In this document: one piece after another, positions 1 to 46,441 of the stretch
Position numbering within the stretch: the first letter of the stretch is position 1
Layout of the letters: each line of letters opens with the position of its first letter
DNA from: Candidatus Gastranaerophilales bacterium
GTDB lineage: Bacteria; Cyanobacteriota; Vampirovibrionia; Gastranaerophilales; Gastranaerophilaceae
Reading direction: 5' to 3'
Assembly: GCA_944325575.1 (NCBI GenBank)
Contig: CALVAR010000019.1
Location: forward strand, 1-46,441
Length of the DNA: 46,441 bases
The notes under the pieces: model-generated
The model's database searches: none
What the model saw: the letters and a program-made list of their open reading frames with translations, nothing else
What the model was told of the DNA's origin: nothing
Position numbers and translations under genes: made by a program

Positions 1-120
1 TTCGGCAGAGTCTCTAAAAAATGATAATTAATCATTTTTTAGAGTTCTTGGAACGAAAAAATGAAATATCTGCTCTCGAATGCAAAATATTCATTTTTAC
101 ATTATAAATATTATCGATAT
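1..120. repeat. Inverted-repeat copy A (partner at 24119-24238)
   Basis: These 120 bases match the reverse complement of 24119-24238 at about 114 of 120 positions, and the first 74 are identical. The core is a long hairpin: CTCTAAAAAATGAT and ATCATTTTTTAGAG pair around a short AATTA loop at about 13-45. It begins at the first base of the window, so the unit may extend further left. No ORF is associated with it. It is a dispersed palindromic repeat of unknown family. Confidence 0.85.
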
Positions 121-298
121 ACAAAACTGTCACAGCATTAATAACATATACAGGAATGAATGCTTTTTTATCGTATCTGTAAAACTTGCTATATAAATCT
201 CTAATATTTATACTTTTTTCTGTTTAATTCTCATGTTATTTGAGCTAAAATATTTATGTTTTTACACAGGTATCGTTATTAAATAAAGGACATAAATT
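121..298. other. AT-rich leader region upstream of nifU
   Basis: There is no convincing gene here. It presumably holds the nifU-nifS promoter, but I could not fix a -35/-10 pair. A ribosome binding site AAAGGAC lies just before the nifU ATG. Confidence 0.4.
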
Positions 299-1120
299 AT
301 GTGGGATTATACAGATAAAGTAATGGATCATTATAAAAATCCGAGAAACGTAGGAGAAATAGAAAATCCTTCTGCCGTCGGCGAAGCAGGCTCTCTGGTA
401 TGCGGAGATGCATTAAAATTATATTTAAAAGTTGATGATAACGGTGTTATTACTGACGCTAAATTCCAAACATTCGGCTGCGGCTCTGCTGTGGCATCTT
501 CCAGTGTTTTGACAGAGATGTTAAAAGGAATGACTATTGATGAAGCGTCTAAAATTACAAACCAGCAGATTGCGGATGCGCTGGGTGGTTTACCTCCGCA
601 GAAAATGCACTGTTCCGTAATGGGGCATGAAGCGCTGGAATCGGCAATTGCTAATTACAAGGGAGAGGATGTTGCAGCCCATTGTGACGAAAAAATTATC
701 TGCACCTGCTACCATGTAACCGAAAAGGTATTAAGAGAAGCAATCGAGGACAATAATCTTACCGATTTGGAAGATGTAATGAACTATACAAAAGCCGGCG
801 GTGCGTGCGGACAATGCCATGTTGCTATTCAAAAAATTATTGATGAAATAAAAAATAAAAAAGAAAAAGTCGATATCAAAAATATGTCTGTTACCCAGCT
901 TGTTTTAAAAGTTAATAATGTAATAGAAAAACATATTGCACCGGAATTAAGAAAAGACGGCGGTGATATAGAGCTTGTTGATGTAAAGGACAACAAGGTT
1001 TTTGTATCATTAAAAGGTATGTGCAAATCTTGTAAATTTTCTTCCAATACATTGACCAATTTTGTCGAAGCTTCATTAAAGGAGCATATTTCTCCTGATA
1101 TTGAAGTTGTGGAGGTATAA
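299..1120 (+). CDS. nifU: NifU-type Fe-S cluster scaffold protein
   Basis: This is a scaffold on which [2Fe-2S]/[4Fe-4S] clusters are built from sulfur supplied by the cysteine desulfurase encoded next. All three classical NifU modules are present. The IscU-like N-terminal domain (about 1-125) has cluster ligands Cys35 (VCGD), Cys61 (FGCGSA) and Cys105 (MHCSVMG). The central BFD-like [2Fe-2S] module (about 129-180) has Cys135, Cys137, Cys170 and Cys173 (CTC and GACGQC). The C-terminal NifU domain (about 195-273) has the CKSC pair at 242/245. The 273-aa length is normal for full-length NifU. An AAAGGAC site precedes the ATG. The gene is 2 bases from nifS, so the two are surely co-transcribed. 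No nitrogenase genes are visible, so a general housekeeping Fe-S role is more likely than nitrogen fixation. Confidence 0.95.
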   Translation: MWDYTDKVMDHYKNPRNVGEIENPSAVGEAGSLVCGDALKLYLKVDDNGVITDAKFQTFGCGSAVASSSVLTEMLKGMTIDEASKITNQQIADALGGLPPQKMHCSVMGHEALESAIANYKGEDVAAHCDEKIICTCYHVTEKVLREAIEDNNLTDLEDVMNYTKAGGACGQCHVAIQKIIDEIKNKKEKVDIKNMSVTQLVLKVNNVIEKHIAPELRKDGGDIELVDVKDNKVFVSLKGMCKSCKFSSNTLTNFVEASLKEHISPDIEVVEV

Positions 1121-1122
1121 AA

Positions 1123-2325
1123 ATGACTGAAAAAGTTGTTTATTTGGATAACAATGCTACCACTATGGTGGACCCGAAAGTTTTTGAGGTTATGAAGCCG
1201 TATTTTTGTGAATTATACGGAAACCCCTCAAGTATGCATAAGTTTGGCGGACAGGTTATGCGTGCAGTTGACAAAGCAAGAGAGCAGGTCAAAAACTTCT
1301 TGGGCGCAAATGATGCAAAGGAAATTATTTTTACGGGCTCGGGCTCAGAAGGCGACAATATGGCTATTCGAGGAGTGCTTGAAGCTAATAAAAACAAAAA
1401 ACATATAATTACTACAAAAATTGAGCACCCGGCTGTTTTAAACCTTTTTAAATATTATGAAAAACAGGGATATGAAGTTACATATCTGGGCGTTGATTCT
1501 CAGGGAAATCTTGATTTAAATGAATTAAGTAACGCAATAGACGAAGATACTGCGCTTGTTAGCATGATGTATGCAAATAATGAGACAGGTGTTATTTTGC
1601 CTGTTGAAAAGGCGGCTAAAATAGTAAAACAGAAAAATCCAAAAACTAAATTTCATGTTGATGCTGTTCAAATAGCCGGTAAGCTGCCTATAGACGTAAA
1701 AAATACAGACATTGATTTGTTAAGTATAGCAGGTCATAAAATACATGCTCCTAAAGGCGTAGGTGCTTTGTATATAAAAACAGGCACATTGCTGCCTGCT
1801 TTTATAATCGGAGGACATCAGGAACGCGGCAAACGTGCGGGTACGGAAAATGTACCTTATATTGTTGCGTTGGGAGAGGCATGCGAAATTGCACAGAAAT
1901 CTCTTGATTATGAAATGCATGAAGTTAAAAGATTGAGAGATAAGCTGGAAAACGGTATTCTTGAAAGAATTTATAATGCAAAAGTTAACGGCTCTACAAC
2001 AAACAGAGTCCCTAATACTACAAATATAGGCTTTCAATACATAGAAGGAGAGCTGATTCTCCTTCATTTAAGCGATCTCGGGATATGTGCAAGCTCCGGC
2101 AGTGCCTGTACATCAGGCAGTTTGGAACCAAGCCATGTACTAAAATCCATGGGCGTTCCTTTTGAATCTTTGCATGGAAGTATTCGTTTCAGTTTAAGCA
2201 GATTTACTACGGAAGAGGAAATCGACTATGTCATTAATGTTCTTCCCGATGTAATTTTTAAGCTGAATAAAATATCTCCTTATCAAAAAGAGCTTAGAGC
2301 TTTAGAAGAGAAGTTTAGAAAATAA
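1123..2325 (+). CDS. nifS: NifS/IscS cysteine desulfurase
   Basis: A PLP-dependent cysteine desulfurase that converts cysteine to alanine and passes the persulfide sulfur to the NifU scaffold encoded immediately upstream. The fold-type I aminotransferase landmarks are visible: YLDNNATT at the N-terminus, the cofactor lysine in AGHKIHAPKG (Lys206, preceded by His205), and the mobile active-site loop SSGSACTSG with catalytic Cys329. The 400-aa length is typical for the NifS branch. It starts 2 bases after the nifU stop, which indicates translational coupling. A strong intrinsic terminator follows at 2336-2370 and is shared with speD arriving from the other strand. Confidence 0.96.
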   Translation: MTEKVVYLDNNATTMVDPKVFEVMKPYFCELYGNPSSMHKFGGQVMRAVDKAREQVKNFLGANDAKEIIFTGSGSEGDNMAIRGVLEANKNKKHIITTKIEHPAVLNLFKYYEKQGYEVTYLGVDSQGNLDLNELSNAIDEDTALVSMMYANNETGVILPVEKAAKIVKQKNPKTKFHVDAVQIAGKLPIDVKNTDIDLLSIAGHKIHAPKGVGALYIKTGTLLPAFIIGGHQERGKRAGTENVPYIVALGEACEIAQKSLDYEMHEVKRLRDKLENGILERIYNAKVNGSTTNRVPNTTNIGFQYIEGELILLHLSDLGICASSGSACTSGSLEPSHVLKSMGVPFESLHGSIRFSLSRFTTEEEIDYVINVLPDVIFKLNKISPYQKELRALEEKFRK

Positions 2326-2335
2326 ATTTTCAAAC

Positions 2336-2370
2336 AAAAATCCCCTGATGTAATTCAGGGGATTTTTTAT
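2336..2370. terminator. Bidirectional intrinsic terminator between nifS and speD
   Basis: TCCCCTGA (2341-2348) pairs with TCAGGGGA (2355-2362) around a 6-base loop. An A-run lies on the left and a T-run on the right, so the hairpin can stop transcription from both converging genes. Confidence 0.9.
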
Positions 2371-2381
2371 TTTATAAAAAT

Positions 2382-2828
2382 TTAAAACTGTGTTGCAATT
2401 TCAAAAGGCGTTTCAGAAACATGAGAAGCTGCATCAATTTTGCCTCTTTTAAGCTCTGAGAAAGATGCTTTAGTTGAATTGAATGCCTTTTTCAAAAATT
2501 CATAAGCAACTTTAGGGTCGCATTTGTCACCGCAAGTGAACAAATCAACCGCTGCATAGCCAAGTTCCGGCCATGTGTGTATAGCCAGATGACTTTCAGA
2601 GATAATAACCACACCGCTTACGCCGTGCGGACTAAACATATGAAAACATTTTTGTACAATTGTGGCTCCGCATTCAAGAGCTGCATCAATCATAAGACTC
2701 TCAACTTTTTGTGCATTGTTCAAAATATTGGGGTCGCATTCAAAAAACTCTGCCAAAACATGCTGTCCGAGATACTTCGCATTTGTATCAACGTGATATA
2801 CGTTTGGGACTGTCATAGATTTAGTCAA
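2382..2828 (-). CDS. speD: S-adenosylmethionine decarboxylase proenzyme
   Basis: Makes decarboxylated S-adenosylmethionine, the aminopropyl donor for spermidine. It is the short prokaryotic class (SpeH type), which self-cleaves to create a pyruvoyl cofactor. The processing site is in SESHLAIHTWPE: cleavage falls between Glu78 and Ser79, and Ser79 becomes the pyruvoyl group. His84 and Cys99 (FTCGD) match the catalytic pair of the family. At 148 aa it is slightly longer than usual at both ends. The start is a TTG at 2828, nine bases after AAGGAG. An in-frame ATG four codons later lies too far from that site. The TTG overlaps the stop of a two-codon mini-ORF (ATG AAT TGA), noted in the findings. 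mtnP, which recycles the methylthioadenosine by-product of spermidine synthesis, lies at 7266-8069. Confidence 0.93.
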   Translation of the reverse strand: MTKSMTVPNVYHVDTNAKYLGQHVLAEFFECDPNILNNAQKVESLMIDAALECGATIVQKCFHMFSPHGVSGVVIISESHLAIHTWPELGYAAVDLFTCGDKCDPKVAYEFLKKAFNSTKASFSELKRGKIDAASHVSETPFEIATQF

Positions 2829-3025
2829 TTCATTTATCTCCTTTTCTGTTTGTACTGTTACCAGTGTAATTTTTACAATTAAAAATATATTACTATAAAA
2901 ATTAAAAAAAATTAATTTTTGCGGCTTTTTGTATAATATCTTAAAATTTCTAAATATTATAGATTATAATTCTATTTTTGTTATTATACAGATAGATGAA
3001 TCTTTATATATAGGGCTTTTGAGTT

Positions 3026-3739
3026 ATGAGTAAGATACTTGTTGTTGATGATGATGAAGCTATAAATGAACTTGTTAAAATAAATCTTGAATTGTTGGGC
3101 TATGAAGTAATTACAGCTTTAGACGGAATTCAGGGATTTACTCTGGCAAAGCAGGAAATGCCTGATTTAATTATTCTTGATGTTATGATGCCCGATGTTG
3201 ACGGCTATACAGTAGCTAAAAGGGTCAGAGAAAATCCTTCCACAAAGGATATTCCTATATTGATGCTTACTGCAATGGGACAGCTGGAGGACAAGGTAAA
3301 GGGTTTTGATATAGGTGTTGATGACTATCTTGTAAAACCTTTTGAAATGGAAGAGCTGCAGGTAAGAGTCAGAGCATTGCTAAAAAGAATAAACGCAATA
3401 CCAGAGTCTCTTGCGACAAAAGAGATATTGACAATAGGCGACATTACTTTGCTTCCTGAAATATACAGCGTAAAGATACAGGACAAAACCGCTAAGTTAA
3501 CTCCTATTGAATTTGATATTCTAAATCTGCTTGTACAAAATCATGATTGTATGGTTTCTTCTGCAAAACTTTTGCACGATATCTGGGGATACGGTCCGGA
3601 GGATGATGTGGAAACAATCAGGGTTCATATCAGACACTTGAGGACAAAGATAAAGAAAATTTCTGACAATAAAGAATATATAGAAACTATTTACGGCGGC
3701 GGATACAGATTGCTGCCGTACGGAAAAACTACAAAATAG
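3026..3739 (+). CDS. OmpR-family response regulator, RpaA-like
   Basis: A two-domain response regulator. The receiver domain (about 1-120) has the acidic pocket Asp8-Asp10, phospho-acceptor Asp52 (LDVMMPD), Thr82 and Lys104 (LVKPFE), so it should be phosphorylatable. The C-terminal winged helix (about 130-235) contains DDVETIRVHIRHLRTK and ends in TIYGGGYRLLP. Wording and spacing are close to what I remember of cyanobacterial RpaA (AVNLEM.GY, GFxxGxDDYLxKPFEVEE, DDxETIRVHIRHLRTK), the output regulator of the circadian clock there. No histidine kinase lies next to it, so it is an orphan. The RpaA assignment is by similarity from memory. The generic family call is certain. Confidence 0.92.
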   Translation: MSKILVVDDDEAINELVKINLELLGYEVITALDGIQGFTLAKQEMPDLIILDVMMPDVDGYTVAKRVRENPSTKDIPILMLTAMGQLEDKVKGFDIGVDDYLVKPFEMEELQVRVRALLKRINAIPESLATKEILTIGDITLLPEIYSVKIQDKTAKLTPIEFDILNLLVQNHDCMVSSAKLLHDIWGYGPEDDVETIRVHIRHLRTKIKKISDNKEYIETIYGGGYRLLPYGKTTK

Positions 3740-3834
3740 CTCTTTTTTTAAACATAAGTATTATTGATTAATTTCAAATTAAGCAGTTAAATTATATATG
3801 AATATATAAATAGGTATTAGCTGTAATAACAAAT

Positions 3835-5106
3835 ATGTACAAAAAAGTTTTTCCGAAAGTCATATATTTTTTGATTATCCTGTTGATAAGCTTCGGCTTG
3901 TATCATTATATTTCTTTGCATAGTATTAAAAATACGCACAATCCTGATTATGACAGCTCATATCTTGTGAACAAGCAGTCTACTGACCCTCGCCGTCTTT
4001 TTCTGAAATCGTGGCGTATAATAAAAACAAAATATTATGACCCTACTTTAAACGGTCAGGACTGGTCAAAATGGAACAGACGTTATGTTGACAAAATAAA
4101 GACAAAAGATGATGCTTATGTAGCAATTAATACTATGCTGGCAAGTCTTGATGATCCTTATTCAAAATTCATGAATCAGCAGGAATATGCCGAGCAAAAT
4201 ACCAGTATTGATGCAAGAATTGTCGGTATAGGCGTAAATATTATGTCTGTGGATGGCAAAATTATTATTATCAGTGTTGTAGAAGATACTCCTGCGTTTA
4301 TGGCGGGAATAAAAGCAGGCGATATCATTCTGAAAGTTGATAAAACCGATGTAAGCGGCAAAACAATAAGCGATGTTGCTTCTCTTATAAGAGGAGAAAT
4401 GGGAACATCCGTAAACTTGGAACTTCTAAGAGACCGGAAAAAATTGACGAAGGTTATTGGCAGAGATGAAATAAAAATAAAAAATATAAAAGCTTCTGTT
4501 GTTGATAAAAATATAGGATATATACAGATAATCAGCTTTTTGAGTTCAGATATGACAACAGAATTTATAGATGCTTTGAATAAAACACAAAATTGTGACG
4601 GTCTTATAATAGACCTGAGAGGCAATACGGGCGGTCTTATGCCGAATGCTGTTGTTATAGCTGATATGTTTTTGACACAGGGACATATTGTAAGTGTTGT
4701 TGACAGAGACAACCAAAAATCCGATATAGATGCTCAGGCAAAGCCTTATGCGATAAACAAACCCGTTGTTATTCTTATTGACGGCGGAACGGCAAGCGCT
4801 TCCGAGATTTTGAGCGGAGCATTAAAAGATAATCATAAGGCTATTTTGGTCGGTCAAAGAACTTTCGGTAAAGGGATGATTCAAAGGATATTCCCTCTTC
4901 CGAACCAAACGGGCATGAACCTTACGATTGCAAAATATCTGACGCCAAAGGGAATTGATATTAACAAAAAAGGCATAACTCCTGATTATTCTGTCACTTA
5001 TACGGAAAAGGATTTTATCAATAATAAAGATCCTCAAATGGATGAGGCTAAAAAGATTATTAAAAAGCTGATAAAAAGCAGGCATGAAATAGCTAAGGCA
5101 GGTTAG
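3835..5106 (+). CDS. ctpA: Carboxyl-terminal processing protease (S41, CtpA-like)
   Basis: A membrane-anchored serine protease that trims or degrades exported proteins from their C-terminus. Residues 9-26 form an uncleaved-looking hydrophobic anchor. A PDZ domain follows (about 125-205, GIGVNI...AGIKAGDIILKVD), then the tail-specific protease domain (about 220-390). The Ser/Lys dyad is seen as Ser321 in GGTASASEIL and Lys346 in RTFGKG, spaced 25 residues apart as in characterised members. The 423-aa length is typical of the CtpA type rather than the larger Prc. Its TAG overlaps the stop of the convergent obg gene by 4 bases (5103-5106), so there is no room for a terminator between them. Confidence 0.93.
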   Translation: MYKKVFPKVIYFLIILLISFGLYHYISLHSIKNTHNPDYDSSYLVNKQSTDPRRLFLKSWRIIKTKYYDPTLNGQDWSKWNRRYVDKIKTKDDAYVAINTMLASLDDPYSKFMNQQEYAEQNTSIDARIVGIGVNIMSVDGKIIIISVVEDTPAFMAGIKAGDIILKVDKTDVSGKTISDVASLIRGEMGTSVNLELLRDRKKLTKVIGRDEIKIKNIKASVVDKNIGYIQIISFLSSDMTTEFIDALNKTQNCDGLIIDLRGNTGGLMPNAVVIADMFLTQGHIVSVVDRDNQKSDIDAQAKPYAINKPVVILIDGGTASASEILSGALKDNHKAILVGQRTFGKGMIQRIFPLPNQTGMNLTIAKYLTPKGIDINKKGITPDYSVTYTEKDFINNKDPQMDEAKKIIKKLIKSRHEIAKAG

Positions 5107-6374
5107 TCATAATAATCAAACTGAATATGTCCGATTTTTACAACATCGCCTTCTTTTATTCCTGCCTGTTTTAATGCTTCATATACATTCATTGAAGCAA
5201 GAATATTCTGGAATCTATACAGCTGATCGATATTTCTTGTATCTGTTACATTTGCCAGTCGTATAAGTTTTCCGCCTTCTACACTAAACGTGTTTTTGTC
5301 AATTTTGTATATTGCATAGTCGCTGTCATCATTATCAAATGCTGCAAGATCCTCGTCTATGTCAATTTTAAATTCGGGTTTTGGGATTTCTTCTACTTTT
5401 TGCATTACAAAATCCATAAACGGTTTTATATTTTCTTTGGTTGCGGCAGAAATCAAGAATACATCAGGAGAATATTTTTTAAACATTTTTAAATATTCTT
5501 CTCTTATTTCTTCATCAACGCTGTCTATTTTGTTAAGAGCAATAATCTGGTAAAGCTCTCCTAGTCTTTGCGAATGTTTTTTTAATTCCTTATTAATTTT
5601 TTCATAACTTTGGATAGGGTCTTCACCAGTTATATCTATGACGTGTATCAAAAATCTGCATCTTTCAACGTGTCGTAAAAATTCATGCCCGAGACCTATG
5701 CCTTCGCTTGCACCTTCAATCAATCCCGGTATATCAGCAACGACAAAACCGTCACCGGAGGGCTTTTTTACTACCCCGAGATGTGGCACAAGAGTTGTAA
5801 AAGGATAATCTGCTATTTTAGGTTTGGCTTCGCTGATTACACTAATCAATGTGGATTTACCCGCATTAGGCATTCCTAAAAGGCCCACATCAGCAATAAG
5901 TTTTAGTTCAAGTTCCAGCTCTCTTTCAATACCGGGTTCACCCGGTTCGCAATATTGCGGGGCTCTTTTTTGTGCTGTGGCAAATCGTGCATTGCCTCTG
6001 CCGCCTCTGCCTCCTTTTGCGACAAGTACTGTTTGCTCAGGATGTGTAAGATCAGCAATGATTTTGTCATTTTCTATATCTCTTACAACGGTTCCCAGTG
6101 GTACTTTTATATACAAATCTTTTCCGCCATGCCCGTGCTGGGTTTTGGGTCTTCCGTTTTCCCCGTTTTCTGCTTTAAATATAGATTGGTATTTAAAGTC
6201 CATAAGGGTGGTCATTGATTCATCAGCAATAAAATATACGCTGCCGCCTCTGCCGCCATCGCCGCCTGCAGGTCCGCCTTTATCAACATATTTTTCTCTT
6301 CTCCAGGCAACAATGCCGTTTCCGCCTTTGCCGGATAGGATTTTTATTTTTGCTTTGTCTAAAAATGTCGTCAT
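5103..6374 (-). CDS. obg: Obg/CgtA ribosome-associated GTPase
   Basis: An essential GTPase that acts in late 50S ribosome assembly and in stress control. The N-terminal glycine-rich Obg fold (1-158) shows its many GxGGxGG turns. The G domain has the P-loop GMPNAGKS (167-174), the switch II motif DIPG (214-217) and the specificity motif NKID (281-284). The OCT domain (about 355-423) is present, which places it in the group described in Gram-positive bacteria and cyanobacteria. Length is 423 aa. An ATG start is used at 6374. The upstream gene on the same strand ends in its own terminator (6395-6433), so obg is probably transcribed separately. Confidence 0.95.
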   Translation of the reverse strand: MTTFLDKAKIKILSGKGGNGIVAWRREKYVDKGGPAGGDGGRGGSVYFIADESMTTLMDFKYQSIFKAENGENGRPKTQHGHGGKDLYIKVPLGTVVRDIENDKIIADLTHPEQTVLVAKGGRGGRGNARFATAQKRAPQYCEPGEPGIERELELELKLIADVGLLGMPNAGKSTLISVISEAKPKIADYPFTTLVPHLGVVKKPSGDGFVVADIPGLIEGASEGIGLGHEFLRHVERCRFLIHVIDITGEDPIQSYEKINKELKKHSQRLGELYQIIALNKIDSVDEEIREEYLKMFKKYSPDVFLISAATKENIKPFMDFVMQKVEEIPKPEFKIDIDEDLAAFDNDDSDYAIYKIDKNTFSVEGGKLIRLANVTDTRNIDQLYRFQNILASMNVYEALKQAGIKEGDVVKIGHIQFDYYD

Positions 6375-6394
6375 AGATATTAGGTTAGCATAAA

Positions 6395-6433
6395 ATTAAA
6401 AAAGAAGAGATATTTATTAATACTCTTCTTTTT
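6395..6433 (-). terminator. Intrinsic terminator after the 127-aa hypothetical gene
   Basis: AAAAAGAAGAG (6399-6409) and CTCTTCTTTTT (6423-6433) form an 11-bp stem with a 13-base AT loop. Read on the minus strand it ends in a T-run. It overlaps the stop codon of the upstream gene and lies before obg. Confidence 0.7.
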
Positions 6434-6815
6434 AATCTATATAAAAGAAATCTTCATTTTCGTCCTGATAATCTTCCCACAGTGGAATTTTGTCTTCGAG
6501 CAGCTTTTTCTTTTTTTCTTTTATTTCTTCTTCTGTTTCTTCCAATTGAGTTTTGGCTTCTTTTTTCTTTTTTATAAGGTTTGCAACATTCATCATAGCA
6601 AGAGAGTTTAATGTTGCATTTAGTTGAGCACTTCTGTCTACAAACTGAGATTCACTAAAGTTTTGTCCTTCTTCTCCCTGCTGTTGCAAGAAATATTCCA
6701 TACCCGGGCTTTGTCTGTCGTCAGCTGTTTTTGCCGCAGTGCCGGATATGTCGCCGCTTTTAAAATTAAAGCTGCCACCGATTCCGAAAAATCCAGCTGA
6801 ACGATTGTCTACCAC
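6432..6815 (-). CDS. Hypothetical protein, coiled coil with acidic tail
   Basis: No recognised family. It has 127 aa. The N-terminus is Gly/Phe/Ser-rich (GFFGIGGSFNF), the middle is Gln/Asn-rich, and residues about 80-110 are Lys/Glu-rich and predicted to form a charged coiled coil. The end is acidic and aromatic (DYQDENEDFFYID). There is no signal peptide or membrane segment. The start is a GTG at 6815 with AGGAG about 10 bases upstream. No in-frame ATG is available at the N-terminus. It is followed by its own terminator. Confidence 0.7.
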   Translation of the reverse strand: MVDNRSAGFFGIGGSFNFKSGDISGTAAKTADDRQSPGMEYFLQQQGEEGQNFSESQFVDRSAQLNATLNSLAMMNVANLIKKKKEAKTQLEETEEEIKEKKKKLLEDKIPLWEDYQDENEDFFYID

Positions 6816-6973
6816 TTATGAAAATCTCCTGTGTTTTCTCTCTGTTAATGAAGATATCTTATAAATTTTTTAGATTTATTATATTAAAACCAAGCAAAAT
6901 TTTTTTTGCTAGTTCTCTTTTTATATTTTAAGGTATATTAACATTTGTTTACATCCATCTTTTGATGTACATA

Positions 6974-7240
6974 CTACACACCTAGTATATAAAGCATTCT
7001 TACAACGGCAAATTGTAAAATTTGGAGAAATAATAGCGCAACAATAGGCGAAAAATCCAGTCCGCCCATTGCCGGTATTATTCTCCTGAAAGGTTCGAGT
7101 ACTATATCAGATATTAATGCCAGAAATCTGTAAGGCTGTGAATACCAGTTTATTGACGGTATCCAGGTTAAGAATATTCTGACAATAATTACCCAAAAGT
7201 AAATATTGAATATGTCATTTACTATGGCGGCTATACTCAT
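6974..7240 (-). CDS. YggT family membrane protein
   Basis: A small integral membrane protein of 88 aa with two hydrophobic segments (about 8-26 and 64-84) joined by a loop bearing the family signature SDIVLEPFRRIIPAMGGLDFSP. YggT/YlmG proteins are linked with cell division and membrane organisation, and in plastids and cyanobacteria with nucleoid or photosystem distribution. The molecular activity is unknown. The ATG at 7240 is preceded by GGGAGT. It begins 26 bases after the mtnP stop on the same strand, so the two are probably co-transcribed. Confidence 0.88.
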   Translation of the reverse strand: MSIAAIVNDIFNIYFWVIIVRIFLTWIPSINWYSQPYRFLALISDIVLEPFRRIIPAMGGLDFSPIVALLFLQILQFAVVRMLYILGV

Positions 7241-7265
7241 TTAGTATTTACTCCCAGTTGTTTTT

Positions 7266-8069
7266 CTATACTCTTGAGCCCGAGATTGTGTTTGCACAGT
7301 TGCATTTTGTTCTTTCAATCGGCAGTTTTTCAATCAGGTTGAAAAGAAGCGCTTTTAGTTTTGCGTTGTTTTCATTAAATACTTTAATTACCTCTGCATG
7401 TTGTACGGGAGGTACTTCACCGACGAGACCTGCATCGTAATCAGTTATCAATGATATATTCAAGGGACACATATCCATTTCTTTTACAAGATAAGCTTCA
7501 GGGAATTGTGTCATATTAATAACTTCCCAGCCCTGTGATGTAAAGAATTTGGATTCAGACTTTGTTGAGAATCTAGGACCGTTTATTACAACAACCGTAC
7601 CTGTTTCATGTACAGTAATACCTAATTCTTTAGCTGTTGCAACAGCCGTTTGTCTCATTTCTTCACAATAAGGGTTAGCAGCACTAACATGTGTAACAAC
7701 AGGACCGTCAAAGAACGTTGATTTTCTTCCGTCTGTCCAGTCTACAAATTGGTCGCATATTACAAAGTGACCCGGTGCAACGTGCTTTTGCAAGCTGCCT
7801 GCCGCACAAGGTGATATAACTCTTTCGCACCCTATTGACTTCATTGCCCATACATTTGCTCTGTAGTTAATAAGATGCGGCGGTATAGTATGGCTTCTGC
7901 CATGTCTTGGCATAAATGCTACTTTATGCTGACCTATTTTTCCTATAAATACGCTGTCAGAAGGTGCTCCATAAGGTGTTTCAACTTTTACTTCTTCTAT
8001 GTCATCAAGAAATTTGTAAAATCCTGAACCGCCAAATACACCAATATCTGCTAATTTTTTCTTTTCCAT
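7266..8069 (-). CDS. mtnP: S-methyl-5'-thioadenosine phosphorylase
   Basis: Phosphorolyses methylthioadenosine (the by-product of spermidine synthesis) to adenine and 5-methylthioribose-1-phosphate. The 267-aa protein shows the trimeric nucleoside phosphorylase pattern. The phosphate-binding GGSGFY is at 13-18, followed by PRHGRSH (54-60), PHLINYRANV, SPCAAGSL, and the purine pocket TDYDAG around 209-214. INMTQFPEA is the family signature near 184-192. A close alternative is a purine nucleoside phosphorylase of the same family. The presence of speD nearby supports MTA as substrate. A GGAGAG ribosome site lies a few bases before the ATG. It probably heads a unit with yggT. Confidence 0.9.
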   Translation of the reverse strand: MEKKKLADIGVFGGSGFYKFLDDIEEVKVETPYGAPSDSVFIGKIGQHKVAFMPRHGRSHTIPPHLINYRANVWAMKSIGCERVISPCAAGSLQKHVAPGHFVICDQFVDWTDGRKSTFFDGPVVTHVSAANPYCEEMRQTAVATAKELGITVHETGTVVVINGPRFSTKSESKFFTSQGWEVINMTQFPEAYLVKEMDMCPLNISLITDYDAGLVGEVPPVQHAEVIKVFNENNAKLKALLFNLIEKLPIERTKCNCANTISGSRV

Positions 8070-8097
8070 TTATCTCTCTCCGTTCAATACTTTTCTG

Positions 8098-8766
8098 TTA
8101 GTCTTTAATTTTTGTGGGATTTTTTATCCATTCATAAGCTGTTGTTGAGGTTTTTGGTACGGTAACTCTGCCGTCTTTATATATTTTTATGTTATAACCT
8201 TTGTCCTTGCCGGCGCAGGATGGGTCTACAGTGATTTCAAATGTTCCTTTTCCTGTTGTATCAACCAGATTCCAGTAACATACACCAATAGATGATTTAA
8301 GATTTTGCTCTGTATTGTTGGCACAATTAACTTTGCCTATAGTATTTATATGTTCTGCAATATAATAACAAACAGCATTAGATTGATTCAAGTCGTTATC
8401 ACAAGTAATATTTTCACTGTTGTCAGAAGGACAGGCAGTCTTTTTTGTTCCTGAATCTATATAGTCAATCTTTGCGCTTGGCAAAGGATCATAAGAAAAA
8501 TCCAAATGCAGCTCACCCAGGCTTGCGTCTATATTACCGGTTGCGTAAATATTCTGGTCATATTTTGTATAATCATTAATAGACGAACGCATTATTTCTT
8601 CTACAGCATGGTATGACTTTAAAAACAGAAATTTATCTTTGTCCGGATCCACACGTGCTATTGTTCTGACTAATAGTGCCATAACAACGCCTATTATAGC
8701 CATTGTTAAAAGCACTTCTGCAAGAGTAAAACCTGTTTTTAGAAATTCTTTATTTACATTTTTCAT
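8098..8766 (-). CDS. Type IV pilin/pseudopilin-like protein (prepilin 1)
   Basis: A secreted pilin-like protein. The class III signal is KTG|FTLAEVLLTMAIIG. Cleavage after Gly12 would leave Phe1 and Glu5, as in type IV pilins, followed by a hydrophobic helix to about residue 32. The globular part has several Cys (CPSDN, CDND, CYYI, CANN, CYWN, CAGK), suggesting disulfides. I chose the ATG at 8766 because GGAG lies 8 bases upstream; the TTG two codons earlier is too close to that site. It is a paralogue of the gene at 8886-9614, with the shared pattern FLK.YHA.E.IM and PLPSAK. Whether it is a pilus subunit or a type II secretion minor pseudopilin cannot be told from sequence. Confidence 0.85.
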   Translation of the reverse strand: MKNVNKEFLKTGFTLAEVLLTMAIIGVVMALLVRTIARVDPDKDKFLFLKSYHAVEEIMRSSINDYTKYDQNIYATGNIDASLGELHLDFSYDPLPSAKIDYIDSGTKKTACPSDNSENITCDNDLNQSNAVCYYIAEHINTIGKVNCANNTEQNLKSSIGVCYWNLVDTTGKGTFEITVDPSCAGKDKGYNIKIYKDGRVTVPKTSTTAYEWIKNPTKIKD

Positions 8767-8885
8767 TAGCAAAGCTCCAATGCCGATTATTATTTATATT
8801 TGACTTGCGTTTTGTCTAATTTGACTGGTTCGTAGTTGCCGGCTGGTTTGCGTTCAATAACCGGCCGCTTTTTTGTGGTGTTGGT

Positions 8886-9614
8886 TTAATTAGACTTAAC
8901 AGTAGTCTGGTCATTCATCCATTCGTAAGCTTTCTTTTGTCTTTCTCCGATACCATAATGCTCTTCAGGTACTGTCATTTTTCCGTCATGGAATATCCAT
9001 ATTACATAGCCTTGGTTATTGCATAAAGGGTCAATGACAGGATCATTAGAACCGTTAGGTTGACTGTCTGAGGCTCCGTCATAAACACCTACAAAATTTC
9101 TAAGACATGCTCCCTGAGATGTTTTCATATTAATAACTGATCCTTCTTCTTCACAATTTACATCTCCGACAGAGTTTAGCTGGTCAGCTATAAAGTAGCA
9201 CATTGCATTGTCTTTTGTTAGTTCTACATCACAGCCTTGAGTGTCTACCGTCCCATCACCTTTTGTTACTTTGGGACAGGCTGTTTTTTGTTTTCCGTCT
9301 TTTATAAATGTAACTTTCGCCGAAGGTAATGGTGTATATCGGAAATCTAAATGCAGGCTGTTTTTTTCTTCTGTGGTCATTTTGTCTATTTCACTGTCAC
9401 TATAGTAATTTGGGCTGTATTTTGTAGGGTCATTCATTGTGTTAGCCATTATTGCTTCCAGAGCGTGATATGTTTTTAAAAACAGAATTTTTTCTTTGTC
9501 AGGGTTTACTCTGTTGATAGCTCTCAACATCAGTGCCATCAATACTCCGGCAATTGTGAGAGTAAGAAGTGTTTCTGCAAGTGTAAATGCAAAAGATCTG
9601 TCATTATTTTTCAT
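8886..9614 (-). CDS. Type IV pilin/pseudopilin-like protein (prepilin 2)
   Basis: A paralogue of the next gene downstream (8098-8766), 242 aa, with the same layout: short charged leader, prepilin motif, hydrophobic helix, Cys-containing globular domain, and a C-terminal AYEWMND/AYEWIKN-like ending. The leader reads RSFA|FTLAETLLTLTIAG, so the residue before the expected cleavage point is Ala rather than the canonical Gly. Glu5 is kept. AGGAG lies about 10 bases before the ATG. The pair probably arose by tandem duplication. No pilus assembly ATPase, peptidase or secretin gene lies in the window. Confidence 0.83.
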   Translation of the reverse strand: MKNNDRSFAFTLAETLLTLTIAGVLMALMLRAINRVNPDKEKILFLKTYHALEAIMANTMNDPTKYSPNYYSDSEIDKMTTEEKNSLHLDFRYTPLPSAKVTFIKDGKQKTACPKVTKGDGTVDTQGCDVELTKDNAMCYFIADQLNSVGDVNCEEEGSVINMKTSQGACLRNFVGVYDGASDSQPNGSNDPVIDPLCNNQGYVIWIFHDGKMTVPEEHYGIGERQKKAYEWMNDQTTVKSN

Positions 9615-9768
9615 CTGAGATATACTCCTATTCTTTTTGTCAATTATATTCTATATTCCACTAATTTGCAAAAATAAATCCGTCTTTACTTTATTTTACA
9701 TATTTGGCAATTATTTTTAACCAAATGTTTTTATATATATAAGGTAGTAATGTAAGGTCAATATACTT

Positions 9769-10008
9769 ATGGTCAATGGAATCAACTCTTCTTATGTCCC
9801 TTACAGCGGTTTTCCCGCTAATGCGACAGGGGCAACACAGGTAACAAAAGATATAGCAAGTTACTGCTATGATACACAGCGTCCTAAAATAGCAGAGACA
9901 TACGGCTATCTTACATCTGATGCAAAACCTGATTACACATGGCCTGTAATCGGTACGGTTGTTTCAGCATTATCTCTTATAGCAGTAAGATTTATAAAAC
10001 GCGGTTGA
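9769..10008 (+). CDS. Small hypothetical protein with C-terminal membrane helix
   Basis: 79 aa with no recognised family. The N-terminal two thirds are polar (SSYVPYSGFPANATGATQV). The C-terminus is a hydrophobic segment (VIGTVVSALSLIAVRFI) ending in Lys-Arg-Gly, consistent with a tail-anchored small membrane protein. Similar short tail helices occur in the Pro/Gly repeat protein at 15631-16857. No strong ribosome site is visible. It converges on the gene at 10017 with an 8-base gap. Confidence 0.6.
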   Translation: MVNGINSSYVPYSGFPANATGATQVTKDIASYCYDTQRPKIAETYGYLTSDAKPDYTWPVIGTVVSALSLIAVRFIKRG

Positions 10009-10016
10009 CGCTTTGT

Positions 10017-11255
10017 CTAAACGGTTTTGCAGTATTTTGCCAAAAACAAGAAAAGATTCATTACTTCCGGTATTTTTTCTTTTGTATTTTCTGCAAGAAT
10101 CTCTGTAATGCCCTGATTTAGCCCAAGCTGACATGCCGGACAGGTTGTAAGTATGAAATCGACTTTGGCATCCAGATAGGACTGTGCTTTTTGTTTGGAA
10201 ATTTTTCTGGAGATTTCCTGATTTTGCAATGCAAATTTTCCCGAAAATCCACAGCACTTATCAAAGTCTTTTGCCTCAATGTATTCAATACCATTTATAT
10301 TTTTTACAATATCAATAAAATCATATGTGTCATGGCAGGGTTTATGAACTGCAACTTTATATTTTTTATTAGCTGTAAAATTAAAATCTTTGAGTAAATC
10401 CGAAACCATAATGGTTTTTTCTGCCAGTTTTTTTGCTGTTTCTTTATTGGTGAATAATTTATAGTTTTTTAATACGTCATTGCATGAAGCACAGTCTGTT
10501 AATACAAAATCAAAGTCGTCCTTCAGCATTTCGAGGTTTTTATTTAACAATTTATTAAATGCATCAATATTTCCGTCATTTAAATAACTAACACCGCAGC
10601 ATTCAAAATTCTTTTTGATTAACTCTATATTTGAGCCTGACAGAATAGTTTTTACTGCTTCTTCTGTTTCTTTGTTTATATATTTATTAAAACATCCTTC
10701 AAAATACACTGCTTTTTGCGTTTTATGTTTTGATTTTGCAAGTTTGTTTTTGTACCTGCCGTGTGCAAGTGAGTTTAACAGTAAAATCCGTTTCCCCAAT
10801 ATTCCTGTTTTGCATATAACCTTTTCAAAATATTTCAGAATTCTTGGTAATCCAATGAATCTGTATATAGAAAAAAATATTCTGCCAAATTGCAGTCCTA
10901 TTTTAAATAAAGTATAAGAATTTATAATTTTTTCCAAAACAGATATCTTATTTTTTTTGTAATATTCGGCTTTTGCTGCTATAAATATTTTTTTTACATC
11001 AATTTTGCTCGGACAAAATTCTTTGCACGCATTGCATCCTGTACATAGATCAAGATATTTCTTTACTGTTTTATTGAGATTCAGCTCTTTTTTTATTATT
11101 CCATTAAGAATATTAAATTTTCCTCTTGAAACAGCACATTCGTTTAGTGTAGCTTTGAATACCGGACAAACAGACTGGCACAGTCCGCAGCGTGAACATT
11201 TATATATATCTTCTTCATAATCTTTCAAGTTTTTCATATTATTAATTATATTCAC
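10017..11255 (-). CDS. GlcF/LutA-like iron-sulfur oxidoreductase subunit
   Basis: Resembles the Fe-S subunit of glycolate or lactate oxidases, which passes electrons from a flavoprotein partner to the membrane. The N-terminus has two ferredoxin-type [4Fe-4S] motifs: Cys20, 23, 26, 30 (CSRCGLCQSVCP) and Cys71, 74, 77, 81 (CTGCNACKEFCP). Two cysteine-rich CCG domains follow (FECCGVSY and DKCCGFSGKF), the hallmark of GlcF, LutA and HdrB proteins. The listed start is a GTG. An ATG six codons in, at 11237, is equally possible because neither has a good ribosome site. No GlcD-like flavoprotein gene is adjacent, so the partner must be elsewhere. The divergent dehydrogenase starts 54 bases away. Confidence 0.85.
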   Translation of the reverse strand: MNIINNMKNLKDYEEDIYKCSRCGLCQSVCPVFKATLNECAVSRGKFNILNGIIKKELNLNKTVKKYLDLCTGCNACKEFCPSKIDVKKIFIAAKAEYYKKNKISVLEKIINSYTLFKIGLQFGRIFFSIYRFIGLPRILKYFEKVICKTGILGKRILLLNSLAHGRYKNKLAKSKHKTQKAVYFEGCFNKYINKETEEAVKTILSGSNIELIKKNFECCGVSYLNDGNIDAFNKLLNKNLEMLKDDFDFVLTDCASCNDVLKNYKLFTNKETAKKLAEKTIMVSDLLKDFNFTANKKYKVAVHKPCHDTYDFIDIVKNINGIEYIEAKDFDKCCGFSGKFALQNQEISRKISKQKAQSYLDAKVDFILTTCPACQLGLNQGITEILAENTKEKIPEVMNLFLFLAKYCKTV

Positions 11256-11309
11256 AAAGAATAATTTAGTGATAGAATTTTCATTATTAGGGATTTAGAG
11301 AAAATTAAT

Positions 11310-12335
11310 ATGAGAACAGCGGTTGCTCAAAATCAAAAGATAGAAATAAAAGATGTTCCTTGTCCGGAGCTAAAGGATTTTAATAATAAAGGAGCTATTG
11401 TAAAAGTTCTTGGCTGCGGCTTATGCGGTTCTGATATTGTAAAATTTTTGCATGACGGAAATGAAAAGGTGCTCGGTCATGAAGTTGTAGGTGAAATTGT
11501 CGACATTAAACCTAAATTTATGTCTAAGTTTAAAGTCGGGGATAAAGTTGTTCTCGGACATCATGTTCCCTGTATGAAATGTGATTACTGCCTGAATAAA
11601 AATTATTCCATGTGCAGGCAGTTTAAAGAAACAAATATTATACCGGGCGGTTTTTCCGAATATATATATGTTTCTCCTTTACATTTAAAAAATACTGTTT
11701 TTAAGGTTCCAAAAAATTTAGATGATATGGAAATATCTTTTATGGAACCTCTGGCATGCTGCATAAGAGCTGTCGAAAGAGCGGAAGTAAAACAGGGCTC
11801 AACATCTCTTGTTATAGGTTTGGGCTCCATCGGGCTTTTGATGGGGCAGGCTGTTAAAGCTTTTCAAGGTGATGTAATAGGTTGTGACTTAATAGAAGAA
11901 AGAGTTGCACTTGCAGGCAATTTGAATTTTGACGCTTCAATTAAGTTTGAGGATAACGACACAACTTCTGAAAAGATAAAAGAAATGACCTGCGGGTTGG
12001 GCGTTGATATTGTATTTATGACATCAGGCTCTGACAAGGCAATAGATTTTGCACTGAAATCAGTGAGAGATGGAGGAACTATTCTTGTATTCTCCTCTGT
12101 TCCTAATGATACTGCCGGATATACTAATAATGATATTTATTACAGGGAATTGAAAATTCTTGGCAGTTATTCGCCTTCTCCTATGGATTTGGCGCTTGCT
12201 CATAAATTATTGACAAGAAAAAAAGTTATTGTTAAGTATTTTTCAACTTTATATACTCTTGATAATCTTGGAGAAGCAATACAGGATACTATAGAGAATA
12301 AAACGTTAAAGGCTTACATAAAAATAAGCGAATAA
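11310..12335 (+). CDS. Zinc-dependent alcohol dehydrogenase (MDR family) 1
   Basis: A medium-chain zinc dehydrogenase of the sorbitol/threonine/alcohol dehydrogenase group, 341 aa. The catalytic zinc ligands are Cys39 (GLCGSD) and His57-Glu58 (GHE). The four-cysteine structural zinc lobe is Cys88, 91, 94, 102 (VPCMKCDYC...MC). The Rossmann signature is GLGSIG. The substrate cannot be told: members oxidise polyols, amino acid side chains or alcohols with NAD(P). It stands 53 bases before a second gene of the same family. The two share domain layout but are diverged, suggesting two steps of one sugar or polyol pathway. Confidence 0.85.
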   Translation: MRTAVAQNQKIEIKDVPCPELKDFNNKGAIVKVLGCGLCGSDIVKFLHDGNEKVLGHEVVGEIVDIKPKFMSKFKVGDKVVLGHHVPCMKCDYCLNKNYSMCRQFKETNIIPGGFSEYIYVSPLHLKNTVFKVPKNLDDMEISFMEPLACCIRAVERAEVKQGSTSLVIGLGSIGLLMGQAVKAFQGDVIGCDLIEERVALAGNLNFDASIKFEDNDTTSEKIKEMTCGLGVDIVFMTSGSDKAIDFALKSVRDGGTILVFSSVPNDTAGYTNNDIYYRELKILGSYSPSPMDLALAHKLLTRKKVIVKYFSTLYTLDNLGEAIQDTIENKTLKAYIKISE

Positions 12336-12388
12336 GATTTTTAATAGTTGTGAACATCAGGTTTGGGTTTACGGTGAATAAATAAAAT

Positions 12389-13426
12389 ATGAAAATGAAA
12401 GCTATAAGATATTATGCCCCTCAGGACATAAGATATGAAGAAGTAGATATAAAAGAACCGGATAAAGGTGAGGTTCTTGTAAAAATTGAGGCTGCTCTTA
12501 CCTGTGGTACGGATATAAAGACATTCAGACGCGGTCATCCGGTATTAATCAAGAAAACTCCTTCAGGTTTCGGGCATGAATTTGCGGGTATTATTGAAAA
12601 AGTCGGCAGTGATGTTGTCGGATTTAAACCGGGCGACAGAGTTGTTGCGGCTAATTCCGCACCTTGCGGAAAATGTTTTTACTGCTTGAGAAAACAATAT
12701 AATCTCTGTGAAAACCTTGATTTATTAAATGGTGCATACGCTGAATATATAACGGTTCCTGCACGAATTGTTGAAAAGAATCTTTTAAAAATTCCTACAG
12801 GCTTAAGCTTTGAAAAAGCTGCATTTACTGAACCCCTTGCTAATGTCGTGCATGGCGTGGAGCGCACTAATATCCAACCCGGAGATACTGTAGGTGTTGT
12901 CGGTATAGGACCTATAGGGTTAATGTTTGCAAGACTGGCAAAACTTAAGGGAGCAAAAGTCATTGCTGCCGGCAGAAACCCTTTGAAGCTTAAGCTGGCT
13001 GATGAATTTGCACATGCCGATGAAATTATCGACCTTAAAAAATATCAGCATCCTGAGAAAATATTCAAATCTTTTACGGAAGGCGGACGAGGCTTGGATG
13101 TGGCTGTTGAGTGTGTCGGGCTGCCGGAAGTTTGGGAAAAAATGTTTTCTCTTGTCAGAAGAGGCGGCAAAGTGCACCTTTTTGGAGGATGTAAATCCGG
13201 TACGAGTGTAAATATAGATACAAAACTTTTGCATTATGATGAAGTCCAAATTATAAGCGTTTTTCACCATACACCCCAGTATTTCAGGCAGGCTCTGGAT
13301 TTAATAGCTGATGGGCATGTGGATGTTACAAAACTTATTACAAAAAAATATCCTTTATCGCAGGCAAAAGATGCGATTTTAGAGCATGAGAGCGGTAAAG
13401 CTGTAAAAGTTTTGTTAACTCCTTAA
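12389..13426 (+). CDS. Zinc-dependent alcohol dehydrogenase (MDR family) 2
   Basis: 345 aa, same family as the preceding gene. The catalytic zinc ligands are Cys39 (LTCGTD) and His63-Glu64 (GHE). The structural zinc cysteines are 93, 96, 99, 107 (APCGKCFYC...LC). The nucleotide-binding signature is GIGPIG. The wording (ALTCGTDIKTFRRGHP, PCGKCFYCLR) is similar to proteins annotated as L-threonine 3-dehydrogenase or inositol/inosose dehydrogenases, but the substrate is not decidable. A GGTGA site lies about 11 bases before the ATG. It is probably co-transcribed with the preceding gene. No terminator is seen in the 190 bases that follow. Confidence 0.85.
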   Translation: MKMKAIRYYAPQDIRYEEVDIKEPDKGEVLVKIEAALTCGTDIKTFRRGHPVLIKKTPSGFGHEFAGIIEKVGSDVVGFKPGDRVVAANSAPCGKCFYCLRKQYNLCENLDLLNGAYAEYITVPARIVEKNLLKIPTGLSFEKAAFTEPLANVVHGVERTNIQPGDTVGVVGIGPIGLMFARLAKLKGAKVIAAGRNPLKLKLADEFAHADEIIDLKKYQHPEKIFKSFTEGGRGLDVAVECVGLPEVWEKMFSLVRRGGKVHLFGGCKSGTSVNIDTKLLHYDEVQIISVFHHTPQYFRQALDLIADGHVDVTKLITKKYPLSQAKDAILEHESGKAVKVLLTP

Positions 13427-13615
13427 TTTAAAATATTAAGTTTTGTATAGCATTTATTTATTGTTCAAAATACACTATTTCCGCTGTTTTTTGTTTCTTT
13501 TTCATAAATCAGGTGGATTGCTTTGTGAATTTAATATGATAAACTAGCAAATAATGGAATTCACGAACTTTATGTAAATGAAGTTTAAATCACCTAAGAC
13601 TTGTGAAAGAGAAAA

Positions 13616-14455
13616 ATGAAAATTTTGCAAACGACAAAGGTAAATAAGATTCCTGCGCCCAGAGATTACAAATCGCATTTCGGGCAGGTTTCCGATTTTT
13701 CTCTCCATTCCTCTTTTGAGAACATGTATCATGAGTCTGTTAATTCTAAATCTATTAGTTTTTCAAGTAATAAAAAGACCGCCAATGTTATTTCATTTGG
13801 CGGTCTTTCTTTATCTAAAGTTCAAAAAATTAAAAACTCAGGTTTGTGGAAGTTTTTAAATGCCAAATGGTTTGAAAAATTTATTGCAAAAGCAGACGCA
13901 AGCCAGACATTGTTTGATGCATTTTTTGCTTTATTCCTTACATGCGCACTCCGTCCAGCTGCTATAATGGCTCAGGCAAATGAAAAGAACAAAAAGAAAA
14001 ATACAAAAGCTGCCGCTCATTCAATTTCTTCAGGTATAATTGGCTACGGCTTTGCAAAGGTGGTATTCTCACCCATAAAAAATGCAATAGATAAAATAAA
14101 AGCTCACCCTGACTTTTATGCTAAAGGCGCAGAGAAATTTTTCAGATATGCCGATAAATTCACTAATAAATCTATGTACAGAACAATGAATGCTTCTAAG
14201 AGAATGCAGACATTTACAATGTTGTTTAATAAATCTGCAGAAGTTCTTACAGCAAGTGTGCGTTCCGGTATAACCATTGCAATGATTCCTTATATAGATA
14301 AATACATTTTGAACCCGCTTTTTGGTTCAAAAGATCCTGTAACTGACAAAAAGGATTTGCAAATGCCGGCTTATAAGTATTCATATATTGTAAACTTTAA
14401 AAATAATCAGGAAACTAACAGAATATTTCAAAATTTTACGGGAGGGATTAAATAA
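13616..14455 (+). CDS. Lineage-specific hypothetical protein with SFGG tag (1)
   Basis: 279 aa with no known domain. The N-terminus (1-65) is polar and disordered-looking and holds two 'ISF' motifs (SISFSS near 46-51 and VISFGG near 58-63). From about 70 on it is helical, with hydrophobic stretches around 100-120 (ALFLTCALRPAAIMAQ) and 210-240 (SGITIAMIPYIDKYIL), suggesting membrane association. It overlaps the next gene by one base (TAATG), so the two are translationally coupled. That neighbour carries the similar tag PSFKA. An unusually perfect hairpin with a U-rich tail lies inside the coding region at 13774-13812. Confidence 0.7.
   Translation: MKILQTTKVNKIPAPRDYKSHFGQVSDFSLHSSFENMYHESVNSKSISFSSNKKTANVISFGGLSLSKVQKIKNSGLWKFLNAKWFEKFIAKADASQTLFDAFFALFLTCALRPAAIMAQANEKNKKKNTKAAAHSISSGIIGYGFAKVVFSPIKNAIDKIKAHPDFYAKGAEKFFRYADKFTNKSMYRTMNASKRMQTFTMLFNKSAEVLTASVRSGITIAMIPYIDKYILNPLFGSKDPVTDKKDLQMPAYKYSYIVNFKNNQETNRIFQNFTGGIK
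13774..13812 (+). other. Terminator-like hairpin inside a coding region
   Basis: AAAGACCGCCAA (13774-13785) and TTGGCGGTCTTT (13797-13808) make a perfect 12-bp stem around an 11-base loop, followed by the U-rich CTTTATCT. It lies within the codons of the SFGG tag of the 279-aa protein. The fold is certain. Any attenuating role is inference. Confidence 0.6.
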
Positions 14456-15423
14456 TGATTATAAACTCTTATAATCCTAATACATATAAATATAATAATC
14501 CTTCTTTTAAGGCTATTGATGCTTCAAAATTGAAAAAAGCCGTTAAGCAGGCTAAGGTTTTAACTCATAATACTTCTGACAGAGCTACAAGCTATATGGC
14601 ATTAGGTATAGGTAAACTTGCCTCTTTCAAATCCGTGCAAAATGTTGTTGACTGGTTTAAGGATAAGAATTATCAGGCACACCTCGCAGCAATTGTAGGA
14701 TGCATTTTGTCAGGTTTTTATATGCTTGATACTGCAAGATCCAAAACTATAGAAAAAGATCAAAAATTACCGTTAATATTAAATCAGGGCGTTGTTTGTG
14801 CGTTTTCTACAGCGGGTGCATATACACTCAACAGCTATCTTGATAAGAAAATTAATAACGTTGCCGAACTTTTTAGTATAGCTAAAATCAAAGATGCAAA
14901 ATTACAGGAACACTTGTTGAAATACAAAGCAGACCCGCAATATGCAGATGTGGTTGAGCGTGCTGCTTTGAAAAATAAAAAACTAAGCCAAATACTGAAA
15001 AAACTTGAAAATAAATTTGAATTTACAAACAATACACTTGTTTTTATTAAGGATGAACTTAAAAAGTCAAAAGATGATAATGTTGCAAAGAATTTTATTA
15101 AAGAAATAAAAAATATAAATACACAGGGCAGAGATAAGGCTGATGTGCTAAAAGAACTGTTTTTAAAACGTATGAAAGACAGCAAAGTCCTAAAATCTGT
15201 ATATAACAGAGAAGCAATGAATAATGCCATAAAATTATATGCAGGACGTCCTGAATCCGGTAATCTTCCTAAATTATTGAACGGATTTAAAACAGCAAAA
15301 GCACTTATGATATTTGCTTTGATATATAGATTTGTTTCGCCTGTTATTGCAACACCTATTGCAAACAAATTCAGTGAAAAATTTGAGGCCAGAAAAAAAT
15401 CAAAAAACAATTCTGAAGCATAG
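14455..15423 (+). CDS. Lineage-specific hypothetical protein with SFKA tag (2)
   Basis: 322 aa with no recognised family. It begins MIINSYNPNTYKYNNPSFKA, an Asn/Tyr-rich leader followed by the SFKA tag seen in variant form in two other unknown proteins of the window. Hydrophobic stretches near 75-90 (HLAAIVGCILSGFYML), 100-120 and the C-terminus (ALMIFALIYRFVSPVIATPIANKF, discontinuous) suggest membrane contacts. The region 140-270 is Lys-rich and helical. Start and stop are coupled to the preceding gene by a one-base overlap, so they likely act together. It is followed by a terminator that belongs to the opposing gene. Confidence 0.7.
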   Translation: MIINSYNPNTYKYNNPSFKAIDASKLKKAVKQAKVLTHNTSDRATSYMALGIGKLASFKSVQNVVDWFKDKNYQAHLAAIVGCILSGFYMLDTARSKTIEKDQKLPLILNQGVVCAFSTAGAYTLNSYLDKKINNVAELFSIAKIKDAKLQEHLLKYKADPQYADVVERAALKNKKLSQILKKLENKFEFTNNTLVFIKDELKKSKDDNVAKNFIKEIKNINTQGRDKADVLKELFLKRMKDSKVLKSVYNREAMNNAIKLYAGRPESGNLPKLLNGFKTAKALMIFALIYRFVSPVIATPIANKFSEKFEARKKSKNNSEA

Positions 15424-15452
15424 CAAAAAAAAACCCGCAATATACCAGCGGG
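15424..15452 (-). terminator. Intrinsic terminator for the repeat-protein gene
   Basis: CCCGC and GCGGG pair around a short loop at about 15433-15450. On the minus strand the hairpin is followed by a run of nine T. It lies downstream of the 408-aa gene and its short follower ORF. Confidence 0.65.
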
Positions 15453-15511
15453 GATTGGTTAGGTTTTAGTTCATAATAGGTTATTGTTTAATTTGACTTG
15501 TTTATTTGTTA

Positions 15512-15625
15512 TTAGCTTAATTGTGCTAACAGAGCCTGTAATTTGTCTGCTCCTTTTGCATTTGCACCTATGCTATAGCCTTCATTTAATGTTTGGGGAG
15601 TGTGAGGTTGTATATACAACCTCAT
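15512..15625 (-). CDS. Possible 37-aa small ORF after the repeat-protein gene
   Basis: An ATG six bases after the stop of the 408-aa gene opens 37 codons (MRLYIQPHTPQTLNEGYS...LQALLAQLS). The part from TLNEGYS on looks protein-like, with balanced residues and a Leu/Gln/Ala helix at the end. It lacks a clear ribosome site and would depend on coupling. It may instead be the remnant of an older C-terminus of the upstream gene displaced by a frameshift. Confidence is low either way. Confidence 0.35.
   Translation of the reverse strand: MRLYIQPHTPQTLNEGYSIGANAKGADKLQALLAQLS
15603..15624. repeat. Perfect 22-base palindrome
   Basis: TGAGGTTGTAT followed by ATACAACCTCA, perfectly self-complementary, directly after the stop of the 408-aa gene. 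It could be a small operator or an mRNA hairpin. No function is shown. Confidence 0.6.
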
Positions 15626-15630
15626 CTTGT

Positions 15631-16857
15631 CTACATTTCGTATACCATTCCTGATGAAGGAAGATTCATTGCAGCCTGTTGTTTTGCAACTGCTTCTGCA
15701 CGTTTTCCGGTATATTGAGGAAGCAAACCTTTTACAGTTTGTTCCGGTGCCGGCAGATAACCTTTAACACCTTGTTGAGGGATATTAAATGTTTGCGGTT
15801 GTTTAGGTAAATAATTTTCAATAGGACCTAATTCTACCTTATTATGTTGTACAGGTACCGGAAGATTTTGCTGACCGGGTGCCGGCAGATAACCTTTAAC
15901 ACCTTGTTGAGGGATATTAAATGTTTGCGGTTGTTTAGGTAAATAATTTTCAATAGGACCTAATTCTACCTTATTATGTTGTACAGGTACCGGAAGATTT
16001 TGCTGACCGGGTGCCGGCAGATAACCTTTAACACCTTGTTGAGGGATATTAAATGTTTGCGGTTGTTTAGGTAAATAATTTTCAATAGGGCCTAAATTTA
16101 CTTTATTTGATTCTACCAGTACAGGTAAATTTTGCTGACCAGGTGCCGGCAGATAACCTTTTACCAGCGGAGTATTCGGATTAGCAGGTGTCGGATTAAC
16201 CGGTGTTCCGCTGATTATATTCGGGTTGCTGTTAGTCTGTGTAGCAGCCGGCAGATAGCCTCTTACTTGCGGAGTATTTGTATTAACCGGTGTTCCGCTG
16301 ATTATATTCGGGTTGCTGTTAGTCTGTGTAGCAGCCGGCAGATAGCCTTTTACTCGCGGAGTATTCGGATTAGCAGATGTCGGATTAACCGGTGTCGGAT
16401 TAACCGGAGTCGGATTAACCGGAGTCGGATTAACCGGTGTATTGGTTCTGGGTCTTGCTCCTCTGCCCGGCCATTTGAATTTTTTACCTTTAGCCAAAGC
16501 AAGTAATAAAGCTGCTGTACCTAAAGCTGTACCGAGAATACCAAGCATTGTAGGTACTTCGTCATGTTTTTTATGAACAGCTACAGGTCTTGCATAATAG
16601 TTGTTATTTTTATCATCATTTTTTATTAAATAGTCTGCATTGAATTGACCGATTCCAACACCGTTCATAGGGGTCATAAAACCTCCCATTCCCATATAGC
16701 CTGCGCCCATTCCTGGGTAATAACCGCCCATTCCTAATCCTGCGCCATATCCGTTGCCGTAACCGCCGGCTATTGCACTGTAATTGGCTTGAACGTTATA
16801 CATTGGGCTCATCAAGCTTTGAAAACTTGTGCTGTAATTGTCAAAATTCATAACCAT
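15631..16857 (-). CDS. Repeat-rich Gly/Met/Pro protein
   Basis: 408 aa, lineage-specific in appearance. Residues 24-70 are Gly/Tyr/Met-rich (GYGNGYGAGLGMGG). A hydrophobic helix follows at about 103-122 (TMLGILGTALGTAALLLALA) and is capped by basic residues. The rest is Pro/Asn/Gln-rich repeats: a run of PVNPT units (about 140-160), two 29-aa units containing GYLPAATQTNSNPNI, and three 44-aa units containing KGYLPAPGQQNLPV and PIENYLPKQPQTF. The motif GYLPA recurs throughout. It looks like a membrane-anchored protein with an extended Pro-rich arm, perhaps surface or scaffold. GGAG lies 8 bases before the ATG. The upstream region shares a conserved block with the gene at 21030-21233. Confidence 0.8.
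   Translation of the reverse strand: MVMNFDNYSTSFQSLMSPMYNVQANYSAIAGGYGNGYGAGLGMGGYYPGMGAGYMGMGGFMTPMNGVGIGQFNADYLIKNDDKNNNYYARPVAVHKKHDEVPTMLGILGTALGTAALLLALAKGKKFKWPGRGARPRTNTPVNPTPVNPTPVNPTPVNPTSANPNTPRVKGYLPAATQTNSNPNIISGTPVNTNTPQVRGYLPAATQTNSNPNIISGTPVNPTPANPNTPLVKGYLPAPGQQNLPVLVESNKVNLGPIENYLPKQPQTFNIPQQGVKGYLPAPGQQNLPVPVQHNKVELGPIENYLPKQPQTFNIPQQGVKGYLPAPGQQNLPVPVQHNKVELGPIENYLPKQPQTFNIPQQGVKGYLPAPEQTVKGLLPQYTGKRAEAVAKQQAAMNLPSSGMVYEM
15746..16141. repeat. Three tandem 132-bp repeats in a coding region
   Basis: The marker GGTGCCGGCAGATAACC recurs at 15746, 15878, 16010 and 16142, exactly 132 bases (44 codons) apart. The two leftmost units are almost identical and the third is slightly diverged. 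The units keep the reading frame. Confidence 0.9.
16240..16420. repeat. 87-bp repeats and a short PVNPT-coding repeat
   Basis: GCAGCCGGCAGATAGCC recurs at 16244 and 16331, 87 bases (29 codons) apart. At about 16381-16440 a short unit containing GGATTAACCGG recurs several times and encodes Pro-Val-Asn-Pro-Thr units. Confidence 0.8.
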
Positions 16858-16921
16858 GACCTATTCTCCAAACTACCTTTAATTTTATAAATCTAACCTT
16901 ACATTTATAAAAACAATCGAT

Positions 16922-16970
16922 TTGTAAAAATTGCCTGAATAATAAAATATGTTAAGAAATATTAAACAAA
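16922..16970 (-). promoter_or_regulatory. Conserved upstream block, copy A
   Basis: Plus-strand TTGTAAAAATTGCCT (16922-16936) and GTTAAGAAATAT (16951-16962) recur with near-equal spacing (29 versus 30 bases) at 21280-21328. Both copies lie 47-65 bases before a minus-strand start codon. It is probably a shared promoter or regulator site; the exact elements are unknown. Confidence 0.5.
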
Positions 16971-17067
16971 TTTATTAAATAACTCTATTAATTTGGCTGT
17001 CAGCAGGTACAATAGACATAGGTTATAATTTATATATATATTTAGAGTATAAACAGAGGAGATAAGG

Positions 17068-18450
17068 ATGCTTGAATTTGACTACAGAAATGTCAAAGCC
17101 GAGATTGTCGGTGAAGAAAACGGGTTAAATCTTGAAGAAGCATTTAACAATTTTAATGACAGAATAGCCAAAATTATAAGCGACTTAAACTCTAAAAAAG
17201 ATAAACCCGGTCAGTGGCTGCAATGGATGAACCTTGGCTACAGTGAAGAAACAGTGTGGCTTGTTAAAGAATATGCGGCTATGACACAGGGACTGTTTGA
17301 TAATGTTCTTGTTCTTGGTATAGGCGGTTCAGCCCTCGGCGGGATGGCTGTCTGCGAAGCTTTGTTGCAACCATATTGGAACTTGCTTTCTGATGAACAA
17401 AGGAATAATTTCCCGAGAATTTTTTTCCTTGATAATGTTGATCCTGATCAGATAAACGGATTGTTAAACATACTTGATTTAAAGAAAACACTTGTTAATG
17501 TTATTACAAAATCCGGTTCTACTGCTGAAACAATGTCTCAGTTTATGATTTTAAAAAACAGACTACAGGAAGAACTCGGAGATAATTATGTCAGACATAT
17601 AGTCGCAACAACTGACAAAAATGCAGGTATATTAAGACAGATTTCTAATGAAGAGGGATATAAAACTTTTGTAATTCCTGATGATGTCGGCGGAAGATTT
17701 TCTGTATTTTCGGCAGTTGGGCTATTGCCTTTTGCGCTTGTGGGTATTGACATAGAAGAGCTTGTACAAGGTGTCAAAGACATGGATCTTGCTCTTAAAA
17801 ATACAGATATCAGACATAATATTGCTGCACAGAACGCTCTTATTCACTACTTAATGGATACACAAAAGGGTAAAAATCTTTCCGTTATGATGCCTTATTC
17901 TTCCAGACTTAAATATGTTTCTGACTGGTTTGTACAGCTGTGGGCTGAAAGTCTTGGTAAAGAAAAAGACAATAACGGTAATGTTGTAAATATAGGTCCA
18001 ACTCCGATAAAGGCACTGGGTGCTACTGATCAGCATTCCCAAATTCAGCTCTATAATGAAGGTCCTAACAACAAACTTATAAACTTTATTCGAGTTAAAG
18101 AATTTGATACTACACTTGAAATTCCGAAGATTTTTGAGTTTACGGGTATCGGATACCTGGGCGGAAATACTATTAATTCATTAATAAACGCTGAGGCAGA
18201 TGCTACAAAAGTGGCTCTTGTCGATTATCAAAGACCGAATGTAACAATAACTCTTGAAAAAGTAAATCCATATAATATAGGACAGCTTTTATATATGCTT
18301 GAGGTTCAGACTGCTATAACAGGCGAGCTTTATAATATTAATACATTTAATCAGCCGGGTGTTGAACAGGCTAAAAATTATACATACGCACTTATGGGCA
18401 GAGCCGGCTATGAGGAATCTGCGGCTATGTTAAAAGAAAAAATGGCATAA
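17068..18450 (+). CDS. pgi: Glucose-6-phosphate isomerase
   Basis: Interconverts glucose-6-phosphate and fructose-6-phosphate in glycolysis and gluconeogenesis. The SIS-type sugar isomerase motifs are clear: VLGIGGSALGG (82-92), TKSGSTAET (147-155, phosphate-binding loop), GGRFSVFSAVGLLP, and the C-terminal GVEQAKNYTYALMG that carries the catalytic lysine region. At 460 aa it belongs to the shorter bacterial form found in Firmicutes and cyanobacteria rather than the 550-aa E. coli form. A good ribosome site (GGAGATAAGG) precedes the ATG. It appears monocistronic or at most co-transcribed with the following coiled-coil gene, 96 bases away. Confidence 0.96.
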   Translation: MLEFDYRNVKAEIVGEENGLNLEEAFNNFNDRIAKIISDLNSKKDKPGQWLQWMNLGYSEETVWLVKEYAAMTQGLFDNVLVLGIGGSALGGMAVCEALLQPYWNLLSDEQRNNFPRIFFLDNVDPDQINGLLNILDLKKTLVNVITKSGSTAETMSQFMILKNRLQEELGDNYVRHIVATTDKNAGILRQISNEEGYKTFVIPDDVGGRFSVFSAVGLLPFALVGIDIEELVQGVKDMDLALKNTDIRHNIAAQNALIHYLMDTQKGKNLSVMMPYSSRLKYVSDWFVQLWAESLGKEKDNNGNVVNIGPTPIKALGATDQHSQIQLYNEGPNNKLINFIRVKEFDTTLEIPKIFEFTGIGYLGGNTINSLINAEADATKVALVDYQRPNVTITLEKVNPYNIGQLLYMLEVQTAITGELYNINTFNQPGVEQAKNYTYALMGRAGYEESAAMLKEKMA

Positions 18451-18546
18451 ACCTTATTGGTGTAACATAAAGTTACATATTTTTACATACGGTTATGTCT
18501 CTGCTAAAATTAAATACGGAGCTTTTTAATTAGAGAGTAGTTTTTT

Positions 18547-21033
18547 ATGGCAGACATTAATTACTTTGAAATAATACAAAATAAACTGGACGCACTGGTT
18601 GAAAAAATAGTACAAAAAGAAAATTCCGATGAAGATTTTCGTATCACCTATGCTCAGATTTTAGAAAAGATTAATACTAAAATGGATCTTTTTTCTAATG
18701 ATAATACTTATGAGCGTATTAACCTTATCGGGATTGAACTTAATAAGCTTATAAGAGAACGCCAGGAAGTAGTTGATGCAAAATTTAACGCCGTAAAAGG
18801 TGAATTTGATAATCTTAATGAGATATTATTAAACTCTCTTAAAACACCGGAGCTTTTGGCTGCATTTAATAAAATACAAAATCAGATACACTATTTTTCA
18901 GAAGAACTGGAAAGCCAAAAGTTTGCGTTTAATTCGATAATCTCGCATATTGAAAAGTCAGGAACGCTCGAAGAAACAAACGATAGCATAAGGGCTAATT
19001 TCGCTATTGTTAAAGAGCAAAACACAATAATCAATGAAAATGTTAATAAGCAGCTGGATTTATTAAATAAATATAACTCTGTTATAGAAGAGAATAATCA
19101 AAAAGTTTTAGACGATTTAAATACTGTAATTTTGAGTGTCAGAGAATTTTCTGAATTGGCAAATAAGGACAATGAAGAAGTCAAAAATTTTGTCGATGAA
19201 AAAATTGCATCTGTTTTGCAAAAAGCCAATGATGCGGATACTATAATAAATATTTTGAATAACAATCTTACTACTTTGATGCAGGTTGTTGGCAACATTT
19301 TTGATGATGAATCATTTCAGAAAGTTAAGTCTGATGTTGCTGATATTCTTGTAAAAGCAGCATTCCTTTCAGAGGCTGTTTCAAAAATTGCTACTAAAGA
19401 TGAGATGTTAAGTAATTCCGAAAAAAATAAGGAAGAAATCAAAGAAAATACAAAACAACTGGTCTCCTCTCTGGAAGAAAAACTTCTTTCCTCGCTTGAC
19501 TTCTCTTCTTTGGAAGATATTAAAAACTACACGGAAAAGATGTTCTTTCAGGGCACTGAAGTTCTTAAAGAAGAAATATGGGCAATCAAAGATACTGTTA
19601 CTAATTTCAGTAAAGAATCTTTGAAAAAAGCTGATTTTGATGAAAAGCTGAATACACTGAAAGAACTTAATAATACTATTAAAGAAGATTTAACGGATAT
19701 AATTTCCGAAGAGAGCGTTGCAGCTTCCAATCAGTTGAAAGAAATTTCAACATTAATAAGTGCGCTGAAAAATAATTTAACTGATATTGTTTTAAACGAG
19801 CAGAAAGAACAAATTGACAAATCTTTGCAGGAATTACAGGCTAAATTTGTTACACAGCTGGTGCAAATAGCTGATAATGTGTCTTTTGTTGAAGAAGCTG
19901 ATGAAATTAATGAAAATATCTATACTTCCGGTGAAAAAATAAAAGAACAAATTTCTTCGGATATAGATTCTGTCAAGAATGATATAATCCAGCTAAGAGG
20001 AGAGTCATCAGCCGAAAATAATAACATGCTGAATATCCTAACTGAAATTGATTCGGCTGTTAACAATGAGATAACAAGTGATTTAAAAACTCTTATTTCA
20101 AGCTTTAAACTTTTAACAAGCGGTTTAAAGGATGATAAGGATTATTTATACACGCTGCCTGACATTGAATCTGACTTGTCTAAGATAAGAGTTGATATTA
20201 ATAATATTCAAAAGACACTTATTTCTTCATCGGATGAATCTACAGAGGAATGTATTGATATCACATCAAAAATCAACAATATAAAAAGTGTTGTTGAAAA
20301 AATACAACAGAGCCCTATTAATGAAGAAATATCAGAGATTAAGGCTCTTTTTGACGGCTTAAATGAAGATATATCGAGCATAAGCAAACGTACAAATAAA
20401 CTAATCATCGCTTCTGATGAGGTGAATAAAGCATTAAAGAATAATGTTATTGCATTTACTTCTTTAATAAACGAGTTTGAAAAACAAAGCAGAGAATTCT
20501 ATAATTCTGCTTTTATGAATGAACTGAATGCAAGAATAGAGAATCTTTCTAAAATGACAACATCTATAATGCAGTCTGATCAGGTTTTGAATGAAGCTTT
20601 TATGTATATGGGAGAGTGGATAGATTCTGCCAGTGATTCATTTGATGAAATAAAGGCGGATGTTTCAAAAATGAAAAAGACTCTTCTTGCTGATGAAACA
20701 GGTGCTGCAGCAAGCTTGGAACAGACTGTTAATGCTTTGAGCCGGCAGGTTGAACTTCAGGATGCAAAAATGGATGCTGTTGAAGAAAAGCTTGATAAGC
20801 TTCTTGCTCAGCAGCAGGAGTCAAAAGAGTTAAAATCCCTTATTGAGTATGTTGCATCTCAGGTAAGCCTTACTAATGAAAAAGTTGTCGAAAATGATAA
20901 ACTTGCGCAGAAGATTGCAAGTATGGAAAAACAACTTAAAAAAATAGAAAAAAATGTCGCTGCAATAACTGAATACATCGATGAAGATGAAGAAGATGAT
21001 GAATTCTTTGATGATAATGAATCGGATGATTAG
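18547..21033 (+). CDS. Large coiled-coil protein with acidic C-terminus
   Basis: 828 aa with no enzymatic motif. Almost the whole length is Glu/Lys/Asn/Leu-rich heptad-like sequence (for example LEQTVNALSRQVELQDAK and MEKQLKKIEKNVAAITEY), predicted to form a long rod. The last 20 residues are strongly acidic (DEDEEDDEFFDDNESDD). There is no signal peptide or membrane helix, so it should be cytoplasmic. Length and composition recall SMC-like or chemoreceptor-like rods, but no head or ligand domain is present. GAGAG lies upstream of the ATG. The stop overlaps the convergent 67-aa gene by 4 bases. Confidence 0.8.
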   Translation: MADINYFEIIQNKLDALVEKIVQKENSDEDFRITYAQILEKINTKMDLFSNDNTYERINLIGIELNKLIRERQEVVDAKFNAVKGEFDNLNEILLNSLKTPELLAAFNKIQNQIHYFSEELESQKFAFNSIISHIEKSGTLEETNDSIRANFAIVKEQNTIINENVNKQLDLLNKYNSVIEENNQKVLDDLNTVILSVREFSELANKDNEEVKNFVDEKIASVLQKANDADTIINILNNNLTTLMQVVGNIFDDESFQKVKSDVADILVKAAFLSEAVSKIATKDEMLSNSEKNKEEIKENTKQLVSSLEEKLLSSLDFSSLEDIKNYTEKMFFQGTEVLKEEIWAIKDTVTNFSKESLKKADFDEKLNTLKELNNTIKEDLTDIISEESVAASNQLKEISTLISALKNNLTDIVLNEQKEQIDKSLQELQAKFVTQLVQIADNVSFVEEADEINENIYTSGEKIKEQISSDIDSVKNDIIQLRGESSAENNNMLNILTEIDSAVNNEITSDLKTLISSFKLLTSGLKDDKDYLYTLPDIESDLSKIRVDINNIQKTLISSSDESTEECIDITSKINNIKSVVEKIQQSPINEEISEIKALFDGLNEDISSISKRTNKLIIASDEVNKALKNNVIAFTSLINEFEKQSREFYNSAFMNELNARIENLSKMTTSIMQSDQVLNEAFMYMGEWIDSASDSFDEIKADVSKMKKTLLADETGAAASLEQTVNALSRQVELQDAKMDAVEEKLDKLLAQQQESKELKSLIEYVASQVSLTNEKVVENDKLAQKIASMEKQLKKIEKNVAAITEYIDEDEEDDEFFDDNESDD

Positions 21034-21233
21034 TTATTGCTCAAAACAAGTTTGAATGTTGCAAGATTTTTGATTGCAAACAATTTTGTTTTCATATTTT
21101 GTTCTTCGTTAATTTTGAAGATTCTTATAATACGTTGAATTTCTTCAACATTCTTACGTGATGAAATATCATAAACATTTTTTATCGGATCTGAAACAAC
21201 GTCCATTATTGTATTTAATTCATGTTCTTGCAT
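21030..21233 (-). CDS. Small hypothetical protein
   Basis: 67 aa with no known family. It is helical and mixed charged (MQEHELNTIMDVVSDPIKNVYDISS...), with no membrane segment. AGAGGA lies about 10 bases before the ATG. The conserved block at 21280-21328 lies 47 bases upstream, the same arrangement as for the 408-aa repeat protein, which supports it as a real, regulated gene. It overlaps the stop of the convergent coiled-coil gene by 4 bases. Confidence 0.65.
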   Translation of the reverse strand: MQEHELNTIMDVVSDPIKNVYDISSRKNVEEIQRIIRIFKINEEQNMKTKLFAIKNLATFKLVLSNN

Positions 21234-21279
21234 AATAGGTATTCCTCTAAGACTCTATATTTTTATAAAGTGAATCTCT

Positions 21280-21328
21280 TTATAAAAATTGCCTAAATTT
21301 TTATAAATTGTTAAGAAATATATACAAA
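21280..21328 (-). promoter_or_regulatory. Conserved upstream block, copy B
   Basis: TTATAAAAATTGCCT (21280-21294) and GTTAAGAAATAT (21310-21321) match the block at 16922-16970 in sequence, spacing and orientation relative to a minus-strand gene. It could also serve the divergent gene at 21440. Confidence 0.5.
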
Positions 21329-21439
21329 GTATATAAATAATTTTTCTAACGTAAAGATATACTTGAAATAGTGGATAATTTATGAGGATTTTAGTATATA
21401 ATAATAGACATACAGATATTATATAAAAAAGGAGATAAT

Positions 21440-21694
21440 ATGCTGCCTATAGTTTCTGAAGAGCACGCATCTTTAGCATTTGCAGAGATTTTTCAGGATG
21501 TCCACGGTTGGAGAAAAAAAATGATTCACTATATAAAAGATGAGAATCCTGAAATTAACAGTGCAATAATCGAGGCAGCAAATAATACTGATCTTGATCC
21601 TAAAGCAGTTGCTCTTGGCGCATATATGACATATATTTTGCTTGAAATGGCAGCCAAAGATGATGACAGTATGGGCTATGATATAGAAGACTAG
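21440..21694 (+). CDS. Small acidic hypothetical protein
   Basis: 84 aa with no family recognised. It is acidic (pI clearly low), helical, cytoplasmic in appearance, and ends DDDSMGYDIED. An excellent ribosome site (AAAGGAGATAAT) directly precedes the ATG, which makes it a likely real gene despite its size. It lies between the 67-aa gene and the convergent 121-aa gene, with 3 bases to the latter's stop. Confidence 0.7.
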   Translation: MLPIVSEEHASLAFAEIFQDVHGWRKKMIHYIKDENPEINSAIIEAANNTDLDPKAVALGAYMTYILLEMAAKDDDSMGYDIED

Positions 21695-21697
21695 TCT

Positions 21698-22063
21698 TTA
21701 TTGCATTATTTTTATCTTAAAATTCTGTATTGGCTGATTTGTTAAAAGTTTTTTCTGATTTTCCAGAGTATTTTTTATTGAAAATATCCAGCCTGTTTTG
21801 GGGTTTACAAACAGGAAAAATGCTGCCTGACTTTCAATAACCCTTTGCTGTTTGTCTATAATTAATTCGCCTTTATCAGAAAGTTCAAAAACCGTAAAAG
21901 ATAAAGCATTGGTTATATTGCTGTCAATATATGCATCAAACATTGTATTGCGCAGTTTTGTCGTATCTTTTAAAACCGGTTGACCTTTGTATGTAGTACA
22001 CCAGTGGTATAGCTTAGTGATAATTTCATCACGATTGCTGCTGTTTTGACTGTTTGTGTTCAT
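21698..22063 (-). CDS. Hypothetical protein coupled to the GGDEF gene
   Basis: 121 aa with no recognised domain. It begins MNTNSQNSSNRDEII, then alternates beta-like hydrophobic stretches (ALSFTVFELSDKGELII, AAFFLFVNPKTGWIFSI), compatible with a small alpha/beta sensor-like fold, but that is a guess. Its start lies inside the end of the GGDEF/HD-GYP gene (35-base overlap). AGGAC lies 6 bases before the ATG, so translation is coupled. The tight link suggests it acts with, or modulates, the c-di-GMP protein. Confidence 0.7.
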   Translation of the reverse strand: MNTNSQNSSNRDEIITKLYHWCTTYKGQPVLKDTTKLRNTMFDAYIDSNITNALSFTVFELSDKGELIIDKQQRVIESQAAFFLFVNPKTGWIFSIKNTLENQKKLLTNQPIQNFKIKIMQ

Positions 22064-23957
22064 TCATTAGTCCTATAAATTCGTCAACAAGCTTTTCGTT
22101 CCATTTTTTGCCGGATTCAAGCTTTATTATTTCCAGAGCTTCGTCCTTTGTTCTTGCAACTCTGTATGGTCGGTTTTGTATAAGTGCAAAATAAGCATCT
22201 ATGAGTAATATAATCTGTGAAGAAATAGGTATGGATTCCCCGCTGAGCTGCTGAGGATAACCGGTACCGTCCCAGTTTTCGTGGTGTGCTTCGATTATAG
22301 GGACTATATCTGCTATTGTGCTTATGGGTTTCAATATTTTCCTTGCCGCAATGAGCGGATGCTCTTTTATCTGTTTCTTTTCTTCTTCCGTGAGCGGTTC
22401 TTTTTTATTTAGTATCTCTTCCGGAATCATCAGTTTGCCTATGTCATAAAGAAGCATTGCTATTTTTAGCTTATCAATGTCTTCTTTTGTCATTTCCATC
22501 TTTCTGCCGAGTTCTATTGCCAGAGAGACTTTTTCTTTAGTAAGTCCTCTTTTGTAATGACTGTTGTATGTTTGAGCAAGAGTATCAGCAACCGAAAAAA
22601 TAGTGTCCTTTGTTTCGGCTGTATTGATAGCTTTAAGCTTTGATGTAACTTCTTTTGCAATTTTGTCCGGTATTGGCACTTTTTGCTTTGTCAGTATATC
22701 CATAAAAGCGCCAAAAGCCACTTCATGCCATTCGGCTTCGTCTTCTGCCGTTTTTGCGAGAGTTACCCTGTTTCTGCCGTTTATCTTAGACTTATACATT
22801 GCCTGGTCAGTCATATCAAGCAGTTCATCAAGTTTAATGGAGTGTTCTGGGAATGTACCGACACCAAGACTAGCCGTAATATGTCCTATCGTGTCAAGTT
22901 CCTGTGCTTCAATTGCCGCGCGGATTCTTTCTGCTGCAATCATTGCGCCTGAAGAGTCTACTCCCGGTAGCAGCACGGAGAACTCTTCGCCGCCTAAACG
23001 TGCCGGAACATCAATAGAACGGGCATTCTTTTTCAGAATATCCGCAATCGTTCTTATTGCAAGGTCTCCAAAGAAGTGTCCGTATGTATCATTTATCTTT
23101 TTAAGGTAATCCAGGTCAAGACTGATTATAGAAAACGGCTGATGCAGTCGCATTGCACGTTCTGCTTCTTTTTGCAGGGCCTGATTAAAGTATCTTCTGT
23201 TATACAATTCCGTTAATGAATCCGTAACAGCTTCTTTTTTCAGATTTTCAAACAGGTTTGCTATAGTAATAGCCATTTCTACCTGATTACCGAACAGTGT
23301 AAGAAAATTCAATTCTTTATCCGTTACATCTTCTCGGGGGGAAAATATCATCATAACACCGAATGGTTTATTTGATGGATATAACGGTATACATATTACG
23401 CTTTTACTTACGCCCAGTTTATTTATGGAATCTATATATTCCGATTTGAAGTCATACAAGAGGCTGTTTATCACCTCCAAATATTCTGTTGTATGCAATA
23501 TGCTTTTTTCTTCTATTGCTTTGGTAACAAACATTTTTTTGTCGTATTTTAGATGATATTCGTGTATATCTATATTTTTTTCTTTTAGATATTCCGTAAT
23601 TTTTTTTAGAATAGGGCTTTCTGAAAAGGCTTTTACCTTATAATATTTCCCTTTTTCATCATCACAAACCTGCAATATTGTACTGTTTATGTAACCCATT
23701 TCCCCGTGCAGTGAGTTTACCAGTTTTTGCAATACGCTTGACAATGGTTCTGATGAATTCATCAATTCCCAGACATGTTTTAATGTCAAAAAGGCTTTAT
23801 TTGCCTGATCAAGTTCCTGGGTCCTTTGTACAATCTCTTTTTCTAATGCAAGATTTCTCTCATATATTTCAATAAATTCTTTTTTATTGTTAGAGATGCT
23901 ATATTCTATTTCATTTACTTTTTGTGTGTATTCTTTGAATTTTTTAAATAAATCCAT
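22029..23957 (-). CDS. GAF-GGDEF-HD-GYP cyclic-di-GMP signalling protein
   Basis: 642 aa. Order: N-terminal coiled coil (1-60), GAF-like sensor (about 65-235), GGDEF diguanylate cyclase domain (about 243-400), HD-GYP phosphodiesterase domain (about 415-635). The cyclase active site is intact as GGEEF (322-326). The product-inhibition I-site RSID (313-316) lies exactly five residues before it. In the HD-GYP domain the HHE (558-560) and GTGYP (564-568) motifs are present, but the canonical HD pair reads Tyr504-Asp505 (LLYDIGK), so the metal-binding His is missing. It therefore probably makes c-di-GMP, while hydrolysis is doubtful. No membrane segment is seen. The start has a weak ribosome site. 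Confidence 0.9.
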   Translation of the reverse strand: MDLFKKFKEYTQKVNEIEYSISNNKKEFIEIYERNLALEKEIVQRTQELDQANKAFLTLKHVWELMNSSEPLSSVLQKLVNSLHGEMGYINSTILQVCDDEKGKYYKVKAFSESPILKKITEYLKEKNIDIHEYHLKYDKKMFVTKAIEEKSILHTTEYLEVINSLLYDFKSEYIDSINKLGVSKSVICIPLYPSNKPFGVMMIFSPREDVTDKELNFLTLFGNQVEMAITIANLFENLKKEAVTDSLTELYNRRYFNQALQKEAERAMRLHQPFSIISLDLDYLKKINDTYGHFFGDLAIRTIADILKKNARSIDVPARLGGEEFSVLLPGVDSSGAMIAAERIRAAIEAQELDTIGHITASLGVGTFPEHSIKLDELLDMTDQAMYKSKINGRNRVTLAKTAEDEAEWHEVAFGAFMDILTKQKVPIPDKIAKEVTSKLKAINTAETKDTIFSVADTLAQTYNSHYKRGLTKEKVSLAIELGRKMEMTKEDIDKLKIAMLLYDIGKLMIPEEILNKKEPLTEEEKKQIKEHPLIAARKILKPISTIADIVPIIEAHHENWDGTGYPQQLSGESIPISSQIILLIDAYFALIQNRPYRVARTKDEALEIIKLESGKKWNEKLVDEFIGLMNEHKQSKQQQS

Positions 23958-24118
23958 GCTTTTAATTTATTTAGCTTGTATGTACCGTGGAGTTTATTAT
24001 ACTACTTTTCTAATACAAATGTAAGGGGTTTATAATGGGATTTATATAACAGTTTATGATAAAAACAGCTAAAATTATCACTATTATTTATGTTATGTGA
24101 TTCAATAACGAATTTTAT

Positions 24119-24238
24119 ATAGCGATACTATTTATTATGAAAAAATGAATATTTAGCATTCGATAGCAGATATTTCATTTTTTCGTTCCAAGAACTCTAA
24201 AAAATGATTAATTATCATTTTTTAGAGACTCTGCCGAA
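24119..24238. repeat. Inverted-repeat copy B (partner at 1-120)
   Basis: Reverse complement of 1-120 with about 114 of 120 matches. The 74 bases from 24165 to 24238 are identical to bases 1-74. The core hairpin CTCTAAAAAATGAT/ATCATTTTTTAGAG is present. The two copies point in opposite directions 24 kb apart. Confidence 0.88.
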
Positions 24239-24371
24239 TAAAAGCAACTAAATGTTGCTTTTATGAGAGGTGCTAAGTCAGATACGAAGTATCTGCGTGC
24301 CGTATAACATTGGCGGGTAGGATTTTAAGTCACTCTAAAATAAAATATCTGCTCTCTCGTTTTTTACTTAG

Positions 24372-24454
24372 GGAGGCATAAGGTGTTTGCTTCGGAGTGA
24401 CTATGGAGGAGGGACGACGGAATCGGAACGAAGAAGTAAACACCTTATGCCTCC
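24372..24454. repeat. Long hairpin (17-bp perfect stem)
   Basis: GGAGGCATAAGGTGTTT (24372-24388) pairs perfectly with 24438-24454. CTTCG (24390-24394) and CGAAG (24429-24433) extend the stem across a small internal loop. The 34-base loop is purine-rich. It could be an RNA structure or the end of a miniature element; no coding content. Confidence 0.7.
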
Positions 24455-24521
24455 TCAAAATTCATTTACTTCTTACATAGCAGTAGTTTGGGCAAACCTG
24501 CCCACACAGATGTATCCTGTC

Positions 24522-24637
24522 ATTCTGAAGCATTAAATATGCTTTGCTACAAAAATATTGCTGTATTCAGAATCCTAGCAGCCTGAAATGTAAATTCTAA
24601 GCCTGTAAGATCCTGAGCTCGCTTTGCTCCTCAGGAT
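24522..24637. repeat. Two palindromic repeat units downstream of leuC
   Basis: ATTCTGA (24522-24528) pairs with TCAGAAT (24567-24573), with the nested hairpin AGCAT/ATGCT at 24529-24543. ATCCTGAG (24610-24617) pairs with CTCAGGAT (24630-24637). The type 'TGTCATTCTGAG...CTCAGGATGACA' is a common dispersed intergenic palindrome in many bacteria. Confidence 0.6.
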
Positions 24638-24668
24638 GACAATTCTTAGATTATTTATTTTACAGGAA

Positions 24669-25910
24669 TTACGGTGCAGTAATATACCCGGATATTGCGC
24701 TTGTCGTAGCCACAGCCGGTGAAGAAAGATAGATAAAGCCTTTAGTGTTTCCCATTCTGCCCTGAAAATTTCTGTTTTGCGTTGCAAGACAGACTTCACC
24801 GTCGCCCAGGATACCGGCATGAACCCCTACACAAGGTCCGCATCCCGGACCAAGGATTTGTGCACCGGCATCAATCAGTGTTGTAATTATACCTTCTTCA
24901 ACAGCCTGTTTATAAATATCTTTTGAAGCCGGTACAACAATCATCCTAACATCAGGATTAACTTGTCTGCCTTTTAAAATATCCGCAACAATTCGCAAAT
25001 CTTCTATACGTCCGTTTGTACAAGTTCCGACAAAAACCTGATTAACTTTGACATCTTTTAATTCTTTAGCAAGCTTTGTATTATCAACTGTATGAGGACA
25101 AGAAACAGTAGGCTCCAGCTTTGACGCATCAATTTCTATTATTTTTTCATAAACTGCATCAGAATCAGGTTTTACCTCAACAAATTTGTCCTCTCTGCCT
25201 CTTTCTTTCAAGTAGCTTTTTGTCTTTTCATCAGTAGCAAATAGACCTGCTTTGGCACCTGCTTCCACAGCCATATTGGCAAGAGTAAATCTGTCCGCCA
25301 TTGTCATATTTTCAATAGTAGAACCGTGAAACTCTAATGCACGGTAGGTTGCACCGTCAGCACCGATTAAACCTATTAAATGCAGTATCAAATCCTTTGC
25401 ATAAACACCTTTTTGAAATTCTCCTTCAACAACAACTTTAAAAGTAGCAGGAACTTTGAGCCATGTTTTTCCAAGAGCCATAGCGACAGCAACGTCAGTA
25501 GACCCCATACCGGTTGCAAAAGCCCCGAGTGCCCCGGATGTACAAGTATGAGAATCAGCGCCGACAAGGATTTCTCCGGGATTCACAAAAGATTCCACAA
25601 GACGCTGGTGGCATACGCCGCATCCTGTTTCAGACAAAATTGCTCCCGTTTCTTTTGCAAATTCTCTCAAAACCATATGGGTATTAGAAAGTTCCTTTCT
25701 CGGACTCGGAGAAGCATGATCAATAAACAATATGCAGCGCTCAGGATTTGCCGGTTTTGATTTACCAAGTTTTTTAAATTCCTGAACCATCAAAGGACCT
25801 GTACCGTCTTGCACAGCAGCAACATCTACTTTTGCAATACATAGTTCGCCGGCTTTTACATCGTGTCCAGCATGTTTCGAAATTATTTTTTCTGCAATTG
25901 TTTGACCCAT
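24669..25910 (-). CDS. leuC: 3-isopropylmalate dehydratase large subunit (LeuC-type aconitase family)
   Basis: Isomerises 2-isopropylmalate to 3-isopropylmalate in leucine synthesis, together with a small LeuD subunit. The 413-aa protein lacks the C-terminal swivel domain, as expected for a separate large subunit, and is of the shorter type also seen in archaeal LeuC/homoaconitases. The [4Fe-4S] ligands are Cys297 (VGTCTNGR), Cys357 and Cys360 (GPGCGPCVG). DSHTCTSGALGAF (119-131) and ETGCGVCHQ are further family motifs. AAGAGA lies before the ATG. No leuD, leuB or leuA lies nearby. A homoaconitase or methylmalate substrate cannot be excluded. Confidence 0.88.
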   Translation of the reverse strand: MGQTIAEKIISKHAGHDVKAGELCIAKVDVAAVQDGTGPLMVQEFKKLGKSKPANPERCILFIDHASPSPRKELSNTHMVLREFAKETGAILSETGCGVCHQRLVESFVNPGEILVGADSHTCTSGALGAFATGMGSTDVAVAMALGKTWLKVPATFKVVVEGEFQKGVYAKDLILHLIGLIGADGATYRALEFHGSTIENMTMADRFTLANMAVEAGAKAGLFATDEKTKSYLKERGREDKFVEVKPDSDAVYEKIIEIDASKLEPTVSCPHTVDNTKLAKELKDVKVNQVFVGTCTNGRIEDLRIVADILKGRQVNPDVRMIVVPASKDIYKQAVEEGIITTLIDAGAQILGPGCGPCVGVHAGILGDGEVCLATQNRNFQGRMGNTKGFIYLSSPAVATTSAISGYITAP

Positions 25911-26238
25911 AACATTCTCTTTTCTTAAACTCCAATACCAGATTTAATATACCAAATCAGAGTATGATTTGTACAGTGAGAATTATTTTTTGTAAATGTT
26001 AAAATATGTAAATATATATTATTTATATGTTTTATATATCACACACAGGGAATTATATTAGTGTAGCCAATTCTCTTTATACTTTCTCTTCCACTCCTTT
26101 TCTCCATGATGAAAACTTTGCCGGCTGATGAGTAAATCGGACGGCTTTTTCTTTGCCATTTTATCGTGATATTTCAATAATTAAGATGATTACTTTTAAC
26201 TGCTTGCTATTATAATAAAAGTAAGTCTAATTATTAGC
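25911..26238. other. 328-base intergenic region between divergent genes
   Basis: Very AT-rich, with no gene seen. It should contain the divergent promoters of leuC and the 1164-aa gene. One hairpin with a T-run lies at 26120-26150 and is listed separately. Confidence 0.5.
26120..26150 (+). terminator. Weak terminator or attenuator-like hairpin
   Basis: GCCG (26120-26123) pairs with CGGC (26142-26145). One mismatch, then CTGAT/ATCGG continue the stem around a 6-base loop, and TTTTT follows. No plus-strand gene precedes it, so it could be a leader attenuator for the gene at 26239. Confidence 0.35.
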
Positions 26239-29200
26239 GTGCACGAAAGTACATCAATGAACTGCCCCAAATGTAAAACTCCAATAGGTGAAAAGGATCT
26301 TGTCTGCCCGAATTGCAAAAAGGTTTTGAGGCTGCAATGTCCGGTTTGCGGTGCAATTACTAAAAATACAATTTGTGATAAATGCGGGAATGTTATTTTA
26401 AATAAATGTTATAAATGCGGAAGGTTAAACGCAACTACACTTGAAAAATGTCCTAAATGCGGTCTTGATATAAATGCAAGTATTGGATTAAGAGAATCCT
26501 TTATAGAAGAATTTGCCGCTTTAACAATAGAAATCACAAATTTTGATGATATTAAACATGCCCTTAAAAGCGATAAGATGCTACAAAAATTCAAAAAGAA
26601 TTTTTATGAAATGATAAAAAAAACAGCATCACAAAAAAAACTCCGTGTACAATTTTTGGAAGATACTTTTATTATAAGATTCTGCAAAGACTACAGTTTT
26701 TTAGATTCCTGCCGATCAGCCATTGACTTTTCTATTTATATTGCTCAAACAGTAACTGAAATAAACAAAAAACTCTTTGATGCCAAAGGAATAGAATTAA
26801 AAACACAGATGGCAATTCAGAAAAGAGATGTTTATTCAAAACCGTCCGAATATAAGTCCGGATTGAATATTAATGTTGTTTATTCTTCCAGTGCCAATGC
26901 ACACAGATTCCACAACACGGAAGTAGTTGTGGATTCATACGTATACCATGCAGTAAAACTGTATTACCCTTTTCAATCCTTAAGTGCGGTTTATGTAAAA
27001 AATTGTATGGTAATGTTTTTTGAACTCATATTGCATCAAATAATAAAACCGCAAAAAGAAAAGAAAATTGATATAAATAAAATTTCTCTGCCTAAAAATG
27101 TTGATTATGAGCCTGAAGAAGAGCAGGATGACTCTTTGCTTATTAATTTCAAAAGTCTTAACTGTACATTTATGAAGGCGAAACAGCCCAATCTTCTTAA
27201 CGAAATTGCAAAAATAAAAAATAAAAACATTACAAACCCGATTATATCAGTGCGTTCGACAGACAGAGACGGCAAACTAAGGCTGATTTCAACAGAGCAA
27301 ATTCAAGAAATATTTTCCGATTACAATGCAGTAAGATTTTCTTGCCCAAAATCCAACAAATATACAGCATTTGGTTTATTCAAGCAAATGATTCTTGCAT
27401 ATAGAGGACTTGACGAATATTCTGTTCTGTCAAATCCGTCTTTGATAGATGAAATATCGCAGGATAACGATATTAAAGATTTGTTTAAAATGAAAATCAC
27501 ATCAAAAGCACATCCTGAAGATATGAGGTATGCTTATTTTGACTCATTTACAAAATTTATTACATCAATTCCATATAAAACAGTATTCATTATCGATGAT
27601 TTTGAAAACGCAGACGAAGGTTCTCTGGATATTATTAAATATTTGTTTGAAAACAACACGCTCACGAATGTAGGCTTTATTGTTTCTTGTGGTGAAGACT
27701 ATTCTCTGCACCGCAAAATATACAGATTGATGACAGCACCAAATTATTTTGAAATAGAAATAAGACCCTCATCAAATAAAAATATAATTCAAAACCATAT
27801 TAATAAATTACAAAATATTCAGGGTTCTTTCTTTATTGAAAAAATCTTAGAAAATACTAAGGGATCATTTTTCTATTTTAATGAAGCACTAAAATATTTG
27901 AGAGATGACTCGGTTATAGCATTAAAAGATAACAAATATGAAATTGTAAAAGAACAAATGATTGTAATTCCGTACAATCTTGATGAACTGATACAAAAAA
28001 GAATACAGCACTTAAAAACAGTTAAAGATACTTTTGAATTGTTTGCATACCTGCTTTTAACAGGGGAAAGATTACCAATTAGCATCATTAGTTCTCTCGG
28101 AATAAAAGATAGTGTAAAACTATTGAAACATCTTGAAGAAAATGAATTTTTAAAAGTCATAAATGAAAAAGAAATTGTTATAAATAATTACAATTTGTAC
28201 TTAAAAAACTTCCTTGCTGTTTGTGAAAAATCAGAATTGGAAAAATTATCCAAGGAACTTCTTGAAAAAATCTATCTAAATATTCAAATACCAAACAGCA
28301 CAAAAGCAAGTCTTCTAGAATTTGCAAACCTAAAAAAAGAAGCTTTTGCACACTGGCATGCACTGGCAATGATATCAGGACAGATAGGTGATTTTTGTGC
28401 ATATTTAAACTGTACAAATAAATTCCTGTCACTTGTAGAAAATGTTATTGACTCTGAAACAGATAAAACCGTAGAAGAAGTAAAGATGGATGTTTATACA
28501 GAGCTGGCATCACTAATGTATAAGTATTATCCGGACAAAATTTTAACATTCTTGCAGACGCTTTTATCAAATCCTGAAATACAAAACGATGATAAAAAAG
28601 TTAGAGAAGTAGCAAACAAACTTGTACAGAGCTGCTTGATGAGCGGCAATTACAATAATGCTCTTGAATATGTCGGACAACTTATATCCAGAACAACTCC
28701 CGGCAGTTTCAATCCGAAAGACAAAAATTTCAATTTAAATTATTTCCTTGTCAATTTGGTAACATTAGAAATTTACTTTAACCTCGGCAGGTTAAATGAA
28801 TGCATTGATCTTGGCGATGAACTGTTTAAGTATATAAATCTAAGCACTATTAGTGAATCTTTACTTCCCGAAGGATTTTCAAAAAAACAATTTGAAGATG
28901 CGATATTAGATGCACTGTTTTTTATTTCAGTATCACGTATAATTCAGCTAAAACCTGATGCACAAGATTATTTAATTAAAGTTACCAACAGCACACCCGC
29001 GCATTATACCTGCTTTAAACTTTTAATTCTATTTAAAGAGTTCTTTGCAGGTGCTGATATAACAGCACAATTAGCACAACTTGAACAAGAACAATACAAT
29101 GACAAATATTCCGAAATTTTAATACCGATACTAAAAAGCTTAACTGCCTGGAAAAAGCAGGAATGGGAAAACCTTGCAAATTATATTTATGATGCAAAAT

Positions 29201-29733
29201 TAAAATCATCATATCTGCAGCTGCACCAGATTGAAAGCTTTTGTAATCTTCTGATAGGTTTGGCTTATCAGAATCTTTCGAATACCAAAAAGGCCAAACA
29301 AATATTTTACAGTATCCTCGAATTGTCAGAAGAAAAAGGACTCAAAAACATAACATATCTAAGCTGGCTATTAATTTCCGGTGCGGAATTTTTAGATGGA
29401 AATATAGAAATGTCTGTAGGACTGCTCAACAACTCTGTTCTTAATATAGAAAGCGATGAAAATGCAAGCAGGCTTTTCATTCTAATGTTTAAAATACTCT
29501 CTGCTGAAATTGCCATTCAGCTCAAATCAAATATAGAGCAGGCTCTTTTCTGTGCCGAACAGGCATTTGATATTGCATATAGGGAAAAATTGTTTGTATA
29601 CCTGCCTCGTATTACAAATATGCTAATGTATATTTATAATGTTATTATTAATTCACAGAACGATGAAAATACTAAAAATCATTTCAGAATGAAACTTGAA
29701 AATCTCAATAAAATAATGAACCAATTCTCATAA
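26239..29733 (+). CDS. Zinc-ribbon, cyclase-like and ATPase-like regulator with TPR-type C-terminus
   Basis: 1164 aa. Residues 9-74 form three CPxC/CxxC zinc-ribbon pairs (Cys9/12/23/26, 34/37/46/49, 57/60/71/74). Residues about 90-265 resemble a class III nucleotide cyclase domain (FAALTIEITNFDDI, FLEDTFIIRF), but the metal-binding aspartates are not recognisable. Residues about 330-600 resemble the ATPase domain that follows cyclase domains in large bacterial regulators. A Walker B-like IIDDFENAD (451-459) is present, while the expected P-loop region (STDRDGKLRLI, about 340-350) lacks a valid GxxxxGK(S/T). The rest is helical repeats of TPR type. It therefore looks like a non-catalytic scaffold derived from a cyclase/ATPase regulator. 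The start may be the GTG at 26239 or the ATG at 26257 (MNCPKC); neither has a clear ribosome site. Confidence 0.78.
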   Translation: MHESTSMNCPKCKTPIGEKDLVCPNCKKVLRLQCPVCGAITKNTICDKCGNVILNKCYKCGRLNATTLEKCPKCGLDINASIGLRESFIEEFAALTIEITNFDDIKHALKSDKMLQKFKKNFYEMIKKTASQKKLRVQFLEDTFIIRFCKDYSFLDSCRSAIDFSIYIAQTVTEINKKLFDAKGIELKTQMAIQKRDVYSKPSEYKSGLNINVVYSSSANAHRFHNTEVVVDSYVYHAVKLYYPFQSLSAVYVKNCMVMFFELILHQIIKPQKEKKIDINKISLPKNVDYEPEEEQDDSLLINFKSLNCTFMKAKQPNLLNEIAKIKNKNITNPIISVRSTDRDGKLRLISTEQIQEIFSDYNAVRFSCPKSNKYTAFGLFKQMILAYRGLDEYSVLSNPSLIDEISQDNDIKDLFKMKITSKAHPEDMRYAYFDSFTKFITSIPYKTVFIIDDFENADEGSLDIIKYLFENNTLTNVGFIVSCGEDYSLHRKIYRLMTAPNYFEIEIRPSSNKNIIQNHINKLQNIQGSFFIEKILENTKGSFFYFNEALKYLRDDSVIALKDNKYEIVKEQMIVIPYNLDELIQKRIQHLKTVKDTFELFAYLLLTGERLPISIISSLGIKDSVKLLKHLEENEFLKVINEKEIVINNYNLYLKNFLAVCEKSELEKLSKELLEKIYLNIQIPNSTKASLLEFANLKKEAFAHWHALAMISGQIGDFCAYLNCTNKFLSLVENVIDSETDKTVEEVKMDVYTELASLMYKYYPDKILTFLQTLLSNPEIQNDDKKVREVANKLVQSCLMSGNYNNALEYVGQLISRTTPGSFNPKDKNFNLNYFLVNLVTLEIYFNLGRLNECIDLGDELFKYINLSTISESLLPEGFSKKQFEDAILDALFFISVSRIIQLKPDAQDYLIKVTNSTPAHYTCFKLLILFKEFFAGADITAQLAQLEQEQYNDKYSEILIPILKSLTAWKKQEWENLANYIYDAKLKSSYLQLHQIESFCNLLIGLAYQNLSNTKKAKQIFYSILELSEEKGLKNITYLSWLLISGAEFLDGNIEMSVGLLNNSVLNIESDENASRLFILMFKILSAEIAIQLKSNIEQALFCAEQAFDIAYREKLFVYLPRITNMLMYIYNVIINSQNDENTKNHFRMKLENLNKIMNQFS

Positions 29734-29748
29734 TAAATAAGGATTTTT

Positions 29749-30318
29749 ATGAAAAATAAAGTTATTGCTGTAATTTTGTTGTTATTATTTTTTAACATAT
29801 ATTCATCCGCATATGCGCAAACAATAAGTGATGAAAATGATTATATTAAAGCGGTAATGGAATCAAAAGAACTGCACAGCCGTCTGGGTGAGATGTATAC
29901 CGGCTATGAGTGTGTTATTAAAAATGTCTATAATAAACCGGTAACTATTCAAAACATCACTGTTTGGGATAATGCTAATTCAACTGTTGCATACCTGTCA
30001 GTAAAAAGAACAGCAGAAGATACGGCAAAAGCAGCTATTTCTTCGGGGAAACCGCTTGCACTGCCGACCCTCGGATTGTCAATGCTTGCAGCAACAGCAG
30101 CAGTACCGTTTGCTTTAATAGGCAACAAAGTCGGAAATTCAAATGCACAAAAAGAGTCAAAGCATTATGATAAAACAGTATCCGCCAAAACAACACTAGA
30201 ACCTAATGAACAGGTCACAATTAAAACAATGGCGTTAAAAAAATATATTCCTTATGTAAGAATCACTTTTCTAAACCCGCTTACCGAGGAAAATATGGTT
30301 CTGGAACTTAAAAAGTAA
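29749..30318 (+). CDS. Small exported protein
   Basis: 189 aa. A typical Sec signal peptide (MKNKVIAVILLLLFFNIYSS) ends in AYA|Q, so it is probably periplasmic or secreted. After it comes a beta-like region (YECVIKNVYNKPVTIQNITVWD), then a hydrophobic helix at about 100-125 (ALPTLGLSMLAATAAVPFALI), then another beta region near the end. No family recognised. AAGGA lies before the ATG. It starts 15 bases after the 1164-aa gene, so the two are co-transcribed. A strong terminator follows. Confidence 0.75.
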   Translation: MKNKVIAVILLLLFFNIYSSAYAQTISDENDYIKAVMESKELHSRLGEMYTGYECVIKNVYNKPVTIQNITVWDNANSTVAYLSVKRTAEDTAKAAISSGKPLALPTLGLSMLAATAAVPFALIGNKVGNSNAQKESKHYDKTVSAKTTLEPNEQVTIKTMALKKYIPYVRITFLNPLTEENMVLELKK

Positions 30319-30348
30319 AAAAGAGAACTCAAAAGAGTTCTCTTTTTT
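30317..30348. terminator. Bidirectional intrinsic terminator
   Basis: AAAAAAGAGAACTC (30317-30330) pairs perfectly with GAGTTCTCTTTTTT (30335-30348) over a 4-base loop. It serves the exported-protein gene and the converging gdhA. Confidence 0.92.
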
Positions 30349-30369
30349 ATATTTGTTTTTCTCGAACCG

Positions 30370-31752
<1,383 letters not shown>

Positions 31753-31878
31753 TTATAGCACAAAATTAAAATGATTTCTTATGATGTAAATTTTTTCTCT
31801 CAAATATTAAAGTTATATGGCATTAGAATATTTTTAATATAAAATCAAATTGTATGGAAAAATAAGGAATTTAACTAA

Positions 31879-33267
31879 ATGAATGTTACTTCTAACTACA
31901 ATGTTGCTATTATAGGTGCCGGACCGGCAGGAATTTTTGCCGCACTCGAAATAATGAAATTAAAACCGGAATGGAAAGTTGTAATTGTCGAAAAAGGTTT
32001 AAAAATAGAAGAAAGAAAATGTTTCTTAAGAGAAGGCGTAAAAAAATGTCTAAACTGCAAAACCTGCGGGCTGTTATGCGGATGGGGCGGAGCTGGTGCA
32101 TTCTCTGACGGCAAACTTACACTTACTCCTGATGTAGGCGGACATTTGCTCGATTATATGGACAGAGACGACGTAGAAAGCCTTATTAAGTACACAGATG
32201 ACTTATATCTAAAATTCGGAGCAACAGACGAAGTTTTTGGCACAAACCGTGATGATTTTGCGGAAATTGAACGTGCAGCAACACTTGCGGAATTAAAACT
32301 GGTTCATTCTCCCGTAAGACACCTTGGTACGGAAAGAAGTCTCGGTGTATTAAAAAATATGCAGGATTATCTTAATGAAAGAGTTACTATACTTAATAAA
32401 AAAACAGCTGCAAGCCTAATTGTAGAAAATGAACAGGTAAAAGGTTTTGTAACGTCAGACGGTGAGGAAATTCGTTCAGAATATTTGATAATAGCGCCCG
32501 GAAGAGAAGGAGCTGATTGGCTGACAAAAGAATTTGCAAAAAATAAAATAGGTATGGTTAATAATGCAGTAGACGTAGGCGTGCGTGTAGAACTACCGGC
32601 ACCTGTATTTTCACATATTACGGACAAATTGTATGAATCAAAACTTGTTTATTACTCAAAAACATTTGGTGATGAAGTAAGAACCTTCTGTATGAATCCG
32701 TACGGTGAAGTTGTTGCAGAAAACTACAGTGGCATTGCAACGGTTAACGGTCACAGCTATGCGGAAAAGAAAACTCAAAATACCAACTTTGCACTACTTG
32801 TAAGTGAAAAATTTACAGAACCGTTCAAAGAACCAATTGCATACGGGCAGCACGTAGCAAGACTTGCAAATATGCTCTCCGGAGGTATTCTGGTGCAAAG
32901 ATTCGGTGATTTACTGGACGGCAGACGCTCTACACCGGAAAGAATAAAATCCAGCACAATTACACCTACATTGCAGTGCGCAACACCGGGAGATTTGAGT
33001 CTTGTTCTGCCGTACAGACAAATGACTGCTATTATAGAAATGCTGCAAGCACTGGATAAAATAGCACCGGGTGTTGCATCAAGATACACTCTGCTTTACG
33101 GTATAGAAGTAAAATTCTACTCTGGTCGCGTAAAACTTACAAAAGAGCTTGAAACAGAACAGGTTAAAAACCTATTTACAATTGGTGACGGAGCAGGTGT
33201 AACAAGAGGGCTTATACAGGCCTCCGCATCCGGTGTACATGCAGCAAGAATAATTTGCTCAAGATAA
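31879..33267 (+). CDS. FAD-dependent oxidoreductase (COG2509 type)
   Basis: 462 aa. The N-terminal FAD-binding Rossmann motif is IIGAGPAG (Gly13, 15, 18), followed by the acidic residue of VVIVEKG. The signature CGWGGAGAFSDGKL, preceded by a CxxC (NCKTCG), is typical of the uncharacterised FAD-dependent dehydrogenases of COG2509. Near the C-terminus, FTIGDGAGVTRGLIQASASG is the second FAD-contact motif. The true substrate is unknown for the family. AAGGA lies before the ATG. A strong shared terminator follows. Confidence 0.88.
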   Translation: MNVTSNYNVAIIGAGPAGIFAALEIMKLKPEWKVVIVEKGLKIEERKCFLREGVKKCLNCKTCGLLCGWGGAGAFSDGKLTLTPDVGGHLLDYMDRDDVESLIKYTDDLYLKFGATDEVFGTNRDDFAEIERAATLAELKLVHSPVRHLGTERSLGVLKNMQDYLNERVTILNKKTAASLIVENEQVKGFVTSDGEEIRSEYLIIAPGREGADWLTKEFAKNKIGMVNNAVDVGVRVELPAPVFSHITDKLYESKLVYYSKTFGDEVRTFCMNPYGEVVAENYSGIATVNGHSYAEKKTQNTNFALLVSEKFTEPFKEPIAYGQHVARLANMLSGGILVQRFGDLLDGRRSTPERIKSSTITPTLQCATPGDLSLVLPYRQMTAIIEMLQALDKIAPGVASRYTLLYGIEVKFYSGRVKLTKELETEQVKNLFTIGDGAGVTRGLIQASASGVHAARIICSR

Positions 33268-33278
33268 TTATTATAATA

Positions 33279-33316
33279 AAAAAGAGTCCCAATCTAAAAA
33301 AATTGGGACTCTTTTT
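33279..33316. terminator. Bidirectional intrinsic terminator
   Basis: AAAAAGAGTCCCAAT (33279-33293) pairs perfectly with ATTGGGACTCTTTTT (33302-33316) around an 8-base loop. It serves the flavoprotein gene and the converging YtxH gene. Confidence 0.93.
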
Positions 33317-33331
33317 GTGCAAATCAAAAAA

Positions 33332-33601
33332 CTATGCTTCTTTTTCTTCTTTCTTAGAATTAATCATATTCTGGATTTTTTCCATTATATCATCGCCTTT
33401 TTTCTGCATATCAGAGACGATATCCTCAGCTTTGCCCTGAATTTCTTTAACTGTTTTTTCTGCTTTGTTTTTCAATTCTTCAGAGTTTCTTGCAAGCATT
33501 TCTCTGGTTTCTTCGCCTGATTGAGGTGCTAATAAAAGCCCCATAACAGCTCCTACAACACCGCCTACTATAAAACCTGCTAAAAATTTTCCTGTTGACA
33601 T
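33332..33601 (-). CDS. YtxH domain protein (1)
   Basis: 89 aa. An N-terminal Gly-rich membrane helix (FLAGFIVGGVVGAVMGLLLAP) is followed by QSGEETRE and a Lys/Glu amphipathic tail. This is the YtxH (gas-vesicle-like/general stress) domain layout. Such proteins are small membrane-anchored stress proteins of unknown mechanism. AAAGGAG lies before the ATG. It is the last gene of a three-gene minus-strand group with a DUF948 protein between two YtxH proteins. Confidence 0.85.
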   Translation of the reverse strand: MSTGKFLAGFIVGGVVGAVMGLLLAPQSGEETREMLARNSEELKNKAEKTVKEIQGKAEDIVSDMQKKGDDIMEKIQNMINSKKEEKEA

Positions 33602-33729
33602 ATTCGTTTCTCCTTTGGACTACTGTTTATTATTCATTCACTACATTATATATAATAAGTACCCTGTTCATCATTGCACTAATCCATAGCACATGTGTAT
33701 ATTATACAATTTTTACAAATCATAATACT

Positions 33730-34089
33730 TTATTTTCTTCTAAAGAGATTAAAAGCCGAAAAGAAGCCTTTCATAAAGCTGCTTTGAAGAAATTTAAATT
33801 TACCCGCAAAAATTGTTACGGCACCTATTACAGTAGCTATAATCTTTTTTATTGCAGTCAACTGCCCGTTGGCTGTTTGAGCGATACTGTTAACATTTGT
33901 CAAAGTTTCTCTAAACTCTCCGAGAATCGGCTTGAGTTCGTCTTTTACAACAGTTGTTGTATCATTAACATTTTTTGTAAGAAGAGTGAGTTCTATTAAG
34001 AACTTAACAAGGTATACAGTTATTGCAATAACTGCAGCCATTATTACAAAAATAAGCAGTATTAAACTTACAGTAAGTGCTGTAGACAT
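33730..34089 (-). CDS. DUF948-like membrane protein
   Basis: 119 aa. A long N-terminal hydrophobic segment (about 5-38) is followed by a heptad-like stretch (LTKNVNDTTTVVKDELKPIL...TLTNVNSIAQTANGQLTAIKK), a second hydrophobic patch (about 83-97) and a basic end (FNLFRRK). The layout fits DUF948, which is usually found beside YtxH genes, as here. Function unknown. AGGAGA lies before the ATG. It starts 12 bases after the upstream YtxH gene. Confidence 0.8.
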   Translation of the reverse strand: MSTALTVSLILLIFVIMAAVIAITVYLVKFLIELTLLTKNVNDTTTVVKDELKPILGEFRETLTNVNSIAQTANGQLTAIKKIIATVIGAVTIFAGKFKFLQSSFMKGFFSAFNLFRRK

Positions 34090-34101
34090 ATTGTTCTCCT
34101 A

Positions 34102-34428
34102 TTAATTAAAATCGTATGATTTATCGTCATATGACTGATCTTCCATCTTTTTAGCTTTTGCCATTTGTTTTGCTCTGATGTGCTCGTTTATTTTGTTATA
34201 TTGTTTTTCGAGCTTATATTTCATCATATCCAGAGATTCAAGAGCCTGTTTTTTGGCTTCTTTAATTTCCGGTGCATGTTTTTGTGCAAAATCATTAACA
34301 AAGTTTTTTACATCTTCTCTTGTCTCAGCGCCTGATTTAGGAGCATACAAAATAGCGACAACAACACCGCCGAGTATGCCGGCAAGCAAGCCCATACCAA
34401 AACTGATTGAATTATCCTCTTTTGACAT
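34102..34428 (-). CDS. YtxH domain protein (2)
   Basis: 108 aa. An N-terminal Gly-rich helix (FGMGLLAGILGGVVVAILYAPK) precedes SGAETREDVKNF, the typical YtxH continuation, then a Lys/Gln/Glu coiled region and an Asp/Lys/Tyr-rich tail. It heads the three-gene YtxH-DUF948-YtxH unit. GAAGGAG precedes the ATG. Likely a membrane-anchored stress or envelope protein. Confidence 0.85.
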   Translation of the reverse strand: MSKEDNSISFGMGLLAGILGGVVVAILYAPKSGAETREDVKNFVNDFAQKHAPEIKEAKKQALESLDMMKYKLEKQYNKINEHIRAKQMAKAKKMEDQSYDDKSYDFN

Positions 34429-34554
34429 TATTGTTATTCTCCTTCTTCACTTTTAGAACAGTATATCATTTTTTATAAAAATTTACACTATTCTTTGGTA
34501 CAAAATAACTATCATTTTGGATTTATTTTAAGATTAATTAATTTTTTTTTAAAT

Positions 34555-34583
34555 TTGATTAAAAATTAGCAATTCTCTATAAT
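34555..34583 (+). promoter_or_regulatory. Sigma70-type promoter of the 917-aa gene
   Basis: TTGATT (34555-34560), a 17-base spacer, and TATAAT (34578-34583). Transcription would start near 34590, about 36 bases before the ATG. Confidence 0.6.
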
Positions 34584-34625
34584 CTCTGTACTTGTATACA
34601 TTAATAAAAGTGAAGGAACAGTGGA

Positions 34626-37379
34626 ATGATAAACAGAATCAACGGGCTGCATAAAGCAGAAACAGCTAATACCAAGCAAAATAGTACAAAAGCAGAAAGT
34701 ACAGCAGCAAATATGCCGGAACAAAAAGCTTTTGCGGATATTCCTTCAGAAACATACAGAGCATATCACTCTATAAGCTTCAAAGGAAATCAAAAGTTTT
34801 ACCCTGATATTAAAAATGCTTATAATGATGCTTGTAAAGGACTGGCAAATACTTCACCTGAGGATAACATCTCAACAGCTGATGCAATAGAATTACTAAA
34901 GCCGCTTGAATTAAGTGACAAAAAACTTTTGGATACCCTTCTGTCCTGCTCGTATGATTCACATAATGAAAAAGTAGAAATTAATAAACAGGCCGTATAT
35001 TATACAATTCTCCTTCACGGAGGATTAAGAGATGTACCTTCAGCCAAAATTCCAAATATTATTGCAAGCAGCCTCGATAATGAAAACAAATGTTTTTCAG
35101 AAAAAGCTTTTGACTCTTTATTTTCACCAAGCGGAGAACTGCGTTTGAGTAAGAGAAAATCTCTGAAACGTATCAGAGAAGACAATTATCCAAATGCAAG
35201 AAAAATTGCACTTATTCACAAATCAGAGCTGACAAAACAAATATCTGAAATACTAAAAAATGAAACACAAAGACCCAAAGTAGATTTTGATACGGAAGAA
35301 ATCTTTTCAGTAGACCTTGAACAAGAAAAAGCAGAATTAATAAACAGAATTTCAAAATTAAAAGAAAACGGACAAATTGGTGCAGACATTTATACTGTAC
35401 TGAGAAAGAACATAAATGATAATAATTTTAATTTAAAAGATGTCTATACAAAGCACTATTCATTGCTTAATGAATGTACAACGCTTCAGGAAGCAAAAGC
35501 ACTATATCCCGAAATAAAAATTCCGGACTTGAATTTTGAAGACAACGGATACAACAGGGTATTAAGAAGCAGGCTTGCAAAAGAAGACATGGACAAAATC
35601 GGTCTTTATATACTCAAAAAGCTTTATATCGAACAAAAACAGCCCGATATGATTATAGTTGATATGGACAACAGCTACCCGACTACATACCAATCAATGA
35701 TAAATGCGGGTATAGATTTTGGTAAAGTTCCTGCAGAAATCAATGCAATGTTTGATAAAACAGCAAAACTTGTGGAAAAGTTTAGTTCCGTAGATTCACT
35801 TGATAATACAAATATAGAATTTTTAATAAGGAGAAATGCATCAAAACAGAGCCGCATCTGGGCAGAATATATAGGAATTACAAACAAATACTGGCACCCC
35901 GTAAGAGCAATTGCACACAAACAAAAGCACCCTCTCACGTCATACTATCAAACGGACAAACTGGTTGACGGATATTTGTTCTATTTATACAAATATAAAG
36001 ATAAATCAATTCCATCAAAGAATCCTTTTGAACAATATGCGGATGGAAAGCCTTTCAATAAAGAAAAGAAAGCTGCGCTCGAAAAAATCTATTTTCTGTA
36101 CAGAAACAACTACAATCCAGAAATATTAAGCACAGGTTTTCTTGAATTCAAAAGTAATTTTGATAAAAAAGCAATGGAAAAATCTCTGACCAAGCTGGAA
36201 AATCATTACAAAAACACTTTTGCAAACTGGTTTATGACAAAAGAGCGCCGTGAAAAATATGAAAACGCTCTTAACAATTCCTACAGACTATTATTTGAAA
36301 AGCTTGATATCTGTAAACTTTCACAAAAAATGGACCAAGTTGATGTCACAAATGTTGTGGAAGATAAGCTTACAAATGAAGAGCTTGTTGATTACATTGC
36401 CGAGACAGAAGAAGACGAAACAGAAAATATTCAGGCAGAGCTTAAAAGACTCAGGGATATTGTAAAAATGAGCAACAATAAAGAGCTATTGAATCTCTTT
36501 AATCAGTATGTCGGCTCAAATTCCGAAAACATTGACTGTGACAACTTTCTGGAATATAAACCAATCATAGAAAATTGCATTCAGGATAATGAAATAAATA
36601 ATCCCGAAAAATTAATTGCAATGTTTAAACTGCATAATTCCTATATGAATTATCTATTCAGTAGTGATGAAGGGAGTCTGACTTTTGAAGAATATGTACA
36701 AAAAAACGAACAAAAGTACAAACAGCCTGACGGAAGCATTAATTATTCAGAAATGAATAAAGATATGGAAAAAGAAGAAGAATACAATAAATTATCATCC
36801 TTACAAAACAGTGAGGAAAAAAATGCACTGCTGACAATTTTAAATAAAAAATTGTTAGATAATAATAAATCAGACTTTAAAACTGTACTGGATGTAATAA
36901 ATATGTATGACTCACTGCCAGATATATTTAAAACAAAATTTTATATGCTTGCAGCAGGGTCAGATAGACTTCCTGATGAAAAGTTTGTCATGCAGCTAAA
37001 AGAAATGTATGAAAAAATTTCTTCCTGGAATATGGATAAGCCGGAAATAATTACTATGGATGCCGGCAAAATCCCGCAAAAAATAGTTATTACATCAAAA
37101 GCAAAATACGATCTTTTAGACGACTGCAACGGCAATTTAGAGCGTTTTGATACTATAATAAATAAATTTTATTCGGCAGCGACAAAAAGAATCGGCGAAA
37201 GACAGGGACAGGGTGTAAAAGTTTTGACAAGCAACTGTAAATATGCAGCCGAGCTTAAAATTCAAGGCTCACAGGCAGTCGGCAGCAAAAGACTATACGC
37301 AAGAGAACCACTTGCAGAAGATATCAAAAAATACGGCCATGTAAAATATGTCTTTGACACACTTGCAGAGCACTTGTAA
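34626..37379 (+). CDS. Large hypothetical protein with SFKG tag
   Basis: 917 aa with no recognised domain. The first 48 residues are polar and low in complexity (ANTKQNSTKAESTAAN), followed by SISFKGNQKF (49-58), the same kind of tag as in the proteins at 13616 and 14455. The rest is a mostly helical, charged, Asn/Lys/Glu-rich protein without membrane segments or signal peptide. The last 120 residues (RIGERQGQGVKVLTSNC, KIQGSQAVGSKRLYARE) are more basic and conserved-looking. A sigma70-type promoter and AAGGA site precede it. It ends 65 bases before the tRNA-His gene and is not part of the inserted element. A lineage-specific or host-interaction protein is possible but not shown. Confidence 0.7.
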   Translation: MINRINGLHKAETANTKQNSTKAESTAANMPEQKAFADIPSETYRAYHSISFKGNQKFYPDIKNAYNDACKGLANTSPEDNISTADAIELLKPLELSDKKLLDTLLSCSYDSHNEKVEINKQAVYYTILLHGGLRDVPSAKIPNIIASSLDNENKCFSEKAFDSLFSPSGELRLSKRKSLKRIREDNYPNARKIALIHKSELTKQISEILKNETQRPKVDFDTEEIFSVDLEQEKAELINRISKLKENGQIGADIYTVLRKNINDNNFNLKDVYTKHYSLLNECTTLQEAKALYPEIKIPDLNFEDNGYNRVLRSRLAKEDMDKIGLYILKKLYIEQKQPDMIIVDMDNSYPTTYQSMINAGIDFGKVPAEINAMFDKTAKLVEKFSSVDSLDNTNIEFLIRRNASKQSRIWAEYIGITNKYWHPVRAIAHKQKHPLTSYYQTDKLVDGYLFYLYKYKDKSIPSKNPFEQYADGKPFNKEKKAALEKIYFLYRNNYNPEILSTGFLEFKSNFDKKAMEKSLTKLENHYKNTFANWFMTKERREKYENALNNSYRLLFEKLDICKLSQKMDQVDVTNVVEDKLTNEELVDYIAETEEDETENIQAELKRLRDIVKMSNNKELLNLFNQYVGSNSENIDCDNFLEYKPIIENCIQDNEINNPEKLIAMFKLHNSYMNYLFSSDEGSLTFEEYVQKNEQKYKQPDGSINYSEMNKDMEKEEEYNKLSSLQNSEEKNALLTILNKKLLDNNKSDFKTVLDVINMYDSLPDIFKTKFYMLAAGSDRLPDEKFVMQLKEMYEKISSWNMDKPEIITMDAGKIPQKIVITSKAKYDLLDDCNGNLERFDTIINKFYSAATKRIGERQGQGVKVLTSNCKYAAELKIQGSQAVGSKRLYAREPLAEDIKKYGHVKYVFDTLAEHL

Positions 37380-37387
37380 AACGCAAT

Positions 37388-38980
37388 CTATTTTAATAAC
37401 TTGAAAAAGTTTTTTTTTATTGATATAGTAGCTGTACACATAGTGGCGGGTATCGTCAAGTGGTTAAGACCTCGGATTGTGGTTCCGATATACATGGGTT
37501 CGAATCCCATTACCCGCCCCATATCTAACAAATCGTCAGTCAGATGTTCGCAGATGCAGAATATGACTGATTTTTTGTTGGTTCGAAACTCCCCTGAAAC
37601 ATACTGGACGCCATTCGGATAAATTATTTGTTGCAGGCGTTTTTTAAACTCGAATTCAGAATTGCACCATAGGTCTTTTAAGTTCGTCAGCAGAAAGCAG
37701 CAGGAGTCCAAATACTGCTTTATATTATGCTGTGGTATATCCAACCCTGCCAAGTCTGTTTTAATCGCCGTAACGGACGCGTTGATATCCTCTTTTAAAA
37801 ACTTATAGTCCTCTTCTTCAATCTTGTCGTCATTGTATTTGAGAATTAATTTCTTTTTATCTTCCAACAGTTTTTCCATATCCTTTTCAAGCTTTCTTTT
37901 TAGTTCTGTTTTCTCTTTTATACTCTTTTTATATACATCCTGTAGTATTGCCCTGAACAGCTTAAGTATTTCTACTTTTGGCTTGATTACTTCAAGGTGT
38001 TTTGCATAATCTTCTTCAAGTTTTTCTTTTCTTATTCTGTAGTGTATATTACAATCCGGTTGGTGACAGTGATAATATGCATATTTCTTACTCCTGCCTT
38101 TGCTATAGCTAGCTGTTAGCGGATGGTTGCAATTAGGACACCTAACATATCTTCGAAGCGGAAATTCTTCATTGTCAATTTTGTAGCTGGTAATAACAGG
38201 CTTTCTTCCTTCTAAAATTGCCTGTACACGATAAAAAGTTTCCTCATCCACTAGCGGTTCGAAAATTCCTCGAATGGGTTCATCAAAATATTTGTTTTCT
38301 ATCAAACCAATATAGGCTTTATGCCTTAACATCCTAAATATTTTATTTTTATCACATTTTTTCATGCCAAACTTTCTCAATTCTTCAATTAAATCCGCCT
38401 GTGAATATAGACCTGTAGAAAATAGTTCAAAGGCTTTTTTTACGTACTTAGCATTTTCTGGATGTGGTCTTAGAGACATTTCTCTGTCATTTATATACCC
38501 AAAAGGAGCAAGACTTAACCAGCGTCCTTTATCAAGTGCGCCTTTCAAGCCAAGTCTTGTTCTTTCTCCAATTTTTCTCCATTCGTATCTGCTTGTTCCC
38601 TGGTTTATCCATCTATAAAACTCAGCTTCAGGTGTATCATCATTGTTTTCCGTTGCAGATAAAGGTTTTATCTTATTTTTATTAAAAAACTGATTTAAAT
38701 GGTAATAATCACTTTGTTCTCCTCTTGAAAGTCTATCCCATTTCCAAAATACTAATGCGTCTATTTTATTTTTATTTTCTTCACAGTATACAAACATTTC
38801 TTTTAACTGTGTTCTATTAAGGTTACAGGCACTTTCGCCTTCTTCTATAAAAATTTTATCTATTTCATAGCCTGATTTTACAGTAAAATCTACACATTCT
38901 TTTCGTTGGCTGGGAATACTATAACCTTTTTTAAACTGTTCATCTGTAGAGACTCTGCAATATATAACGGCTCTAGGCAT
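37388..38980 (-). CDS. Large serine recombinase (integrase of the element)
   Basis: Site-specific recombinase. The resolvase-type catalytic domain (about 1-145) has nucleophile Ser11 (YCRVSTDEQ), SIPSQR and DRLSRG (Arg83, Arg86). A recombinase domain (about 155-260), a zinc ribbon (Cys281, 284, 305, 310) and a long Lys/Glu coiled coil (about 340-405) follow, as in PhiC31-type integrases. The 530-aa reading frame given here runs across the attachment core (codons 487-490). Residues after about 490 (MGFEPMYIGTTIRGLNHLTI) are just antisense tRNA-His and host DNA. In the circular form the frame would instead end after 22 other codons stored at 45352-45421, giving 512 aa. Its start overlaps the preceding small ORF (ATGCCTAG). 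Confidence 0.93.
   Translation of the reverse strand: MPRAVIYCRVSTDEQFKKGYSIPSQRKECVDFTVKSGYEIDKIFIEEGESACNLNRTQLKEMFVYCEENKNKIDALVFWKWDRLSRGEQSDYYHLNQFFNKNKIKPLSATENNDDTPEAEFYRWINQGTSRYEWRKIGERTRLGLKGALDKGRWLSLAPFGYINDREMSLRPHPENAKYVKKAFELFSTGLYSQADLIEELRKFGMKKCDKNKIFRMLRHKAYIGLIENKYFDEPIRGIFEPLVDEETFYRVQAILEGRKPVITSYKIDNEEFPLRRYVRCPNCNHPLTASYSKGRSKKYAYYHCHQPDCNIHYRIRKEKLEEDYAKHLEVIKPKVEILKLFRAILQDVYKKSIKEKTELKRKLEKDMEKLLEDKKKLILKYNDDKIEEEDYKFLKEDINASVTAIKTDLAGLDIPQHNIKQYLDSCCFLLTNLKDLWCNSEFEFKKRLQQIIYPNGVQYVSGEFRTNKKSVIFCICEHLTDDLLDMGRVMGFEPMYIGTTIRGLNHLTIPATMCTATISIKKNFFKLLK
37446..37521 (+). tRNA. tRNA-His (GTG anticodon)
   Basis: The cloverleaf folds cleanly. The acceptor GCGGGTA pairs with TACCCGC, the anticodon loop is ATTGTGG with GTG, and the T-loop is GGTTCGAATCC. 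CCA is encoded at 37519-37521. Base 37445 is the G(-1) opposite C73 that marks histidine tRNAs. Its 3' end is the attachment site of the element that follows. The gene stays intact after integration. Confidence 0.97.
37512..37522. repeat. attL core of the integrated element
   Basis: ACCCGCCCCAT, the last 10 bases of tRNA-His plus one T, repeated exactly at 45422-45432. This is the left junction between chromosome and element. Confidence 0.75.
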
Positions 38981-39125
38981 TTTCTTCTCCTTTCTCTTGT
39001 TTTAAATGTTCTACAAATACGTGAGCAAGCGAATATAAGAAATCTCTTACCTCTTCGATTTCTGTTTCATTCATTGTCTTTCCGATTTTCCCAAGGTGTT
39101 TTTTGCATACCTCAATACTAAGCAT
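38973..39125 (-). CDS. Small ORF coupled to the recombinase
   Basis: 50 aa (MLSIEVCKKHLGKIGKTMNE...). A good ribosome site (AAAGGA, 7 bases before the ATG) and an 8-base overlap of its end with the recombinase start indicate a real, coupled gene. Sequence is helical and charged, with Cys7 and a Phe/Tyr/Leu stretch in the middle. Function unknown. A directionality factor or a simple leader peptide are possibilities by position only. Confidence 0.65.
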   Translation of the reverse strand: MLSIEVCKKHLGKIGKTMNETEIEEVRDFLYSLAHVFVEHLKQEKGEENA

Positions 39126-39224
39126 AGGTTTATCCTTTACTCTTGTATCAAGGTTCCGAGGGCTTCGGTCGCCTTAAAATTTATGTTTTACATCTATTAT
39201 ATTCAGAGGGCTTCTGTCATATAA

Positions 39225-40133
39225 TCAATATTGATTTGAATTTTCTTCACTAAATGTTGTAATTTTCCCGTTTTGAACGGATATATGTAATTCTTTGAAT
39301 GCATTTTTCGGTAAATTTGACAGCAGCTTTTCAATTTGTCTTGGTGTAATATCTTTTGTAAATTGTTTTGGTTGTATTGTTACCTTGTTATTCGATTTTT
39401 TAATATTAATCTCTCGGACATTCGGGTTCCTAAGATTAAGTACAGTATCAACTTCTCCATTTTCTTCTGATATGCTCTTGTGAGTACGTGCAGTGGAATT
39501 CAAATCATACATTGTCTCTGTGTCAGACTTACGTCTTGCTGTCTGTACATATTGATAAAACGGAAGCAACAGCACGGGTTTATGATTATGCAGGTCTTGT
39601 TTTAAAATTTTGTCAACTATTTCGCTTTCAGTAAGAAATATACCGACTTTTTCCGGTCTTATATATAAATATGTTTTTACATTTGCATTACCCGTAATAA
39701 CAGCATATGTTTCGAGTAATCCATATTCTAATGCTTCAATATTCCCGCCTTTTGAGTCTTTTGTTGAAAATATTCGATTATCTGCAATTGTTGGCATTGT
39801 TGACTTAATAAACTCATTGTCTAAGCCGTATAATTTCAAATCTCTGATAATTTGAATTAAAATAGTATCCCTTATAGAGAATTTTCGCCATTTTTTGTTG
39901 TCATCTCTCGGTATTTTCAACAAATCTTTTTCTTCCCAGTAATTTATATTTCTGTAAGAAACATCAGGAATGATTTCATTTAAGCCTTTCAAAGAAAATA
40001 ATGGTTCTGTAAGTATTTTATATATTTCACCATAGCTTTTTTCTACAAGTTTTCTATAGAGTTGAAAATGATTATTTTGAATTGTTGACAAGCGGAGCAG
40101 GTTTAAATCATCTGTTGTATATGTCTCTTTCAT
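39225..40133 (-). CDS. MerR-like DNA-binding regulator
   Basis: 303 aa (302 if the second ATG is used). Residues about 55-112 resemble a MerR-type winged helix: DVSYRNINYWEEKDLL, then KKWRKFSIRDTILIQIIRDLKLYGLDNEFI, in the order helix-turn-helix, wing, helix. The middle and C-terminal parts are unfamiliar. GGAG precedes the double ATG at the start; the second (40133) has the better spacing. Just upstream are two identical-geometry inverted repeats that are probably its own operators, so it likely controls itself and perhaps the downstream recombinase genes. Effector unknown. Confidence 0.75.
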   Translation of the reverse strand: MKETYTTDDLNLLRLSTIQNNHFQLYRKLVEKSYGEIYKILTEPLFSLKGLNEIIPDVSYRNINYWEEKDLLKIPRDDNKKWRKFSIRDTILIQIIRDLKLYGLDNEFIKSTMPTIADNRIFSTKDSKGGNIEALEYGLLETYAVITGNANVKTYLYIRPEKVGIFLTESEIVDKILKQDLHNHKPVLLLPFYQYVQTARRKSDTETMYDLNSTARTHKSISEENGEVDTVLNLRNPNVREINIKKSNNKVTIQPKQFTKDITPRQIEKLLSNLPKNAFKELHISVQNGKITTFSEENSNQY

Positions 40134-40142
40134 CATTTCTCC

Positions 40143-40166
40143 AAATTATACGATTGTGTATAATTT
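40143..40166. promoter_or_regulatory. Operator palindrome 1 (AAATTATAC-N6-GTATAATTT)
   Basis: Perfect 9-bp arms with the 6-base spacer gattgt. It lies 10 bases before the MerR-like start codon, with a twin 39 bases away. Confidence 0.75.
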
Positions 40167-40181
40167 TATATTAGCAGGGAT

Positions 40182-40205
40182 AAATTATACGCACAAGTAT
40201 AATTT
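40182..40205. promoter_or_regulatory. Operator palindrome 2 (AAATTATAC-N6-GTATAATTT)
   Basis: Identical arms to the preceding site with the different spacer gcacaa. The centres are 39 bases apart. Conserved arms with a variable spacer are typical of regulator binding sites. Confidence 0.75.
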
Positions 40206-40254
40206 AAAAATGGTTTACAATCTTTAATATACAGCCTGAAATAGCAGGTATATG

Positions 40255-40569
40255 TTAATTCATTAATGCTTTTATTAGTTTATAAGCATCTTTTAGCTTT
40301 TCAGGGTTTTCGTGCAGCAGGTCATTGATTTCTTTTATAAGGTCATTGGGGTCACCGTGTTGAGAGAATTCAAAAACATTTGCAAAGTCTGTGTCCAGTT
40401 CTTTCATAATATTTTCTAAAGTTCCGAAAGATGGATAATTCCTGCCATTTTCAATATTGCTTAGTGAGGTTGGTTCAATCTTTGCAAGTTCTGCCAGTTT
40501 TTCTTGACTAAGACCTTTACGAAGTCTTAATTCTCTTAATCTTTTTCCTAACAGAATTTTATTATCCAT
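40255..40569 (-). CDS. XRE-family transcriptional regulator
   Basis: 104 aa from the ATG at 40569, chosen because GAGGAG lies 10 bases before it; a longer frame begins at 40599. Residues about 5-60 form a Cro/CI-type helix-turn-helix (LGKRLRELRLRKGLSQEKLA, then IEPTSLSNIENGRNYPSFGTL). A short C-terminal helical part (about 65-104) may dimerise. It is a typical small repressor of mobile or restriction-type elements. It lies divergent to the PD-(D/E)XK gene with 166 bases between, so it may control that gene. Confidence 0.88.
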   Translation of the reverse strand: MDNKILLGKRLRELRLRKGLSQEKLAELAKIEPTSLSNIENGRNYPSFGTLENIMKELDTDFANVFEFSQHGDPNDLIKEINDLLHENPEKLKDAYKLIKALMN

Positions 40570-40735
40570 ACCTGCACTGCTCCTCATCTGCATATACAAA
40601 TATGGTAATTGGTTATCGTGTTATTAAACATAAACTTCTACTGTATTTAAACGATTGAGTACAGTATGAGTTAATGTAAAATCATTTTAACTTTAAAATA
40701 TCTGAATAAAATCAGTATAAATATAAGGAATGTAT

Positions 40736-41770
40736 ATGAGTTTACTTTTATGTCACATAGCCAATAGTGTTGGTACTTCTACAGAAGACATTGCAACTAT
40801 GAGTCTGCATTATATACTGCAAAATTCGCAGATTGCAAAAGAAGCATTGTTGAGTTTCATTGGAACGGAGTTAGGCACTGAGTTTGAGCAAGAATTGCAT
40901 TTTGAAATTCAATCTGGCGGAGAAAACAAAGAACGACCTGATATGTCTTTAAGAAATACAAAAAATGATGAAATTTTATTATTTGAAATGAAATTTTGGG
41001 CAGGTTTAACCGATAAGCAGCCAAATACATATATTGATAGACTTAAAAAGAATAATGGTAAAGGTCTAATTTTTGTTTGTCCTAAATCAAGAGTTATATC
41101 ATTATCAGACGAAGTAGCAACACTTGCCGGTTACGAAAGACAGCAGGGTCGATTGCTTCAAAAAAATGCATTTCCTCCCATTCTTATAATGTCTTGGGAA
41201 GAACTAATTGATTTGCTTGAAACACGCTTGCTGTCAGAGCCTTTTTATAATGATTTGCTTCAATTAAAAGGTTTAACAGGTGAAATGAATAATCAAGACT
41301 TTAGACCTTTTTCTGCGTTCGATTTAAGTTCTAATATGGCAACAAGAATAATTGATTATTACAGAATTGTTGATAAAATTGCGGATAGCTTAATCATACA
41401 CAATTTCTGTAATTCAAAAGGTTTACAGGCTGCTCCGCAAAAAGACGGTTATTGCAGATATCTTAAAACAGAAAACTCTGAAACAGGCATAGGAATTTTA
41501 TATAGCTGTAACCTGTGGCAAAAAGGCTTAAACAGAAAAACATCGCCGTTTTGGATAACTCTTCAAATAATTGATTGTGATAATAATTGGTGCAACTATC
41601 CAAACGAATTGCGCTGTAAGCTTGAAACATTGGGACAAGAATTCATTGTTTACAGACATAGAAACAAGGAGATTCTTGCAGTTCCGCTTTATGCTTTACG
41701 AAATACAAATGAATATGAAACAGTGGAAAATCTCGTGAAGCAGGCTAAAAATATAATTGAATTGATTTAG
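40736..41770 (+). CDS. Putative PD-(D/E)XK-fold protein
   Basis: 344 aa. I chose the second ATG (40736) since AAGGA sits 6 bases before it, whereas the first ATG at 40730 abuts that site. Residues 67-103 show a candidate PD-(D/E)XK core: Pro68-Asp69 (ERPDM), Glu84-Met-Lys86 (FEMKF), with AGLTDKQPNTYIDRL following, much like Q-containing helices of that fold. The second half (about 200-344) is an unknown alpha/beta domain. It is the only plus-strand gene of the element and converges on the 124-aa gene with a 4-base overlap. A nuclease role in defence is plausible from context but not shown. Confidence 0.65.
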   Translation: MSLLLCHIANSVGTSTEDIATMSLHYILQNSQIAKEALLSFIGTELGTEFEQELHFEIQSGGENKERPDMSLRNTKNDEILLFEMKFWAGLTDKQPNTYIDRLKKNNGKGLIFVCPKSRVISLSDEVATLAGYERQQGRLLQKNAFPPILIMSWEELIDLLETRLLSEPFYNDLLQLKGLTGEMNNQDFRPFSAFDLSSNMATRIIDYYRIVDKIADSLIIHNFCNSKGLQAAPQKDGYCRYLKTENSETGIGILYSCNLWQKGLNRKTSPFWITLQIIDCDNNWCNYPNELRCKLETLGQEFIVYRHRNKEILAVPLYALRNTNEYETVENLVKQAKNIIELI

Positions 41771-42141
41771 TCGCTGTCAAGCCAATATGTCTTAACTTTA
41801 CATCGAGGGTCATTGATTATTGCTTTATTCAACACCCAAGTTGTTTCAATCGGGTCACCATACGACCAATATTGGTAATCTTCAACACAAAGCATTGTAT
41901 AAATACGCTTCGTAAACTGTGCACGTTCACCGTGTTCACGAATAAACATTACAGCATTTTCAAATGCCTGCCGTTGCGCTTTGCAGGTAACACAATCTCC
42001 TGAACATTTATTCTCGGCTTTCAGCTTTTCACAGGGGAAACTCAGCACATACTCGTGTGGAGCAAAGTGTTCGTATGTCTTTGCATTCTTCCAAACACAA
42101 CTCTTTATATAACCTCTAAAATCTTCAAGACAATAGCTCAT
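41767..42141 (-). CDS. Small Cys-containing protein of unknown function
   Basis: 124 aa. It contains a possible zinc site (Cys37, Cys46, Cys50, Cys53; CSGDCVTC). The wording resembles a widespread uncharacterised family with FAPHEY near 26-31 and YWSYGDPIETTWVLN near 91-105. I know that pattern only as 'hypothetical'. No ribosome site is obvious. It lies 82 bases after the Cap5 gene on the same strand, so it may belong to the CBASS transcript or be separate cargo. Confidence 0.6.
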   Translation of the reverse strand: MSYCLEDFRGYIKSCVWKNAKTYEHFAPHEYVLSFPCEKLKAENKCSGDCVTCKAQRQAFENAVMFIREHGERAQFTKRIYTMLCVEDYQYWSYGDPIETTWVLNKAIINDPRCKVKTYWLDSD

Positions 42142-42223
42142 TATTCATTTATACAGGACTTTTCGAAGGTTTTCAACCCTTTATACGTAAATTAGGATTA
42201 TAACTCTCTCGTTTTTACTCGTT

Positions 42224-43351
42224 TTATTCAATTTTAAATGCTTCAATAAAACCTCCACATTGATTGTTTCTATCAAATAATACGAAAGGTAAATCTGATT
42301 TTGGTATGCGAGACCTACCAATTTCAAGTGCAATTGATACGGGTACTGCCGGAAAAATATTTATTTCTTTACAGTTCGGATATTCGTTTTTTAGTTTATT
42401 AAGCAGATTTACCAACTTTGCATTAAATTCCATTAATATGTTTTTACTTGTAACAAAATTAGGATTTGGGTTATCAATAGTAAGTGTCCATATTGCAACA
42501 TCATTGCCAATAGAATCATAAATAGATTTTTCTTCAATATTGGCACTTAACGAAAAATTGATTGCTACATTAGATTTGCATTTAGCTTTTGGGGGTATGA
42601 TATTAAAATCTATAGAGTCATTCTTTTTGCTTTTATCCCAATACCAATTATCAGAATTGTGATGTTTTTGGTATATAGTTACATCCTTTTTTTCATTTAA
42701 TAATGTGCCTAGAAAAATCAGGAGCGGCTGCGGTGCTATCGCACAAATAGAAAAATTATTTGCCAGTGGACAAGTTTCAAGCACTTTATTCAGCCTGCGA
42801 CTTAAGTTCGTTTTCTCTGCATTCCAAAAAGCATCTTCATTGTCATAAATTTCACTATTTTGAAGCGATAAATCGAAAGGAGTAGCAGTTTTAGGGATAT
42901 TATTGTCTTCAACTATAGCATTCATAACCGCACTGTCATCAATTTGTATTTTATCATTATGAATATTTGCTGAATATTTTAAGGGTATTGTTCCTATTTT
43001 TTTCTTTGTATTAAGAAGGCTATCAACCCACTTTTCGTGTCTTTTTTTCATTTCAATTAGTCGTTCTGCTGGATGTTCCTGAACTTCATCTTTATCGATT
43101 CTCCTATGACATTCATCACATAATAACATTAAATTGCTGATATCCTTCTTCAATTTAGGAGATTTTTGGGGGTCCCAGCGAGGTCCGCCTTGCTTATCTG
43201 CATATATGTGTGCTACATAACCTCTATTTCGCAGTCGTTTGGTTATTGTGTCAATAGTTAAATTTTTATTGCAGTTTTCATATTCACAGCGTCCACCTGC
43301 TCTTCCCCATAAGACCATAAGCACTTTTTCTGTAATACTTGATTCAGACAT
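42224..43351 (-). CDS. cap5: CBASS effector: HNH-SAVED nuclease (Cap5)
   Basis: A cyclic-oligonucleotide-activated DNA endonuclease. The N-terminal HNH domain (about 15-110) has zinc cysteines 22, 27, 78, 81 and catalytic-type residues His48 (VAHIYA), Asn73 and His82 (CDECHRRID). The C-terminal SAVED sensor domain (about 165-375) carries the hallmark INIFPAVPVSIALEIGR (330-346). In characterised systems the SAVED domain binds a cyclic di- or trinucleotide and activates DNA cleavage, killing the infected cell. It is the last of three tightly packed genes: the start lies 3 bases after the E2 gene, with GGGAG upstream of the ATG. Confidence 0.93.
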   Translation of the reverse strand: MSESSITEKVLMVLWGRAGGRCEYENCNKNLTIDTITKRLRNRGYVAHIYADKQGGPRWDPQKSPKLKKDISNLMLLCDECHRRIDKDEVQEHPAERLIEMKKRHEKWVDSLLNTKKKIGTIPLKYSANIHNDKIQIDDSAVMNAIVEDNNIPKTATPFDLSLQNSEIYDNEDAFWNAEKTNLSRRLNKVLETCPLANNFSICAIAPQPLLIFLGTLLNEKKDVTIYQKHHNSDNWYWDKSKKNDSIDFNIIPPKAKCKSNVAINFSLSANIEEKSIYDSIGNDVAIWTLTIDNPNPNFVTSKNILMEFNAKLVNLLNKLKNEYPNCKEINIFPAVPVSIALEIGRSRIPKSDLPFVLFDRNNQCGGFIEAFKIE

Positions 43352-43354
43352 AAA

Positions 43355-44017
43355 TTATTCTTCTCCCATATTGTTAAATTCATCTATATATAAATTGTAA
43401 TCTTCCTCTTTTTGGCGAATTTTCTTCAAAAGTTTTTGATATTTACAGTTTTTTACTAATTTTTTGCAACCGCAATTGCATTTAATATAGCCTTTAGGAC
43501 GTGTTTTCATTGTAGAAAGGTCTTTGAACGCTTTTATTACCTTGTCATCTGTATCAAAGTACTGTGAATACTCTTCTTTATAATAATCAATGATACCTCT
43601 AACTCCGTGACTCATTTCTCCATAAGGCCATTTACCATATTTTTCTTTGTATGAATATTGTGATAAATAACCTATCAAAACTTTATTTATATAGTCTGTT
43701 AAAGAATAATTAGGATATAAGATTTCTCTGATTTTGGGTGGGGTACCAACACAGAGTGAACCAGATGGATTTATATGATTTTCCGGCTGGTTAGCAATTC
43801 TTCCACTAGTTTCAAAAGCTTTAGGCAATTGTTTAGGATAGTCTTTTGGAAAAGATATTTTTATAGCATATTCATCAATGAATTTTTCGCCCTTTACAAC
43901 TGTACAAAAGCCCAATAATCCTTGTATTACTAGTTCGTACTTTGAAACAGATAACTCTAACATTGTATGAATTTTAGATAGTTCTTTAAACTCATTTTCA
44001 ATTTTTTTTAAGGACAT
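43355..44017 (-). CDS. CBASS E2-like conjugating protein (type II-short)
   Basis: 220 aa. Residues about 10-150 match a ubiquitin-conjugating E2 fold: FPKDYPKQLPKAFET, then HINPSGSLCVGTPP, in which His81 and Cys89 correspond to the HPN-type and catalytic cysteine regions. Bacterial type II CBASS uses such proteins to attach the cyclase's C-terminus to other molecules, priming it. Here no E1 or JAB gene is present, which defines the short form. The C-terminus adds a KCNCGCKKLVKNC motif (Cys180, 182, 184, 191) resembling a SEC-C zinc knuckle. It starts 1 base after the cyclase stop (TAAAATG) and is translationally coupled. Confidence 0.88.
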   Translation of the reverse strand: MSLKKIENEFKELSKIHTMLELSVSKYELVIQGLLGFCTVVKGEKFIDEYAIKISFPKDYPKQLPKAFETSGRIANQPENHINPSGSLCVGTPPKIREILYPNYSLTDYINKVLIGYLSQYSYKEKYGKWPYGEMSHGVRGIIDYYKEEYSQYFDTDDKVIKAFKDLSTMKTRPKGYIKCNCGCKKLVKNCKYQKLLKKIRQKEEDYNLYIDEFNNMGEE

Positions 44018-44018
44018 T

Positions 44019-45218
44019 TTATTCCAACCAAGGTTTATTTATAGGATTAGTAGCATTTATTGTTGGTGTTGGTGCTGTAATTACTCTGTTGCCATTTGAA
44101 TTAAGTTTTAAACTATCAAAGAAAGAGCTAGAAATATCTGACCGGAGAGAATTTTCAACCAAGAACTTATAATTTTTTAATTCACCGGTTTCGATAGGCA
44201 ATAAAAGGTCTTTTTCAAGTTGATTTACCCATTCGAAGAATGCTCGTGCTTTGCCGTGATTATTTTCGTGCCAAGTTTCAGCATAATTTTCATCAACGAC
44301 AGGGCTTAATATTTCCCAAGTTTCACCATCAAAGGTTATCAAATCAGATTGTCTTTCATTGTATTTTTCAAATAGTTGTGCATACCTAGCCATACCTTTT
44401 ACTATTGTTTTCAGTGCTTCATATGTAGTCAGTTCTTGTTTATAAAGATGTGCTGAAAGAACTGTTATTATCATTGATATTGGCTTGCAATCTTCATTAT
44501 GTTTAGAACTGAAATATACATCTCTATGCCTTTTCAAAATCTGAATAGCCTTTTGAAGCGGTGTTTTTACACATCTGTCGGGGATTTCTTCAATAGAGTT
44601 ATATACACGACTTTGCGAATTTTCAAAGATATACCGTTTCTGTACATCTCTTAATTGCATAAATGCAACTTTTTGGCGTTCGTCAAACCACTTTTTAAAA
44701 GCCCTAGGGTCACTATAAGCCCAATTGTAATCACCAGTTTCTTTGTCTTTATTTGTTAAGGCTATTTTAGTACTAAAATTTGGCAACACCGGGACGCAAG
44801 GCAGGCAATCAATATGAAAACCTACAAGTTCTCCTTGTTTTGCCGGATAATTTAATGTCCAGCAACGTTTACCTTCTTCATCAAGAATTCTATTATAAGG
44901 TTCTTTTTGAAGTGCATTACCTAGTAAATGTTTTATTTGTTTTGGGGTACATTCCTCCTTTGATAATGAATGAAATTCACAGACCAAATCCACATCATAA
45001 TCTTTATCCTGTTGTTTTCTGTAGGGTCTAATAACTGTACCTAGCATAAATGAACCTTGTACATATACATCAATAGGTAATTGTAATGTAGATTCGAGAT
45101 ACTTTGCTAGGTCATTGTAATTTTGTTCTGCTTCATCATACAATTTTGCCGGAATATCTAATTTTTTGGCAATTTCTTCAAATAATTTTTCAGGTGCGGT
45201 AACAATTCCATTAGGCAT
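44019..45218 (-). CDS. CBASS CD-NTase cyclic-nucleotide synthase
   Basis: 399 aa. It makes a cyclic oligonucleotide alarm on phage infection. The nucleotidyltransferase signature is QGSFMLGTVI (Gly55-Ser56) followed by DYDVDLV (Asp75, Asp77), with the third acidic residue in HIDCLP (Asp137). Residues about 215-370 form the helical lobe of the CD-NTase/OAS fold. The last 25 residues are a loose Thr/Asn/Pro-rich tail ending NKPWLE; the final residue is Glu, not the Gly often seen on conjugated cyclases. It is the first gene of the CBASS operon, with GAGG 9 bases before the ATG. Clade and product cannot be told from sequence. Confidence 0.92.
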   Translation of the reverse strand: MPNGIVTAPEKLFEEIAKKLDIPAKLYDEAEQNYNDLAKYLESTLQLPIDVYVQGSFMLGTVIRPYRKQQDKDYDVDLVCEFHSLSKEECTPKQIKHLLGNALQKEPYNRILDEEGKRCWTLNYPAKQGELVGFHIDCLPCVPVLPNFSTKIALTNKDKETGDYNWAYSDPRAFKKWFDERQKVAFMQLRDVQKRYIFENSQSRVYNSIEEIPDRCVKTPLQKAIQILKRHRDVYFSSKHNEDCKPISMIITVLSAHLYKQELTTYEALKTIVKGMARYAQLFEKYNERQSDLITFDGETWEILSPVVDENYAETWHENNHGKARAFFEWVNQLEKDLLLPIETGELKNYKFLVENSLRSDISSSFFDSLKLNSNGNRVITAPTPTINATNPINKPWLE

Positions 45219-45287
45219 AGTCTAAATCCTCTCTTTCCCGTGTCTTTTATCGTATAACTATTCTCCTCTCATCTCCCTATTTCTTAT

Positions 45288-45316
45288 TATTTATCCAATT
45301 AAAAAAATATTCACAA
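45288..45316 (-). promoter_or_regulatory. Candidate promoter of the CBASS operon
   Basis: On the minus strand, TTGTGA (45311-45316), a 17-base spacer, and TAAATA (45288-45293). The -10 is imperfect. It is placed about 70 bases before the CD-NTase start. Confidence 0.35.
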
Positions 45317-45351
45317 TATTAATAATTTCTTAATTATTTCTTTATTATTGC

Positions 45352-45432
45352 TTAACAAATCCTTCTCAACTCATCAAAGCGTTGCAGGTCATCTAGGAGT
45401 TGGTTCGAAGAAAAAGACAGCACCCGCCCCAT
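45352..45432 (-). other. Detached recombinase C-terminal codons (active only in the circular form)
   Basis: Starting in the attR core in the same frame as the recombinase (ATG GGG CGG GT), the minus strand stays open for 22 more codons (ending NQLLDDLQRFDELRRIC) and then stops with TAA at 45352-45354. Joining the two ends through the core gives a continuous 512-codon recombinase gene. The frame match is read directly from the sequence; use as coding DNA is inference. Confidence 0.6.
45422..45432. repeat. attR core of the integrated element
   Basis: ACCCGCCCCAT, identical to 37512-37522. It is followed by TTTTAA and a terminator, as expected for displaced tRNA-His downstream sequence. Confidence 0.75.
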
Positions 45433-45436
45433 TTTT

Positions 45437-45460
45437 AAGACTCCGGAAGGAGTCTTTTTT
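45437..45460 (+). terminator. Intrinsic terminator next to attR (displaced tRNA terminator?)
   Basis: AAGACTCC (45437-45444) and GGAGTCTT (45449-45456) pair around GGAA, followed by four more T. No gene precedes it on the plus strand now, which fits the original tRNA-His terminator moved away by the insertion. Confidence 0.75.
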
Positions 45461-45558
45461 AGTGAGATTCGAACCCAAGTATTTTCTTCGAAAATACGGG
45501 TTCTCCCCTCTCGTCAAACCTGACATTTAGTCAGCTTTGACTCGGCAGAGTCACTGTC

Positions 45559-45599
45559 CGCCCCATTTTTAAAAATAGACCTCTAAAGAGGTCTATTTT
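45559..45599 (+). terminator. Second CGCCCCATTTTT plus terminator unit
   Basis: CGCCCCATTTTT (45559-45570) is followed by AAAATAGACCTCT (45572-45584) pairing with AGAGGTCTATTTT (45587-45599). It repeats the 'tRNA end + terminator' arrangement of attR, 137 bases away. Confidence 0.7.
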
Positions 45600-45700
45600 A
45601 TTTTAATATCAACACTTTTTAGGGTTCGAACTTGGTTATTTAGGATTTTAGCTTTTATAATCGGTATAACTTCTTGAACAGGTTATAGGAGTGTGCATAA

Positions 45701-46441
45701 TTATACTTTGTATTGTAATATAGGCTCTTCTAACAGATTCTGTTTAATTCTTTCTACCATTTCTTTAGGCATATAAGTAGTTGCAGATACTTCGTCATAA
45801 GTATTAATTCGCTGTCCAGATTTACGCCCTTTAATAAGTTCTGCAATCTTAGCATTAAAGTCTTGACCATTTGAAGATATAAAACGCTTACCTCTTAAAT
45901 AATGAGCTACGTGTGAGCTATAAGAAGCCTCTGAAAGAATATTAGGCTCAATACCGTGCTTAATACAATGTTCAACAGCTATCTTATCAGCTAATGAACC
46001 TATTCCAGAATATCTCTGTTCATTGAAATTTCTTAACATGTGGACAAGTAATCGATTTCCTTCTATTCCATATTCTGGGTAATCTTTCAGTAATCCTCCT
46101 GCACGACACCCACCTAATCCATCTGTCAAATGAAATTTCTCTAGAAACATAACGTCACCAACACATTCTTTACCATCAAAGAAACTGTAAGTTACCATTT
46201 CAGAATTATCTCTATGAGGTATTATATTAACCTTTATTGGTTCTTTAGTGATGTTACCAGCACTGTCTTTAACCTTTTTATATATAGTACCAGTATTATT
46301 ACCTGTTGGTGTAGATACTACGTCATCACTAGCTTTAACTAATTCACTCAAAAAAGACTTAGTTGATTTAAATGTGCTAGGTGTTAGATTCTCAACTGCT
46401 GATTGGTATGTGAAAACATCTCCACCCATATTAGCTTTCTT
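45701..46441 (-). CDS. Hypothetical protein, GNAT-like region, start outside window
   Basis: 242 aa are visible from a Met at 46429, but the frame stays open to the last base (upstream codons Lys-Lys-Ala-Asn), so the real start may be outside the window. The region about 70-190 recalls a GNAT acetyltransferase layout: FFDGKECVGDVMF, then GIGSLADKIAVEHCIKHG and SEASYSSHVAHYLRGKRF near the place of the acetyl-CoA-binding end. A Gly-rich GLGGCRAGG lies between. This is a weak match. It lies outside the CBASS element on the minus strand. Confidence 0.55.
   Translation of the reverse strand, partial: KKANMGGDVFTYQSAVENLTPSTFKSTKSFLSELVKASDDVVSTPTGNNTGTIYKKVKDSAGNITKEPIKVNIIPHRDNSEMVTYSFFDGKECVGDVMFLEKFHLTDGLGGCRAGGLLKDYPEYGIEGNRLLVHMLRNFNEQRYSGIGSLADKIAVEHCIKHGIEPNILSEASYSSHVAHYLRGKRFISSNGQDFNAKIAELIKGRKSGQRINTYDEVSATTYMPKEMVERIKQNLLEEPILQYKV

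Follow-up and report, generated by a model that had tools for sequence, protein, structure and literature searches.

A nuclease-like gene and a small partner with viral kin as candidate anti-phage cargo of a serine-recombinase island in a Gastranaerophilales bacterium

The described systems closest to the locus analysed here are enzymes of the PD-(D/E)XK superfamily, two-component Type IV restriction systems such as GmrS/GmrD and McrBC, and phage operons encoding a ParB-like (IbrB-like) and a PAPS-reductase-like (IbrA-like, DUF3440) protein. Within the PD-(D/E)XK superfamily the nearest Pfam families are PDDEXK_4 and REase-ARP, and the nearest solved folds are EcoT38I, AF1548, Can2 and PaqCI. 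On the phage side, the parts of the literature used here report ParB-fold fusions to methyltransferase domains that are enriched in prophage regions (PMC12704722) and contigs in which a phage cytosine carboxymethyltransferase is accompanied by ParB-domain genes (PMC12783734), and consider how DndB relates to the ParB superfamily (PMC10853773, PMC12839542). The same parts of these four papers, and that of PMC7761591, name neither the gene pair nor the small domain described below, and a word-based search of the open-licence literature returned no description of the pair, which is weak evidence of absence.

The gene pair and its island

The window, i.e. the whole stretch of 46,441 nucleotides that was analysed, is one entire contig (G000:C19) of a 2.0 Mb genome in 38 contigs. 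An earlier note on this DNA had described two convergent genes between an XRE regulator and CBASS, one for a protein with a PD/ExK core and one for a Cys-rich protein with a possible zinc site, and had proposed that they may be an undescribed defence module. The region comprises the following features.

37388-38980, minus strand: large serine recombinase, its 3' end overlapping tRNA-His (ORF and tRNA calls, Pfam)
37446-37521, plus strand: tRNA-His, probable attachment locus judging from the recombinase overlap
39225-40136, minus strand: MerR-like island protein, 303 aa (Pfam scan, profile search)
40255-40599, minus strand: XRE-family regulator, 60-62% identical in siblings (HTH_31, 2e-13)
40600-40735, no strand: divergent intergenic region between the XRE and nuclease genes, similar in 6 islands
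40736-41770, plus strand: PD-(D/E)XK nuclease-like gene, 344 aa (ORF list, homologues, fold comparison)
41767-41770, no strand: convergent stop-codon overlap of 4 bp, the same in 5/5 family relatives
41767-42141, minus strand (start 42141, end 41767): small partner gene, 124 aa, with the domain W..AKT...PHEY...FIR..GE...YW..G.P...T..N[RK]A
42224-45218, minus strand: CBASS operon (cyclase, E2, HNH-SAVED), separate cargo (Pfam, PADLOC)

The XRE, MerR-like and recombinase genes all lie to the left of the pair on the minus strand, and CBASS lies to its right. This placement, given in the earlier note, was borne out by the HTH_31 match on one side and on the other by SAVED (2.2e-42) together with PADLOC matches to a CBASS endonuclease effector (3.6e-122), E2 (7.4e-47) and cyclase (1.9e-95), and the convergent ORFs with overlapping stops were likewise recovered. 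Both ATG 40730 and ATG 40736 are possible starts of the nuclease ORF; the five family relatives begin at the equivalent of 40736 (MSLLLCHIA), which gives 344 aa. For the XRE regulator an inner ATG is the likely start, as in its relatives. Among the five relatives, the near-identical L013/L014 comparison being excluded, dN/dS values were 0.039-0.061 (nuclease gene) and 0.094-0.119 (small gene), indicating that both coding sequences are under strong purifying selection; chance ORFs were excluded by these ratios. Within the intergenic region the nuclease gene is preceded by AAGGA, which is Shine-Dalgarno-like. A consensus promoter scan of positions 40200-42400 returned 13 sites, compared with 9.2 on average (sd 3.0) in shuffles, and no terminator, and thus lends the intergenic region no support. 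Pfam, NCBIfam and PADLOC, up to E 1, gave no match for a 242-aa minus-strand ORF (45701-46429) past CBASS; the contig stops there, short of any visible far boundary of the island.

The island of the window stands at tRNA-His and four siblings stand at tRNA-Glu, while the L012 sequence stops at the recombinase. Among five islands (L012 left out) tested for exact att-like repeats, these occurred in one, namely L013, where a 21-bp direct repeat of a segment of tRNA-Glu (10382-10457) is located at the far end (188-208); the two copies are likely an attachment-site pair about 10 kb apart.

A profile of the MerR-like protein hit 24 of 182 genomes at E 0.001, and ten of the places found scored more than 100 bits. 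In seven of ten sibling islands the pair is present and adjoins the XRE and MerR-like genes, one of these (G165) being cut off inside the nuclease. The remaining three are G107, where PDZ-like (by eye) and HNH-like genes stand in place of the pair, G127, which holds a large STAND-like protein (named by eye), and a second recombinase/MerR-like/XRE island of the window's own genome (G000:C15; L088 7966-14531), which holds a KAP-type NTPase (PADLOC PDC-S20, 3.5e-72) followed by a 110-aa nucleotidyltransferase-like ORF (by eye). These three islands indicate that the pair is cargo, and a core function in the island was rejected on the same ground. Its place beside the XRE and MerR-like genes would also suit a role in the integration, excision or stability of the island instead of defence, but apart from the three islands that lack it, Rhizobium plasmid stretches and a prophage-like contig (see below) carry the pair without this recombinase block, and we give such an upkeep role little probability.

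Some siblings carry candidate defence genes in place of CBASS, and PADLOC candidate models matched three of the five sibling-island cargo proteins scanned; the STAND-like and HNH-like proteins, the other two, were without a PADLOC match. The cargo of L009 (11467-15169) includes two proteins that match candidate models, an AlbA_2/Schlafen-type one (PDC-S50, 4e-39) and a DUF4209 one (PDC-S39, 1.7e-19), as well as a 232-aa HNH-like protein, and similar ORFs occur in L012 and L013. A PDZ-like, apparently secreted protein of 434-522 aa (by eye) occupies the variable edge of three islands (L013 4192-5496, L014 7439-9007, L087 1290-2828).

In the window, L012, L009 and L015 the small gene lies about 60-80 bp downstream of CBASS or AlbA_2 genes that share its strand, which counts against a two-gene module as the small gene could belong to that adjoining cargo and abut the nuclease gene by chance. 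However, an opposite-strand gene intervenes in L013 and L014, the pairs in Rhizobium and on the prophage-like contig have no CBASS or AlbA_2 neighbour, and similarity between islands (by eye) extends across the stretch between the XRE and nuclease genes and declines immediately upstream of the small gene, so that we regard a chance abutment as highly improbable. A CBASS accessory in particular was rejected, since visual inspection of five sibling islands (stretches of 10-21 kb), two pRL1 records and the prophage-like contig showed no CBASS gene next to the pair.

The nuclease-like protein and its small partner

Three parts of the two proteins were delimited.

40895-41080, plus strand: predicted PD-(D/E)XK core, residues 54-115 (invariant residues, model secondary structure, weak Pfam PDDEXK_4)
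41360-41767, plus strand: second domain, residues 209-344 (low-confidence model, middling structural matches)
41983-42033, minus strand: clade-specific insertion with C37, C46, C50 and C53, a possible metal site (alignments)

The core motif is formed by R67-P68-D69 (40934-40942) and E84-x-K86 (40985-40993), followed by Q95 and Y99. RPD, ExK, Q95 and Y99, and with them the D69, E84 and K86 of the PD/ExK core proposed earlier, are invariant in all eight aligned proteins (window included), and remain so when the copy of the prophage-like contig (L027) is added. The window nuclease stays below the curated cut-offs of both nearest Pfam families, reaching E 0.012 and 15.7 bits with REase-ARP (PF22558; cut-off 27) and E 0.063 and 13.7 bits with PDDEXK_4 (PF14281; cut-off 22.3); with the latter the Rhizobium homologue scores 3.7e-4 and 20.9 bits, just under the cut-off, and the L009 protein 15.4 bits. 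A PDB sequence search with the nuclease returned nothing, neither protein of the pair matched a PADLOC family at E up to 1, and PHROGs gave nothing under E 0.09 for the nuclease, the small protein or the homologues tried.

An AF2 model of the nuclease, built on two close sequences only (pLDDT 60.6), contains a helix (32-46), three strands (54-59, 69-74, 81-87), a further helix (95-105) and a strand (110-115), an order that we take to be the one expected of the PD-(D/E)XK superfamily (alpha-beta-beta-beta-alpha-beta core). Foldseek with this model gave nothing at E <0.001; its top row was PilW (E 0.0099), which is no nuclease, and a YaeQ protein followed at 0.15. Realignment of the Foldseek list with VIA-align, where a Z below 8 can be coincidental, ranked EcoT38I at the top (Z 6.6, 3.6 A, 122 aligned), with AF1548 (Z 5.4), Can2 (5.0), PaqCI (4.8), YaeQ (4.7) and AspBHI (4.5) among the other matches to the N-half. 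Fourteen of the best 50 VIA-align rows fall on the N-half (Z 4.4-6.6), and 13 of them we take to be of the PD-(D/E)XK type (EcoT38I, AF1548, Can2 and like, PaqCI, YaeQ, AspBHI), the remaining row being a plant RNA polymerase IV chain. The low-confidence model is thus consistent with the fold that the earlier note had suspected, and the assignment of the large protein as a PD-(D/E)XK nuclease, which would presumably cleave DNA, is supported at the sequence level. The C-half (209-344) matched the C-terminal domain of T4 MotA (Z 6.3) and, lower down, type III secretion chaperones; given the low confidence of the model in this part, DNA binding by the C-half is only a lead.

The small protein does contain many Cys residues, eight within 124 aa, and C37, C46, C50, C53, C85 and C114 are kept in all five family relatives. 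Its reading as a simple zinc protein had to be given up, because the Cys cluster is an insertion confined to one clade of a mostly viral domain: the stretch from C37 to C53 is absent from the Rhizobium, Butyrivibrio and viral rows. An AF2 model built from 27 sequences (window, L009 and 25 of 30 viral loci) reached a pLDDT of 85.2 and a pTM of 0.80. Across this alignment W17, A20, K21, P28, H29, Y31, F60 and W92 are invariant, and the pattern W, AK[TS], PH.Y, F, IR..G, YW..G, T...N places the protein, by its sequence, among the kin of a mostly viral domain family, which we label AKT-PHxY-YWTMG as no named family was found. The window protein retains the family residues K21, T22, H29, Y31, R68, Y91, T101 and N105 and therefore looks competent rather than like a dead decoy; it reads WSYG where most rows read WTMG.

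Pfam and PHROG scans of the domain members tried yielded nothing under E 0.09, an NCBIfam scan of the small protein gave one sub-cut-off row at 0.038, and three INPHARED queries with the domain gave no match. A PDB sequence search returned six weak rows, ribosomal L19 or MHC (E 0.074-1.1). Neither Foldseek (best E 0.099) nor VIA-align (best Z 3.9) found a fold match in the PDB, which is no proof of a new fold, and the sole fold lead is an unnamed viral model, A0A516LRX9 (Foldseek E 8.7e-7).

Recurrence of the pair and viral relatives of the partner

Among 191 family genomes the nuclease matched in seven and the small protein in six. Both genes occur together in six, i.e. the genome of the window and five others, each of another genus, with identities of 67% for the nuclease and 71-76% for the small protein; the seventh nuclease genome, G165 (L016), holds only the first 63 residues at a contig end, and apart from this truncated copy the 191 genomes contain no single-gene carrier. 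Five siblings share the layout recombinase, MerR-like, XRE, nuclease, small gene, and L013 and L014, which come from different genera, have almost identical copies of the pair, which points to recent transfer. No further pair was found in 386 phylum genomes, where the counts were 5/386 for the single nuclease, 5/386 for the small-protein profile and 6/386 for the nuclease profile; the sixth match of the latter, in G142, is weak and partial (E 8.2e-5, profile positions 38-103, 362-aa open frame). A scan of genome_contigs recovered one locus, the RUG12906 sibling.

A search of 72,556 plasmid records located the nuclease in eight from Rhizobium leguminosarum (E 5e-9 or better, identity about 21%); these eight also carry the small protein, as does a ninth, Butyrivibrio proteoclasticus pCY186. 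By match coordinates the two genes adjoin in 8/8 of the records with the nuclease, which represent one Rhizobium lineage. In the annotation of two pRL1 records the pair is arranged head-to-head with about 40-65 bp between the starts; aligned identity to the window is 24% for the nuclease and 34% for the small protein. The small gene of pCY186 lacks this nuclease, its neighbours being annotated as AAA ATPase, McrC and WYL. A head-to-head pair, its nuclease 82% identical to the Rhizobium one, was also detected on the IMG/VR contig L027, which appears prophage-like from its tail and lysis genes (by eye); viral_contigs held no nuclease apart from this one, and INPHARED gave no nuclease match. Beside this pair (L027 1-3943) are a DndB-like DGQHR protein, a 433-aa protein and, about 3.5 kb away, a D12 adenine methyltransferase, possibly a module of their own; four Zymomonas plasmid records and one from Rhizobium contain relatives of the DGQHR protein.

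The pair thus exists in two gene orders, convergent and head-to-head, and in three settings, mobile islands, a megaplasmid and a prophage-like contig, none of them a housekeeping context. The two orders make hitch-hiking unlikely; the sequence data support linkage of the two genes, which very probably form one functional unit. Recurrence near defence genes, for which the earlier note had asked, was seen in part: candidate defence genes mark the sibling cargo as described above, but the Rhizobium pair is surrounded by Ku, LigD, Hsp20 and NUDIX. Accordingly, the proposal of an undescribed defence module gains from the recurrence of the pair as a unit and from the candidate defence genes of some sibling islands, and loses from a Rhizobium neighbourhood that is no recognised defence island.

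A profile scan of viral contigs for the small domain gave 30 loci (L025-L054), which include near-copies (about 25 are distinct by eye). A ParB-like gene is located within 5 kb of the domain in 29/30 and a PAPS-reductase-like gene in 28/30, some of these being self-matches as the three PAPS-reductase and seven ParB queries came from the same 30 loci. For one such PAPS-reductase query the INPHARED rate was 215 of 50,697 phage records at E 1e-10, in another collection and with another E-value limit. The sole locus without both neighbours is the nuclease carrier L027, and the other 29 have no nuclease match; in L025 ParB is present and the contig stretch is short. Methylase-like genes are neighbours in 14 loci and glycosyltransferase-like genes (by eye) in 5, Pfam finding nothing in a glycosyltransferase-like neighbour. 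Example operons with the small domain, ParB-like, methylase-like and PAPS-reductase genes are L049 7313-10557 and L032 59-3220. For L049, Pfam reported ParB_N, PAPS_reduct with a DUF3440 stretch under the cut-off and a weak N6_N4_Mtase, and in PADLOC the PAPS reductase resembles DndC (1.3e-8) and the ParB-like protein matches a methyltransferase-fusion model (7.4e-31). By eye, 9/30 loci have the small domain fused to a class I SAM methyltransferase, and a Pfam check in L032 located the methyltransferase behind the small domain. These phage operons may putatively modify DNA. On the contig shared by L017 and L028, the ORF of the terminase large subunit (L028 4724-7387) contains a seeming intein whose first residue is Ala, not Cys (by eye).

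Trees of the small domain were calculated with 32 rows and with 26, the second without Butyrivibrio and the long-branched L038, L044, L046, L047 and L054; the near-copies L033, L037, L040, L043 and L050, which were also omitted from the folding alignment, and L014, whose protein is identical, were left out of both. In the best tree the nuclease-paired rows fall into two groups, and a single clade was not rejected (p-AU 0.263).

The viral methyltransferase fusions, together with the D12 adenine methyltransferase and DndB-like gene near the prophage-like pair, would fit a restriction-modification-like arrangement in which the small protein helps to mark host DNA, the nuclease cuts unmarked DNA and the XRE protein acts like a C protein; the XRE regulator indeed matches PADLOC Control_protein (2.6e-11), after HTH_VI (1.6e-14). 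However, neither a methyltransferase nor a PAPS reductase is present among the nine window proteins scanned or annotated within 12 kb on the two pRL1 records, and we judge this arrangement to be distinctly unlikely.

The free-standing viral copies of the partner, its obligate pairing with the nuclease in the complete copies found and the XRE regulator adjoining the nuclease gene may alternatively point to toxin and immunity, the small protein keeping the nuclease inactive in an addiction or abortive-infection module and the phage homologues being antidotes or triggers. Toxin-antitoxin pairs are rarely convergent or divergent, yet the two genes are so in every copy read, and an antidote would have no need of the specific ParB/PAPS-reductase surroundings in which the viral copies occur. 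We therefore regard this reading as improbable.

Proposed function and comparison with known systems

The explanation that we favour, at slightly less than an even chance, is a two-gene, XRE-regulated nuclease module that is anti-phage cargo of the serine-recombinase island and whose partner acts with the nuclease; it commits to this joint action and not to an exact ligand. The XRE protein would repress the module, the PD-(D/E)XK nuclease would cut invader DNA and the small protein would be its specificity or activation subunit. On meeting phage nucleic acid, a modified base or a product of a modification pathway, this subunit might license cleavage, and the outcome would be a Type IV-like two-component restriction. 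That the unit is directed at phages or other mobile elements is probable; that its partner confers specificity tied to a phage modification-type pathway is possible, if rather doubtful. The partner may derive from the phage ParB/PAPS-reductase (IbrB/IbrA-type) modification-like gene family, and it is unlikely, though conceivable, that a captured part of these operons aims the nuclease at phages using that very modification. Besides the position of the small gene behind CBASS or AlbA_2 genes and the weak Pfam, PADLOC and fold results, other observations count against the favoured module: nuclease and small gene are not in one operon, the small domain occurs without this nuclease in 29/30 viral loci and in Butyrivibrio, and the window protein departs from the WTMG of the family.

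If correct, the favoured explanation would add a new two-gene anti-phage module and offer an initial way into the function of an unnamed, mostly viral domain that travels with ParB-like and PAPS-reductase-like genes. A captured phage gene family would mean that the host uses the phage's own camouflage against it. The favoured explanation would also make the role of the phage ParB/PAPS-reductase operons testable, since sensitivity to the pair is predicted to depend on whether a phage has the operon.

Compared with known systems, the pair differs from Type II toxin-antitoxin systems as it is not bicistronic: its genes converge in the window and five siblings, and diverge in two pRL1 records and on the prophage-like contig. 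From Type II restriction-modification it differs by the missing cognate methyltransferase, in the window proteins and pRL1 stretches given above; the prophage-like contig does carry one near the pair. It shares its island and likely purpose with CBASS, but recurs without it in the other loci inspected. With the PD-(D/E)XK superfamily the large protein shares the core motif and, in the low-confidence model, the predicted order of core elements and the alignment of its N-half to such enzymes; it differs in its sub-cut-off Pfam scores, an unassigned C-terminal domain and a small partner in every complete copy found. The partner's domain is a regular neighbour in the phage ParB/PAPS-reductase operons, whereas the window proteins scanned show no ParB or PAPS-reductase match, and the window protein instead has a four-Cys insertion and a nuclease as neighbour. 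Type IV systems differ in that Pfam finds neither an NTPase motor nor a known modified-base reader domain in either protein of the pair. By analogy, however, the likeness to Type IV two-component restriction extends to a mobile nuclease and partner tied by context to DNA modification, next to which no methyltransferase was recognised either in the window or on pRL1.
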